A stretch of 64,000 nt of DNA. Source: Polytrichum commune (lineage: Eukaryota; Streptophyta; Polytrichopsida; Polytrichales; Polytrichaceae). The stretch is from positions 46,116,429 to 46,180,428 of the forward strand of contig OX485804.1 of NCBI GenBank assembly GCA_950295325.1, in the 5' to 3' direction. Of the stretch, positions 1 through 64,000 are shown piece by piece. The notes beneath the pieces were generated by a model. That model did no database searches and was not told the origin of the DNA. It saw only the letters and a list, made by a program, of their open reading frames with translations. Positions within the stretch are counted from its first letter, which is position 1. Each line of letters begins with the position of its first letter. Made by a program: the position numbers and the translations under genes.

Positions 1-99
1 TACTGTTAATAGTTAGTGTTGGTGACACGACACCACGGTTTACAATAAGTACTGAGCAAGACAATTAGAATTGGTGACACTAAATATGATATTTAGTGT
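1..99 (-). mobile_element. CACTA-ended repeat, cut by window edge
   Basis: Read on the minus strand, this starts with CACTAAATAT at 99 and runs off the left edge of the window. The same terminal sequence and the following stretch (GTGTCACCAATTCT, then CACCAACACTAA) recur at 1,894, 24,767 and 53,278. The CACTA start suggests an En/Spm-type non-autonomous element. The other end is not visible. Confidence 0.5.
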
Positions 100-340
100 A
101 GCAAGTTAGTGTCCACTTGCACTATTCTATTCCCCTCCTAGTATTTTCCCACGTGGCAGTTTTTTGGCCGAAAGTGTGTGGCCCTCACTAAGTATGTACT
201 CACTCCACTTAATTGGACACTTGAGTAATTATTTAAGTGATAGGATTTTTGCCAAGGCTTGTAGTTGAAATTGGGCACCAAATAGACACATGTTAATTTT
301 TAGGTTTTATAGTTACATGAAGAGTGACTTGCACTATTCC
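100..340 (+). repeat. Dispersed repeat R1, copy 1 and start of copy 2
   Basis: Begins GCAAGTTAGTG and contains GCACTATTCTATTCCCCTC, a GTGTGTGG block, TTAATTGGACAC and GGCTTGTAGTTGAA. The same order of blocks recurs from 1,099 and 1,655, and in parts at 3,405, 18,555, 20,985, 34,335, 49,385, 49,960 and 50,848. No terminal repeats or coding capacity are visible, so the class is unknown. Confidence 0.5.
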
Positions 341-1098
341 AGACCTTGGACAACTGGCCAACTAGCATCACCTAGCTAGATTTTCCGGGGGCCTATTTGT
401 CACTTAGCTTTAGCTAGCTATGTTCACAAAACCTAAAATTCTTACTTAGCTTTAGCTAGCTAACTTTTTCGGAACTCTCCATTTCTCTTAGCTTTGACTA
501 GCTAAAATGTTGTGTGACATGCATATTCGTTTTAAGCCAGAGAGAAATCCATTCAAACAAAACCAAACAATGTATATTTGGTTGTATTGCTCTCGGTTGG
601 CTCTGTATTTTCATGTTGTTGCACAAGGAAAATGAAAGGCTTAAAGTCAGCATGTATAATCGGTTTCCTCACTTTTGACTAGCATTGATGATAGATCATC
701 ATCTTCTTCTTCTTCTTCTTCTTCTTCATTTCATTATCATTGAAATCGTCAATGTCATTTGGCAATTCATGACGAGATGGGATCAAAGTGTTCCAAATGG
801 GAGATTCCGTGACCTCTGCTAGATTACTATGAATTAGGCTCGTGTACAATTTCAAAAACGTTCTTGTTTCAACGAGTCTGGGTGTACAATGTGATCATTT
901 TGGTGCAATGACATCATTTATTCCACCAAGATCACATTCACACTCCAGCTAGCTATTAGCTAACTTTCCTCGCTCAAATGATGGCACTTAGTTTTAGCTA
1001 GCTGTTCTTTTGAGGCACCGAATTCATGCGAAGCTTTAGCTAGTCAGAGTTTTTTAGCTAGCTAAATAGTTGCCCACTTAGTTAGCTATCCAAGGTCT
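341..1098. mobile_element. TIR element with TAGCTAGC subterminal repeats
   Basis: Starts AGACCTTGGACAACTG and ends TAGCTATCCAAGGTCT, its inverse with mismatches. It is flanked by GCACTATTCC (331-340) and GCACTATTCT (1,099-1,108), a 9/10 target duplication of Mutator-like length. Both sub-ends carry many copies of TTAGCTTTAGCTAGCTA, like the subterminal binding arrays of hAT and Mutator elements. There is no transposase frame, so it is non-autonomous. It inserted into an R1 copy. Superfamily is inferred from duplication length only. Confidence 0.75.
703..727. repeat. (CTT)n microsatellite
   Basis: About eight tandem CTT units inside the TIR element at 341-1,098. Confidence 0.9.
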
Positions 1099-1870
1099 GC
1101 ACTATTCTACTCCCCTCATGATACCTTCCCACATGGCAAGGTTTTTTTTGCCTAAGGTGTGTGAGCCTTATGTGGTCGATCCTCTTGATTGGACACCTAA
1201 GTTATTATTTAGAGTTATTGCTTATGTGTTATATTGGTCACCATGGTTATACACCATGAGGATTTTGCAAGTGCACAAAACATCAGAGGTTCCAAAACTG
1301 AATGTTGACATCACCTTCACATCTTGCTTGTTATTTCACAAACAAACGTTTTATCGTGTAGAGTTCGTGTGTTTTTTGTATGGACACCAAGATCGCCTCC
1401 TAACTTCTAAGTATTTGGGCTCAATGACCAATAAAAAATCAACTACATCTACCTTCAAGAAATACCTCCTTGTCAACTTGTGATGTCTCCTCCCTTGACT
1501 CTTAGACTTAGGAAGTGCATTTATGTTCTTGAATTCCACATCCTCCTTTGCTTTTAGAAGATACCTTACCCACAATTTGAAGTGAATGTATGAGAACAAA
1601 AGAAAGTGGTTGCAGATTTGACTATATTTTGTGTTGCACACTATAATCAATGTAGCAAGTTAGCACGACTTACACTATTCTATTCCTCTCATAGTCCTTT
1701 TCCATGTGACATTTTTTTTTTTGCCTAAGTTTGTGGGCCTTATGTGGTCACTCCTCTTTATTGGACACCTATATTTGAGTGGCATTTGACAAAGGTTGTA
1801 GTTCAAAGACATACTTCAATGATACCCACATATTCATTTCCCAAAGAATCTAGGTAGATGCTAGATGATC
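1099..1870 (+). repeat. Dispersed repeat R1, copies 2 and 3
   Basis: Two more R1 copies lie here, about 1,099-1,330 and 1,655-1,850, sharing GCCTTATGTGGTC, ATTGGACACCTA and the T-rich GCCTAAG block. Short open frames in this stretch have no codon structure or family match. No gene is seen. Confidence 0.5.
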
Positions 1871-1893
1871 AACATGCAACAAAAGAAAAACTA

Positions 1894-2100
1894 CACTAAA
1901 TATGATATTTAGTGTCACCAATTCTAGTTGTCTTGCTCAATACTTGTAAATTGCACAATAGTGTCACCAACACTAAATGTTAACCCAACATTATTTGTCA
2001 TTCCTCGTAGATTGACAATTACCATTGGGTCACGTGACACTTAAGGAAATCACATTTTGGTGTTGGAAGCGATGAAATAAAGCACCCTCTAAAATAGTCT
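1894..2100 (+). mobile_element. CACTA-ended repeat, 5' end
   Basis: Begins CACTAAATATGATATTTAGT at 1,894 and follows the first ~200 bases of the copies at 24,767 and 53,278, then diverges. The far end could not be placed. It lies in opposite orientation to the copy at 1-99. Confidence 0.5.
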
Positions 2101-3544
2101 AACAATCAACACGCTAAGGGGTGGTAAGTATAATGTATTATACTACATTGTTCATGGAGAATAACATGGGCCACAACTATAAATGATGAAATTAACACCA
2201 AAAAAACATTCGGGATATTATCATGGTTGCACATTGTATTCCAACCCACAATCCATAACATCAAAAGTCTACACATTGTAGATTACATCAGTTATAGTTG
2301 ATAGAAAATAATGTGAATTTATGAGACTTCCAACAAAGTGAGATCCAATTCATGCTTGCCCTACCATGGCGGTTTTGAGTCTAAGATTCAAATATTTAAT
2401 CATATAATTATAATAATTATAAATATTGTCTCCATAAATTTTCATGTTGAATATTTTTTATTTATAAATAAAATGTCCATAGATTTTGGTACATGGAGAG
2501 ATTGATGTAAAAAACTCCCTCGGCTATTAGGTTCAAACCTATCTTATTGCATGATGGTGTACATTATGGGGCCACACCATAGTGCATTGAAGGTAAGTCA
2601 CACTATAAGTATGCCTGCATTATTTATCATAAACAATGTAGCTTGGACCCCTGCATAAGAATCATACACTAGAAAGGATATATAGATGAAAATTTGTTTC
2701 GAATCCCCTCCCCTCATTTTAAACCGCTAAACATATGCCACCACATATTGTCGCCTCCACAGTGGTAAAGAACAAGCCCCATATTTTCCAGCTCATTGTT
2801 TCCCTCCACCATTTTCCAAACAATGGGACAACGGCCAATACCACCATCACGTCATCCGTTGTGTCGTATTTAGATATCATAGTAGTTTACGAGTAAGTCA
2901 TTGTGCAGATATTCCCACCTTTGCTACACAATAAACACATCAACATAAGTTGCTTGAGTAATAAGTTTCACTCACGAGACCCAATCCATGAATTGTGTGG
3001 GCTTACCAATGGTTCTTAGTCATTGAATGGGATTGTGATATACGAGCAATATAAATTATACATCCATGTTCATAGGTTATACAACCACATAACATTACTT
3101 AGCATTTAGTGTTTGTTCAGTGAGCTTTCGGAATATAACAATCATATGCTCAAAAAACTATGCAGGAAGATTCATATTTTAACTGAGATCCAACATCCGC
3201 TTATTATATTTCAAGGACCCACATTGTTGAGTAATGTTATGCATGTAGTGCCCAACTTTTTTTCGTTAAGACCACGCAATCCTTGCAATGAATCATTCCC
3301 CTTTTTGGCCGTTTATATTCAAACCCAATTCAGCAAGTATGTGGGTGGTCATATGCACGCAAACTCCAAGCAACCAAGTGTTTTACATGTAAAGTGGATG
3401 TGCCTAATTTGGTTATTTCTTTTAATTGGACACCTAAATTTGAGTGGTATGTGGTTAGGTGTTCAAATCTCACTCCTTATTATCACATTTCTCTCCCTTA
3501 TATCATGAAATTTGTCATTAATGCAAACCACCAAAGAAGTCAAC
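2101..3544. other. No gene seen; anonymous AT-rich DNA
   Basis: Nothing here reads as a gene. The open frame at 3,113-3,508 has no recognisable domain. About 3,405-3,480 matches the R1 repeat (TTTAATTGGACACCTAAATT). Confidence 0.5.
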
Positions 3545-3967
3545 CCTTGCGCCAGGGGTGTTTTTTCACAAGGTCCCTAACATGTCTAGGGACATGTTCA
3601 TAAAAAAAAAACATTTCCAGTGGACGGGTTCTTAGAAAATGAACCGGTTTTGGGACGTGTCAAATTCACTTTGGACGGGTTCTAAGAATAACATTTTTAA
3701 ATTAAAAAAATGGTACAAATATCAATTACGTTGTGTCATATATGACATGTGAATATAAGCATAATGCAATCAAAACACTAATACCCAATCAAACTATCAA
3801 TCTTGAAGTGTTTGATTCACCTGCATACATTAATTCATCAACCACAAAATTTAGAACCTTTTTAACATAATGTCAAAGATTACAATTGAAGGTAAACTTA
3901 GTAATTGAATAATAATTAATATATATAAACATGTTAAAAAGTTTAAAAATAAAGAGCTACTTACCCT

Positions 3968-4812
3968 TCAAAGAAGTGGATGAATTCTCCTATCCTTCAT
4001 GTTTCTCCAAACAAGCATCACTGCATTCCAATCGATGTTTTCAACTAGAATATTTGCACATGAAATGCGCATCAAAGCATCCAAAGTTTCCAACTTCAAA
4101 CAGGTACGTAGATGACTTTTGATTAGGTTTTGTTTAGAAAAACCCCTCTCACATATTGCAGTGCTCACTGGAATCACCATAACTTTCCTCCACAAGTCAC
4201 TCAAACCAGGCCAATTGATTGATCATTCTAGAGTGGTACATGCAAACTCCCAAACTTCAAATAAAGACTTATTTGGGATCATCTCTCTCATGGTCTCCAC
4301 CATCTCCAAACACTCATCCTGACACCGATCTTGTTCTTCTTCAAAAGTCTGAAACTTCACAAACAACCTTTCCAACCACTCTTCAGTAATACGAGTTCTC
4401 TCATCATCATTTGTTGGATAGAAAGTGGGACTAAAGAACTTGCATGCATTGAAGATGCCTAAATCTGGAAACATGTTATTCAATGCATCCACCACCCTTT
4501 GTACATACTCTGCCCCAATGAATTTGCACTCTTCAATTGTACCAGGTCGCTCAGTAACACTCCCCAAATGCATTGCATAGGTTCTCTGGCCACTATCTGC
4601 AAGTGGATACACCATCTCCATAGAGGTTGCACATGTCCTAAAAATGGCCACAATACCTTTGAACCTCTTCCAAATGCTGCACCTCTAACTGTAAGAAAAC
4701 GTCTACTCAAAACTGTAATACAAATGTTCAAGTGGCCTCCAATCTGAGTAATATCCACATGGTCACTTTGGAACAACTTATTGAGTTTATTCAACTCAGT
4801 AAGAACATCCAC
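3968..4812 (-). pseudogene. hAT transposase, C-terminal half, with dimerisation domain
   Basis: Translation from 4,651 down to 3,968 stays in one frame with a single internal TGA near 4,221. It ends in the hAT C-terminal dimerisation signature: ICERGFSKQNLIKSHLRT, then LETLDALMRIS. This matches the ZNF862/KIAA1586-like plant hAT lineage by recognition of motifs, not by a search. The upstream frame (4,812-4,660, DVLTELNKLNKLFQSD... RRFLTVRGAAFG) is offset, so a frameshift near 4,660 is likely. The RNase-H-like core and N-terminal zinc finger are absent. No active protein is expected. Confidence 0.85.
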
Positions 4813-4915
4813 GAGAATAAGACTCTCAAGATTTAGGATGCTAATGAATCGAACATATGCAACTAAAAGCTAAAGCAATTGAGAGACCGGTGAGAGATAA
4901 CTTGATTGCAGTTGT

Positions 4916-5150
4916 CAAATGAACCGGTTGAGTTTGAGAAAACACCTGTTGAAGTTCAAGATTGCAAGAGAAGATTGTTCCAGCGGCACTCTTAAACTTC
5001 TTGAATTCGAGTTAGTTTCAAATGAACCGGTTGAGTTTGAGAAAACACCTGTTGAAGTTCAAGATTGCAGGAGGAGATTGTTCCAGCGGCACTCTCCAAC
5101 TTCTTGAATTCGAGTTAGTTTCAAATGAACCGGTTGAGTTTGAGTGACTG
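4916..5150 (+). repeat. 103-bp tandem repeat, 2.3 copies
   Basis: Units start at 4,916, 5,019 and 5,122, each with CAAATGAACCGGTTGAGTTT. The two full copies differ at few positions. The same GAACCGGTTGAGTTTGAG core is the end motif of the repeat family at 52.9-58.2 kb, so a piece of that family seems to have inserted in the hAT element and then duplicated. Confidence 0.85.
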
Positions 5151-5479
5151 AGTCTAGTTCAGTTTCTCTGAACTAGTATGTGGACAAACAGACAAAATGG
5201 GGCAGTGGCAGGCTGGCAAATTGGTAATTATAATAGAAAAAGCATAAATGAACGATGATAGTAAGATACTATTGTTTCCAAGTGGCAAGTGCACCAATCA
5301 CATGCCGACATCTTTCAGGTTATCTTAATCGATTTGTTTTTTCCTTTAACCTTTTCATGGACGGGTTGGTTTAGAAATTACCGGTTTTGGGACGGGTTGC
5401 AATTTTTTTTGCCTTTCAATTCGAGGTTTTGGGACGTGGACGGGTAAAAACTTTGTGAAAAAATAGCCCTGCCTTGCGC

Positions 5480-7067
5480 CATGTGTCAACATGTGGAGTG
5501 TCACCTTCTTATTCTTATTCGTCTCCTTATTCTTATTCTTATGCCAATTGTTGAATGTCGGTGCATGCGTCCACCACACCGCCCGGGATGGCCAAGTGGA
5601 GTAGACCACACTAGCGAAGGTGACGGGAGAATGAATTCAAAGTGTCCTCACATCTCCTTTGTGTCATTCCATAATGTCACATGCTACACTAATTCTATAG
5701 TATCACACATCCATGTTAACACTACAAAACTCCGTAATGTCACATGCACTTTGGTTGCCACAAAAGTGATACTACGGAGTTTAAAATGTACTTTAAGGAG
5801 AAGAAAACATTATCCTATTGGAGTAAGACTATACCTAGTGGTAGGGATTTTAATACCAACCAAACCAATGCATGTGTCAGAGACTACAACCTAACTTGTT
5901 TACGCATTGTTTTTTGTAGTAACTTGTGTGGGCAATTTTTTAGATAATTTGCATGGGTACCTCACTAGAGAATATATTTAAAATAAGATGAGACCTAATA
6001 TAGGGTGCTTTTTATTTTTGCAAGAATTGTTTTTGAAAAATGTTCAATGTAATATAGCATCATTTCTATTTACAAACTACATTATATTATTATAATGTAC
6101 TTTATAATTTAATGTGTTGTTTTTCTGTAGAATTACATATAGGGTATTATGTTGAGGATGGTAAAAAACTTGTAGAGTGTCATAAGGTTTTTCCACTCAC
6201 AACCTCAAATCTTGAGCATTTAGTAATGTTTTTGTAGTGCTCAATTGTGTTATTGTAGTGTTATTGTATTTTGAATAGTGCTCTTGTAGTCGTGTTTTTG
6301 TTCATCATGTTGTATCCCTATCATTGTTTGGTCTCAATCCCTTGTCATTATTGTATTCCACCCTTTATCAATATACTTAATAACATAAGGCAACCCATGT
6401 CTTATGTTAATGGGTTGCTTTATAATACTAAGCATGTTGATAAAGGGCACCTTAAAACACTATACATATGATGATTTTAAACAACACAACAAAGGCATTT
6501 TTTGAATGAACATAGGGTTTAGCTAAATGGAAAATCTTTTACGTTCAAACTACCAAAGGGTGAAATATAATGGAGCAAAGTAGAAATAGGATAAAAAGAA
6601 TTGGGAAAAGAATTGGGAAAAGAAAAGATAAATAACCCCTCCCCCCCCCCCCAAAACAAAAAAAAAAAACACACTTCGACACACATTTATACATAAACCA
6701 CGAGATATTGTAGTACCGTAATGATTTGAGATATCTACATTAAATTGAAAGTGGCGATTACAATTTCTAATGACTTGCATGATGGTTGTAAGTTCACAAA
6801 GATAATTTAATTGTGAGATTCTGACAAAGCTTAGTTCATTCATTTTAAAGACTATGCGATAACTCAAAGACATTACCCTAGATTTTTATCCAATGAGCCA
6901 ATGACAACTCGCCAAGATTTTGAGCTTCATAATTGTATTAGAGCAAGATAATAAAGTGACATGATTCCACGTATAAGATTGAATCACACAAGGAAGAAGC
7001 ACAAACGAACCATTAAAAAATGCCAATGAAGAAGTAAAAAACCATAGATTGTTGATAGAAACCTTAA
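5480..7067. other. No gene seen
   Basis: Open frames at 5,481-5,894 and 6,271-6,471 show no domain and low-complexity leucine/isoleucine content. About 5,650-5,800 has repeated GTCACATGC and ACTACGGAGTTT blocks that may be a decayed MITE. The rest is anonymous. Confidence 0.4.
6641..6652. repeat. Poly-C tract (12)
   Basis: Twelve uninterrupted C after ACCCCT, followed by an A-rich stretch. One of nine G or C runs of at least 10 in the window. Confidence 0.95.
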
Positions 7068-7631
7068 TCCAATGTCACGGGTAGGTCACTCTAAGGCATT
7101 TTTGTGCACCACGTGCGGCTGGGGGTTTTTTGTTTTGGGGCTATTTACCTTCAAGGGTTGAATTAAAACCTCCCTATAATTAATTATATTTCAAAAATGG
7201 CCCATTTGTTTGCACCCTTTCATTACTTATATTGTCCAAGTCACTGCAATTTTTTGTATTCTATATTCCTTTTAAGTAATAAAAGCTAATCTATTTCTTA
7301 ACGCAATTGACGAGTGTTGAGGGAAAGCATGAAAACAAAGAAGGGTGCAAACAATAATACCATTGCAAACAGAGTTATGAAGAAAACACATAGGAGACCA
7401 TAGCAAAGTAATACCATTGCAAACATTGTTATGATGAAAATACATAGGAGATGGCAACACAAATACCATAGCGATCATTGCAATGCAAGTGACCAAAAAC
7501 ACAGAGCATAGTAAAGCGGATTTAGAATTTATGATTCAGGGTGGAGTCACAATGTTACAGCGCGTACAAAATAACCCCAAGTACACCACAAATAAGGTAA
7601 GGGTGGAAACAGAGGAAAAATGTCCGTGTGT

Positions 7632-8822
7632 TCACAAACACAACATGCGGTTTACAAAATGTTGACCCAAACTCATCAAAAAATGGGAAGAATGGCAGTG
7701 GTTTAGTCGGAAAGCTGCAAATTCCACTATGCTCCCTACAAATTCTTTGGCAGAGCTGTGGATGACTGCCAAACGGGGAAAAAGCTTCATAAAACTAGCG
7801 CGGTCCTCGTCTGTGGGATCTACGCGATCCCATTCCCGCTGGGCGTGGCAGCGACTCAACACCCAGTTGCCAAAGACATCAAGCGCATGATCTAGAAGGT
7901 GAGTGCTTATGAACATAATAATTCATAAATTCATTCAAATGTTATAATTCACCATTAAACTGTAATGATTCATCACTGAAATGCAATAATTCACCACTAA
8001 AATGCAATAATTCCTTAATCCAATGTTCGGCATTTAGGGTTTAATGCATTGCAGTGAACATACAAAAACCTTGAATTCAAAATACCTAAACCCCCATTTT
8101 ATATAACATTTCATCAATCATAAAAATTTTCTTAAGAAATGACAATCTTTAAACTCTAACATGTTGTAAGGTTGAATACTTACATTGTGTGAAGCAGTCG
8201 AAGATGATCCAAGCTTGGTACTAAATCCTATATACTTTGGTATGTCACAAACTTGGACAGCTGCTCTAAATCATTCATGTCTAGAGTGTATATATACTTC
8301 GTTTGTAGAATTGTAGCTCATGGTCACAGTAGATATAACACAATCTATATCAATCCATTGGCTATATGTGTGATCATATTTAAACTTATCACGGCCAGGA
8401 TGTTTTCTATAATATCGCAACATTACTTCAATATGAGGATTATTAGGAATTCTCCTCCCTGATTCCTTTGTTCGGGCAAGGAGGTCAACCGCCTGCCTCA
8501 ATACTCCATATTGTTTCCCATTGCAACGCCGCATAGCTTGCACCCTGCCCACCCACCATGACCCCTCATCTACTCCGTTCAATATGTTAGTAGCATTTCC
8601 AGCTTTATTAACATTACTTGAACGTCCCCTTTTTCGCTTGGCAGCGGATCTTACAATTGACGATAGCCTTATCGTGCTTCGTTGGACAAAATGCACCCCA
8701 CAGTCTGATCCTCTGCATAACAGACTTGACCCACATGAAGATCCCGATTGAAGACAATTATCATGGTTATCCGGTGAGTGTGTGAGCACTTCATGATGAA
8801 AATGGACGAAAACGCAAAGCAA
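7632..8822 (-). pseudogene. Unrecognised element-borne gene, at least two exons
   Basis: A minus-strand frame is open from 8,822 to 8,271 (183 codons). After one TGA it stays open in the same frame to a GTAAGT donor near 8,190. A second open block (7,916-7,632) starts behind a pyrimidine-rich CTTCTAG acceptor near 7,892. Residues about 62-66 (KRKRG) look like a nuclear localisation signal. They are followed by EGSWWVGRVQAMRR and later KYDHTYSQWIDIDCVIS, both with a conserved-protein look. The first in-frame ATG is only at codon 97, so the true start probably lies in an upstream exon. A TAGGGTTT leader and an ATG near 8,840 are candidates. Donor and acceptor phases do not match as read, so decay is likely. 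Function unknown. Confidence 0.5.
7939..8014 (+). repeat. 22-bp minisatellite, about 3.5 units
   Basis: Units resemble AATAATTCACCACTAAAATG, with drift between copies. They lie in the putative intron of the element-borne gene. Confidence 0.7.
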
Positions 8823-9198
8823 ATTGAAACCCTAGCCATATGCAAACGGGTGTGGGGAAGACGACCCCAACGACGGCCTGTTCCCTTTTCATTCATTTTT
8901 GGACAGACGGAAATCCCAATTATCATCCATCCCCGTGAGTCCTAAACCCATTTACATATCATACTAAACATACCTTCTAGGATCCTTATCTTCAGCCCCT
9001 ATATTAATTTTACAAAAAAAATAATGGCCCACGTTTTATGTCCATCTAACTTACTTATAATGGGATTGTCTCAATTTAATGGCCCCTTCATTATTTGGAA
9101 TTCCTTTATAATTTTTATTTCAAATGATTTTAATCCTCTCTATATTATGCCGCACGTCGTTTTTAAAATGCACTAAGTGACCTACCCGTGTCCAATGT

Positions 9199-10279
9199 GG
9201 CATTAATTCTTATAGACATTAGACCAGTCTTGAGATTTAGTACTTTGGGTTTTTGCAAAGTGACATCAAAACCTACAAGGACCATGGACAAAACATTAAA
9301 ATTAAAAATGCCCAATATGTAGCAAGGACCAACCTTTTTTGGGGATTTTTTTTACTTGTTGTAAGGGAGGTCCATACCTTTAAATATGTGTAGAATGGGT
9401 GACAATGTTTTTTTTAGTAGATGTAGTTCTTTTTGACAAAACAATGCTACTAATATTCTAGGCAATGGCTACAAGTTATGTTTGTGGTAGAAAGTACATG
9501 GTGAATAGTGCAAAGCATTCATAGTAGAAACTTGCAACAAAATCCAATTGGATGGAGTAAAAATGGTATATATATAGAGAGAGAACCAATTGTCTTTTCC
9601 TCTTGTACATGACCTCTAATGTAGTGACCCAAATATGCACCCTCTAAGCTTAACATCAATAATTCAAAGATATACATGACTTCAAAATTAAAAACATATA
9701 ATTAACTTCCAAACATGCACACGTAATACGACATATACGTTCCTTTGTTGGACCATGGCCACCAACATAACCTTGTTGGTCACATTGCCACACATTCTAA
9801 CATCTACAATGACCCAAGCTAAACATTATGGCACTGAAATCCACAATTACCTTTTGAACTAATGAAGACATTATAGCATTGATAACTACAATGATCTAAT
9901 AAGATTGATTCTACCATTTGATAACTACAATGACTCAAGCAATGACTATAGGAAAACACTCTAACATTTTTGGCATGACCAATGACTGCAACAAAACATC
10001 TTGATACCTAACAATATGTGATTGACATAAGAAAGACATTATAATATGTTGACACAAAAAAACAAAAAAAAACACGATGGTAAAAATTCCCAGCAACCCA
10101 ATGTCCTTGACCCAAGTATATCATCATCAAGAATTGATTGGAACACATGCCCCATGAGGCTCACAAGAACATGTCTACAATGTATCTATTCAAGATTGGG
10201 TACAATGCAACACATGGCTTCAACTAAAAATCTAGTTGGTGTCTCATATCAACATGCCACTAGTCGTAGACCTTGTCAA
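9199..10279. other. No gene seen
   Basis: AT-rich anonymous DNA with scattered CAATGAC motifs at 9,790-9,990 (ACAATGACC, CTACAATGACTCAAG) that look like a degraded short tandem array. The 10,046-10,294 plus-strand frame has no recognisable content. Confidence 0.4.
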
Positions 10280-12467
10280 AGGGAAACATTTTGAGTGTAA
10301 ATTTTTTCTAATTGGAGATGCCAACACATGCAAAGAGATGTTCGTAGAGCCAGTTGTGGATCTTCAACTTTTGGAGAAATTTAATGTTGCAAATATTTGT
10401 TCATATTCGTTAAAACCAAGTACTTGCACCATTGTGAGTTCGCCAACCTTGAACCATTCCACAATGTGTTTGCGAAGCACCAGTGTCATAAATAGTGTGC
10501 ACCGTATTTTGGTCAAGGGTTTCAAACCCACGGGCTTTTGCATTGCGTCATTGCATGAGGCTTCATGGTCCCTTTGAACAATGAGTATTGGTGGTCTAGG
10601 CTTCCAAATCAAGCAACTGGGAAGAATAACCTCACCAACACGACACTCAAAGCAATAATAATTCCTAAGCACAGCAAAGTGCCCCTTACACAACTCATAT
10701 GCACATGGTTGCAACTTATGCCAAGGCATCCATAATGTTGGATGCAAAACGGATTGGACAACTTTGTGATTAAGGACTTGGTAGCCCCTGTATTCAAAAC
10801 ACACACAACATTATCTTAACCAAGAACTAGACTCACATAGATTGAATTAAATATAACACATATGCTGGAAATCGGAAATGGTTAGGGATTACACACCTTG
10901 GCAAAATGCCGTCACATTATCCACAATGTGGATGAAAGGCTCCAAACAAACTTTCTAGGTCCTTTCACTTGCATAAACGTGGGTAGCTTGGTGAGTGGAT
11001 GACCCACATCTGTATGATAGATGCTTAGGAGATGCATCCAAGCCATTTAAGGACCACCACATTCATGTCGAGTGTGGAAGGGCTCCCACACAAGGGAGAT
11101 AGTGCCATGAGACAAGTAATTAAGTCAAACATTTATTGGAAAGCATTCGAGCAAAAACTTGTGGCATGATCATAGTACAAATGATAAAGCTTCCTATAGC
11201 AAATTGTTACCACCACCAAGTAGTTACAAATAAGAAAAAATCCATATGTTGAGAAAATTTAACCAAGTGGTGGACAATTGTAAGAAGAGGCAAGAAACAT
11301 GACAATGTGACTGGTATAGACACATCAACCAATAGCTCAAAATAACCTTTTGCTACCTCACGTGATTGGTGGGTAGTGATGGAATCTTCAATGTCATTAT
11401 ACATTTTATGCACAAGAGTGCAAGATTTGTTCCTTACACATTTGAGTAGAGAGACTGTACTCATCCACCTAGTCTTCACGATTTTGATATTTTTCAAGTC
11501 TTGCATCTACATTAGCTCAATGTGCTTGGTAAATTCTATATGCCTCTTTGGACTCCTAGCGAAGTATTCGTGGATTTTTTTGAGAAAATTCTCAATCTTG
11601 TTGATCAATCTTTGACATCCAAATTGGTTTGATGGCTCATGCAATGCACCCCATGCAAATGGATTGTAATTATCTCCCGCAACATTTTTTGGACGCACAA
11701 ACAACCTCCCTGCCCCATCTGACATGACCACGACAACCACATTAGTTAGAATTAAAATCACCAGGTTCATTTCAATAAAAACTCATTGATACACAAAGAC
11801 ATATCAACATGATGATAGAGGCCTAACAAACCAATACGCATGCATTCAATATAAGCGTAAGGGAATCAACAATACATCAAGAGAGAAGCAAGCAAGAATA
11901 GGGAATTCGAAATCCATATTTTGAAAACTTAGTTTTTTTTCCCTTTTTTTTTAATGACAAAATCTTATGGAATACAAATGCACCCTTTTAGCAAAATGAC
12001 ACAATTTCTTTGCACAAGTCTTCCACTAAAACGCCTTTGTGGGTGGACATAGTGTCCATAATGCAAATGGCTAACCTAGAGGCAGATGAACCCACAATCA
12101 AGTGCCCTAGTGACACAAGTATTGGTTGCATGTAGAAGTTTTTCAAGGAGTAAGCATGAATGTTGATCCAACTATGGTTGTATGTTGTAGTTACTTCATC
12201 TATAATTATGGCTAGGTACTTCGTGGAAGCAAGATCCTCTTCTACCTTGCTCATAACTTGCACGAACATATCTTCAACTAACATCCACCATGATTTGTCA
12301 TCCCAATGTTTAACAATGTGGTGTAGCAATTCTAGGAATGAATATAAACACGTCTTGGCCTCGTACTCGAGCATAAGGTAGTCGTGTGGCAAGAGGTGGA
12401 AAACAATGGCGAATTGTTTGATCTTGGGAGCACATTCACCCTTAAAGGCAAGTTGCACTTGCACCAA
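10280..12467 (-). pseudogene. hAT transposase relic (DUF4371-like middle, dimerisation tail)
   Basis: Three colinear minus-strand blocks read as one transposase. Block 12,467-11,988 has the region LASTKYLAIIIDEVTTTYN typical of plant ZNF862-like hATs. Block 11,770-11,207 has KKIHEYFARSPKRHIEFTKH and IVKTRWMSTVSLL in one frame with a single TAG near 11,508. Block 10,804-10,280 has EWFKVGELTMVQVLG and IFATLNFSKS with a TGA soon after, like the GSVEDERTFSTL region of hAT C-termini. The gap 11,771-11,987 holds an A/T homopolymer and drifted coding. Several stops and frame changes make it inactive. The element ends were not found. Order and motifs are seen directly; the family is from recognition. 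Confidence 0.75.
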
Positions 12468-14680
12468 CCATCATGCCCACTGAACTCATGAATTTTGTTG
12501 GCATGCATTCACAAAGACATCCAATTGAAGCATGAAGAATAAGGCATTGCAAGCAAAAAGACTTAGAATTACGGATGCAATCAATCAACCTATTCCATCT
12601 CTTGTTGGTATAACATCTGGTAGCTATGAGATAGCTACATTCTTTCTAATGTAATACTCCCCTTTCTTCACATAAATTTGTAGCAAGTCTTTCTTCGCAT
12701 GTCGTTTCCTTGCATGTTTTCCAAGAGTAATGCTCTTAGGACTTATAGTCACAGGATACCCCACATGGATGTGCATATTATGCATTGAACCTTGTTAACA
12801 ACATTGTTGCATTCCTCTCAAATCATTTGAGCCCATGGATGTGCAAGAGCCCACGTACCTTGACATTTTATTGTAATATCATCACAATTTTAATTAATTA
12901 ATTAATTAATTTTTTGTTTCTTACTTGGAACCTTATCCCCCAAGTTAATAATCTCTACCACATCACATATCTAGGAGTCATAAGGGGATCGGATTGGAGT
13001 TGCCCTCCAAGTTGGATCAATTTGACAACAAGATTAGCTCGTGGATGGGTGCAATAACCGTCAACAATTACTTCGATGCTAGAGGAAGAAAACTCTAACT
13101 ACATGACCATCCTAGCGTGTTCCTCGTGGATGTAAAATCCAAAGAATTGAGATATCCCGAATTACAAATAACCACAAAATAAACCTGAAGAAATGTTTCC
13201 TTCTTTGCCTTGAATATGGCGATATGGCGATCAAATTGGATGGGGATGGGATCAAGACATAAGACCATGACATTCAAGACTCACCAACACCCACAAAACC
13301 ATATATGAGCATCCACAATAGCCAAATTGGAGCGCACACAAAAGCACAAAAAATTGACGCAATAGTGCGAAGAATGCAAAATAATGGCCTTATAAACCCA
13401 AATCACCCAATGCTCATAGAGTTGTTTTCAATGCATAAACCCATAAGGCAACAATACAAAGGCACCCAAAATGCATACACAAAAAAATACAACAAGGCAA
13501 TGCAATTTTCTTCAATAATACATGGATTAAGGTTAGAGATTCTCCCAATATCCATTGTGAACTGAATTTTGGTGTAGGTCAACCAACATAATTTGATCAT
13601 GACCAATCCTATTGCTTAATGTTTGAAGGAGCCAAGATTCACCAGGAGAATGCCATGCATCTACCAAGAATCTATCCCACTCTTTGCACTCATGTTTTGT
13701 TACATGATTCATAGTGGGAGTACACACTATATATCAATGAAAACCCCACTTCTAGTTCCCACCACCTCCTTGAATGTTGAGGAAACCTCCATTCAAGCAA
13801 AATCACTAACATAATTTTTGCACATTTAGCAAACTAAGCCTACATGTGAGTGAAATGGTGACCATAAAATCTAAAATGGAGGGCATAATGGATGCTACAG
13901 ATGTAGTAGTTGGCAAAATGAATAGACTTTGGCGATGTCACATCATGGTGCCCACCCATATGTTGGTTCTTGCATGGCTCGAGATGGTATTATTAAGAAG
14001 AAGGTGGGTTGATCACTTATGGTGCTAAGTGGCACCCCCTACCGTATGTAAGTCAACGAATAGGTTGGCAATTGTGTGGTGTAAAGGCAGTTATTTCCTA
14101 GTAGGATATCTTGTGACTCCTATTCCCATTTCGCAATGGGGCTACATTTCACCTCCAAAGAAAAGGTTGACGAGGACCTCCTTTGCAACCCTATACAAAT
14201 TTGCATGTGCCATAGTCAATGGTTGTCTCTACATCTTTGACATGCTTTGAGCATGGAGTAAATAAGTGGAAGGGCTCATGCTTTAAAATTTTTATGGCGC
14301 CAATGAGTGGGACAAGAACAATGTATCCGACCTTGTACCACCAAATGCTTAGGGTTACACATCCACCTCTTTGACTTGGGCCCCCACCACTTCTATCCAA
14401 GGTGAAAACGTAGTTGATTATATTGTAACATGTATCGTGTCTTTTTAAAGACGTTATGACCCAAAAATCAACATCAAATACTCCAAATTAGTTTTGGGGG
14501 ACCAATTTGAGATGAATTAATCACATATATAAGAGGTCGTATTATTATATCCCTTTTACCTCAGTAATAGTAGTAGGGCCCATATCAAATAGGTGGGCGC
14601 TTAGCCTTGGCCCCAACAAACAACTACAATATCAATGTTTTACCATATGATATATACAAGAACCATGGACATGCCCTAAC
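12468..14680. other. No gene seen; may hold upstream hAT remnants
   Basis: About 12,480-12,720 read on the minus strand could be further degraded transposase (NKRWNRLIDCIRNSKSF), but this is weak. A six-unit AATT run lies at about 12,890-12,913. Frames at 13,305-14,400 are short, overlap on both strands and show no domain. Confidence 0.35.
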
Positions 14681-14683
14681 TAA

Positions 14684-15177
14684 GGGCCACTTCACACACA
14701 AGACTGAGAGCCTGTGGCCAATACGCTTCAAGCACTCTCATTGGTGGAAAAGGCGGAGCTAGTCCAAGTTCGCTTCACACTACACACGAAGGACCAACAT
14801 AGTAAGTGAATGCAAGATTGATGTATATTCTGCATGGATTCCTACATGGTATCAAAACGAATCATGTTTCATGGTCACTTGGATTATTTTCAAAAACCAC
14901 CTCTAGGACCTAAACACAAGACCACGGTATCATGGCATTATGAGGTCTCACAACCGTTGATTTATTACATTTCATCATGTGTGAGGACCCCACATGAATA
15001 GAAATTCATCAAAATAGCTTTTGGTTGAGGGCTGGTCAAATATGACTTCACAATACACTTGAGGGACCGTGACCACACTACATGATTTTGGAAGTTTCTT
15101 GGGACGGCCTTTGGACACTTCTTTTGGGCTCTCACAATTTCATGGTCATGGCTCTTAGCTCATGTTAGAAGTGGCCC
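14684..15177 (+). mobile_element. PIF/Harbinger-like MITE, family H1 copy 1
   Basis: 494 bp with TIR GGGCCACTTCACACAC at the start and an inverted GTGGCCC end, flanked by TAA on both sides (14,681-14,683; 15,178-15,180). A 3-bp TNA duplication with GC-rich GGGCC termini is typical of PIF/Harbinger (Tourist) elements. It carries no transposase. Confidence 0.85.
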
Positions 15178-15196
15178 TAATTATATTTTTATCTCA

Positions 15197-15695
15197 AGCC
15201 CACTTCACACACAAGCCAAGAGCCGTGACAACAAAGTTGTGAGAGCCCAAAAGAAGTGTCCAAAGGCCGTCCCAAGACACCTTCAAAATCATGTAGTGTG
15301 GTCACGGGCCCTCAAGTGTAGTGTGAAGTCATATGTGACCATGCCCTCAAACAAATGCTATTTCAATGAATTTTTACACGTACGGGTCCTCACACCATGA
15401 TAAAATAGAATAAATCCACAGTTATGAACGTTCGGAGTACCATGGTCTCTTGGTTTTGTGTTAGGCCTACCTCCAAGAGGTGGTTTATGAAAATAACCCA
15501 AGTGACCATGAAACATGATACATTCGATGCCATTTAGGAATCCATGTAGACTTTACATCCATCTTGCATTCACTTACTCCGTTGGTCCCTCAAGCGTAGT
15601 GTGAAGCGAATTTGAACCAGCTCCGCCTTTTCCACCAATGAGAGTGCTTGAAGTGTAATGGTCACGGGCTCTCAGTCTCGTGTGTGAAGTGGCCC
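15197..15695 (-). mobile_element. PIF/Harbinger-like MITE, family H1 copy 2, inverted
   Basis: Near full-length copy in reverse orientation, only 19 bp after copy 1. Flanks are TCA on both sides (15,194-15,196; 15,696-15,698). Its outer left end is slightly mutated (AGCCCACTTCACACAC). Together with copy 1 it makes a ~1-kb head-to-head inverted repeat. Confidence 0.85.
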
Positions 15696-16043
15696 TCAGC
15701 CTGATCGGATCAAGCTTAAGCTTGGGGCAGACACAACAATTCTCATCAATGTGTTGCAAATAGGTTGAATCAAATTCAGCAATTATGTACATTTTGGTGA
15801 CCATGCTTGTGGTATGTTGACCCAATTTAGTTATGAGCACACTAAATTTATTTATGGCCAGGCACATCTAAATGTAAAGTGGGATGTTATGAACTGACTT
15901 AGGTGACCAGCTTCATCTGTTGAAGACATTATGGAACTTCTCCAAAGTCAATCATATATAGTGCCATTTCACACTACAGCCAAGGGTTTGATTTATTATT
16001 TTTGAGTACTAGTATTTAGAACTTTGAGTGTGGAACTTCACTT

Positions 16044-16078
16044 ATATATATATATATCTGTGTGTGTGTGTGTGTGAG
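16044..16078. repeat. (TA)n(TG)n microsatellite
   Basis: A TATATATATATAT run followed by about eight TG units, between two MITE copies. Confidence 0.9.
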
Positions 16079-16133
16079 TGAAAAGGCAGGCAGCCGGAGC
16101 CAATGCATCAACGGAGTAAAATACATGCACTAA

Positions 16134-16623
16134 GGGCCACTTCACACACGAGACTGAGAGCCCGTGACCAAGTACACTTCAAGCACTCGCATTGGTGGAA
16201 AAGGCGGAGCCGGTCCAAGTTCGCTTCACACTACTCTTGAGGGACTAACGGAGTATGTGAATGCAAGATGGATGTAAAGTCTACATGGATTCCTACATGG
16301 CATCAAATGGATCGTGTTTCACGGTCACTTGGACTATTTTCAAAAGCCACCTCTTGGAGGTAGACCTAACACAAAACCGGGAGACCATGGCACTCCTAAC
16401 GCTCATAACCGTTGGTTTATTCTATTTTATCATGTGTGAGGACCCGCATGAATAGAAATAACATTTGGTTGAGGGCCTGGTCACATATGACTTCACACTA
16501 CACTTGAGGGTCCGTGACCACACTACGTGATTTTGGAGGTGTGTTGGGACGGCCTTTGGACGCTTTCTTTTGGGCTCTCACAATCTCATGGTCACGGCCC
16601 TTGGCTCGTGTGTGAAGTGGCCC
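16134..16623 (+). mobile_element. PIF/Harbinger-like MITE, family H1 copy 3
   Basis: 490 bp, same orientation as copy 1. Starts GGGCCACTTCACACACGAGA and ends with the inverse TCGTGTGTGAAGTGGCCC. Flanked by TAA (16,131-16,133; 16,624-16,626). Ends and flanks are the cleanest of the family. Confidence 0.9.
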
Positions 16624-16626
16624 TAA

Positions 16627-17163
16627 GGGCACCCCCGAGTCTAAGCAAGTTAACAACTACTACAATATAGACTTCGTACCAAGATTTAACTTGGCATAAT
16701 AATCTTAAAAGTATGTCCTGAATCTACGTCAAATTCTTGGGCAAAAAATGATTTAAAGAGGTTAGCGGTGGGGTTGGGAGGTTGTCTTGGGTCGATTTCC
16801 AAGTCCCATGAGAGGTTAGGCACACGCATGCTAATATGGGTCATAAGCCAATAAGAAATAAGCATCGTTGTTTTGACATTGGGATTTTGGAGTATTTATT
16901 GCATAAATTTATGGTGGAAGGCCATGGCATACTCAATATAAATGTACTTGACGGTGGGCTTGAGTCCATAAAACACATGCTCTGATATTGAATATAAGTG
17001 GGTTGGCCACTGGTGGACCATGGTTTTTGTATGCACCACCTCTTTGAAATCCCATATAAAGTCAACAAGTTTGGTGGCAGAACTAGCGGGGATGCTTTAA
17101 GAAGATTGTGTGTGTGTTTTGAATGCACAACCAACTTATGTGATAAGTTTGATATGTTTTGGG
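16627..17163. other. No confident gene; open frame ends at a MITE
   Basis: A plus-strand frame from 16,998 (no ATG at its start, stop codon directly upstream) reads protein-like (HHLFEIPYKVNKFGGRTSG, CVCFECTTNLCDKFDMFW) up to the MITE at 17,164. An overlapping minus-strand frame is also open. I recognise neither. Confidence 0.25.
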
Positions 17164-17454
17164 GGGGCTCCCTAAATACCCCCGACGAGCGTTGCAGGTG
17201 TCAGGCTCGGAGGCCAGGTTCGGTGAGGTTTATTTTTCTGGCCCTCCCCGTTTTAGCCACTTGGTGATTTTTTTTGGTTTTTTTTTGGCTAAATTTGGGT
17301 CCTGCGGCCCCAAATTACCCTAGGGAGCCCCTTATGAGATCAAATAAGGCCCCACCCAATTAAAAAAATAGGGGGCATGTTTTATGCCAACCCTGCCACC
17401 CCCTCCCGAACCTAGCCTCCGAGCCACGCTCATCGGGGGTATTTAGGCAAATCC
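17164..17454. mobile_element. Mutator-like MITE, 291 bp, 9-bp duplication
   Basis: Inverted ends share CCTAAATACCCCCGA, followed by GGCTCGGAGG. Flanks are a perfect 9-bp duplication TGTTTTGGG (17,155-17,163; 17,455-17,463). The 9-bp length and long TIR point to a Mutator-like non-autonomous element. It is more GC-rich than its surroundings. Confidence 0.85.
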
Positions 17455-17479
17455 TGTTTTGGGAGTCTCACAACATCAT

Positions 17480-17745
17480 CCACCACATAGACGACGTGAT
17501 TGTCAACCCTCGAAGCCCTAGGGATTGAATCTTGTCCTACTAGGACGGGTGGGCCAAGCTAGCCTTTCATAGGTCAATTTGGCATTTAGGATGGCAAGTC
17601 CCATGCGCTTACCTTATTTCAGATCCTAAATTTATCTCAAAGTTTGAGAAATGGGAAGAGGAGGTCCCACAATTTGCACCCAACTTTCAAAATAGGCTCC
17701 AATGTACGACGGGCTAACGAGCTCTGCATAGAAAGTTTTCTCAGA
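17480..17745 (+). repeat. Dispersed repeat, pair with 27,623-27,815
   Basis: From 17,551 (AAGCTAGCC... CATAGG... GGATGGCAAGTC... CTTATTTCA) it matches 27,623-27,815 in the same orientation with moderate divergence. The left part contains CCTAGGGATTGAATC, which could be a degenerate pol III B box, so a tRNA-derived SINE is possible but unproven. Confidence 0.45.
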
Positions 17746-19684
17746 GAAGGATCAAACCTATGGTTTAAGTCTAATGTGTTGACTATGAGATTGTGAAGGC
17801 GTCTGAAACTCGCTTGAAGGCCATACCATGACCAAATGCTAAATCTTCACCACTCTATTCGTGTAGGCTATTTCAAGCAATAGAGTATAACAAAGCAATG
17901 GTTTTGAAAATTGAAGTATCATGATCTCCTAACATTGTGTTTGAACAACCTCTTTCAAGCATGCTTGACACAAAATCCAATACATCAATATGTTTGTGCG
18001 TGAATCCAAAGACAGGGTGTCTTCAAATGTCATGTGAACGTAAATCTTTGATGTATTCAATAAACATCTAAAAGAATACACATTATTAGTTTAAGGGTAT
18101 TTCATATTTTCCTTTAAAAACTGTCTGAGCCGTAAGCTCAACAACCTAACATTATTCAACTAAGTGACAAAGTTGTAATGGGACCGGGAATATGTCATGT
18201 AAGGTTCTAAATGCTTATTAGGAAGTATATTCAACTTTTAAAATGAATGAGATTCGGGTGAAGCATTGTCATTGACTATTATTAGAATGAAAACGATTGA
18301 TAGCATCGGAATAGTGTTATGAGCACAATGTTAAGTAAGAGCAAATTTTGGGAAGTTACTTGCGTGGATGGAGGCCTGCAAACTACTTCACTTTCGCACT
18401 CACACGACTGTTGATCCGCCCCATTGCATCGCTTTCAAAGATCCGGTAGAATTGGGCAACAACTTGATCTTATATTCGTGTCACATCAAGGACACCTTAC
18501 CAAGTCTTGAATCGGAGTCCTTTGCACTTATATAGGTATGTATAAACGTGTATATATTTGGAGTGGTATTTGGCAAGGCTCGTCGTACATAGTTAGATCG
18601 TACACTTAAAAGATGCGTGTGTGCTCAAAATTACAAACATTGTTAGCTAACACAATTTGGAGGGTGTAAGGTAGATGTGCCTTAGATGAATACTTTTTCC
18701 TCGATGCACTCACTTCTCGTAGGATATGAAACACACAACTAGTGCATGATAGTTAGGAAATCCAAACTGTGTTCGTAGTCAATCGCCTCCTTTAAACATA
18801 TGTCTCCTTATGTGATTGTTTGTAGAGAAAGAGAGTGTTCACTATGAGCATGTATCAGTTTTTAACATGTCAACTCCGTATCTGAAAATTGAGATGACGA
18901 TTGTTGATTGAGTGAGATAAGTTCTAATGTACCAATCAAATTTGGTGTGCGGAGTTGAAGAGTGCCTATGAGAGGGCTAGAACTTCATGACAAGTTTCTT
19001 TGTGAACCTAACATGGAGGACATCGTAATTACATTTGGAGAAAATACAAATAATATGAAGAAAACAACATTGTATACAGTAATCTACGAGTGTCACATTC
19101 AAAACAAATGTGAGTGTGAAGATATGGAGACTTTGGGAAATTTTCGATAGGTTGGTAGTCCCATGCTTTAGCACCTCGTTGTGTTAGGGTTTGGTGTACA
19201 AAATGCGATCATGCTCGGAGAGGTCAAGATGAGTTGCTATCACAAGCACACTTGCTCCAAAGTAGTTGGTGGGTCTTTACCGTGACATCATCGTCAAGTT
19301 AGAAAGTGTCACGTAATGGCAAGGCCGTACTAAGTACACTTGTTTCGTTGCAAGCCCTAACACCATTAGTACACTTATTATTTTCATTCAAACCCTAATA
19401 TTTGACGATGTCCACCATCAATGAGGTGCAAAGTGCTTTGCTCAAGATCTGGCAATCAACAAACCAGAGGGTTGTAAGTAGGACCCTATACACATCCTTT
19501 GGAATTTTAGTCCTACTTACATCTCATAACCTTATAATTGTCAATCTTACAATCTTAGGATCCTATAAATGTTAATCTTACAATTTCAAGGACCCTATAA
19601 ACAACCTTTGGAATTTTGGGGAGGCTAAGGGTGATTTAAAGTAGGGACCGGGTTCAAGAAACTTGGATTACACAACCCACCTTA
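17746..19684. other. No gene seen
   Basis: Anonymous DNA. About 18,555-18,650 carries an R1 block (GAGTGGTATTTGGCAAGGCT). About 18,715-18,760 (TAGGATATGAAACACACAAC) is an uninterrupted relative of the site hosting the small retroposon at 23,079. Confidence 0.5.
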
Positions 19685-20031
19685 GGGCCATTTTTGGACA
19701 CGAGACTTAAGGCATGTGACTATTGCATTCTAAGAACTGTGATTGGTTGAGAAGGTTGAGACTGTCCAAATTCTCTTCACAATAGAGGTGAAGGCCTAAG
19801 GGTCCAAAGAATTTATCATGAATAAAAAGTCTATAGGGATGTATTTGTGATAGACTATGGATAATGTTTCATGGTTTGTTGGAATTTGCATCACGCCCAC
19901 CTCCAAGAGGTAGGCCTGATCTGAATTCCGCCAGAGCATGTCAATTAAACAACTAGTACGGCCTTTGGATGAGAGTCAAGGGATCTCGTGATAAAATGGT
20001 CACAACCCTTGGCTCGTGTGTGAAGTGGCCC
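19685..20031 (+). mobile_element. Diverged relative of MITE family H1
   Basis: Starts after TTA with GGGCCATTTTTGGACACGAG and ends GGCTCGTGTGTGAAGTGGCCC-like, as in H1. The interior is shorter and diverged. Its central AATGTTTCATGGTTTGTTGG block recurs at 62,584-62,650. The right flank no longer shows TTA. Confidence 0.6.
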
Positions 20032-22181
20032 GCAATGGATCTCATGGTCGGACTCAAATTGGACCAAAATTTAGTGTTCAAAAATTGGGAGGAGTATTTT
20101 ATACGTTGGGGATTGTTGTTATTTAGCAAAGAACGATGTGTCTCATTACCGTCATTTCAGTTTTCTCATTCCTTGGATCTGGACTTCGTTTCTTTGGCCC
20201 TAGACCCCTAATGTAAAACCACTCCAACTTGGGATTGGGTTCATAATAGGCAAGGTCCAAGTTCCCCCAAAAATGAAATGGCATTCATATGGCGCCACTT
20301 TTCTCCCAAATCTCATCGGTTTTGATAGAAGGAAATCTATTCACCCAAGTTGAGAAGCCAAATAAGTTGGTTTATGTGACAATTTGATTTATAATAGCAT
20401 GACGTTGGGCATGTTAGAGGGCCTACGTACCATTGATAAAATTATGATGATACAAATTAGGGTTTTTTTGGTGGTATTTCAACCCTCTATTGTTTATACG
20501 TGATAATTTGCCTCCCACAATCTACGTTCTTTTCTTTTCCTTCCAACGCAACAACCACCAATTCTCATTCTTTGGGTAAAAATTTAAGCACACTTCCATG
20601 TGGATCAGGGGCAATCGTGTGTTGTCATTTGTGATTATGTAATTATGTAGTAGGGACTCTAACTAGGGAGGATATGATGAATTGGGGACATGATGGGTGG
20701 ACCTTGGGTTCAATGGCAAGGATTGAGATGGTTCTTTAGGGTTAGTTCGGAGTCTTTTCCTATAGGGTCCACGATACTTGTGTTTGGCATGCAATGTGAG
20801 CTCCTTTCTCTAAATACTAGGGGCTAGATTATCCATTTGCATGAAAGTGCATATATTTTGGAATGTAGAATTAACAAACTTCTATGTTTTATCCTTCTTT
20901 GGGGGGGGGGTGGCAATTGATCATATATCAACTTTGTTAGATGTTTAGTAAGTGAAAACAACTTAAGGTATGTGGGATCCTCAATCAAACAATAGTCTTA
21001 CATGGATGCAAATATATAGTTCAATAGTGGTGTATGACAAGGCTTGCAATTGAGAACATACATTGAAAAGACATGTGTTATGATGAGATTGGACTAGGCA
21101 TGTGCTCAAAATCAAAATATTATCGTAAGTTGAAAGTGAAGGAGGATCTACATATATGACCACTTGAAGAGAGAAATTAATCTTCGTTTCAATTCCCCAT
21201 AATTTTTACATATGAACTCCAATTTTAACACTTGAAAAATGACAAATTTCACGATACGCAACTGCTAATGTGAAATCGGAAGTGTTTGTTTAGAGGCCGG
21301 TATTTCCTTACATCGAGCAACTGGCACTATTAACCCTTAAAGGACAATGCAAGCCCCACGGGCTTGGTATTATTTTGGGAGAATCTTGTTCAAAACTTCT
21401 ACTCCATTGCACCAAATGGGGTTTTTAGAATGCCAAATCAAGCACCTTAGCAAGATCTATACTTCTTTAGAATAGAACCTATGTAAATTAATTGGTTAGT
21501 CATGCTTAAAATGAATTTTAAAAGATATTTTGGGTGTGGTATCGGGAAAGCATATGTCCTTTAAGAAGAACACTAAAACTTACGTTGATCGGACTCAGAA
21601 AAATGCTCTGAGGCCTCACATGTGGGAGTTCATCAAAGTCAAAGGAAAAGTTTACGGGACTTGACATTGGAGTCAAAGGCCGGGACTGTTCTTGAGAGTC
21701 GGGCCTTTGAAATTTGGGAAATGAATGAAGAAATTATTGGGTTTAAGGACGTAAAGTAAATGACCCCGACGAGTCCTTCAGTCCAAGCAAATTCATATGT
21801 TTTACATTGACCATGATATATGAGGTTTGTAAACTTAAAGTGTATGTAAAAAGTACATTCCTAACATAGATAATGAGTGACACCAACACAACTTCTTCAC
21901 ATTAAACCCAACACCCCATCTACCATATTAGTGTGTGAATTTGTTATGAATAACATAATATGTTTATTATATTGAAGTCAAACTAAATACCAATGCATTC
22001 AAAATGGCATACAGTAGCTCATTTCAAATTATTCCTCTTCAACAATTGTTGCATATTTAGGTATACTCAGGTTGGATTGCATAACATTATTCATATCCTT
22101 GATTGCGTATTGTGGGACCAAGTATTGGGCGAGCATAGTTCTTCTTTACTTTAGGGATTTCCGTTTATGGGTAGCACTCAG
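20032..22181. other. No gene seen
   Basis: Holds an R1 block at 20,985-21,130 and a 10-base G run at 20,901-20,910. The frame at 19,969-20,211 overlaps MITE sequence and is not a gene. Confidence 0.45.
20901..20910. repeat. Poly-G tract (10)
   Basis: Ten uninterrupted G in AT-rich context. Confidence 0.95.
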
Positions 22182-22272
22182 CACTAGTAAGAAAAGTGGG
22201 TCAACATGACACACCAATCTAACACAAAGTGTCCAGGATGACACTAACTAGTTGGTGTCATTCCTACTAGTG
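22182..22272. mobile_element. Miniature CACTA-ended element, 91 bp
   Basis: Starts CACTAGTAAGAAA and ends TTCCTACTAGTG. TGACACCAA-type motifs are inverted near each end. CACTAGTA followed by GAAA is a typical plant CACTA terminus. No clear 3-bp duplication remains. Confidence 0.6.
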
Positions 22273-22568
22273 TGGATTGTGTACTCTAGATTTTCCAACA
22301 ATCAACTTTATTCTATCAATTTCAAAAAATTGCAACCTTTTTCTTTGAACAGAGACCATCATCTAGCCACTTAGTAATGTTGTGTGCATAGTTATGTACA
22401 TTATAATTTAAAGCATTGTCCACATGGTTTTGAGCAACGAAACATTTTGGCAATTGCCATCCATGTGTGGAGTACTTTCATTATTATAGATCTTTTGATG
22501 CATTCAGTTTGTACATGAAGGTAAGTGGGCCTTAAACACACACTTTTAACTTTGCACCCAACTTCTTC

Positions 22569-23056
22569 AGACCTTGGACAACTGCAAAAAAAAACTATAG
22601 TTACCAACATTATTTTCAAAACATTTTAGGGAACAACTATAGTTAACTAGAAAATTCCAAGTATTATTGATTTATTAAAAATAATTGCCTCTTGATTTGC
22701 TTCAGTTGAGGGTCTTCAATATGCTCAAGCCACTGAGGATCATCAAGAAACGCCTTTATACAATCACTTACAGTGTTGGGCTCCGGAACAACCGCCATGT
22801 ACACCACCAACACAATAACACACTAGTGACACTACAACATTATAACAAAAAATCTGCGAATAGGTTGCGCTTATATTTAGTTAACTAGATATAACCATAG
22901 TTAACTAGAGTTTTTGGCAAACGGAATTTAGAACAACTATGGTCAACTATACTTTTTGTTAGGTCAAATCGCAAACAACTATAGTGTTGAAAGTCAACTA
23001 GTTACCTAATAGTTGAATTAGTTTGTTAGTTGGTTAGTTGGTTAGTTGTCCAAGCT
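22569..23056. mobile_element. TIR element with CTATAGTTAACT repeats, copy 1
   Basis: Ends AGACCTTGGACAACTG and, inverted, AGCTTGGACAACT. Both sub-ends carry repeats of ACAACTATAGTTAACTAG. Flanks share CTTCTTC. It has the same termini as 341-1,098 but a different subterminal repeat. The interior at 22,664-22,860 is shared with 24,373-24,545. Confidence 0.75.
22664..22798 (-). CDS. Short ORF inside MITE, 44 codons, unknown
   Basis: Starts ATG at 22,798 and reads MAVVPEPNTVSDCIKAF, then DDPQWLEHIEDPQLKQIK, before a TAA at 22,664. The same first 35 codons occur in the sister element with five visible codon differences. It could be a captured fragment of a host gene, as Mutator-type elements often carry. 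The family is not recognised and no expression evidence is visible. Confidence 0.3.
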   Translation of the reverse strand: MAVVPEPNTVSDCIKAFLDDPQWLEHIEDPQLKQIKRQLFLINQ

Positions 23057-23078
23057 TCTTCTTGTAGGATATGAAACA

Positions 23079-23165
23079 TAGATAGATAGAAACTCCGGTC
23101 CCTTTTAAAGGGGGGCCGGCGTGAATAAAGTGTCCGTTCGTAATGCCAATGACCCGATGCCCACT
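23079..23165 (-). mobile_element. Tiny SINE-like retroposon, copy 1 (87 bp)
   Basis: Read on the minus strand: a short body containing GGCATTACGAACGGACACTT and CACGCCGG, then a hairpin-forming CCGG-CCCTTT block, then a TCTATCTATC tail. It is flanked by a 10-bp duplication ATATGAAACA (23,069-23,078; 23,166-23,175). An uninterrupted relative of the target, TAGGATATGAAACACACAAC, is present near 18,720. A long target duplication plus a simple-repeat 3' tail indicates LINE-type retroposition. No A/B box is obvious. Confidence 0.75.
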
Positions 23166-23175
23166 ATATGAAACA

Positions 23176-24089
23176 CACAAACTAGTGTGAGATGATAAGT
23201 AAATCTATATTGTGCAATGTTCATTTTTCTCATGATATTTAGAGCTCATTTGAATAATTGTATCATTATCGAAGTGAATATTAGCTTTTTCATTGAACAA
23301 TCATATAGGTCCCCCTAGCCATGTTGACTACTAAGTCTAGAATGGTAAATTTTTTTTGATATGTTGTCTAATTTGTTTTAAACACACGATTCTTTGGTGT
23401 GCATTCTTAGATCCACGCCTAACTACACCCACTGTTCAAATGAAGTGCCCATTTAAGATGAATAACCAAATTGGGCCCAATTACCTAACAAAAGGACGTG
23501 TTTGACACATGCGTTATTATATGAAGTCTATTATACATTAGACTTATTCGCAAAGTTTTCCAATCAAACTCCAAGTGTGTTGGTTAAAATGTGAGTTTAT
23601 GTTCAAAGTCATCACTAGATTATTGAAGGTTGGAATCCACATACTGAAAGAGTGGTATTGACTCGTGGTGATTTTTCACATGCTATGTATAGTTTTTTGG
23701 ACATGTTGAGAAAAAAATCATGTCCATGAGACACGTTACTTTGTTTGGGGGCGGGGGTTTGGCATTTTTGAAATGATATATTAACACATTTTCATGCAAG
23801 CTATAGAGAAAATATTATTATATTATCTCTTTGTGACAAGCTAAAGTAACATTAAACCTTCCATAACCAAATTGGTTGACATTCTCTTATCCATGTAGAT
23901 GCTTGTAGAAATGAACACATAACCATGGCCATTAGTTGTTACTTACAAATACATGTGTACAAGCTTGTGGTGATATTACAAAAATAAAATGCTCAAAATT
24001 AAACGTAAGAAAATGGATCAAAATCCAAGAAGTTTCATGTAGATCATACCAACATGTCCTTCATGAGGTTTGATTCATCGGTCTCTCAT
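23176..24089. other. No gene seen
   Basis: Anonymous AT-rich DNA; one GGGGGCGGGGG run near 23,746. About 23,166-23,260 is related to 18,730-18,790. Confidence 0.4.
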
Positions 24090-24197
24090 ATTTCTTCACA
24101 AAAATGTGACATGCAATTGATTCACCAATTCATCATCAACATTTACCAATTCCAAACTAGCTCGTACATGGCTCCTGATCAAGTTTTGCTTATAAAT

Positions 24198-24726
24198 CAA
24201 ACCTTGGACAACTACCAAAATAACTATAGTTAACTGTAGTTGACTAGAAAAAAATTCAAACCAATTTGAAGAACAACTATAGTCAACAATGAAAAAAATT
24301 AAGACCAAATTCAAGAGCAACTTTAGTTAACTATAAATAATTCAATTATTATTATATATTCGAAGAAGTTTGTCATTTGATTTGCTTCAGTTGAGGGTCT
24401 TTAATATGCTCAATCCATTGAGGATCGTCATGAAACGCCTTTATACAATCACTTACAGTGTTGGGCTCCGGAACAACCGCCATGTACACCACCAACACAA
24501 ATAACACACTAGTGACACTACAACATTATAACAAAAATCCATGAATAGTTGCGCTCAACTTTAGTTAACTAAATATAACCATGGTTAACTAGAGTTTTTG
24601 GCAAACGAAATTTAGAACAACTATGGTCAACTATACTTTTTGGTAGGTCAAATCGCAAACAACTATAATGTCGAAAGTCAACTAGTTACCTAATAGTTGA
24701 ATTAGTTGGTTAGTTGTCCAAGGTTT
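24198..24726. mobile_element. TIR element with CTATAGTTAACT repeats, copy 2
   Basis: Ends AAACCTTGGACAACTA and its inverse TAGTTGTCCAAGGTTT. The interior is shared with 22,569-23,056 in the same orientation. It is inserted within the hAT dimerisation domain; AAATC flanks both sides, but a full target duplication is not clear. Confidence 0.75.
24373..24483 (-). CDS. Short ORF inside MITE, 36 codons, unknown
   Basis: Sister of the frame at 22,664-22,798. It starts MAVVPEPNTVSDCIKAFHDD and ends at a TGA directly after LKQIK, so it lacks the last few codons of the other copy. Not recognised; a captured fragment is the simplest guess. Confidence 0.3.
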   Translation of the reverse strand: MAVVPEPNTVSDCIKAFHDDPQWIEHIKDPQLKQIK

Positions 24727-24766
24727 GAAATCTTCTCTCACACTATTCTACTATAAAGGATTACTA

Positions 24767-25245
24767 CACTAAATATTGTATTTAGTGTCATCAATTCTAT
24801 TTGTCTGGCTCACTACTAATTGTATATTGTCCATGTAGTGTCACTGACACTGAATGCAAAACTTGACAATATTTGTCATTCCTTGTAAGAAAAATTGGGC
24901 ATTATGGATTTACAACGTTAAATTTTTTCTGTCACATTTTAAGAGATTTTCCATCCAATTTTCAATCATCCATGGTAATATTTCATTGCACAAATGTTAG
25001 GATGCAAAATTTTACCGAATTTTTTTTTTTGGTCAATAATTGGCATGGATTTCATGCATTATGCCACAATCACAAACAATAGCAAGAACAAGGCAACCGC
25101 ATATTAGCAGCCCCACAATGTTTGAAGGGTTTTGGGCAATGTATGAAGTAAAATAAGTTGAGATTAAAATACTTGGAAACTCATTCATGAGAAGTGCCAT
25201 TAGAAAAGTTACCACAATGACGTAAAATGCAACATGACACTAATT
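24767..25245 (+). mobile_element. CACTA-ended element, family C1
   Basis: Starts CACTAAATATTGTATTTAGT. Its left 450 bp run parallel to 53,278-53,695, sharing TTGTCATTCCTTGTAA, GATTTACA, CCATCCAA, TCAATCATC and GTAAAATGCAACATGACACT. The right end is less certain. It lies inside hAT sequence. Confidence 0.6.
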
Positions 25246-25652
25246 CCAATATTCAATGTGGCATTCTCTGCCAAAGTTTGTGTTAGCCATGCCAATTGGT
25301 GAACCACTTACAAGTCGTGGTTGCAAAGTCCCACGCCACCCAAAGGAATATGTTCGTCATCATTTTCCACATAGTTTCTACCATCTCAAGGCACTCATCT
25401 TGGTAACTTTCATGCTCATTATTAAAAACATTGAACTTGAATGAAAACTTTTCTATTCATTGTTCAATTGCACGCGCCCGCTCTTCAACATCTTTGGGAT
25501 AAAAGCTACTTATACACATTCGATAATTTTAGGCCAAGAAACATGTCATTCAATCATTCCACCACTCTTTGCATATGTTGTGCTCCAATGACCATGCACT
25601 CTTCTATAGTCCAAATGCGATTATTAGCCTTAAAGAATAGGCTATTGACTTA

Positions 25653-26239
25653 GGGCCAGTTCACACTATGGCCAAACTTCGAGAGGAGAAGCGTTTGGAC
25701 CAATGGAAACGCATAAATGTCCAAAGTTCGTCCTCTCGGCCTTCACACTAGAGGCCGAAGTCCAAAGGACGTCGCCTCCAAAAGAGCCTTGGTGGCAGCA
25801 CTTTTAGGAAGTTATGGCGCCAAGAGTTCGGCCTCTCGAGCAAAGTTTGGGTCGAGCAAAATGCTCGACCCAAACTTCCGTCGAGAGGCCGAACTTTTTT
25901 TTCATTAAAATATCAATCATTGACAAGATCTTGACCATTAGATTGGAGGGGTTATTTTGAGCAAGGAATAAAGTGGAATGCTCCTTTGGGTTTGGACTTT
26001 GGGCTTGGCCTTTGGAGGCTTCACACTATGGCCGTCCAAGTCGAGAGGCCGTGGGAGTTCATGGCCAAAGGTTAGGACTTTGGGCTTAGCCTTTGGAGGC
26101 TTCACACTATGCCTAGCCAAAGGCTCCACTTACTATATTTTATTGACTATTTTCAGCTCATTTCTTTGGACTCTCAACAAAGTTTGGCCACTCAATCACA
26201 CGGCCTCTCGACTTGGACGGCCATAGTGTGAACCGGCCC
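25653..26239 (+). mobile_element. PIF/Harbinger-like MITE, family H2 copy 1
   Basis: 587 bp. TIR GGGCCAGTTCACACTATGGCC at the start, closely inverted at the end, with TTA on both sides (25,650-25,652; 26,240-26,242). The interior repeats TTCACACTATGGCC and GTCGAGAGGCCG. No transposase. Confidence 0.9.
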
Positions 26240-26300
26240 TTAGATCCTCCCTCAAAAGCTTGGCTTACCCCTCTAGAGAAAATGTAGAGACAAGGCAATA

Positions 26301-26767
26301 CATGCAAAGTAATTAAGTGCTCCATGTAGGCCAATGTTCATAATAACAATATGTAGAATTCATGAGGACACGATATGTATCATAACAATATGTATTTAGG
26401 TGTCCTCGTAAGGTCCGAGATGACCTAAACTACCAAGTGATAGTGGAGAGGCACCTATTTCCGAATGGAGTAGTTAGTAGTTTGATTCCCGCTGTGAAAT
26501 TATCTCTCTACTTGATAGAAAAAACTAGCTAGATAAGTAGGAAGCCAAGAGCCCACCCACTGTAAGATAGGTAGTATACCCCACCATGCACCAAGAGGCT
26601 TTTTAAGCAGGGTAGGACTAATGGGCTCAAATTCATGTCGGATTGCCCGACGTTGGTTATTTATTTATGTAGAATTCTTGAGGATAGGAGATAGCTTCTC
26701 AATTGATCTAGAAGAATTAACATTTCTCAAATTATTGATACCAACCAGCTTTGAATTATACTCAATG
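26301..26767. other. No gene; possible pol III-like repeat
   Basis: About 26,415-26,600 has AGTGATAGTGGAGAGGCACC followed by AGTAGTTTGATTCCCGC, which resembles spaced A- and B-box motifs of a tRNA-derived SINE. The match is loose and no second copy was found here. Confidence 0.3.
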
Positions 26768-26778
26768 TACACACTATT

Positions 26779-26848
26779 TTGGCATTACGAACGGACACTT
26801 TATTCACGCCGGCCCCTTGCTAAAAAGGGACCGGAGTTTCTATCTATC
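26779..26848 (+). mobile_element. Tiny SINE-like retroposon, copy 2 (70 bp)
   Basis: Contains GGCATTACGAACGGACACTT, CACGCCGGCCCC, TAAAAAGGGACCGGAGT and a TATCTATC tail. Perfect 11-bp duplication TACACACTATT on both sides (26,768-26,778; 26,849-26,859). It lacks the first ~17 bp of the copy at 23,079, as a 5'-truncated retroposon would. Confidence 0.8.
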
Positions 26849-26859
26849 TACACACTATT

Positions 26860-28252
26860 CAATATTTCATACTTAGCATTCTATAACTTGTCATTGATAT
26901 CCTTACAAATTTGATCAAAAGTTGTAGACAATACTTCAATCAAATACATGTAAAATTCATTATGCATGATATTTTCCATTTATAACAATGTTTACTATAA
27001 GTAGATGTATGCGACCATACACCAATATAAGCTTCGATGATGTAGATTGCTCTAGTAATAAGGGGTAGTTATTCATAGTTTTGTAAATTAAGTGATCACT
27101 TTTCAATATCAAATCCACGTTCACACATTCATATTAGACCGTTTGGAGGTAGACACACGATGTTCAAGTTGCCTTTACATCTTATTCAACTCTTCTAATT
27201 ACACCTAGATATCAACAACCGTGAGTGAAAATAATTGAAGGCTAAATGATGTAAGCTTCGGATACCCAAAGAGGTATCAACTTTCATGTACTACAAACAA
27301 GAGTATTGAAAGGAAACTTGATACTTAATACCACACATGTCATCGGGTTTAAAATATATTAAAAACAAATCTTGAAGTGCCCAAGTATACATAGACGGGT
27401 AGGGAAAAAGTAAATTGGATTTGGGTTTTTATATATATACACACACTAGAATCATTTTCAAATTTAACTTTTGGAAAATTTTAGTGCAGTTTCTTCCTTA
27501 TGTTAATTGAACGATTGGAATACATGACACAAAAACAAGTTTGTGTAATACCAACCTAGGTTGCGGGATTTAAATAAATTATGTATAAAGTGGTTTTTAG
27601 TTTGTTATACTACAATGGCTTGGGGCTAAGCTAGCCTTGCATAGGCTAATCCTGGATTTAGGGTTGGCAAGTCACGTGGATACACCCTATTTCAAATGAA
27701 AGAGTTCTCTCATAGTATCTGAGATAGAAAAAGAAGGTCCATGCAGTCTCACCCAGCTTCAAAACTAGACTCCAATAGAAGATGACCTAACAAGCTCGTA
27801 ATAGAAAAAAGTAATAAACTAGAAGTTTGGTTTCTCTTTGAAGGACTTTGCGAACAATCTTAAGGAATACATAATGGATGCAATGAAATGCATTGCCCAT
27901 GTTTCTCTTGTATACAAGTACATACTTAATATATCGAGCATCAATATCAAATATGAAAATACCTATAATTCTCCTTGATGTTACGCTTAATAAGTTCTAT
28001 GACCAATGACTATAGAAAACATGGTTTCCGTACTTAGTTAGAATTCGTACAAATTGTTTATATAGTTCGTGCATCGAGCCCCTTATTAAACCTCCGAGGG
28101 TTCAAATGAAGAGGGCAAGATCCAAAAATGGCCACTAAACTAAGCGGCATGCTGAGGAGTTCAGTGGAAATATACTGCTATAGGAAGGACTGTTTTGTGG
28201 GACTAGGTTAGTCAGAGTCCCGTTTTCATCGCAAGCCTTGGCAGACTGTTTG
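26860..28252. other. No gene seen
   Basis: Anonymous DNA, apart from the repeat copy at 27,623-27,815, which is the partner of 17,551-17,745. Confidence 0.45.
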
Positions 28253-28422
28253 GAGAATAACCAGTTGAAGTTCAATGTCTTCATTATTTAGAGGAATCTA
28301 TGGAATATACCTACAATTAATAAAGAAAAAATCGAACTATTACAACGTGTAACTGATGGAACTTGGAAGCACTAGGGTTTTGACAAATTATGCCTAAAAA
28401 TATTCCCCAACATTGAGGGTCT
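28253..28422 (+). repeat. AACCGGTT-family repeat fragment
   Basis: Shares ACCAGTTGAAGTTCAA, GAGGAATCTATGGAATATAC and CACTAGGGTTTTGACAA with the family at 52.9-57.5 kb. Confidence 0.6.
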
Positions 28423-28908
28423 GATCACACCGGCTAGTTCAGACACCATCCGTTGGCATCTCCGGCTGTAATAGTGTGAAAAGTGATGGACCAACATCTA
28501 TCTCTCAACATAATCTTCAACAATTTCACATGATTTGGAGGGTTGTGGACACGGGCCGCTAGATTTTCCATGCATTCATTAAAGGAACCTTTGGCCTACA
28601 AGTGTCCGTCACTGAAAGATTAGGACTTGTCAAGTGGCATGGTGTCGAGGACCAAGCCACATCTTGGTTAATTAGTCTTCAAGTTTAGTTTCTAGGCTAA
28701 ATGTTATGTTATGTTAGTTTAGCCCTTGGGATAGTTACCCAAGTAAGAGGGTTGTTTGAGAACGGTTTTGCCTTGTAGAACCTTGCCACCTTGTGCAAGG
28801 TTCCTATCTCATTGACGTGGGACCCACTTATGGTTTGGGCTTAAAGGGGTCAAGGCAAAACGGTTACCTCGGCTTGGCAGTTTTGCCAAATTGAGTCTTG
28901 TAGTTATA

Positions 28909-28968
<60 letters not shown>

Positions 28969-29260
28969 TGATATAGGGTTTGTTATGCATTATCTTTCTT
29001 CTCTTTCTACACTCTTAGATTCTTCTTGTGCGGAGTGAGAATTAGCTTGCTTGATATGAACAACTATGGAGTTGTGTATGAATATTAAGAGAGGTTATGT
29101 GTCCCTCATTACCTTATCTTCAAATCATTATCATTTCACTTGGCAAGAATCTCATTTGTGTTAAGTGTATAAGATCTTGAGAAGTATGTTGGAGGCCCCA
29201 AAAGTCAAGAGGAGTGAAGTGGAGCTCAGACTCAAACTTGGAGGAGTGACAATCTTCTTA
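28423..29260. other. No gene; GA-rich leader-like stretch
   Basis: Around the GA microsatellite the text (TCTTGTAGTTATAGG before it, TTCTTCTCTTTCTACACTC after it) resembles leader or LTR sequence of plant elements, but I could not find paired ends, a primer-binding site or coding. Left unassigned. Confidence 0.3.
28912..28964. repeat. (GA)n microsatellite, about 26 units
   Basis: Uninterrupted GA run of about 53 bases. Confidence 0.98.
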
Positions 29261-30221
29261 CACCAAAACATCAAGATGCTTGCTCAAAATACAAGCTCTT
29301 GAAGGCAAAAACTTACATTGTAGAGCAAGGTTGAATCTTGATCCATTATACCAAGAATTTTCAAATTTTGAGTTTTATAATCATATTTTATTTGGGTAGA
29401 GGACTTCAATACCTATATATTGCCACTTCAAACACATGATTCCGACATCATGTGTTTGAATCATGATTTTTCAAAGTTGAGCTTGAAATATTACAATCTG
29501 CATTGAAGCTTTTGGAATTAAAATCACTTTGGATACTTAGGCGTGATCACACTGCACTACCGCCATTGTGGCTTCATCCACTAGTTGTCATTCACTTGAT
29601 TTTCATCCACTTGATTTTCATCCTCTAGTTTTCATCCATATTTTCTTATGTTCTAAATTTCATAGAACGATTCCGGGGCATCCGGGGTCAGATTCTTGCA
29701 TTTCTTTAGTCATTCTTGAATAGAATTTTGAGAGGAATGTTGTTGGTCCATTTTATAGACCATATTGAGCTCAAGGTCTGAATTGGAACTTTTTGCAAGC
29801 TGGTGCATTTTTTGGGCATTCTTTTGCACTTTTCCACTTTGTATACCATCATGTTGACATGTTTAGTGTCATTTCGGATTCATGCGAGCATAAGGAGTGC
29901 AATGAACCTTTTTTCATATTAATTTGTTTGTTGGAATTAGGGTTCCATGTCTTAACCCTTCTACCTTTTATTATACCACTATTTTTTGTTTGCAAGAGTA
30001 GTTGATTTTGGATCAGTAATAGGCAATAGGTGTACCAACCGGTGTGGATTTTTGCTGGTGACTTTTGCCACTGATTGTGTCCAAATCTTTGACCAAAATA
30101 TGAACTTAAAACTTAAAATTTGAATATTTTGGTTTAATAGATCTAGATTCAACCTTGCTTTACAATGTAAGCTTTTGCTTTGAAGAGCTTGGATTTTGAG
30201 GAAGCGTCTCGATGTTTTGGT
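29261..30221. repeat. Long inverted repeat, ~130-bp arms
   Basis: 29,261-29,390 and the inverse of 30,091-30,221 match along their length (CACCAAAACATC, CTTACATTGTA, AGCAAGGTTGAATCT), with a ~700-bp interior. It could be a foldback transposon, but no flanking duplication was found. A 12-bp-stem palindrome (TCAAACACATGA) lies at about 29,429-29,460. Confidence 0.65.
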
Positions 30222-31494
30222 GCAAAAACTTGTAGATGAACATATCCTCGTGCTTTGAATAAATATATCAATAAAGAAAGCACATGAGAAGAGGAAAAGT
30301 GATTAAAAAACCCAAAAATGAAGCCAAAAAATGAATGAAAGCTTGAAATTTTCTTCTTGACGGTTGTCACCCATATTGTGATAGAGAGTGTGAGAGTGAC
30401 ACACTTGTATTTGTTTTATCACATGTTTGTATGACCATGTTTTTCGCATGATGTGTTATGTATAGCAGTGTGGATTTACATGACAAATTGGTTGAAGACT
30501 CAAGAGAACCAATGTTGGTATACAACTTCATCCTTGGTAATCGGGAGGAAGAGGTTAGTAAGTGGGCCTGGATGTGAGAAGACCATATTAGATAGTGGCA
30601 CATATGAACCCACCCCACCAAATTCCCTCTACATTTGGGAGAATTTATTTTCATTCACATTAGAATCTAGTGGCCAAGGAACCTACATGGAAACTCACCC
30701 TTAGTCAAGGCATTAGCATTCATCTAGGATACATAAAGGGGAGATATAATTTCTATCTTGTGTTTACAATAAAAATGCTATTGAGAATCTTACTGTAAAT
30801 GTAAAAGTAACATTGGCGGTCCCTAAAGTTTGGAGAAATAAACGTCTATTATGGGGTCATATTATTATGGGTTGCATTTTATGAATAATTTTTTTTAAAA
30901 ACCTTCATTAAATTTCTCAATAAAATGTGAAAGTGAATTGTATACATATTGAAGGCTTATTTATTTATATTAAATACTTGTATTTATATATATAGTTTAA
31001 CCATGTGTTGAGAAAGGAAGGTTGCTTGAGTGACTAACCAAGAGAAGGGTAGATGGGCATGTTGTTGTTGGAAATCATCAGTAAGCATGAGTGCAAATTT
31101 TCATGAAGGTTCACCAGATTCTCCCATCAACTTATAATAGGATGTCGAAGAGCTCACTTTAACGTAGGAGTCTTCAAAACAAGAAAAAGATGTATTGGTG
31201 TTCTTGCATGACATGAATGTGAGCATGTTTTCCATGTATTGAATGTGAACCACCATATGTGCCCTCATGCCTTTTTAAAAAACCTTTCAATGAGATGTTT
31301 TCAAATCCCCCCCCCCCATGACCTTGATCTTTGCATGTCTAAAGGTTGGAATCACAAAAGGACTTAATAATTGAGATTTGAATTCCCGAACATGGTAATC
31401 CAACTACTACTTCTTTCCTCAAGACGGCCATCAAAGTTTGCACACTTGCAATTTGCCACCTTTTACTTGATGGCTCAAAGAACACTTTTTAGTC
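30222..31494. other. No gene seen
   Basis: 30,683-30,702 (ACCTACATGGAAACTCACCC, then TTA) resembles the right end of the foldback MITE at 45,454. An 11-base C run lies at 31,307-31,317. Confidence 0.4.
31307..31317. repeat. Poly-C tract (11)
   Basis: Eleven uninterrupted C. Confidence 0.95.
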
Positions 31495-31687
31495 TAATTA
31501 ATGTGGGTTACCATTTAAAGTTACGCATTGCTTTATAAAATGTTACTGAGAGTACAAGTTTTTTACCAAATAACATAAGTAGTTAGTATGCACACTAAAA
31601 ATGTGATAGAACTTGGTTGGTAAAAAACAATAATGTTGGTAAAAAGTTATAGCAACACGCAACTTCAAGTGGTAACCCACACTAAAC
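31495..31687. mobile_element. MITE with AATTARTGTGGGTTAC ends
   Basis: The left end TAATTAATGTGGGTTACC and the inverse of GGTAACCCACACTAA pair up, followed by AAGTTRCGYRTTGCT on both sides. About 193 bp. Same family as 53,168-53,782. Confidence 0.7.
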
Positions 31688-33583
31688 ATACAAAAAATTG
31701 TAGCCATGTAAATAGAAATCAACCCCAAGATACCTATTGAAATACATGAGCTAGCTCTATTTGGTTATTTCATAAGTGGAACTCCTCTTGGTTGATTTCA
31801 TTTCTTATTTTGGGTAGAGATCATAATCGTGGTCTTATATAAATGACACCAAGGCTAAAGGAAATGTAAAACTCATCTCCGGGAACAAAATATGTCCTTG
31901 ATGATAGTAAAATGTATCCATATATGGTGGATGAATGAATTCGAGGCGTGTTTCGGGGGGGGGGGGGCACAAACAAACAGTCGGTAATACAATTGAAGTT
32001 TTAATTGAAGCCATAGTTGGGGATGTGACTGCACATTTGGACTCTTCGTTTCAATACCACAAATATGGTCCATTTTATTTTCGAGGTTTGTATACCCAAA
32101 ATCATCACCGAACTTAAATCCGCCACTATGTACCACACATATACATTTGAGAACAATAAATGTATGCATGCAATATATGGCATATCTTGAGGAGGGTCTA
32201 GTACAACACTAATAAACAAAATTTGATATCCAAAGTGACATAAATGACTCAATTCTTGAATTTCTCATTCACAACACTCAAAAATAGGTACCTCGAGAAC
32301 CACCAAGTGGTAGATTTGCCAATTTTTCAATGACACATGATGTGTTATGTGGAACTTGTATGGTGGTAGTGAACCAACAACCATGTGTTGATGACACACC
32401 GCCTTGATTATCGGCAAGGGTAGAAAGAAAAGAAAAGAAAACAACACATCCACGATTTTGCAACATGAACAACCAAAGGTGTAAATTACAAGCTCTTGAC
32501 TTGAATCACAAATCAAAACCCTAATTGGTGCATAAAAGTTGTCCCAATTCAAGAAATTTATGCAGATTAATTTAGTAATTGTCTTTGGAAAATTAACCCA
32601 ATAAAGAATGACCATGCATGTGTTGAAGAACGACTATTCATTGTATAAGATTTCGGTTCACGACACTTGCCAAGAAGTGTGGTAAAAACACGTCCCTTCC
32701 AAGCTTGTTGTTACCGTAGCTCTCTGACAGCTTGGGCAAAAAATAATTAATTTTAGATGTGCCTAAATTTTTGGGAAATTAACTTCGTTGTGTGTCCAAA
32801 AAAATTTTAAATTTGCAAAGAGTGCATAAAATCACATATAATGCAAGTGACATTCATTGGAATCCAACAAAGTAGCATCAAATAACTTCAACAGTGTCTT
32901 CATGCAACATCAATCTCACTTGTGGTCTAAAAACAATACAAGCATGAATTTGCTCCACAAATCATGCCAAGGAAAACCCTGACATACAAGTAAAAGATGA
33001 ATTTTACAGTAAGAAATGTTGATAAAGGGAAGTGTTTGAGTTAATCGTAGCCACCATAGATGGAATTAGAAAAACCATTCATGAATTATAGAAATGACTT
33101 CGATGAATGTCTAATGTGTTTTAAATTGCTTTTTGAATCTGCCCAATTCTAGAATATTACTTTTTGGGCTGCCTAACTTACTTTCGCACTTTAATGAATT
33201 ATTAGAAAGAAATGTGCCCAAACTACTAGAGAGCTACGGTAATTTGTTTCAATTGGGGTCCCGCATATAACAATAAGTTTGTACTCTATGAAAGACCAAC
33301 GACGTTCCAAGCCCATTGTACTTCGTGTAAGTTAAGTTAGGTGCCCTTTTGAGCTTCCGGACAAAAATTTAGGTGGCATCGAAAGTGTTGCCAGACAAAC
33401 TTGCAGGCCTTCAGTTGGGTAATTGAATAAAGGATCGGGTTAAGAAAGTCACACTAATAAGTGAGAAATCGGTTTATGTATCATGCAGTCTTTGATGCGG
33501 TCCTTCACATGGGACTTTTTGGCAATGTGCACCGGTATTGCTTATAGGTAGTTGATGGGTCTTAAATGGTTACTTTTTCCGAT
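31688..33583. other. No gene seen
   Basis: Short overlapping frames at 31,873-32,615 show no domains. A 13-base G run lies at 31,955-31,967. Confidence 0.45.
31955..31967. repeat. Poly-G tract (13)
   Basis: Thirteen uninterrupted G. Confidence 0.95.
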
Positions 33584-33585
33584 TA

Positions 33586-34035
33586 CAGTCCACCCTCTAT
33601 AAATGTTACACCTATAAGTGTTAACCCTCTCTAAATGTTAACTTTCTTCTACTCCCCACATACTGCACACTATAAATGTTAAACGTGTTAACTGTTAACA
33701 AAATGGTACTCCCCTTCTTTGTAAATTTGACTCTGTAAATGTTAACGAGTTAACACAATTTGCAAGTTGTGCATGCAGATGAATTTCACCAAAGAACCAT
33801 TGATTCATACTTCACCCGTGATTTGTAAACTTGATATTGAATAAAGTTTTGATTGGGTTTGCAATTTTATGAATGGTATTCTCTCACAAGGACTCTTCAC
33901 GATTGCTTATATTTATAAATGTTAAGATTTGTATATTGCTCAAAAAAGTAATTTTATAATTGTTAATTGTTAGCACCTCTGTAAATGTTAACTTTGATCC
34001 ACTCCCGAGGGTTAACATTTATAGAGGGTAGACTG
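33586..34035. mobile_element. Emigrant/pogo-like MITE, 450 bp
   Basis: TIR CAGTCCACCCTCTATAAATG at the left and inverted (CAGTCTACCCTCTATAAATG) at the right, flanked by TA (33,584-33,585; 34,036-34,037). The CAGT...CCTCTATAAAT end is like the plant Emigrant/Lemi1 family of Tc1-mariner (pogo) MITEs. Many internal TGTAAATGTTAAC repeats lie toward both ends. No transposase. Confidence 0.85.
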
Positions 34036-35080
34036 TAGCCCACTTCTCCTAGGATGTGGGACGCGTGATTAGTAAGTTACGAGATGGTTAGCAAATCCAA
34101 TTTGAGATTGTAGCCACTTTCCTTGTAGTTTTTGGAGCTCGTATGGATATCTTATTCATTATGGTATCGAAGGTTATCGTTTTCTTCAAACGGTTAGATG
34201 GGTCCATCCCCCTCCCCTCCCCAATTATGTTGACTATTAAACCTAGAATGGTTATCATATTTTGAGCATCCCAGTAAATCTCTAAAACGAGTGCTTTCAA
34301 CTAAGGTGAACATACATGATTCAAGTCATTTATCTTAAATAGTAACCTATATTTGAGTGGTGAGTTGTTAGGCATGGATCTCAAAATGGATATAAAGAAG
34401 ACATGTGTTTCTGAAGAGAATGGAGTACGCGTTCAAAATGTGCTAATACCATTCTAGGTTCAATAGTTAACATAAATGGGGGAAGCTTACATGGTCGTTT
34501 TATGACTCAACCACGTTTGACTCGAAGAATCATTGGAGCAACAAAGGAGATAGTCAAGGTCCCATGGATTGTTGCGAAAGTATCATATCATGTTTATGGA
34601 TCCAAGAACATTTCTACCTCTTGAATAGAAGTTGAAGAATCATGGCTAGTTGCAAAAACTAATCGTTTAAGACATGTTTACCTTAGGCCATTAGGGAGCT
34701 TTCACATGCTTAAGCATTTAGGGGTTAACATGCCACGATGCATTCGATATAGACTAGACCCCTTGCAAAGATCCCTTACTTGGATAAATGAGATCTAATT
34801 GATCCCTAAGTTACAATAACTTTAACCCTTAAAGACCAAATCAAAACCACCCTGAAAACCATCTCAAACAATTAAGTCCTATTTAGAAGCTCATTAACAA
34901 AACTCAACACCTCTTATGATAGATCTAACCGTACAGTGGGAAGCCTTGAAGACTTTAGACTGTTCACACAAATTTTCAAATGTTATTTTTTTTTCCAAAA
35001 TTGAAAGAACATAATGTAGATATGTATGTTGATATTGTCGGGCAACAATGACTCCTTGGACAAAAATATTGGCCTCGGCC
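34036..35080. other. No gene seen
   Basis: R1-related text at 34,335-34,470 (TATATTTGAGTGGTGAGTTG, ATTCTAGGTTCAATAG). The rest is anonymous. Confidence 0.45.
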
Positions 35081-35083
35081 TTA

Positions 35084-35687
35084 GGGCCGCTTCACACTAT
35101 GGCCGTCCAAGTCGAGAGGCCGTGGGATTGAATTGCCAAACTTTGTTGAGAGTCCAAAGGAATGGGCTGAAAATAACCAATAAAATATAGGAATTGGAGC
35201 CTTCGGTCAGGCATACTGTGAAGCATCTAGACCAAAAGCATAGTGCCAAGCCCAAAGTCCAAACCTTTGGCCATGAACTCCCACGGCCTCTCGACTTGGA
35301 CATGCATAGTGTGAAGCCTCCAAAAGCCAAGTCCAAAGTCCAAAAAGGAAGAAGGAGCATCCCACTTTATTCCTTGCCCAAAACAACCCCTCCAATCTAA
35401 CAGCCAAAATCTTGTCAGTTTTTTTTTTTTTTTTTTTTAAATTATGAAAAAAAATCGACAACATCTCAACCATAGTTCAGGTTTCCATTCCTGTCTGACC
35501 CAAACTTCTTCCGAAAATCCATCGCCTTGGTAAAAAAAACTCCAAAATGTAGGCATTTTGGAGAGCAACGACCTTTGGACTTTGGCCTCTGGTGTGAAGG
35601 GTCAAGAGGCTGAATTCTTAATTTCTTGCAATCTGATTGGTGGAAATCAACGGCCTCTGGACCTTCGGCCATAGTGTGAGGCGGCCC
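35084..35687 (-). mobile_element. PIF/Harbinger-like MITE, family H2 copy 2
   Basis: 604 bp in reverse orientation to 25,653-26,239. TIR GGGCCGCTTCACACTATGGC, inverted at the right end. TTA on both sides (35,081-35,083; 35,688-35,690). Contains a 22-base T run near 35,418. Confidence 0.9.
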
Positions 35688-36089
35688 TTAGAGGTTCCCA
35701 AGGCTGCCACTAATCAGTTGTGCCACTGACATGCATGTGGGATGCAAACCGTGAATCACAAGCACAATCCCAAAAGAGTCTGCCAAAAGAGGCTACTTAG
35801 TGTCTTGGAAAAGCATATCCAAGTGGGTTTATTCATTACGAGGTTTTAAAGCCATTGTTGGAGGTGACTTGAACTACCAAGGAGAAATTTGTGCTACCTT
35901 AATGATCATGATCAATCCGCAACATAGCATTTTTGAGTTGATTTGAAGAGTTTAGTGGAGCCATGGCGACCTAATTGAAGTTGTTAATTTGTGCATAGAA
36001 TTGAAATGCTCCATTGTTGGGGTTCTCTAAGTCTTGAATCGGAGTGAACTATCACCAAAATGATCATTTTCATTTTTAATACCTTGGTG

Positions 36090-36310
36090 CACTCAACTGA
36101 TTATCCCAATTAGTGTGTGTTACGATTTGGAGTCTGCCGTGCTAGAATTGTTTACTGAGAATGTGATGTTTTACCAACGAAGTCATTTATGTTCTATAAT
36201 TGTCCAAACAATCTATTGAACTTTTGTTAGTAAAAATTGAACTCACGAGTAAGACGTTATTGCACTGTTTGAATAGTGACACACATTGATTGGGATAGTT
36301 GGTTGAAATA
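36090..36310. mobile_element. CACT-ended MITE with GATTATCCCAATTAGTG ends
   Basis: The left end CACTCAACTGATTATCCCAA pairs with the inverse of TTGATTGGGATAGTTGGTTGA, and both continue with GTGTGTYAC. The inner motif is shared with 46,188, 49,306 and 53,168. Confidence 0.65.
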
Positions 36311-39300
36311 CATAGTCGTCATAACGATTGCTCTAACAATGTTGGTTAATATCAGGAACTTACATCATGGACCACAAAGTTGCCCCATGTCAAATGGCAT
36401 TTCTCCAAGGTCACACTCTGTGCTTGCACTTCTATGGTCATATTTATGAAAAATGTAAAATTCAAAGCCTTTATGCGTCTCACTAGGTGTAAACCGAATG
36501 TGGACCAAGAGGAGTGACCATGCACCCAAAAACAAATGTGTTGACTATTTTCTATTATATGCCCAAAAGGCTAATTCATTTTTATTTTTTATTTTTTAAT
36601 GTTTTACCTTCACCCCTTCTCCCTCCTTTCTCTTTTCTTAACTGCAATAACATTCAGCAAAAATTTGAGGAAACAAATTAAAATAACATTTCTCTTCCAT
36701 GTTCTTGCGACTTTTGCAGCAAGACCTCTTTTGCCTCTCTCACCGCAAAACTAATTGGACTATGATAGTTGATAATCTATGCTTAAATATAGGCCTTTGG
36801 GGACCTTGGGCTCCATGGTCACTCTTGCATTTTTTTTCCCTTGATGTAAACTAAGGTGGTCTTGAGACAAGTTCAACAACCAATCACAAATTTTAAGGGA
36901 ATCAAGGGACAACTTCATGGTCCATGATGTAAACAACCCCTCAATAACAAAAATCATTCATTGCATGAAGGATGTCAAATTATGCATTTACATCATCTAA
37001 GTTGGATTGTGCATGTTAGGTGGAAGTTACACACACACATGCACATGCACACTTGCACACTTGCACACTTGCACACACACACTTGACATGTGAAAGAAAG
37101 ACGGCATGTATGGGCTCCTAAGCGTCTAAGAGGCCCAACTATTATTAATTTTTCAAGCAAAAAGAAAACGAGTTTATTTGAGCCACATAATTTCATTTTT
37201 AGCTAATCATCTCAAAATTGTCACTATATAAAATTAACTTATTCTTCAAGTGCACTTTTGAAATATGTTAAACACTTTGACGTTAATGAAAGTTTGAGTT
37301 CAAATACAAAAGCTTGGTGCTCTTGGATGCGAATGCATACATTACATTTTGATCATCAATGTCTAGTATCAATACATTTTTATTTTCTCCTTGACACAAG
37401 ACAATATATCTAGATAATAAGGTTTTGAGCATGTAAATAAATAAAATATGATTTCATCTGAACTTGGTGAAGTTCCTTATAGATTGTGTATATGGCCGTA
37501 AATCACACATATACACACACAACATTCAAGGAAGGGACAACCCTAAACCCTAATCATGATTGTTTTTATAACATGAATATTATTTGGCAACACCGACACT
37601 TTGTGTAATGTATCATCAAAGCAGTCTAGCTCGGAAAACACTTTATTAGTTTCACATATTGTAATGATCGATTTTCAAACACTACCACCACACGCAAACT
37701 TGATAAACATGTGAACCTCATTTCTCATCTCACTCAATTTGGATGGTATTGAAATCAACCCCCCCCCCCCACACACACACACAATATTAAATGTCATGGA
37801 TATTCTTCCCTATTTGTTATCAAATGTGAACATAACCAAGCATCAGTTCTTTTTGAGTAAGCTTTGTGAGCCTACAGTTCAATCCACCTATCGAAAGGCA
37901 TGTCCTAAATCATTTTCTCTACCCATATGCAAACAATAAACAACGTGGTGGTGGTGTGGTTGTCACTTTGTAGTTCCCCACTGTTCCAGAAAGTTGGGGG
38001 GAGTCGTGTGTCATATGTATAGGTGCAAAGGACAAGGACGGCATGAGTCCATACTAGTTATCCTATAATAATGGTTTGTGACAGTGACTATATCGTTTTC
38101 ATGTTAGAGCAAACTTTTTTCTTTTTCTTTTTCTTTGAATTTCTTAAGCTTTCATTTAAAGCATTATTGTCCATCTACCAGTCAAAGGTGGGCGACAAAG
38201 TGTGAGTTGCATTTGTTCAGTTTGAGTTCAACAACGTGTTTAAAGTATTGATCTTTGCAATATGTAGGTTCAACATATATTGAATTGTGATATGGGTGTA
38301 AGGATGAAAGATCCTAAACAACATACTAGTGCCGTAGGTAATGAGCATATTCCACATAAATCTATATAATATTGGCAATGCCATGTGCAAATTTTCTTGT
38401 TCTTATTTAAGACCTTTACAAAATTCCACCCGTCGATTCAAAATATATATATTTAAAAATAAAAATAAAATGTTAAAGTTGCTAATCCATACACAATGGG
38501 AGACACGGTGGTGGTGGTGGTGAGGCCATCACCCCACCATTCCCCATCAATCTTGCCTAAAAAGAAGAAGAAAAAGTAAAGAAAAAGGGCCATGTGTCAA
38601 AGATTTGTCTTTAGAAACATACACGTGACAAACAAATGAAGAACAAAACATGGAAAAGGTAGGGGGTTTTCAAATGCAAAACATAACATTATTCATGTTG
38701 TTGTTAATTGTATCATTCTAATCGTATTTAATATTAACCTTCACCCGAATCTCACTCGTTTTTCAGGCCGAATCTACTTACTGACAAACATATGTAAGGT
38801 ATGATTTTAGCACCTTACATTGCATGTTCCTGGCACCACCCAACATGATCATTCAAACGAATAATGTTATGAAGGTGGATATTGTGGTGGTGGTGGTGGG
38901 GGGGAGGCATGATGACAGGTCATGAGGGGCTTGTAAACATGGACATGGACATACATGCATATGGTAGTTACGCACGGCCATGGAGGACACATGGACATGG
39001 ACATATATGGTTTCATGGGTTTATGAGGTCGAGTCCAGTTATGAAACTAATTCATATGCATGGGTGCAGTAGACTGAAACGACACATGCAAACTAGTGAC
39101 AAACGGTAATCGTATGTAGCAATGCACTCAAAATCGAGGTACTAGAATGTTTCATCGGGTTATTGGTTTGAAATTTTGTTCAAGTAGGTTAAGAAGGGGT
39201 TAGAAACATAAGCATTTTAGGGTAGCATGCAGAGAGAGAAGTCAAGGCGGTGGGATGAGTGAGTCACGGATACTTTTTTCCAGGTTTCCAATGCTAGCCA

Positions 39301-39446
39301 TGAAGTTTGAGCAATGATTTCACTAGGGGTTTGGGCCTTCAAGTGCATATGTGTACCTGTGAGCATGGTACACTGGGAATCAGGATAGTGTTCATTGGAA
39401 TACTGTTGTCAATGCTGTGACCTTGTGCGGAAAAGTCCAAAAAGGA
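36311..39446. other. No gene seen; several simple repeats
   Basis: CACACTTGCA decamer repeats at 37,031-37,085; C12 followed by (AC)n at 37,759-37,782; GTG repeats at 38,510-38,521 and 38,884-38,899; CATGGA hexamer repeats at 38,938-39,005. Open frames here are low-complexity. Confidence 0.5.
37759..37770. repeat. Poly-C tract (12) with (AC)n
   Basis: Twelve C followed directly by about six AC units. Confidence 0.95.
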
Positions 39447-39454
39447 GCTAACTT

Positions 39455-39699
39455 CTCGGGGGGTTCACTCCCTCTTATATTTTGCATACACGTGCGTTCG
39501 GGACCTATTTATTGGGGGGTTATTTATCTTGCAGAAAAGACTATTAGGTGATGGTATTTTACATGTAAACATGTTTCATTATTTTAAAATCCCCTATTTT
39601 ACATGTACATTTTTTACAAAATTTATCTACAATGAATATATTGGACCCTATTTTTTTATCGCACGTTGTTCTACGATTTTCGCCAGTGAACCCCCCGAG
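39455..39699. mobile_element. MITE, 245 bp, perfect 8-bp duplication
   Basis: Perfect 15-bp TIR CTCGGGGGGTTCACT, with looser pairing further in (ACGTGCG). Flanked by GCTAACTT on both sides (39,447-39,454; 39,700-39,707). An 8-bp duplication fits hAT or Mutator-like. Confidence 0.85.
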
Positions 39700-39707
39700 G
39701 CTAACTT

Positions 39708-42520
39708 ACAAGACTCAAGTTATCATACACGGCTACATTTCACCTCTACAATCCACCTACCGAAAAGGTAGGGACTAAGGGCCGGTCACTAAGGACTAAG
39801 TGAAGAAGTTCACTTGGTCAAGACTTTTAGGGGAATGGAGCAATCCGATTGGCTGCGAAATGGGTTCTTCACCAACTGGAGTTCATACTACGGCCAAGGC
39901 TATTTTAGCATAGAACTTTAAGCATGGATGAAAATATGAGATGGTTATGAACATGGCAACATTTCTTGCTAAGGGCGTCCTCCAGAGGTCAAGTTTCTTG
40001 AGCAGCCTCAAACTCTTGAACAAGAAACTTGACCTTCAAAGAATTCCAACTTGAGGCATTTGATCTATCTATCTATCTATATTTCCATCTTGTTTGCCAT
40101 GCCAACCATTGTTTCATATAACCTTGTCTTCAGAGTTGAAACTCTTGATAGAACATGCACTTCTTCACCGTAGTCTACCCTAAGTTATACCCTATCTTGA
40201 AACGAGTGGACTCTTAAACATGACAAGGTTTAAGATACTCATATTCACGTCGATGAAAATACCTACCGTGGGTTGTGTGTGTATCTATTTATTTATTTTA
40301 GAAACCAGGGTTACATGGCAGGCCTTAGACACATCATCAACACATGTAAGGTAGATAGATTAGGTTTCAATGAACATTGTTGTGATTTTGCTTTCTTCTA
40401 TTGATATGCTTTGACAACACAATATATGCAATTTGGGAAATGAAAGTTGAATTCTATGTTACACCATTTAGGATTAATAGTTTTAAATCAAAGAGCCATC
40501 TACTTATAATCGTATTCTTAAAAGTTTCTCCTTAAGTCGCAGCGTTGCAACACCAAGCAATTCACATCTGGAGACAAATGACATGGGTCCATGGAGAATT
40601 GCCCAATGTGTTAAGAAGGGTGTACGAGTTTTGGTTATGGTCCAATTGAAATTGACTAGCCCTTTATTATAAGCTTACGGAGCCCAAACCGGTTTGCCAC
40701 CTATGCTATGTCCCGTCACCCTACTTGGCTCAAGCCTTTGGGTAATAAAAGGTTTGGAGTTGGGGGGAGGGAGGTTACTACACTAAATAGTCCTATTAGT
40801 GTGGGTCACAAATGATTAACTTGAACCAATGCAATATGTAAGGGTGTTGTAGTTTATAAATGTTGACCTAGTAACCTGGAGGACGTTTACATAGTATAAC
40901 GTTCGACATCAAAGCTTTACACTCAATAAGACGCTCAACCCCAATTTTCTTTGTAATAGGTGAGGTATGAGAGACATGGCATTGTAAAAAATGAGGACCC
41001 CTTGAGAAAGGAAGCCTGAGTGGGGGGGGGGGGGGCGGGTAGTTGTGACGATGCCATGTCTTGAGGACCTCGCCGCATGCAAAGACCTAGCCATAATTTC
41101 TAGGTGCTTCCACACATAATAGGAAATCATTGTGCTCTATGGGAAAGCCAATGGAAGACTACGTAACACAACATGAAGTGCCATACAATAATAAACAAAA
41201 ATTAAGGCCAGGTCTTGACATATAAGAACCACATTTGGGCTTTGCCCCCCAAGAGGGACCTTATACGCGTGACCTTGGGCCTTACCTATTGCCTTCTACT
41301 CCCTTGGTTTCCCACCCCATTGCTTGTTGCTCCTTGGACATGCTCTCCTACATGTTGCCACCACAAACTCCAAGCTCTTACTTCAATCGGTTGTACCTCC
41401 TATCTCCACCCTTGTTGCCACTCAATGGCATTGGAGTTAGATTTACAATGTATTATTATTATTAAAAAAACATTTGCATTTATTTTATTCTACATTAGCA
41501 TTCATATTGCAAGGAGCAAGTTTTGGTAAGATGTTCAAGGCACATTATGATCATGTAGGCATGATCTTGAGAATACAATTATAGATCAATCTTCAACATA
41601 ATCCTGGACCCAACACAACACAATGTAACAAGTGCTTGGTAATAAGTAGTGTTATGTCATTTATTCCAATGAAAGGCATATTATTTGATAAAAATGTAGC
41701 AAAAAAATTAAAATTAAAATAAGTGAACATAAAACATCATCCAAGGCTAATAGCATATAGTCCAATGTATAAAAAATTGAAGGTTGAATTTCGTTCACTT
41801 TAGAATGAAGAAATCCAACTGTTGTCATGAGGGAAATGGAATACTCATGTATCAGGGCATTTTCTAAATTATTTCGCTAGTTAAGAGATGAGTGATAGTC
41901 CCACTTTGTTTTACACAAGGTTATCAAAATAAAAGTGATCATGTCAAAGTATGGATGAGAAAGTGACAAGTCCTACATGTCTAGAAATAAATAAGTTTTA
42001 GCGGTCACCCATATTTTGTGGCAAGAGCATCATAACAAGTCGTGTCAACATAAAATGAAGGTGATCATGTAAAAAAATAAAATAAAAAATGGTAGTGACT
42101 TCCATGTTAATAATTGTCTAATTGTAGTGAGATATATTTTGGATGAAAGGGCCTTCTTTAACTTGGGATGTTGCCTGACGACCTTAGTTATTTGGATTTC
42201 TGTTCTTTCATTGGACAAATCATTGCCATCTTGCAGCTCCATGAGTCTAAAGTGCAAACTTTACTCACACATGTTTCATGTTTTGGGAAATAAGCCTTTT
42301 TTTCCCCTAGTTCCATTGGTTGTATTATATACATTGATGAAGGTGAAGGTATGCATAACATTAGTCAACACATACCTTTAATTGGGTGGGCCACAAAATC
42401 GTAGGAGCATAATCACAACATCTTACAAACTTTTACACTTCACATTATAGTGTGAGCTTGATGATGTAGGAAGACCCTTACTTTGTTGAGTAATGTTATA
42501 TAAAGTATCCTCGTCAAGTA
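39708..42520. other. No gene seen; one-ended MITE fragment
   Basis: 39,777-39,900 starts after TAA with GGGCCGGTCACTAAGG and has GTTCATACTACGGCC, so it may be half of an H-type MITE. 40,770-40,810 has CACTAAATAGTCCTATTAGT, a CACTA-type end. A 14-base G run lies at 41,022-41,035. Frames at 41,215-42,381 overlap on both strands and are not convincing. Confidence 0.45.
41022..41035. repeat. Poly-G tract (14)
   Basis: Fourteen uninterrupted G. Confidence 0.95.
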
Positions 42521-42522
42521 TA

Positions 42523-43500
42523 CGGTTTGGGGTTTGTGGTGTCTACATAAAGTCATTCATTAGCAAGGTCAAAACGCAACAAACTAACTTATAATAAAAA
42601 AACAACTATTTTTAAAGCATTTGACTTCCATAAATGACATTAAAGACTTGTATTACTCTAATGGACTCCATTGAGAATGAATCAACCCTTAACCTTGTAG
42701 GGGACTTGTTTTTACTAGAGCCCCTTTGTCCATGATAGATGAGTTTACATAGACGCCATAAAAACCAAACTATGATTGTGATGTCTATGTAAACTCATCT
42801 ATCATGGATGAAAGGACTCTTAGTGATAGCACATTTCTTTGCATGATGATGTCCGATTCATTCCAATTGAATCCTGTCATATTCATTTGGGGATTCTTAT
42901 GTTGTTTTGGGAGTCAAATTGTCTTTGATAGGTAGTCATTCATAGGTTGTGAAGTAATTCACTACGTTTCACCTTCCCAATAGATTGGGGTGATGTAGAT
43001 GCTACAATTTCTTAGCCTACATTTATGGCCAAGGATTTTCGGTGTCTATGGAAACTCATCAATTAGGAAGGTGAAAATGCAATGACCTATTCTATACCAT
43101 GACCATGTCTACTTCTAGATAACTCAACACCATAAAAATGGCACAAGACATCCTGAATTAGTCTAGTTGGGTGCAGTGAGAACAAATATGCCCTCAACAT
43201 ATGTGCTCAAAATATAGACACAATCCCAAGTTCAATAATCAACATAATTGGGCGCATATTGTAATCGATAATCCCCTTCAAAACGACTTTTGTATGCCAA
43301 CTTCATTATGAAACTTGAAACAACAACTGCTATCATTTGCAAAGTACACTTCGTGATATTACTTCAGGGTCTCTGACGTTACACCTAGAGTCAAATTGTC
43401 AAAAACACTCCTCGATATGCTATGATATGATTCACTACGTTTTCACCTCCGCAACGGATGAGTTCATGAAGACACCACAAACCCCTAGCCGAACTAAAGT
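42523..43500. repeat. Cluster of one ~58-bp motif in both orientations
   Basis: The motif GGTTTGTGGTGTCTACATAA, then ACTCATCYATTAGGAAGGTG, appears near 42,527, 42,728 (inverted), 42,783, 43,040 and 43,437 (inverted). The pair at 42,729-42,754 and 42,783-42,808 is a perfect 26-bp inverted repeat. GAGTCAAATTGTC...ATTCACTACGTTT is duplicated at 42,911 and 43,389. Likely remains of several nested foldback or TIR elements. Confidence 0.65.
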
Positions 43501-43875
43501 ACCGATGTACACAAGTTTACATGCCACCAAGCCTTTCATATATAACTTCCCATTGGAGAAGAATTAACCTAAGCAAGTGCCATCCTTCCAGTGCTTGACA
43601 AGGATTTCATCAGGGCGAGCCACCGATTCCCTGCAGGTCTAGTCTAGTGTCTAAGCTTCAAAAGTCTATGAATAACAAAGGAAAGTGGTATGAGTCCAAA
43701 GGCAAGGTGCCGGCACATTTGAAGACCAGGTTCTGGCCATGGGAGGCCGAGCTTTGAAATCACCCCAGCCGGCCAGGCAGAGGGCAATTGTGGTGAACAA
43801 ACTTCGGATAATTAATTACTGCTGCTGCTGCAGTGCAACAAGTGTGGAGATGCGAGATTCTCAAGCTGTAACTTA

Positions 43876-44292
43876 GAGCATCCCCACCAGATCGGGTACA
43901 CGCCAAATAGAGTATATAATATTTTATACCTTTGGGGAGCCCTCCATCTTGGGCGGGGCAGCTCATCTTGAGTCAAAGCCCACCAAAGCCTAGGCATACC
44001 CCCGGTATAAATAAGAAGCAATCAATAAGACAACGACACCTATTATCTGACATGGGATAAAGTAGGATATCGGAGTATCGGATATTAAAGTAATCTCTTG
44101 GCAGGCCGGAGGAGGGCCGTTATATGAACCATTTATGGCGGGGGAAGGTCTTTACTATACCCGGGCCAGTTCTAAATTATGGGGGACCGGACATTGGTGG
44201 GGCTCAATTTATGCCAGTACCGCCACCTAAGAACCCGGGATGCCCCATTTTTGGCATTGGCATGCCCCATGCCCGGTCTGGTGGGGACGCTC
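43876..44292 (+). mobile_element. GAGCATCCCC MITE, copy 1 (417 bp)
   Basis: Starts GAGCATCCCCACCAGATCGG; the inverse of the right end is GAGCGTCCCCACCAGACCGG. TTA on both sides (43,873-43,875; 44,293-44,295). This end is common to plant TTA-target MITEs, probably PIF/Harbinger-like. Confidence 0.9.
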
Positions 44293-44329
44293 TTAGGTGT
44301 GGCTTATAGATTGATGTGATGTGTTACGG

Positions 44330-44760
44330 TAGAAAGACCATAACCCGTGAAAATAAGGCGATTCGCATTGAAGATCTGGTCTGACAATCATGAGATAATT
44401 TTTCCAAGATAGACGAGGAGGATTCATGAAGAATGCAAGTTGTTTCATGTTTTTTTGTCTAGTACAAAAAATGCTACAATTTTTCAAAGTGGAAAGTTGT
44501 CCAACCCCCCTACTCATTCACTAGATTCTCCCTACACCGAACACGGTAATCCGCATTTCCATACAGAACATCGCCTAGATCGGTTACCTCGTGAGTACAT
44601 TAACACTTGACTCCCATTGGCTACACTAAGTGTACACGCATTGGAGTTGCCGCCGAGCCATGATCGGTTTTAGAAATCGCACTTCACCATTATGACGGCG
44701 GTCTGGTGCACGGCTAGAGGGTGGTTGACGGGTTATGGTATTTCTGCCTTAGAGCACTTG
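44330..44760 (+). repeat. Dispersed repeat X, pair with 60,160-60,630
   Basis: Shared blocks in order: GTGAAAATAAG, GAATGCAAGTTGTTT, CCCCCTACT, then ATTTCTRCCTTAG. Class unknown. Confidence 0.5.
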
Positions 44761-45149
44761 AATCAACTAAGGTATATTACGTGTTGTTGATGTTGGTGTT
44801 TGATGCCCGGGTGATGTTCTGTACCACCTAACTTTTCAAGGGGAGGGTGAAAACGTTGATTGTTATGTAGAGTCTAGGGATTTTAAAATCAGATTAACAG
44901 CTAAAAATTGCATAATATTAATCAATTTCAGCAAGAATCATGTTTCTTTATGTTGGGTCACTCTTGTAAAATGAATAGAACCAAGGTGGAGTATTGTTCA
45001 TTCTACAAGAGTGAAGATACAAGTTGGGAGTACTTGGGTTCGGTTACCAAGGATATCCAAATACTGAATTTAAAATTATTTGTAATGGTATGTTGGTCGG
45101 CTTGCTAGCCTACTGCGTGAGGTTTGGCATAGAGTAGAGGCGCCCATAA

Positions 45150-45453
45150 CTGATCACTGAAGAGACTTTACGCCAAATTTGGAGAAGTACAAGTTTGTGC
45201 AAATTTTTCCCTTGTAGGAAGACAAAAAATCAAGATGATCGCAATTTTTTTTTGGGTAATTTTATTCCTCAAATTGAAAACATTGTGAACTTTTGAAGCC
45301 AAAAGTTGACCTAAACACATTACCAATGTCTAGAGTTTGCCATATTCACTTAATTTGAGACGAAGTCCTCCTCACTTTAGCACTCGAACCCAGGGACATG
45401 TGCCATGGCACTTTCGATTCCTTGATAATACCATAACCAAAGTTGGAGACTTA
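45150..45453 (-). repeat. Dispersed repeat S, pair with 58,545-58,850; SINE-like
   Basis: About 270 bp matches 58,576-58,850, including GAAGCCAAAAGTTG and GTCTAGAGTTTGCCA. Read on the minus strand it has GGTTATGGTATT and, about 45 bp on, CTGGGTTCGAGTGC, spaced like pol III A and B boxes. A tRNA-derived SINE is possible. The shared flank into the next MITE argues instead for a larger duplicated unit. Confidence 0.45.
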
Positions 45454-45570
45454 GGGTTAGTTTTCATGTAGGTCGCTTTGCCCACCAAATTCTAGTGGAA
45501 ATGTAGATTCCACGTGGTGTCATCTACATTTCCACTAGAATGGGCAAGCAACCTACATGGAAACTAACCC
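45454..45570. mobile_element. Foldback MITE, 117 bp, TTA duplication
   Basis: Ends GGGTTAGTTTTCATGTAGGT and its inverse ACCTACATGGAAACTAACCC, with an inner palindrome TCTAGTGGAAATGTAGAT. TTA on both sides (45,451-45,453; 45,571-45,573). Almost the whole element can fold into one hairpin. Confidence 0.85.
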
Positions 45571-45573
45571 TTA

Positions 45574-46187
45574 GAAATCGTGAACCCTTTAGATTCCTAA
45601 CGGAGTCTTGATCGGGAATAGGTGGTTATGCTCTATGCATAGCCAGTCACGACATACGGGTTTGTGTTAGAGTAAAAGGTAGCAAGGACTGTAAGGTTGA
45701 GGTATCTATAGCCGATAAAATAAGAGAGTTTGCATTTCTTTTAGGAGGAGTAATACCATGGAATTATTTTTCTTGTAAAGAGAGACAAATCTAAAGAGAA
45801 TGCAATTTTTAGTTATTTTTATTTTTCATGAATATGGATACTACTACAAATTTTGCAACGATAAAGTTAGGGTAACACATAGTTGATATATGGGTTAACC
45901 CATACCTACTCATCTAAATCCTAATTCTTGGCTGCAATAGTTGTTAAAAACTCTTATGAGGGTAATCAATCACAAGCCGCTGCCACATAAACCTTAACAT
46001 TGTTTTGCCTAAAAGAAATATAGATCTTATCCATGTTGGCATTACATGACCTTAGTGAAGTGGTTAAATGGACCTGGTCGACTATGAATACCTCCACCTT
46101 ACTTGGTATGATTCATTGTCTACAAATAGGGTACCCCATTTGGAAAAGAGATTGACCTACTATACATTAGAAATATTATGCGGTTTA
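45574..46187. other. No gene seen
   Basis: Anonymous AT-rich DNA. Confidence 0.4.
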
Positions 46188-46682
46188 CACTACATTGATT
46201 ATCCCATTTAGTGCATGTGGTATTAATTCGCGAAACACTCACTATTTTGCCAACTCTCAAAATTAACGAGGGCTGAATTCTTTACTTAGTGATATTCAAT
46301 TCATAAATACATGCTCACTTACCATACATTTCAAGGAAACTAGTGTGTGCTCTAAGATGTTTGTAGAATGCATAATTTACTTTGGTGATCTCATAGACTC
46401 TTCTTCTTCTTCTTCTCCTCTTTGGTCGCCACTCACTCTTGAGACAACTCCTAACACTAACCAACTTGGTGTCTACCATGTATGCATGCAAGTATGTGCA
46501 CCACAAGCTTTCAAATTCTTTCAAACACCGGCCCTCAAGTGTGCCCAATGGGTGAAGAAAATTTATCCGAGAAGCCCAAACCAATATTCCTCTAAGGTGT
46601 GACATTACCTTCATATTGGCAAGATTAGCAATGAACATTGTGGGTAACAAAACTTGTCAAGAATTTGAGGTTTGGGGATTGA

Positions 46683-46696
46683 GGGGGGGGGGGGGG
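46683..46696. repeat. Poly-G tract (14)
   Basis: Fourteen uninterrupted G. Confidence 0.95.
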
Positions 46697-47039
46697 ATGC
46701 CATTATGTATTGAATGTGACATAATATTGATGTGAATCTAGGCGGAGACTTAATGCCAATTTGCAAGGGACGTAGGGTGAAAACTTTACATGTTGTTTCT
46801 TATTTCCACAACATCTAAACACAGCTTTAATTTATTTCCCGAACACTCTTCTTCTCAATTACCTTCTCATAATTGCTTGACATGTGGCTTACCTACATGG
46901 TTGAATAATGTTGCACATTTCAATATAATACGTACATCATGTTCATGCTTATAGAAGACTGTGAGTCAAATTTTTGGCCAAATAGTTTAACTAAGAGCGG
47001 ATAGTGAAAGATGGATGAGATAACATTCTAGTAGATGAA

Positions 47040-48940
47040 AATAGTTAAACTATAGGCTAGGGAGGTACTTACAACAATAGGCATGGGCTTAGGCGCCCAT
47101 AGTTGGTTACAACAACTATCGTCTTCCCTGCCAAGTTAAGAGGATTGGCGAGGAGGAGGAGACCAGACAATCTTTGATCGTAATTGAGCGCAGAGAGAAA
47201 ACTATAGGTTAGTCTCCCTCAGCACCGAGATTGGGCGAGGACAATAGTTAACTATTTTCTTTGAGTAATCACCGCAATGATTGCGGGTCACCAATTTTTC
47301 CATAGGAACATTGTTATTGGAATTTTGAGTCGATTGAATGGCCGGAGCCTCATCGAACTATTTTCTTGTTTTGACTGCGTGAATGTGAAATTGAAAACTA
47401 TTGTCAATTGACAGGGTTGCAAATGACTGAGATTGAAATAAAAAATGGAATTGATTGAGAGAAAATTGGAGAGAGCAATGCGAGATTGAGAGAGGAATTG
47501 AATGAGTTCAAACTGTGAGGAGTATCGAGTGATCAAGAGAGAAATAATCAACCTTTAAGTGAAAGAGGATGCGAATGAGAAAGAGGAATAAACAATGAGA
47601 GAGCGAGGGATATTTGAGAAGTATGAGAGGAATGAGGAATTAGAGAGGGAAATCAAGAGTGAAAACTATGAGCGGTCAAAGATGAACATTGTGTAACTAT
47701 TGCCTAAGTGTGGATTCTTGAACATAGTTGAGCCTACTGGAATGGTGAATCAAAAGTGTGCGAAGATTGTGATACTAGCGAACTATTGTCTGAGTGAGAA
47801 GTACAACTAGTTTGACAGACAAACATTGAGTGGTCAGAACCTCAAGGGTGAGGGATTAAGTGTAACCATGGGTGGAGAATCCCATTGAATTTGGTGCATA
47901 TGCAAAACCCTTGGCCGAAGAAGGTGAGGTAGAAAGGAGGGAAAGAGAGAAAACCATTACCTTGGAATGGAGTGAGAGAGTGAAACTATAATATGATAGT
48001 GCTGAGAGAAAGAGGGCCGAGCCATGTCGAGGAAGACCCTGAGAGAGAAAGAGGAAAAGACGAGTGCCATGCCGAGAGTTAAACTATGGGCTATAGTTGA
48101 GGCATGTAATAGGCAGTGAGATGAAGTTGAAATGCCAAGTGTCGGGCTGTATATGAACCGATTCATTATAGTTAAGCATGTGAGAGGCAGTGGAATAAGA
48201 AAGAGGAAATTGTTTAGCCGAGCATGATTATAGTTAAGATAAAAACTATAAGCTGTTAGGAGTACCATTTGAAGAGTGAATTTAATGAGAGAAGCCGATC
48301 AACTAAAGTGATGAGAAATCACATCTGATCAATTGATTAGCGGTGGAATTTGAAGAGTTAAGAGGAATTAAGTGAACTTAAAGATAGGATGAACTTTGGA
48401 TTAAAAGGAGATTTAGGCACAAATTGTCATGGGCTTAATTAGGAGTTTTATATGATTACATAGTCTAGTGACGAGATCTTTGAGTGTGTAGTGCAAGCTA
48501 ACCATATCAACTATTGTCTTGTGTGTGTGTTACCCTGGTGGTTGTTGTTGCTGCAGGTTGTGCAGGGCAATCAAGACTATAGCTTGACCATGTTAATTGA
48601 TGTTAGTTGCATAAGTTGTGAGTAATGATTAAATCTTGGAATTAATGAATGAACAATTTGTCTTGTATTGGAATTAACCTTGACCAATTAATGAAGGAAT
48701 TGTTGTGATTTGAAGATGCATTGGCCAATGGTTACCAAGGACAATTGTGTTATTCAAAGACTATTGTTCTCGAAAGACTATTGTTCTATAATCTCATGAC
48801 GAGATGGATACTACAGTTACTGACACACGTACCCCACTGAATGAGAAACAATGAGAGGAAACCTTGAGAGAAAGGAGAGCGAAAGATGGATAAGTGATGT
48901 TTTAGAGTGAAAATAGCAACCCTATTATCTAATTAATGAA
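47040..48940 (+). repeat. Dispersed AACTAT-motif array in purine-rich DNA
   Basis: At least 15 copies of a motif near AACTATTGTCTGAG or AAACTATAGGCTA, e.g. near 47,051, 47,202, 47,393, 47,695, 47,780, 48,073, 48,240, 48,508, 48,572, 48,767 and 48,780, mostly on the same strand. Between them the plus strand is rich in GAGAGA/GAGGA. It could be a transposase-binding array. No gene is visible. Confidence 0.5.
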
Positions 48941-49306
48941 CTATAAAGTGACAAATGCATGTAATAGACACTAGTAAAACCTTCCTTGAGAGTCTGTACC
49001 TTGGGTTTTGGTTATTTCCGTCATAGCAAAAACCTAACTACAAAGACCTATATCATAAATCTTCAATGAAATCTCTCACTAAATCTTCTTTGCTCCACTT
49101 AACAAAAGCACTGAAAACATCAACAAAACAAAAACTAACAGATGCAAACCCGAAACCCTCGACCAAGTGAGCGCTAAGCGATGAGTCACTTTGCGTTTTG
49201 ACACCTTCATATGCATTAATTTCATAGTATAAAGAAACTTATTATAATCTTCATTGATTTCCCACAAAAATTATCAGCCCACCCTTACTAAATGGGATAA
49301 TCAGTG

Positions 49307-51594
49307 TAGAGAGTAGTGACTATGACCATTGCATTCTTAAATCTCTCATTGGTTGTATAGTGAGTGGCGGTCCCACTTCATTTTAACACTTGATCACCTA
49401 AACAAAGTAATACATGACAGGGGTTGTAGCAAAAATGAACACAAAAAAGGGTTACGATGAGATTGAGTTATGTGGTTATAAAACATATACACACCATCCT
49501 AGGTTCAATAGTGGACACAAATAGAAAAGCCTTTGTGATCATTTCAAGATTAAGAATACGCCCATTTTGAGCACGTATAACTTTTGTATTTTTACTCTGA
49601 TCATGTACCTTGGAATGACAGTCTTTGTGATTTACAAAATGTGAATTGGATGATACAATTTCCGAGCCAATCCAAATGTATGTGGAAGTTAAAAAAGTGC
49701 CCACAATAGGGCCGAGTACCATAAAATGTGGAAGTAGACATATTTATTGATGTAGAAGATATGAGTGCAAATAGGATTATCAATTGACCTTAGAATCACA
49801 ATCTTGGTGAGGAAGTGATGATGGTTGTGTAACCGAAAGGTCCACCCAACCCATGATGGAAGATGCTTCCATTGGTAGCCTTTGTATTGAGCCGGTGTCG
49901 ATATTGTTGGCCCACTACATTACCCATGCAATAATATTGAGCCACTCACATTCATGGTACCTAAAATAAAGTGTGCGGCCTTATGTGGTCAATCATTTTA
50001 ATTGGGTGCCTATGTTTGAGTGGTTTAATAATAATAATAAATAAATAAATAACGCTGGAGCTTTTTACACTAATGTGCTATTTATTTTCATCCTCTCCTA
50101 ATCATGTTCACGCGAACATGGAGAGGAGGGGGCTTAGTGCTTAGTTTGGTAGGTGGATTATAAGATAGTTAGTGTTAGTAGGTATACATATATTGGGTTA
50201 ATCAATGTTAGAAGATATATATATATAGGGTGTGAATGTGGGGGAAGGGGGGGGGGTGGGATGAGTCTAGTGGGATTGGAGATTGTTTCTTTTCAAGTTT
50301 TCTTTTGTTGAGGATATATAATGTGTGTTAAGTATCTGTTGGAGATTTGTGAGAAGGTGTCCATGAGTTTGTGAATATTTTGGGCACGAAATTTAAGGTA
50401 TGTGAGGGTTTTGGTGGTTGGGGTATGAATGGTGCTGCGGATTCTAGCTGTTATTGTTACGGATGGGAGGAGTACAACGTATTTGTCAAAGTTTTTTTTT
50501 GTTTAAAATTTTTTATTGCTTCCAATGAGAAACTACCGTTGCGGTATGTAAATTCAAAAAAATAAAGACTTTTGGGTTTGGGTTTGGGTGAGAATGGGGG
50601 TTTGGATGTAGGTGTTGCTCCAAAGGATGCATAGTATATTAGGGTGTAGTCGTGTTGGGCACTTGCAGCATGGGAGTAGCCATGATGGTATGGTGTTTCC
50701 CGTTGTTCGTTCGTTGAGTTTGATCGCATTTATAGGTGTGAAGCATCTTGTGGTAGGGTGTGCCAATAGTGTGTCAGCTATTGGGTGGACTGTTTTGTTA
50801 TGTTGGCTAGTGCAGAGGTTGTTTGTTTGTTTGTTTGTTTGTTTGTTTGAGTGGTATATGCCAAGGCTCGTAGATAAGAAATGGACATACGAAGTGTTTC
50901 AATTAGATTGAACTTTATGTTCAAACTATAGATAACATTGTAGGTTCAAGACTGGACATAATCGTGAGGATTTTGTGATTACTTGAAGAGAATAAGAATC
51001 TTAACTTTGATCTCTTATAAATTTTGCGACTGAATTCCAAATCTGGTACTTTAAATGCAAAACTTTTTTATTTGTAATTGATAACCAGGTGAGATCGCTT
51101 AGGATTTCATCCAACAATCAAAATTGGCCATGGGATTGGAAGTGCGCACAACATGGTATATATACCTTGCTTGCCTTCCAAGGCCAAAATACAAATGCAC
51201 TTCCCCAACAACACAAAACCATGTTTGAAGCATTGATCACTTCTTAAGAATGAGGAGAAGTTGAGCTTACAATGTTGAATGCGTTCAAATTTATTGAAAG
51301 TTGAGGAAAGGCCTTGTGAAGCTGTACATGATGAAAAGTTTTTTTTTTTTTTTAAAAAAAAAATTAATTCCAATGAAAAACAAAGCCGATTTGCAAGGAT
51401 GTACAATGTATTCATTGGGTTCGAGAATTTGCAAGTATTTTTTGAATGACAAATTTTGGTGGTGAGTAGACACGTCCTGCTTTGACGAAGAAAGGCCACT
51501 TGATAATTTAATACTACTCTACTAGATGAATCCTTGTCAAAATACTATCAATAAACCCCTCCCCTCTTGAAAAGAAAACGATTTCTCTTAATTA
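49307..51594. other. No gene seen; R1 copies and simple repeats
   Basis: R1 blocks at 49,385-49,530, 49,960-50,020 and 50,848-50,995. A G10 run lies at 50,247-50,256, (GTTT)n at 50,819-50,849, and a T14 run followed by A9 near 51,338-51,363. Frames at 50,371-50,911 are short, low-complexity and overlapped on the other strand. Confidence 0.5.
50247..50256. repeat. Poly-G tract (10)
   Basis: Ten G following GGGGAA. Confidence 0.9.
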
Positions 51595-51987
51595 GACTAA
51601 ATATACCAATTAGTGCAGGTGGTACTAATTCAAGTCACATGCACAATCTAGCCAAATCTCAAAGTTAATGAGGGCTAAAGTTGTTACTGAATGACTAAAT
51701 TCATGACTACGGTAAATTCTATGCTCATTTCCATAGTTTTCAAGTATATTAGAGTGTGCTTGTGATTAGCTTATGCCACATATTTGTCATTGAATAATGT
51801 CAACTGTAGATACATTTAGTGATTAGTGTCAAATGTTGGTACTTTAAGTGAATAGTGCCAAGTGCCGAGATGAACAATATTTCCTAGTCTTAGATCTAAG
51901 ATCTTTTGGTGACACTAATTCATAACGTAAAGGAATTTAGTATCACCTTCATTAATTTTCCACCTTCACTAATTGGTATACTTAGTG
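51595..51987. mobile_element. CACTA-like MITE, 393 bp
   Basis: The left end (G)ACTAAATATACCAATTAGTG and the inverse of the right end, CACTAAGTATACCAATTAGTG-like, pair. Left and right parts match the two ends of 46,188-49,306, so it looks like an internal-deletion derivative. Confidence 0.7.
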
Positions 51988-52897
51988 TACCTCTCTACGG
52001 AGCGGCCCTATCTTGGTAGCATTTTAACTCACGTACTCCTTACTACTTAGAACCTTGTTTCTCCCTCTTAGAATCTTTCCCTCCCCTGTACTTTTGTTTC
52101 TACATGTTAGGATGGATTTACATCATAACATGGGGTCCAAAACACCCAATAATGGACCTTATTTTCGGACTAAAGATTGGACCCAAGGGAGACCATAAGC
52201 TGGAAGATTGGTTTCTTAAACTAGGAGGAGTATTTTCTTATGAAGACCATTGAGAATTGATGAGAAAGTGATACACATCAATGCCACTTTCAGTTTATAA
52301 ACCTTGCACCCATACCTTAGTCTAAATTGTTGGGTCCAAAATTTTGCTCTCGACTAATAAGATCGCTAGAATTTTGAGGTTCTTTGGCCTTGGACCCCAA
52401 TGTCAAGTGGATATTTATGTTATTATAGTATGTAGGTGAACACATGGCATCAATAATTGACATCCACAATGCTATCAAAGAACCTACATGAAGTTACCAA
52501 AATTGTAATAGTAGTCAAGTATTGATATTTGGTGGGTATGTCAAGGTGAGAGAATTTTTGTATATCCAAGTTGTTATTTGGACTGACACCATGTCATTGA
52601 ACCATATTGATATTAGGATGATCTTGCTAAGGTCTGAAAGTTTTTGCATGGTGTATAAACCCGAATGATATTGAAACAAAAATACCATCTATACCCGTAC
52701 CCTATTGGTATCAAAAAGAATGTGCAATCCTCATTATAGATATCCAAATGATACCCAAAGAAGATGATACCAAACCAATGTTGGTGGAAACCTAGCCTTA
52801 CTCACCATTGGCAACGTTAATTTTGTTTGGCCAAGTATGAAAACACATAAAAGAGAATGGTGTGACCAATTTCCACACTAACATAGATCTCGATTGT
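51988..52897. other. No gene seen
   Basis: Anonymous DNA with no repeat I could pair. Confidence 0.4.
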
Positions 52898-53152
52898 CCA
52901 ATGAACGGGGAGAACCAAGTGCTAGTTACACATGAATTGGTTGAGTTTGAGATAGTGTCCGGGGAGATATTTGGGGATAATTGGTCAAGATCATGGTGTT
53001 TCCAAGTCTAACAGGTTGCATGTTGTGATCTTTCGGTTCTTCTTTATTTTTTCGAGGAATATTTTATAGATTCCTTTTGAAATGACACATGATTTTCTTG
53101 AACTCTTGAACTTCAACCGGTTATTTCTCAAACTCAATCGGTTCATCTGTAA
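52898..53152. mobile_element. AACCGGTT-family element with inverted ends
   Basis: The left part AGTTACACATGAATTGGTTG and the inverse of the right part, GTTACAGATGAACCGATTG, pair and continue with AGTTTGAGA. The outer left CAATGAACGGGGAGAACC is shared, inverted, with 53,805 and 55,762. Class unknown. Confidence 0.6.
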
Positions 53153-53167
53153 CTACATTGATTTGAC

Positions 53168-53782
53168 TAATTAGTGTGGGGTTACTATTCAAATTTACGT
53201 GTTGCTATAACTTTTTCCCAATAGTATCATTTTTTATCAACTAAGTTGAATCATTACTTCCGTGTGCTTACTAACTACACTAAATATGACAGTTAGTGTC
53301 ACCAATTCTTAAATAACTTAAAAACTCTGCCTAGTTTAGCCAAACAGTCAAAGCCTGGCTTAAATTTGATTGTAAACCGTGGTATAGTGTCACCAACACT
53401 AAATGTCAACACAACATTACTTGTCATTCCTTGTAATTTTTTTTGGAGAATTATAGATTTACAGTGTTGCAATTACTGTCACTTACCAAGTGACATTCCA
53501 TCCAAATTTCAATCATCTATGACAACATTTCATCACAATTTGCTGACAAGAGAAGGTACGGTTTCGGCCCACGGATGAACTCATCCATCGTCCACGACGA
53601 TATTAGTTCACTCCTTCATAAGAAGGCGTCATCCAAAAAGCTACCACAGTGACATAAAATACAACATGACACTTGAATATCATATTCATTACACTTATGT
53701 TATTCACGTAAAAAAAAAATACGATACTCTCAGTAAAATATTACAGCAATGTGTAACTCCAAACGGTAACCCACACTAATTA
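53168..53782. mobile_element. AATTAGTGTGGG MITE split by a CACTA-ended element
   Basis: TAATTAGTGTGGGGTTAC at the left pairs with GTAACCCACACTAATTA at the right, flanked by GAC on both sides. Without the insertion at 53,278-53,695 it would be about 200 bp, like 31,495-31,687. Confidence 0.75.
53278..53695 (+). mobile_element. CACTA-ended element, family C1, nested
   Basis: Starts CACTAAATATGACAGTTAGT and follows 24,767-25,245 nearly along its length. It sits inside the MITE at 53,168-53,782, so it is younger. Confidence 0.7.
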
Positions 53783-53796
53783 GACAAAACAGTGCA

Positions 53797-53936
53797 GTGG
53801 TCAGGTCTCCCCGTTCATTGGGTTTGAGAAACCACCGGGTGAAGGTCAGGACTTCAGGAGAAATTAACGATTATTTTTTAGAGAAATCTACAGAATATAC
53901 CTCACAATCAACAAAGGAAAACCGAGCTATGTCAAC
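53797..53936 (+). repeat. AACCGGTT-family fragment
   Basis: Begins near CCCCGTTCATTGGG and carries GTTTGAGAAACCACCGGGTG, GGAGAAATTAACGAT and ACAGAATATACC. It ends where a CACTA end starts. Confidence 0.55.
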
Positions 53937-54212
53937 TACACTAAATACGAACACTACACTAAATATCACTAACCCTATGAAAGTAAGTAACATTAAATGT
54001 AAACTCAAACACTAAATATCATCTATGGTAATATGTGAAAATTACATGCACGAATTTAGTGTTTAGTAGGAAAGGGGTGGCAACAAGGAAGGCAACGGCG
54101 GCGCATTTATGTCTAACACTAATTATCAAAGAATTGAAAATTAGTGTTGAGCATAGTAGGGTGGTAGAACACTAAATCTAATCAAACACTAAATATCATA
54201 TTTAGTGTAGTG
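53937..54212. mobile_element. CACTA-ended short element
   Basis: The left end has CACTAAATACGAACACTACA; the right end ATATCATATTTAGTGTAGTG is its loose inverse. It is embedded in AACCGGTT-family sequence on both sides. Confidence 0.5.
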
Positions 54213-54330
54213 CCCGGGAAGCTATGATCGGGGAGAACCGGCAGTTAGTTACAGATGAACCGGTTGAGTTTGAGAAATAACCGGTTGAAGTTCAAGACTT
54301 TGGGAGGATTACCAATCATACCTTAAATTA
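54213..54330 (+). repeat. AACCGGTT-family fragment
   Basis: Contains GGGGAGAACCGGCAGTTAGT, GATGAACCGGTTGAGTTTGA and ATAACCGGTTGAAGTTCAAG, the clearest version of the family's end. Confidence 0.65.
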
Positions 54331-55025
54331 ATATAGAAATGCCAAGTACAGTCCAAGGAAATCTGTAGAGAAAACGGATAATTTCCTAGCTTCTAGGAGG
54401 TGGCTTGGATTTTTCAAAATTTACTCGGAAGTGGGCCTAGAGAGTGCAAATTTTATCAGTTGACATCCCATGTTTCCTTATGTATTTAGGCAATTAGCCG
54501 ACATTTCTTTTTTCATTTATCTAGTTTCCTAAATATTTAAAATGGGGTTGGTTTTGTATTTTGATGGTGGATGTTTATTTTCTCCCCATTTTTTTTCCCT
54601 TTAGGTTTCATTGTCATTCATTCCTTCTTTTTTTCAAGTGTTCAGGGTCAAAGAATATTGGCATTTTTTTTAAATTAAAAATTTTTGGGGTCTAAATAGT
54701 ATCCTTAGTAGGATTTGACATTGGCAAAGCCCCTACCATCTTAGGGCCAAGGATGTAGCCTTCAAAAAATACAAGATCCACAAAGGGTCCAAGTATCTTC
54801 TAGAGGCTGGTTAGTATTGAAGTCACGAAATTTGCGTACCACTATTGTCAGTATCACCTGCCCCAAACGAACAAGACACATCAGTCACACTCGGTGTATT
54901 AGGAGAATTCAAATAAGAAGAGGGATTAGCATACAAAAAAAAATACAAACTGTCATTCTTCCAAAGTGGGACAACGTCACTGATAATGTCATCTATCTCC
55001 TCATGTGGCCCTTCCAAAGCAATTT
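54331..55025. other. No gene seen
   Basis: Includes GGCAATTAGCCGA-type text at about 54,490, also found at 56.5-57.0 kb. The minus-strand frame at 54,823-55,032 is not recognised. Confidence 0.35.
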
Positions 55026-55630
55026 GCAACATTGCCTTGAGATTCTTACGTTAGCACTCACAGAGATACAGACTCACTCGATCACTCAATTGATTCAACT
55101 TCAACACTTACAGAAACATAGAATCACTCAATCACCTAATCACTCAATCAATTCAACTTCAACGCTCAAACAACCCTAAACCCTAAACCCAACAAGGCAA
55201 TGGCAACTCCAACTATGCATAGTATTAAAAAATATATTAAAAAGTATGTGTCCAATGGGCTGCCCATCGTGAAAAATGCCTTTCAATCGGTAATTTCTTG
55301 TGGATACTCCTAGGGTGGCTTGCCTAAATGCCTCGCAACATTGCCTTGAGATTCTTACTTTAGCACTCACAGAGATACATACTCACTCGATCACTCAACC
55401 GATTCAACTTCAACACCCATAGAAACATAGAATCACTCGATCACCCAATCAATTCGACTTCATCACTGAGACGACCCTAAACCCTAAAGCTAGCAAGGCA
55501 ATGATAACTCCAACTATGTATAGTCTTAAAAAAGTTAATCCTAAAAAGTGTATGTCCATTGGGCTGTGAAAAATGCCTTTCAATCGGTAATTTTCCATGG
55601 ATACTCCTAGGGCAGCTTGCCTAAATGTTG
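55026..55630 (+). repeat. 309-bp tandem duplication, two units, leader-like
   Basis: Units 55,026-55,334 and 55,335-55,630 match along their length, sharing GCAACATTGCCTTGAGATTC, CCTAAACCCTAAA and TTTCAATCGGTAATTT. Each unit looks like a plant transcript leader: CT/CA-rich text, then a telo-box (CCCTAAACCC at 55,172-55,190 and 55,474-55,488), then an ATG. Confidence 0.85.
55200..55313 (+). CDS. Short ORF behind a telo-box, 37 codons, unknown
   Basis: Starts ATG ten bases after the telo-box and reads MATPTMHSIKKYIKKYVSNG, LPIVKNAFQS, to a TAG. A GTAATT donor-like site lies after FQS. In the second unit the corresponding frame starts MITPTMYSLKK and stops early. It may be the first exon of a captured or decayed gene; not recognised. 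Confidence 0.25.
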   Translation: MATPTMHSIKKYIKKYVSNGLPIVKNAFQSVISCGYS

Positions 55631-55634
55631 GCAT

Positions 55635-55644
55635 CCCCCCCCCC
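55635..55644. repeat. Poly-C tract (10)
   Basis: Ten C immediately after the tandem duplication. Confidence 0.95.
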
Positions 55645-55757
55645 TTAATCGGCCCATTTCCAAAAACCTTGCTTTTTCTTCCGGAATCCCTTCCTTAGCA
55701 TTTCTATTTCATTCGGAAATCCTCAAAATCAACTGGCTAGCTTGTAACTAATTGCCA

Positions 55758-56290
55758 GCACGCCCCGTTCATTGATGTCAACATGCAACCGGATGGACTT
55801 GCAAACACTAGGGATCTCAACCGATTATGCCCAAAAATCTCCCCAATCACTGCCGGGAAGTGTTTAGGCATAGTCGGTCAAGATGCTAGTGATTCTAAAT
55901 CCAGCCGGTTACATGTTGACATCACCTTCCGGTTTTGCTTTCATTCACTTGAAGTATATTCTTCAATAGATTCTTCCAGAATGATCAGTAATTCTCCCGA
56001 AGTCTCGAACTCCAACCGGTTATTTCTCAAACTCAACCGGTTCATCTATAACGAACCACCGGTTCTTCCCGGACCAGTGATCAGGGAGGTTTTTGGGCAT
56101 AATCGGTTGAGACCCTAGTGTTTGCAAGTCCAGCCGCTTACATGTTGACATCCTCCGGTTTTCCTTTATTAAATTGGGGTATATTCCATAAATTCCTCTA
56201 AAACGATCGGTAATCCTTCCCAAGTCTCCAACTTCAACTGGTTATTCCTCAAACTCCACCGGTTCATTTGCAACTATCCGCTTGGTTTAT
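55758..56290. repeat. AACCGGTT family, two adjacent copies
   Basis: Two head-to-tail units share TTACATGTTGACATC, TCCGGTTTTSCTTT, AACTCCAACCGGTTATTTCTCAA-like text (55,999 onward; partner near 56,228) and GGGCATAATCGGTTGAGACC. Recurrent CCGGTT/AACCGG motifs make many short inverted repeats. Confidence 0.7.
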
Positions 56291-57282
56291 TCCTGGACAT
56301 ACATACATACACATATATATATATACATACATAGGTGTAGAACATGCATGTAAGCGCGCGCTGGCATCTATGTTCGGGGAAAACCGATGGCTAGTTCATT
56401 ATCAGTCTATGGATTTCCTCTCATGGCCGGTCCAAATTTCCAACCATCGGATGGCGATCCGACTGTAATTTCAATCCTCCGGCAATTAGCCGATGGACCA
56501 GAAAATGTCCCGGAAATGTAGCCGATTCTTCTTGTGAGTTACTGGATTTCAGCCGTAAGCATCCAGAACGCTATTTGTCTGGGGCATCTGATGATGCACT
56601 TGAGGAAGTACCCTAAACCTTAAACTTTTTGAATTATGCAACCTTTCCATGACCAAATCCAATTGCTTCTATGAAGAATTGGGGGACCCTTGGCCTTTCA
56701 AGCAGTGAAGGCATTGCTAGGTTCAATTCCTGCCAAGGATATTAACTCTTCAAATTTAAAGTTTTGAACATGCCTTTCTTTTCACCTATTCAAGATTTTT
56801 GTACTAAGAAATGATTTCTAAAAACTTTTCATACATTTTTTAAACAATTAGTGCCGATATGAATTCCATTTAATCGGATATTGGCCAATGAAAAGATGAA
56901 AATATAGGCAATTGGCCGATTGATTTTACAAGATCCCGGCTGTTGCCGATGTAAATTGGGAAAAATCCGACCCTTCGTAGCAACTACCGGCAATTAGCCA
57001 CTAAGGCTTCAAAAACTTCCCGAACTCTGGCTTGCATTGAAGGAACGGCCGGGTGTTGACCCAATTTAAGTGCAGAAATGTCCCCAGACAACACAACTAC
57101 TGCGCTTGCCTTGCCTTGCCTTGCCTTGTCGTCCCACCTGAATTAAACTGCACAAGACACCTCCGGCCATAGCCCTGACGACGCCATCACCAGCGGCATT
57201 TAAGGCGCCTTATGAATGTCGCCATATATATTATGCTGCTGCTGCTGCTGTGTAGATAAGGTGAAGATTTCGATCGTGTTGA
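56291..57282. other. No gene; CCGGCAATTAGCC motifs
   Basis: CATA/TA microsatellite at 56,303-56,335. GGCAATTAGCCGA and relatives recur at about 56,481, 56,910 and 56,990. CTTGC pentamer repeats at 57,108-57,130; CTG repeats near 57,236. Probably more of the AACCGGTT family. Confidence 0.45.
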
Positions 57283-57389
57283 GAGCCTGATGAGCAGTGA
57301 TGAATGTCCGGGAAGATTTCTGGGCATCATCGCTCAAGATATATCCTCCAATGTTTCCAACTCCAACCGGCCACTAAGCTTAAGTGTGT

Positions 57390-58194
57390 GAGCGAGCTTT
57401 CGGTTCGTTTTTCTTTATCAAAGTGTATTACCTAGATTTGTCTAAAACGATCCCTACTTTTCTTGAAGTCTTCACGTTTAGACCTTTTTTTTCTTTTTTT
57501 TCTTTTTTTCCAAAATTCAATTGGTTTTTTGTGTGTCTAATGCCCCCTCCCCACTTGACATTAGCTAAGCCTAAAAGTGGGTTCTTAAAAATGAGCCTCC
57601 ACACCATCGACATTATCTAGTGCCGAGCCTAGTTGGCAAATGATGTGGCATGGCTTAAAAGTGGAGGTTTTAAGCTAAAACTACCGACCCTCCCATCGGT
57701 ACCTAGACATGAGACAAGAATGTAGGAACTCTAAAAGTGTTGCCTCCCGCTCTTGTGATTGGTTGCTTTTAGTCTTAGCTATGAGGGCACGAGGAGCTCC
57801 ATTAACAAAAACCGATGGTAAGTAGTAAGGCATTTGGGGATGGGACAAAAACTATCCAACATTCATTGGTTGGTAGATAAAACAATGAACATGTGTGAAA
57901 GCTACTTAACTAAAACCTACTTGGAAATCTCCAGAGCAAATTTGTGTAGGTGCATTGGGATAGCCGGACGTGTCCGCTATAACCGAGGGAGCTTTACCCG
58001 GGTTTTAGGGAAGTCTTTGGTTATTTGCTAATGTCAAGTGGGGAGGGGGCATCATGAGTGAGCTTTTGGTTCGTTTTCTTTATTGAGGTGTATTACCTAG
58101 ATTTGTCTAAAACGATCCCTACTTTTCTTGAAGTCTTCACCTTCAGACCTTTTTTTTTCCTTTCCAAAATTCAATTGGTTTTTTGTGTGTCTAA
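57390..58194 (+). repeat. ~145-bp direct repeats flanking a TIR element
   Basis: 57,390-57,540 and 58,056-58,194 match closely (GTATTACCTAGATTTGTCTA, AAAACGATCCCTACTTTTCT, TTTTTTGTGTGTCTAA). They lie directly outside the two TIRs of 57,540-58,052. The left copy continues leftward into AACCGGTT-family text. Confidence 0.85.
57540..58052. mobile_element. 513-bp TIR element, 26-bp perfect TIR
   Basis: Starts ATGCCCCCTCCCCACTTGAC (then ATTAGC) and ends with the exact inverse. No transposase and no short target duplication; instead a ~145-bp direct repeat lies on each side. Superfamily unknown. Confidence 0.75.
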
Positions 58195-58544
58195 GCTAAA
58201 TAAGACCTATTACTGTGGGTCACAATAATTTTCTAGAGCCCGCACTAGTTTTTTTTATAATAAGAATTAATGTGGGTTACATTACTTTTCAATCCATGCT
58301 AAATTTATATTGGAAAATGAGCATGGGCCACGTTAATTGTTATTCTAGAAAATGTATTGTGTGTGATTATTTGATTTTGTGCTATGTTTGTCCAATAAAT
58401 AGTCTTCAATGTGTCGGTCGGAGGTCTTCATGAAGAGTTAGGAGAAGACCCGGGGTCTTGGGCCCAAGTCAATTCCACTTTGACAAGACAATTAGTGTGG
58501 CCCACGCTAATTGATTCTTCTATGATTTTCCATTGGTACGGCCG
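58195..58544. repeat. Nested ATTAGTGTGGGYYAC-type ends
   Basis: CCTATTACTGTGGGTCAC (58,208), GAATTAATGTGGGTTAC (58,264), its inverse near 58,326 and AATTAGTGTGGCCCACGCTA (58,491) indicate at least two nested small inverted-repeat elements related to 31,495 and 53,168. Confidence 0.5.
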
Positions 58545-58850
58545 CCCATAACCAACCATTTTCAATATTTTGTGTCAAATCTGGAGAAGTATAAGGCTGT
58601 GCAATTTATCCCCACGTAGGAAGGTAGAAAGACTACAATTTTTTTGGTAAATTTATTCCTTAAATTGAAAATATTGTGAATTTTTGAAGCCAAAAGTTGG
58701 CCTGAACACATTAGCATGTCTAGAGTTTGCCACAACCGCTCATTTTGAGACAAAGGCCTCCTCACATTGGCACTCAAAACTGGCGGACATGTGTCATGGC
58801 ACTATTAATTCCATGGTGATATCATAACCGAAGTTGGAGGCTTAAGGTTG
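58545..58850 (-). repeat. Dispersed repeat S, copy 2
   Basis: Partner of 45,150-45,453. The following TTAAGGTTGGTTCACATG resembles the start of the foldback MITE at 45,454, so both copies carry the same neighbour. Confidence 0.45.
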
Positions 58851-60159
58851 GTTCACATGGGGTCCCAAATCCTAAGTCCCACTCATGTTAGCAAGTCCCA
58901 ACATGAAGGGAAAGTCCCAACTTTTGAGCCTCAAAAAACCAATAAAATATGGTTAACTATCATCAAAGTTGGATCATTAAGTTATATATATATACACACA
59001 CACACACACATGTACGTGCGACCTACAATATTCATCATTGAATTAAGTTTTAAGTACATCTAGACATTTGCATGACATTTAGACATAATAAAATTTTATA
59101 TGTGCACTTCTATTAATGGACCTTGTGATACAAATGACTAGAACTAATCTTAGAAGAGGATTGCACCTCATGTTGTAGCACGTGCTAGCTGCATCCACAT
59201 TGTGAGAATTGTGAAAAATGTGTACTTAGAGGAATTGGTTGGCCATATTGCTTCTCAAAGTATGTAATTTGGGGTATTCATCACATTCTTCTAGTTTTTT
59301 TTTCCCCCAAATAAATTATTTTGCAATGTGCATGTTTCAATCGAGCAAAAAACATTGTCAAACGTATTCTTAATTTTGGACAAGTCTTTTGTCCGTATTT
59401 ACTCAAACCCTAGTTATTGATCCACATAAATGAGCTTACGATCACATAGACGACAATATAGGACACTTACTACTATATAACAAGTCATGGAGAGGCCACC
59501 CTAAGCAACATGATACATCAATTCCAATTTCACATTATATTATATATGTAGTGCAAGTCTCTTCCACTAAGCGGATTTAGTAAACACCAAGTCTTATTGA
59601 GAAGATATTATTTTGTTTACCATGTATGCTCTTCTATGGTTTTGATACTGTCACCTTACCTTTAAATTTCTTTGTTCTTTTACAAAATGTGACATATAGG
59701 GCAAAGGATCGGCAATGTGTAACTCCAAATGCTACCGTAATCCAACAACATTTCACACAAAATACCATGTGTCAAACTTCAGTGTTCTTGGGTAAAGGAC
59801 AACTCCATAGCCTTGTAAGGTCACATGCTTGACCATTTTCATGCGTGTGGCTTATTACACATGCCCCGATCACACCAATGTTTCCGTATGGTTCCAGTCA
59901 TGAAATTGTTGGAGATTATGTTGAGAAACATATGTTGGCCCACCACTTTTCACACTATTATTACAGTTGGAGATGCCGAGATATGGTGTCAAATGTGGCC
60001 GGTGTGATAAGTACTTTAATGAGGTTGTGTGCCGGTTTCCAGATTGGTACCTAAGGTGGGCGTGCCCAAATCAACAAAGAACCTAAAATCAATACTATGT
60101 ACCAGTGTTGTAAATTTGAATCCCCCAAATATACAGATTTGGAACATAAGGTAGAAAAA
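58851..60159. other. No gene seen
   Basis: (TA)n(CA)n microsatellite at 58,983-59,010. Plus-strand frames at 59,626-60,054 are in different frames, overlap, and match nothing I know. Confidence 0.4.
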
Positions 60160-60630
60160 CGGACACGGTGAAAATAAGTTGATTAGGCTAGAAAGAGTGG
60201 CTTGAAATTTGTGTAATATAATTTATAGTTCAGAGATGGAGTAGAGGAAATGATGAGGAATGCAAGTTGTTTTGTGAATTCATTTCATGTAAGTAATTAT
60301 TTACATTTTCCTAGAGAGGGAGGTAAGTCAAACCCCCTACTTGTATAGTAGAGTCTCCTTGATTTGAGCATCAAATTATCCTACCCTGCATACGAATGCA
60401 AACAAAAACTATTAACTTTAAGGCACCCAAAAGTGATCCAAGTGGTGTGAAACAAGACCTATCCTACCAATCATTGCAACTGGGCTATTGTTGTGTCCAT
60501 TTCATGCCACCACTTTTGAGATTAGCCATTTGAATCCACACAAGAATCATTGTACTCCTAGTATACTCCACCGTAGTAGTCATTCACCGTTTTTTGTTAT
60601 TTCTACCTTAGCATTGGTTTTGGGTATATG
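60160..60630 (+). repeat. Dispersed repeat X, copy 2
   Basis: Partner of 44,330-44,760, same orientation. Confidence 0.5.
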
Positions 60631-61115
60631 TACATGATTGGCTTGATTGAGCTAATTCAAAAGTGGTCAGTGATACATTTAGAGGGATACATAGTCCTCA
60701 AATTCTTCAAATGTGAGTCCATAACTATAGAAGATTGTTTTCTTGATGTTTGTGGAAGACAACTTCCGGGTCCATCTTATATTGTAACTACACGTACTAA
60801 TTGAGGTCATGAAGATGTGCCATCAATAGGGGATCATTTACTTAGCCTATGTGGCATCCTAGGTGGAAAGGTTTTGGAGCCAAGGACCTTCATGCCGTCT
60901 TGAACAAATCAGGACAAGGGTTTCCTGGGCTCAAACTCTGAACATGGGCCGGATTGGGCTCATATGTTAGAAATGAACATCTCTACTATTGATTCATGAA
61001 AGGTAAAAGGACATTGAACAGACATTGAAACCTAAAATCATGCCTCATCACTTTACATGTGCAAAGGTTGGACCTGATTTTATTTTTGAGAGAGTTGGGT
61101 CGGACTGAGGGCTTA

Positions 61116-61534
61116 GAGCATCCCCACCAACATACACAAACACCAAACTTGATATATAATATTATATGTGTTTAGGGAGGCCGCCAACTTAGACTTGATT
61201 GTTCATCATGAGTTAAAAATCCACCAATAGTTGGGCATGCCCCCGCCATAATGAGAGCTTAACCAATAATATCTTGCCACCTAATTTTATTTTATTCTTC
61301 CAAAGGATAAAGTAGTGCAAAATAGTATGTACTATTAAATAAGTTCCTTGGAAGGCCGGGGGAGGCACCCCACGCCATACATGCCATTTATGACGGGGTT
61401 TGCTCCCATCATACCTGCAATGGTACATGTTTCCGACAGGGCGACCATTGGTGGACTTAGTATTTGGCAATACATGTATCTACATACACGGAATACCGTT
61501 GATTCTTCCCTTGCCGTGTCTGGTGGGGGTGCTC
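61116..61534 (+). mobile_element. GAGCATCCCC MITE, copy 2 (419 bp)
   Basis: Starts GAGCATCCCCACCAACATAC and ends TGTCTGGTGGGGGTGCTC. TTA on both sides (61,113-61,115; 61,535-61,537). Same family and orientation as 43,876-44,292, with a diverged interior. The frames inside it are not genes. Confidence 0.9.
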
Positions 61535-61537
61535 TTA

Positions 61538-61885
61538 ATGCTTGAGAATTGGGCCGGACCTCCATCAAACCCTAGGCCGTGTATAAAGTCACCCTTAGTA
61601 GACGGATATTGTGCATGAAAATTTGTGTGATATGTATGTATATTTATTTGTTTAGAATAGAGAGCCCTGTACAATAGGCAGTTGAAACTGGAACTCCTAG
61701 CTGTTGCTATTATTTGGGTTGTTCATCAATAAAGGTCTCAAGCATCATCATATCCCTCGTCCGCATTGTGGACCACCATGGCCCCGTCACTAAGCTTTGT
61801 TTCATAAAATCCTTGTTCTGAAATTTGTTTACGTTTGTGAGTGTGATAAGGAAGGGGGCACTTTACAATAGGGTTTGAGGGTTCC
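61538..61885. other. No gene seen
   Basis: Anonymous DNA between two MITEs. Confidence 0.4.
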
Positions 61886-62065
61886 CATAACATTATTAAG
61901 CAATGTGCGTTCGTTCATGTAAGTCGTGAGAATTTAAACATGGGATGCCCCAACCTTGTGCAGATTGAGGCTTAAATTTGAGTCTCCTTGAACTAGGTTG
62001 AGGCATCCCATGGTTATATTCTCAAGGGCCACATGAACGAACACACAGTGCTTAATAATGTTATG
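61886..62065. mobile_element. Foldback MITE, 180 bp, ~70-bp arms
   Basis: CATAACATTATTAAGCAATG at the left and its inverse at the right continue through GTTCGTTCATGT, TGAGAAT and CATGGGATGCC. About 35 bp of loop. No clear duplication. Confidence 0.8.
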
Positions 62066-62860
62066 CCGTGGCCACTGAAACCTAAAATTGATATATTCAG
62101 TAAATCCGGCCTAAGTTCAACTCCATGATTATAACATGGTGAATTCAATCAATAGGATCCTCAATTAGTGTTGTGTGGTAGGATCCTCCAACAATTTATG
62201 CATAGTTGATTAGTATAATATTGTACTATTTCTTTTTATTATATTTTCATTTTCCAATATTTATTAATGTACATATTCAAAATCACAAAAGGGATATTTG
62301 ATTCTTCTCATCATATTTTAGTAACACATCATTCGAGTAAACACTAAGGATTAGGTGTATAATAAGTGCGTCGATGGATGTGTCCATAGAATTGGAGCAA
62401 CCCAAAAGTCTAGATTTTGAGAATATCTTGATATTTACTTAATAAAAATTCTAGAATCTCACATTCTTGGAAAATGTTGAGACAATCTCACTTCACTTTG
62501 CACTAGAGCTTGAGAGCTTCAAGGACCAAGGAAGTTGAAAGTGGATGAGCTTCAAGAACCAAAGGAGGTTTAAGATGGCATGCAATGGATAATGTTTCAT
62601 GGTCTATTGGATCTACATCAATCCCACCTTGAAGAGGTGGGTGGTAGTGTAGTTTTTGGCTTGAACAAACAACCAAGGAAACAATCAGGGAAGATTTAAA
62701 AAGTGACTTGTATATCATCTAGGTGTCCCAGAGAAGTTTTGTTAAAGGAATAACAAAGTTATTTCACTCCATTTCGGGTTAAGATTGATAATTAGGTCAA
62801 AGAGACGGGGAAAAACTTTGAAAGCACTCCAAAACAGTACATGCATTTGTGACAATCACT
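62066..62860. other. No gene; MITE fragment
   Basis: 62,584-62,650 (AATGTTTCATGGTCTATTGG, CCCACCTTGAAGAGGTGGG) matches the centre of the H1-related element at 19,857-19,918. The rest is anonymous. Confidence 0.45.
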
Positions 62861-64000
62861 CACCTCACTTTATTTACCCGGTCAATAGATTGGCAGTTAG
62901 TTCATTTTAATTGGACCAAGTGCAGTGCGCAAGCATAGGCACAGCTATAGTCAATAGTCTTGCAGGAGTAACCCATTTTTGTCTCGATACCAAAGCCACG
63001 GGCACTTTGGGATGGTCAATAATCTTATATTAATTAATCATATTTAATGCAACTTGAAAAGTCCGTGCAGTCATCCTTTCCGGATTTTCCGTCTCATTCA
63101 ATTTAAAAGGATTTTAGTTATGATGTCAGACAATGGTCTCCTACCTGGCTTTAATCAAATTAATTATGCTTTCCTTCATTGCGTCAATAGGTCATCACCA
63201 CTTATGCGCGTCAGCGTATCCTCACTCATTTCATAAATTTATGTTGTTCATTTCTTATTCCTCAAAATACGAAATTAACTAATTACTTCTATCTTACCCT
63301 CTTGCAAACAATGCTTAAGCAATTCAATTCATAAAGATAATGGTATTACCAATGATTCTTAATTCCCTTAAGATCTTAGTTATCAATTAGTACTCACCCC
63401 TTTCGTATGCGGTACATCCATTAATCTTCACCGCGCCACGTTGTCCCTTCCCAGTCAATCGTCTCGACAAGTAAACGTTTCGCGACTTGTCAAGGGTTAG
63501 AATATAACACAAGTGCCATTTATACTACCCAGGCCATAACCTCAATCTTAATTCAGTAAAATATTTCCATACAAGGACAATGCATCTTCTCTACTGTAAG
63601 TTCATGACCTTAATAAGCTAACTATCTTTATACGAGATGGGTTCATTACATGGCCCTCACATTATATTAATGTAATTACAAAACCATATCCAATCAGAGT
63701 TCATGATTTGCTTCTATTACATTCCGAGTTACATTAATTATTTCATAATCGTACTCAAGTTAAACTGTCAATGGATTGTAATCCCAGTACTTAGCTTATT
63801 ACTAAATCTATAGTTTCTAATTTCTCTCGGATCGCTGTATCTTTCCGAGCAAGTAACCACAACACAATAATTACCTATGCGAGGCCTAAGATGATCAAAT
63901 TATCTGCTTAGACGCCTTGATTTTGTTATTTGTAATAATTAGCAGAATCTAAGGCTATTCTCTCGAACCATATCTCTTGCAGACAATGGCCTCGAAACCT
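62861..64000. other. Unassigned stretch of different texture
   Basis: None of the repeats seen elsewhere occur here, and the text is evenly mixed without homopolymers. No open frame over 60 codons looks real. It may be part of a larger element continuing past the window edge. Confidence 0.3.

Follow-up and report, generated by a model that had tools for sequence, protein, structure and literature searches.

Few plant SINEs have an identified partner LINE. Three SINE/LINE pairs of flowering plants were reported in a 2013 review, together with several SINEX/RandI pairs of Chlamydomonas (PMC3747384). TS SINE/RTE-1_Stu and ZmSINE2 and ZmSINE3/LINE1-1_ZM are plant pairs described as having a common 3' end and a stringent recognition, like the pair presented here, whereas their partners are RTE and L1 elements and their tails are made of other repeats (PMC3747384). 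Chlamydomonas SINEX-1, -2, -4 and -5/6_CR have 3' ends in common with RandI/Dualen LINEs and terminate in short repeats, (ATT)n or (CTTT)n, as does the present SINE in its own way, but they come from another host, the repeat unit is TATC in our case, and the two are likened by description, not by sequence (PMC3747384). Dualen/RandI elements combine an APE and a restriction-like endonuclease in one element, RNase H being also reported; APE and a PD-(D/E)XK-like region stand there with reverse transcriptase and RNase H in one protein (PMC3636483, PMC4640811), as they seem to do in the LINE reported here. The latter also carries a PCIF1-like domain and a 2A-like motif, which may set it apart, and its host appears to be a land plant. 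In the table of a 2015 survey, Dualen/RandI is listed for green algae only (PMC4438587), and a paper on P. patens transposons treats LINEs, the word SINE being absent from its main text (PMC7466625). At the level of titles, abstract openings and passages of the open-access literature, Dualen/RandI-SINE pairs were found in Chlamydomonas only and none in a land plant; a land-plant pair, perhaps in a moss, is likely the news of the present analysis.

The DNA analyzed here is a stretch of 64,000 nucleotides (the window) located on contig C2 of an assembly comprising 64 contigs and 408 Mb, in which C1-C7, of 42 to 78 Mb, represent nearly all the sequence; this assembly is the genome searched below. 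The window carries two short insertions that we interpret, with a probability of about 0.87, as 5'-truncated copies of a SINE of about 366 bp, which would associate a pol III-type head with the 3' end of a Dualen/RandI-type LINE and would be driven by the LINE in trans. Copy 1 has a 70-bp body on the + strand (26779-26848), 100% identical to nt 297-366 of the SINE reference, whose last letters are the TATC tail TATCTATC (26841-26848). It is flanked by the 11-bp target-site duplication TACACACTATT at 26768-26778 and 26849-26859, a sequence found nowhere else in the whole window on either strand. The first-pass annotation had described this insertion, its perfect repeats and its TATC end, and was right to the base. 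The 3' hairpin of copy 1 (26806-26837, +) has the SINE form of the loop, and the hairpin is also present in the LINE. Copy 2, which had likewise been placed correctly in inverse orientation, has an 87-bp body on the - strand (23079-23165) that corresponds to the 3' end of the SINE and LINE (SINE nt 281-366, 94.2% identity), with a hairpin at 23092-23122 (-) whose loop is unique in the genome. Its own 10-bp duplication ATATGAAACA lies at 23069-23078 on the 3' side and at 23166-23175 on the 5' side. On the + strand of the window, ATATGAAACA occurs only at these two ends and, as a single copy, at 18724-18733, within a paralogous empty site (18713-18771, +) that had already been noticed as an uninterrupted target near 18,720. 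When the flanks of copy 2 are joined with one duplication, they align to 18713-18771 over 60 columns with 80% identity, one gap and no insert. A 34-nt core is present at two places in the window and never appeared in 100 shuffles. Searches of the whole window with Rfam and ARAGORN gave 0 and 0 matches, and Pfam on four window frames gave nothing except a sub-threshold match to Bestrophin. Separately, positions 14680-16627 contain nested repeats, both direct and inverted (I1, I2, I4 and I5, among others, with 88-90% complementarity), possibly foldback or decayed DNA transposons.

As the first-pass annotation had proposed, the genome was searched with the 70-bp body: the 40 matches scored, from 1553 candidates, were all 100% identical. 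Thirty of these 40 were taken with their flanks (sample 1), and 20 of the 30 extend upstream to a common start (SINE nt 1-6), defining an element of 366 nt, while the other 10, including copy 1 (L010), start further in. A second sample of 20 copies was taken by position from the first 25 exact 3' 30-mers listed on C1, minus five already among the 70-bp-body matches, and is biased to less perfect copies because these five were removed; 15 of the 20 start at nt 1-6, with 94.3-100% identity to the reference. Copy 2 brings the total to 51 scored copies, of which 35 are full length or nearly so and 16 truncated (15 plus copy 2); the truncated copies begin at 16 different points from nt 22 to nt 332. 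The exact 3' 30-mer of the SINE occurs 380 times genome-wide and the exact head 27-mer 611 times, both reversed controls giving 0. Sixteen copies with the exact head 27-mer and without the exact 3' 30-mer show 83.8-99.2% identity to the reference; one of them, L130, has a different 3' end. The 366-nt element is dispersed over the contigs, and no stop-to-stop frame of 90 aa was found in L001. This SINE family is common and young in the genome. Copies L117, L122 and L124 represent a subfamily with the same head and a TTTC/TTC-rich tail in place of TATC. In addition, a CCTCGGTGAGGT-type 5' sequence is common to the head-bearing copies L130 and L118 and to L068 (about nt 700-790), in a stretch that has a tRNA-like sequence and lies downstream of a FADD-type LINE frame; it perhaps represents a second, related SINE family.

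Flanking duplications and tails were tabulated in the 51 copies. Exact flank repeats of at least 10 bp were found in 41 copies (31 of the 35 full-length and 10 of the 16 truncated ones) versus 0.09% of permuted flank pairs, in line with the earlier suggestion of LINE-driven retroposition with individual target duplications. Their length varies from 10 to 15 bp in these 41 copies, and the (TATC)n tail is also of variable length. The ten others have repeats of 9 bp (L100), 8 bp (L103), 7 bp (L017), 6 bp (L004, L021, L091), 5 bp (L016, L107) or 3 bp (L093, L094), flank matches of 5-6 bp being common in the permuted control (39% and 13%). The head of the SINE contains an A-box-like TGGCTTGGTGG at nt 15 and a B-box-like GGTTCTATTCC at nt 59, 44 nt apart, with one mismatch each when scored against consensus strings (2 mismatches in all); an equally good pair was present in 5 of 2000 sequences obtained by mononucleotide shuffling of the first 120 nt. 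No tRNA was detected in the head by ARAGORN (5 loci), nor a tRNA model by Rfam up to E 10 (one copy). The absence of A and B boxes, reported earlier, holds for the two window copies because both are truncated, starting at nt 297 and about 281, but not for the full 366-nt SINE.

LINEs were surveyed through reverse transcriptase matches (150 scored of 2620) and APE-endonuclease matches (150 scored of 402). In three LINE members with a TTTTC tail, the 3' end lies about 6.06 kb past the endonuclease match, and 3' ends were sought 5.6-6.6 kb past 20 endonuclease matches picked for long open frames. Among these 20 stretches, a hairpin followed by TTTTC repeats was present in 11 and a TATC-type end in four (L078, L081, L088 and a worn one in L080); the 3' end was not found in the remaining five (L071, L074, L083, L085, L089). 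A comparison with 10 sequences showed that the SINE reference, from nt 221/224 to nt 364/366, matches the TATC-tailed ends of L088 (92%), L081 (90%), L078 (80%) and L080 (78%) over 143-146 columns, and the L081 match is also seen in the longer L090. Thus, the comparison with LINE 3' ends that had been suggested gave four matching LINEs, and the last 40% of the SINE, from about nt 224 to its end, is LINE sequence. Five TTTTC-type sequences compared gave no match to the SINE at E 0.01; the TTTTC group has only a shorter common layout, AACGG..TTYAYGCYGG, hairpin and repeat. Two further kinds of LINE were considered as partners and rejected, namely the poly(A) element L064 and the FADD-type elements L061/L068 and L063/L069: none resembled the SINE at E up to 1, in a search that detects only the closer LINEs. 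L064 (C1:68133000-68136300) is of a different type, characterized by a YADD motif and by 26 consecutive A past its frame.

Since SINE and LINE have the last ~143 nt in common, short copies could belong to either, and one or both window copies could be 5'-truncated copies of the LINE itself, a reading that we consider unlikely, though far from negligible. The loop form of copy 1 is the SINE form found 380 times and absent from the four TATC-LINE ends examined, and copy 1 is therefore most likely SINE-derived. Copy 2 leaves more room for a LINE origin: its loop departs from that of the reference SINE, a single place in the genome has its exact hairpin, a version without two C's has 0 occurrences in the genome, and LINE L081 has a similarly short loop. 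However, SINE copies with a short loop also occur (L120, L123, L127), and copy 2 could be derived from either.

A different LINE clade, RTE or L1, might also move the SINE, the similarity to the Dualen-type LINE being then secondary. The genome does contain other LINEs, such as L064 with its 26-nt A run past the frame, and the reverse transcriptase and endonuclease surveys cover 150 scored matches each. Against this, within one LINE protein family the four TATC-tailed and the 14 TTTTC-tailed ends have a common AACRG..TTYAYGCYGG-hairpin layout, so that the hairpin and repeat belong to the Dualen-type LINE lineage. In addition, a blastn search with the SINE against L031-L069 (including L061, L063, L064, L068 and L069) and the window, at E up to 1, matched only the two window copies, a search that detects only closer LINEs because the TTTTC-tailed L065-L067 were also unmatched. 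Movement by an RTE or L1 element appears quite improbable to us.

The first-pass annotation had favored an independent, promoterless mini-retroposon. A stand-alone retroposon of 70-87 bp is now very improbable, the 70 bp being the 3'-terminal 70 nt of the 366-nt SINE, which has A/B-box-like motifs. Very short copies do recur, five of the 51 starting within nt 279-299, but this clustering of truncation points is not significant (5 in 21 nt, p 0.13; 3 without the window copies, p 0.94), 35 of the 51 copies are complete or almost complete, and the short copies have no promoter boxes; as a separate family, such an element is ruled out by the longer copies. The two insertions are parts of something larger, as had been envisaged, insofar as both are truncated members of a single larger family that inserted independently of each other. 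Small size and flanking duplications might point to a DNA transposon or MITE, which is scarcely credible for an element that, as read, lacks terminal inverted repeats and that has duplications ranging from 10 to 15 bp in 41 copies, a variable 3' repeat tail and 5' truncation.

To return to the SINE/LINE pair, the hairpin of copy 1 has a folding energy of -16.6 kcal/mol (z -2.35; equaled by 5 of 200 shuffles), and that of copy 2 reaches -12.8 kcal/mol (z -0.63; 49 of 200), so that the latter is not above chance alone. Covariation was scored on 11 of the 14 TTTTC-tailed ends, with L072, L084 and L087 omitted as identical here to L070, L076 and L077. Their 9-pair stem has standard pairs in 99 of 99 cells, with three pairs changed on both sides; none of 500 shuffles reaches the covariation score, and as many two-sided changes are attained by 12 of 500. 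The TTTTC-tailed sister LINE group thus keeps its hairpin through compensatory changes. For four SINE and four TATC-LINE ends, 94.9% of cells pair and two pairs show two-sided changes, a weak covariation that 38 of 500 shuffles equal. Taken jointly with the dual-endonuclease, Dualen-type reading of the LINE, we lean with moderate confidence toward a lineage that kept one 3' hairpin while its tail unit changed between TTTTC and TATC. The conserved hairpin before the tail had been put forward as the part recognized by the reverse transcriptase: hairpin and tail are indeed common to LINEs of the same genome, the sister group preserves the hairpin by compensatory changes, and recognition is likely.

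One LINE copy, L132, has an unbroken frame of 2,919 aa (stop to stop) and a TATC tail, with Pfam domains in the order Exo_endo_phos, RVT_1, PCIF1_WW and RNase H. The APE endonuclease matches PF03372 in L132 and PF14529 in L090, both just above cut-off (Exo_endo_phos in L132: 25.5 bits for a cut-off of 24.5). The reverse transcriptase of L132 (RVT_1, E 3.9e-27) is of the non-LTR type, and in the PDB the LINE reverse transcriptase region best matches R2 proteins (E 7.6e-33), no L1-named protein being among the 13 PDB sequences obtained at E up to 1. The RNase H of L132 matches PF00075 (E 1.5e-14) and is followed in the LINE by a CCHC finger and a PD..EFTY..K..KY stretch. In the aligned C-termini, CCHC is invariant in 5 of 5 sequences and PD, E, K and KY in 9 of 9. 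Pfam gave no match at this PD-(D/E)XK-like stretch, and the PDB matches of a C-terminal profile were confined to R2; they were weak (E 0.51) and fell on the finger and the RHNK stretch, outside the catalytic residues. R2 elements (PDB 9nl2, 9dou, 8gh6) have the closest reverse transcriptase in the PDB and this weak match at the CCHC-RHNK stretch; they are not known to have an APE or an RNase H. Both are present in our LINE, which is dispersed and shows no sign of rDNA specificity. Because APE and a putative restriction-like endonuclease are found in one element, plus RNase H, we infer that the partner is a Dualen/RandI-type LINE, a call based on its domains rather than on a tree. In the stretches examined, no target duplications were found around the LINE itself. 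The PCIF1_WW match lies between reverse transcriptase and RNase H (L132 aa 2171-2299, E 2.9e-12; L090:4905-7790 aa 207-304, E 2e-9), and weak PDB matches to PCIF1 were also obtained, hinting at a possible cap-methyltransferase-like domain in a retrotransposon. Finally, DIESNPGP and DIETNPGP stretches, which we take to be 2A-like, are located in the long N-terminal part of the frame, upstream of the endonuclease (L090, L132).

Target-primed reverse transcription driven by the LINE, with recognition of the 3' hairpin, is the likely mechanism. Pol III would transcribe the full-length SINE, and the LINE protein, acting in trans, would recognize the common 3' hairpin of the SINE RNA. UAUC repeats would prime reverse transcription at the nicked target, reverse transcription would often stop early, leading to 5' truncation, and a staggered second nick would give duplications mostly of 10-15 bp. 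The mover would be this LINE rather than an unseen relative, and the pair may still be active at present. On balance, we favor the view that a land plant, probably a moss, harbors a young SINE mobilized by a Dualen/RandI-type LINE with dual endonuclease (APE and restriction-like), a PCIF1-like domain and a 2A-like motif.

The present pair is plain at the sequence level, and a LINE with an unbroken frame is available. Since two LINE groups with different tail units have one hairpin layout, it can now be tested which of the two, hairpin or repeat, is read by the reverse transcriptase. If the clade call is true, the distribution of Dualen-type LINEs and their SINEs extends beyond green algae. The genome is that of a green photosynthetic organism, with 58 matches to the chlorophyll a/b-binding family. 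One LHCII frame has its best PDB matches, behind a fused multi-domain chain (9vfj), in 8htu and 7xqp (482 and 480 bits), with 8c29 following at 447 bits; since 8htu and 7xqp come from the moss Physcomitrium, this one protein suggests a moss, a land-plant host being the firmer reading. As a side observation on the same genome, fourteen equal-scoring LHC matches lie within 95 kb at C5:1751760-1846160, forming a cluster of near-identical LHCII genes.
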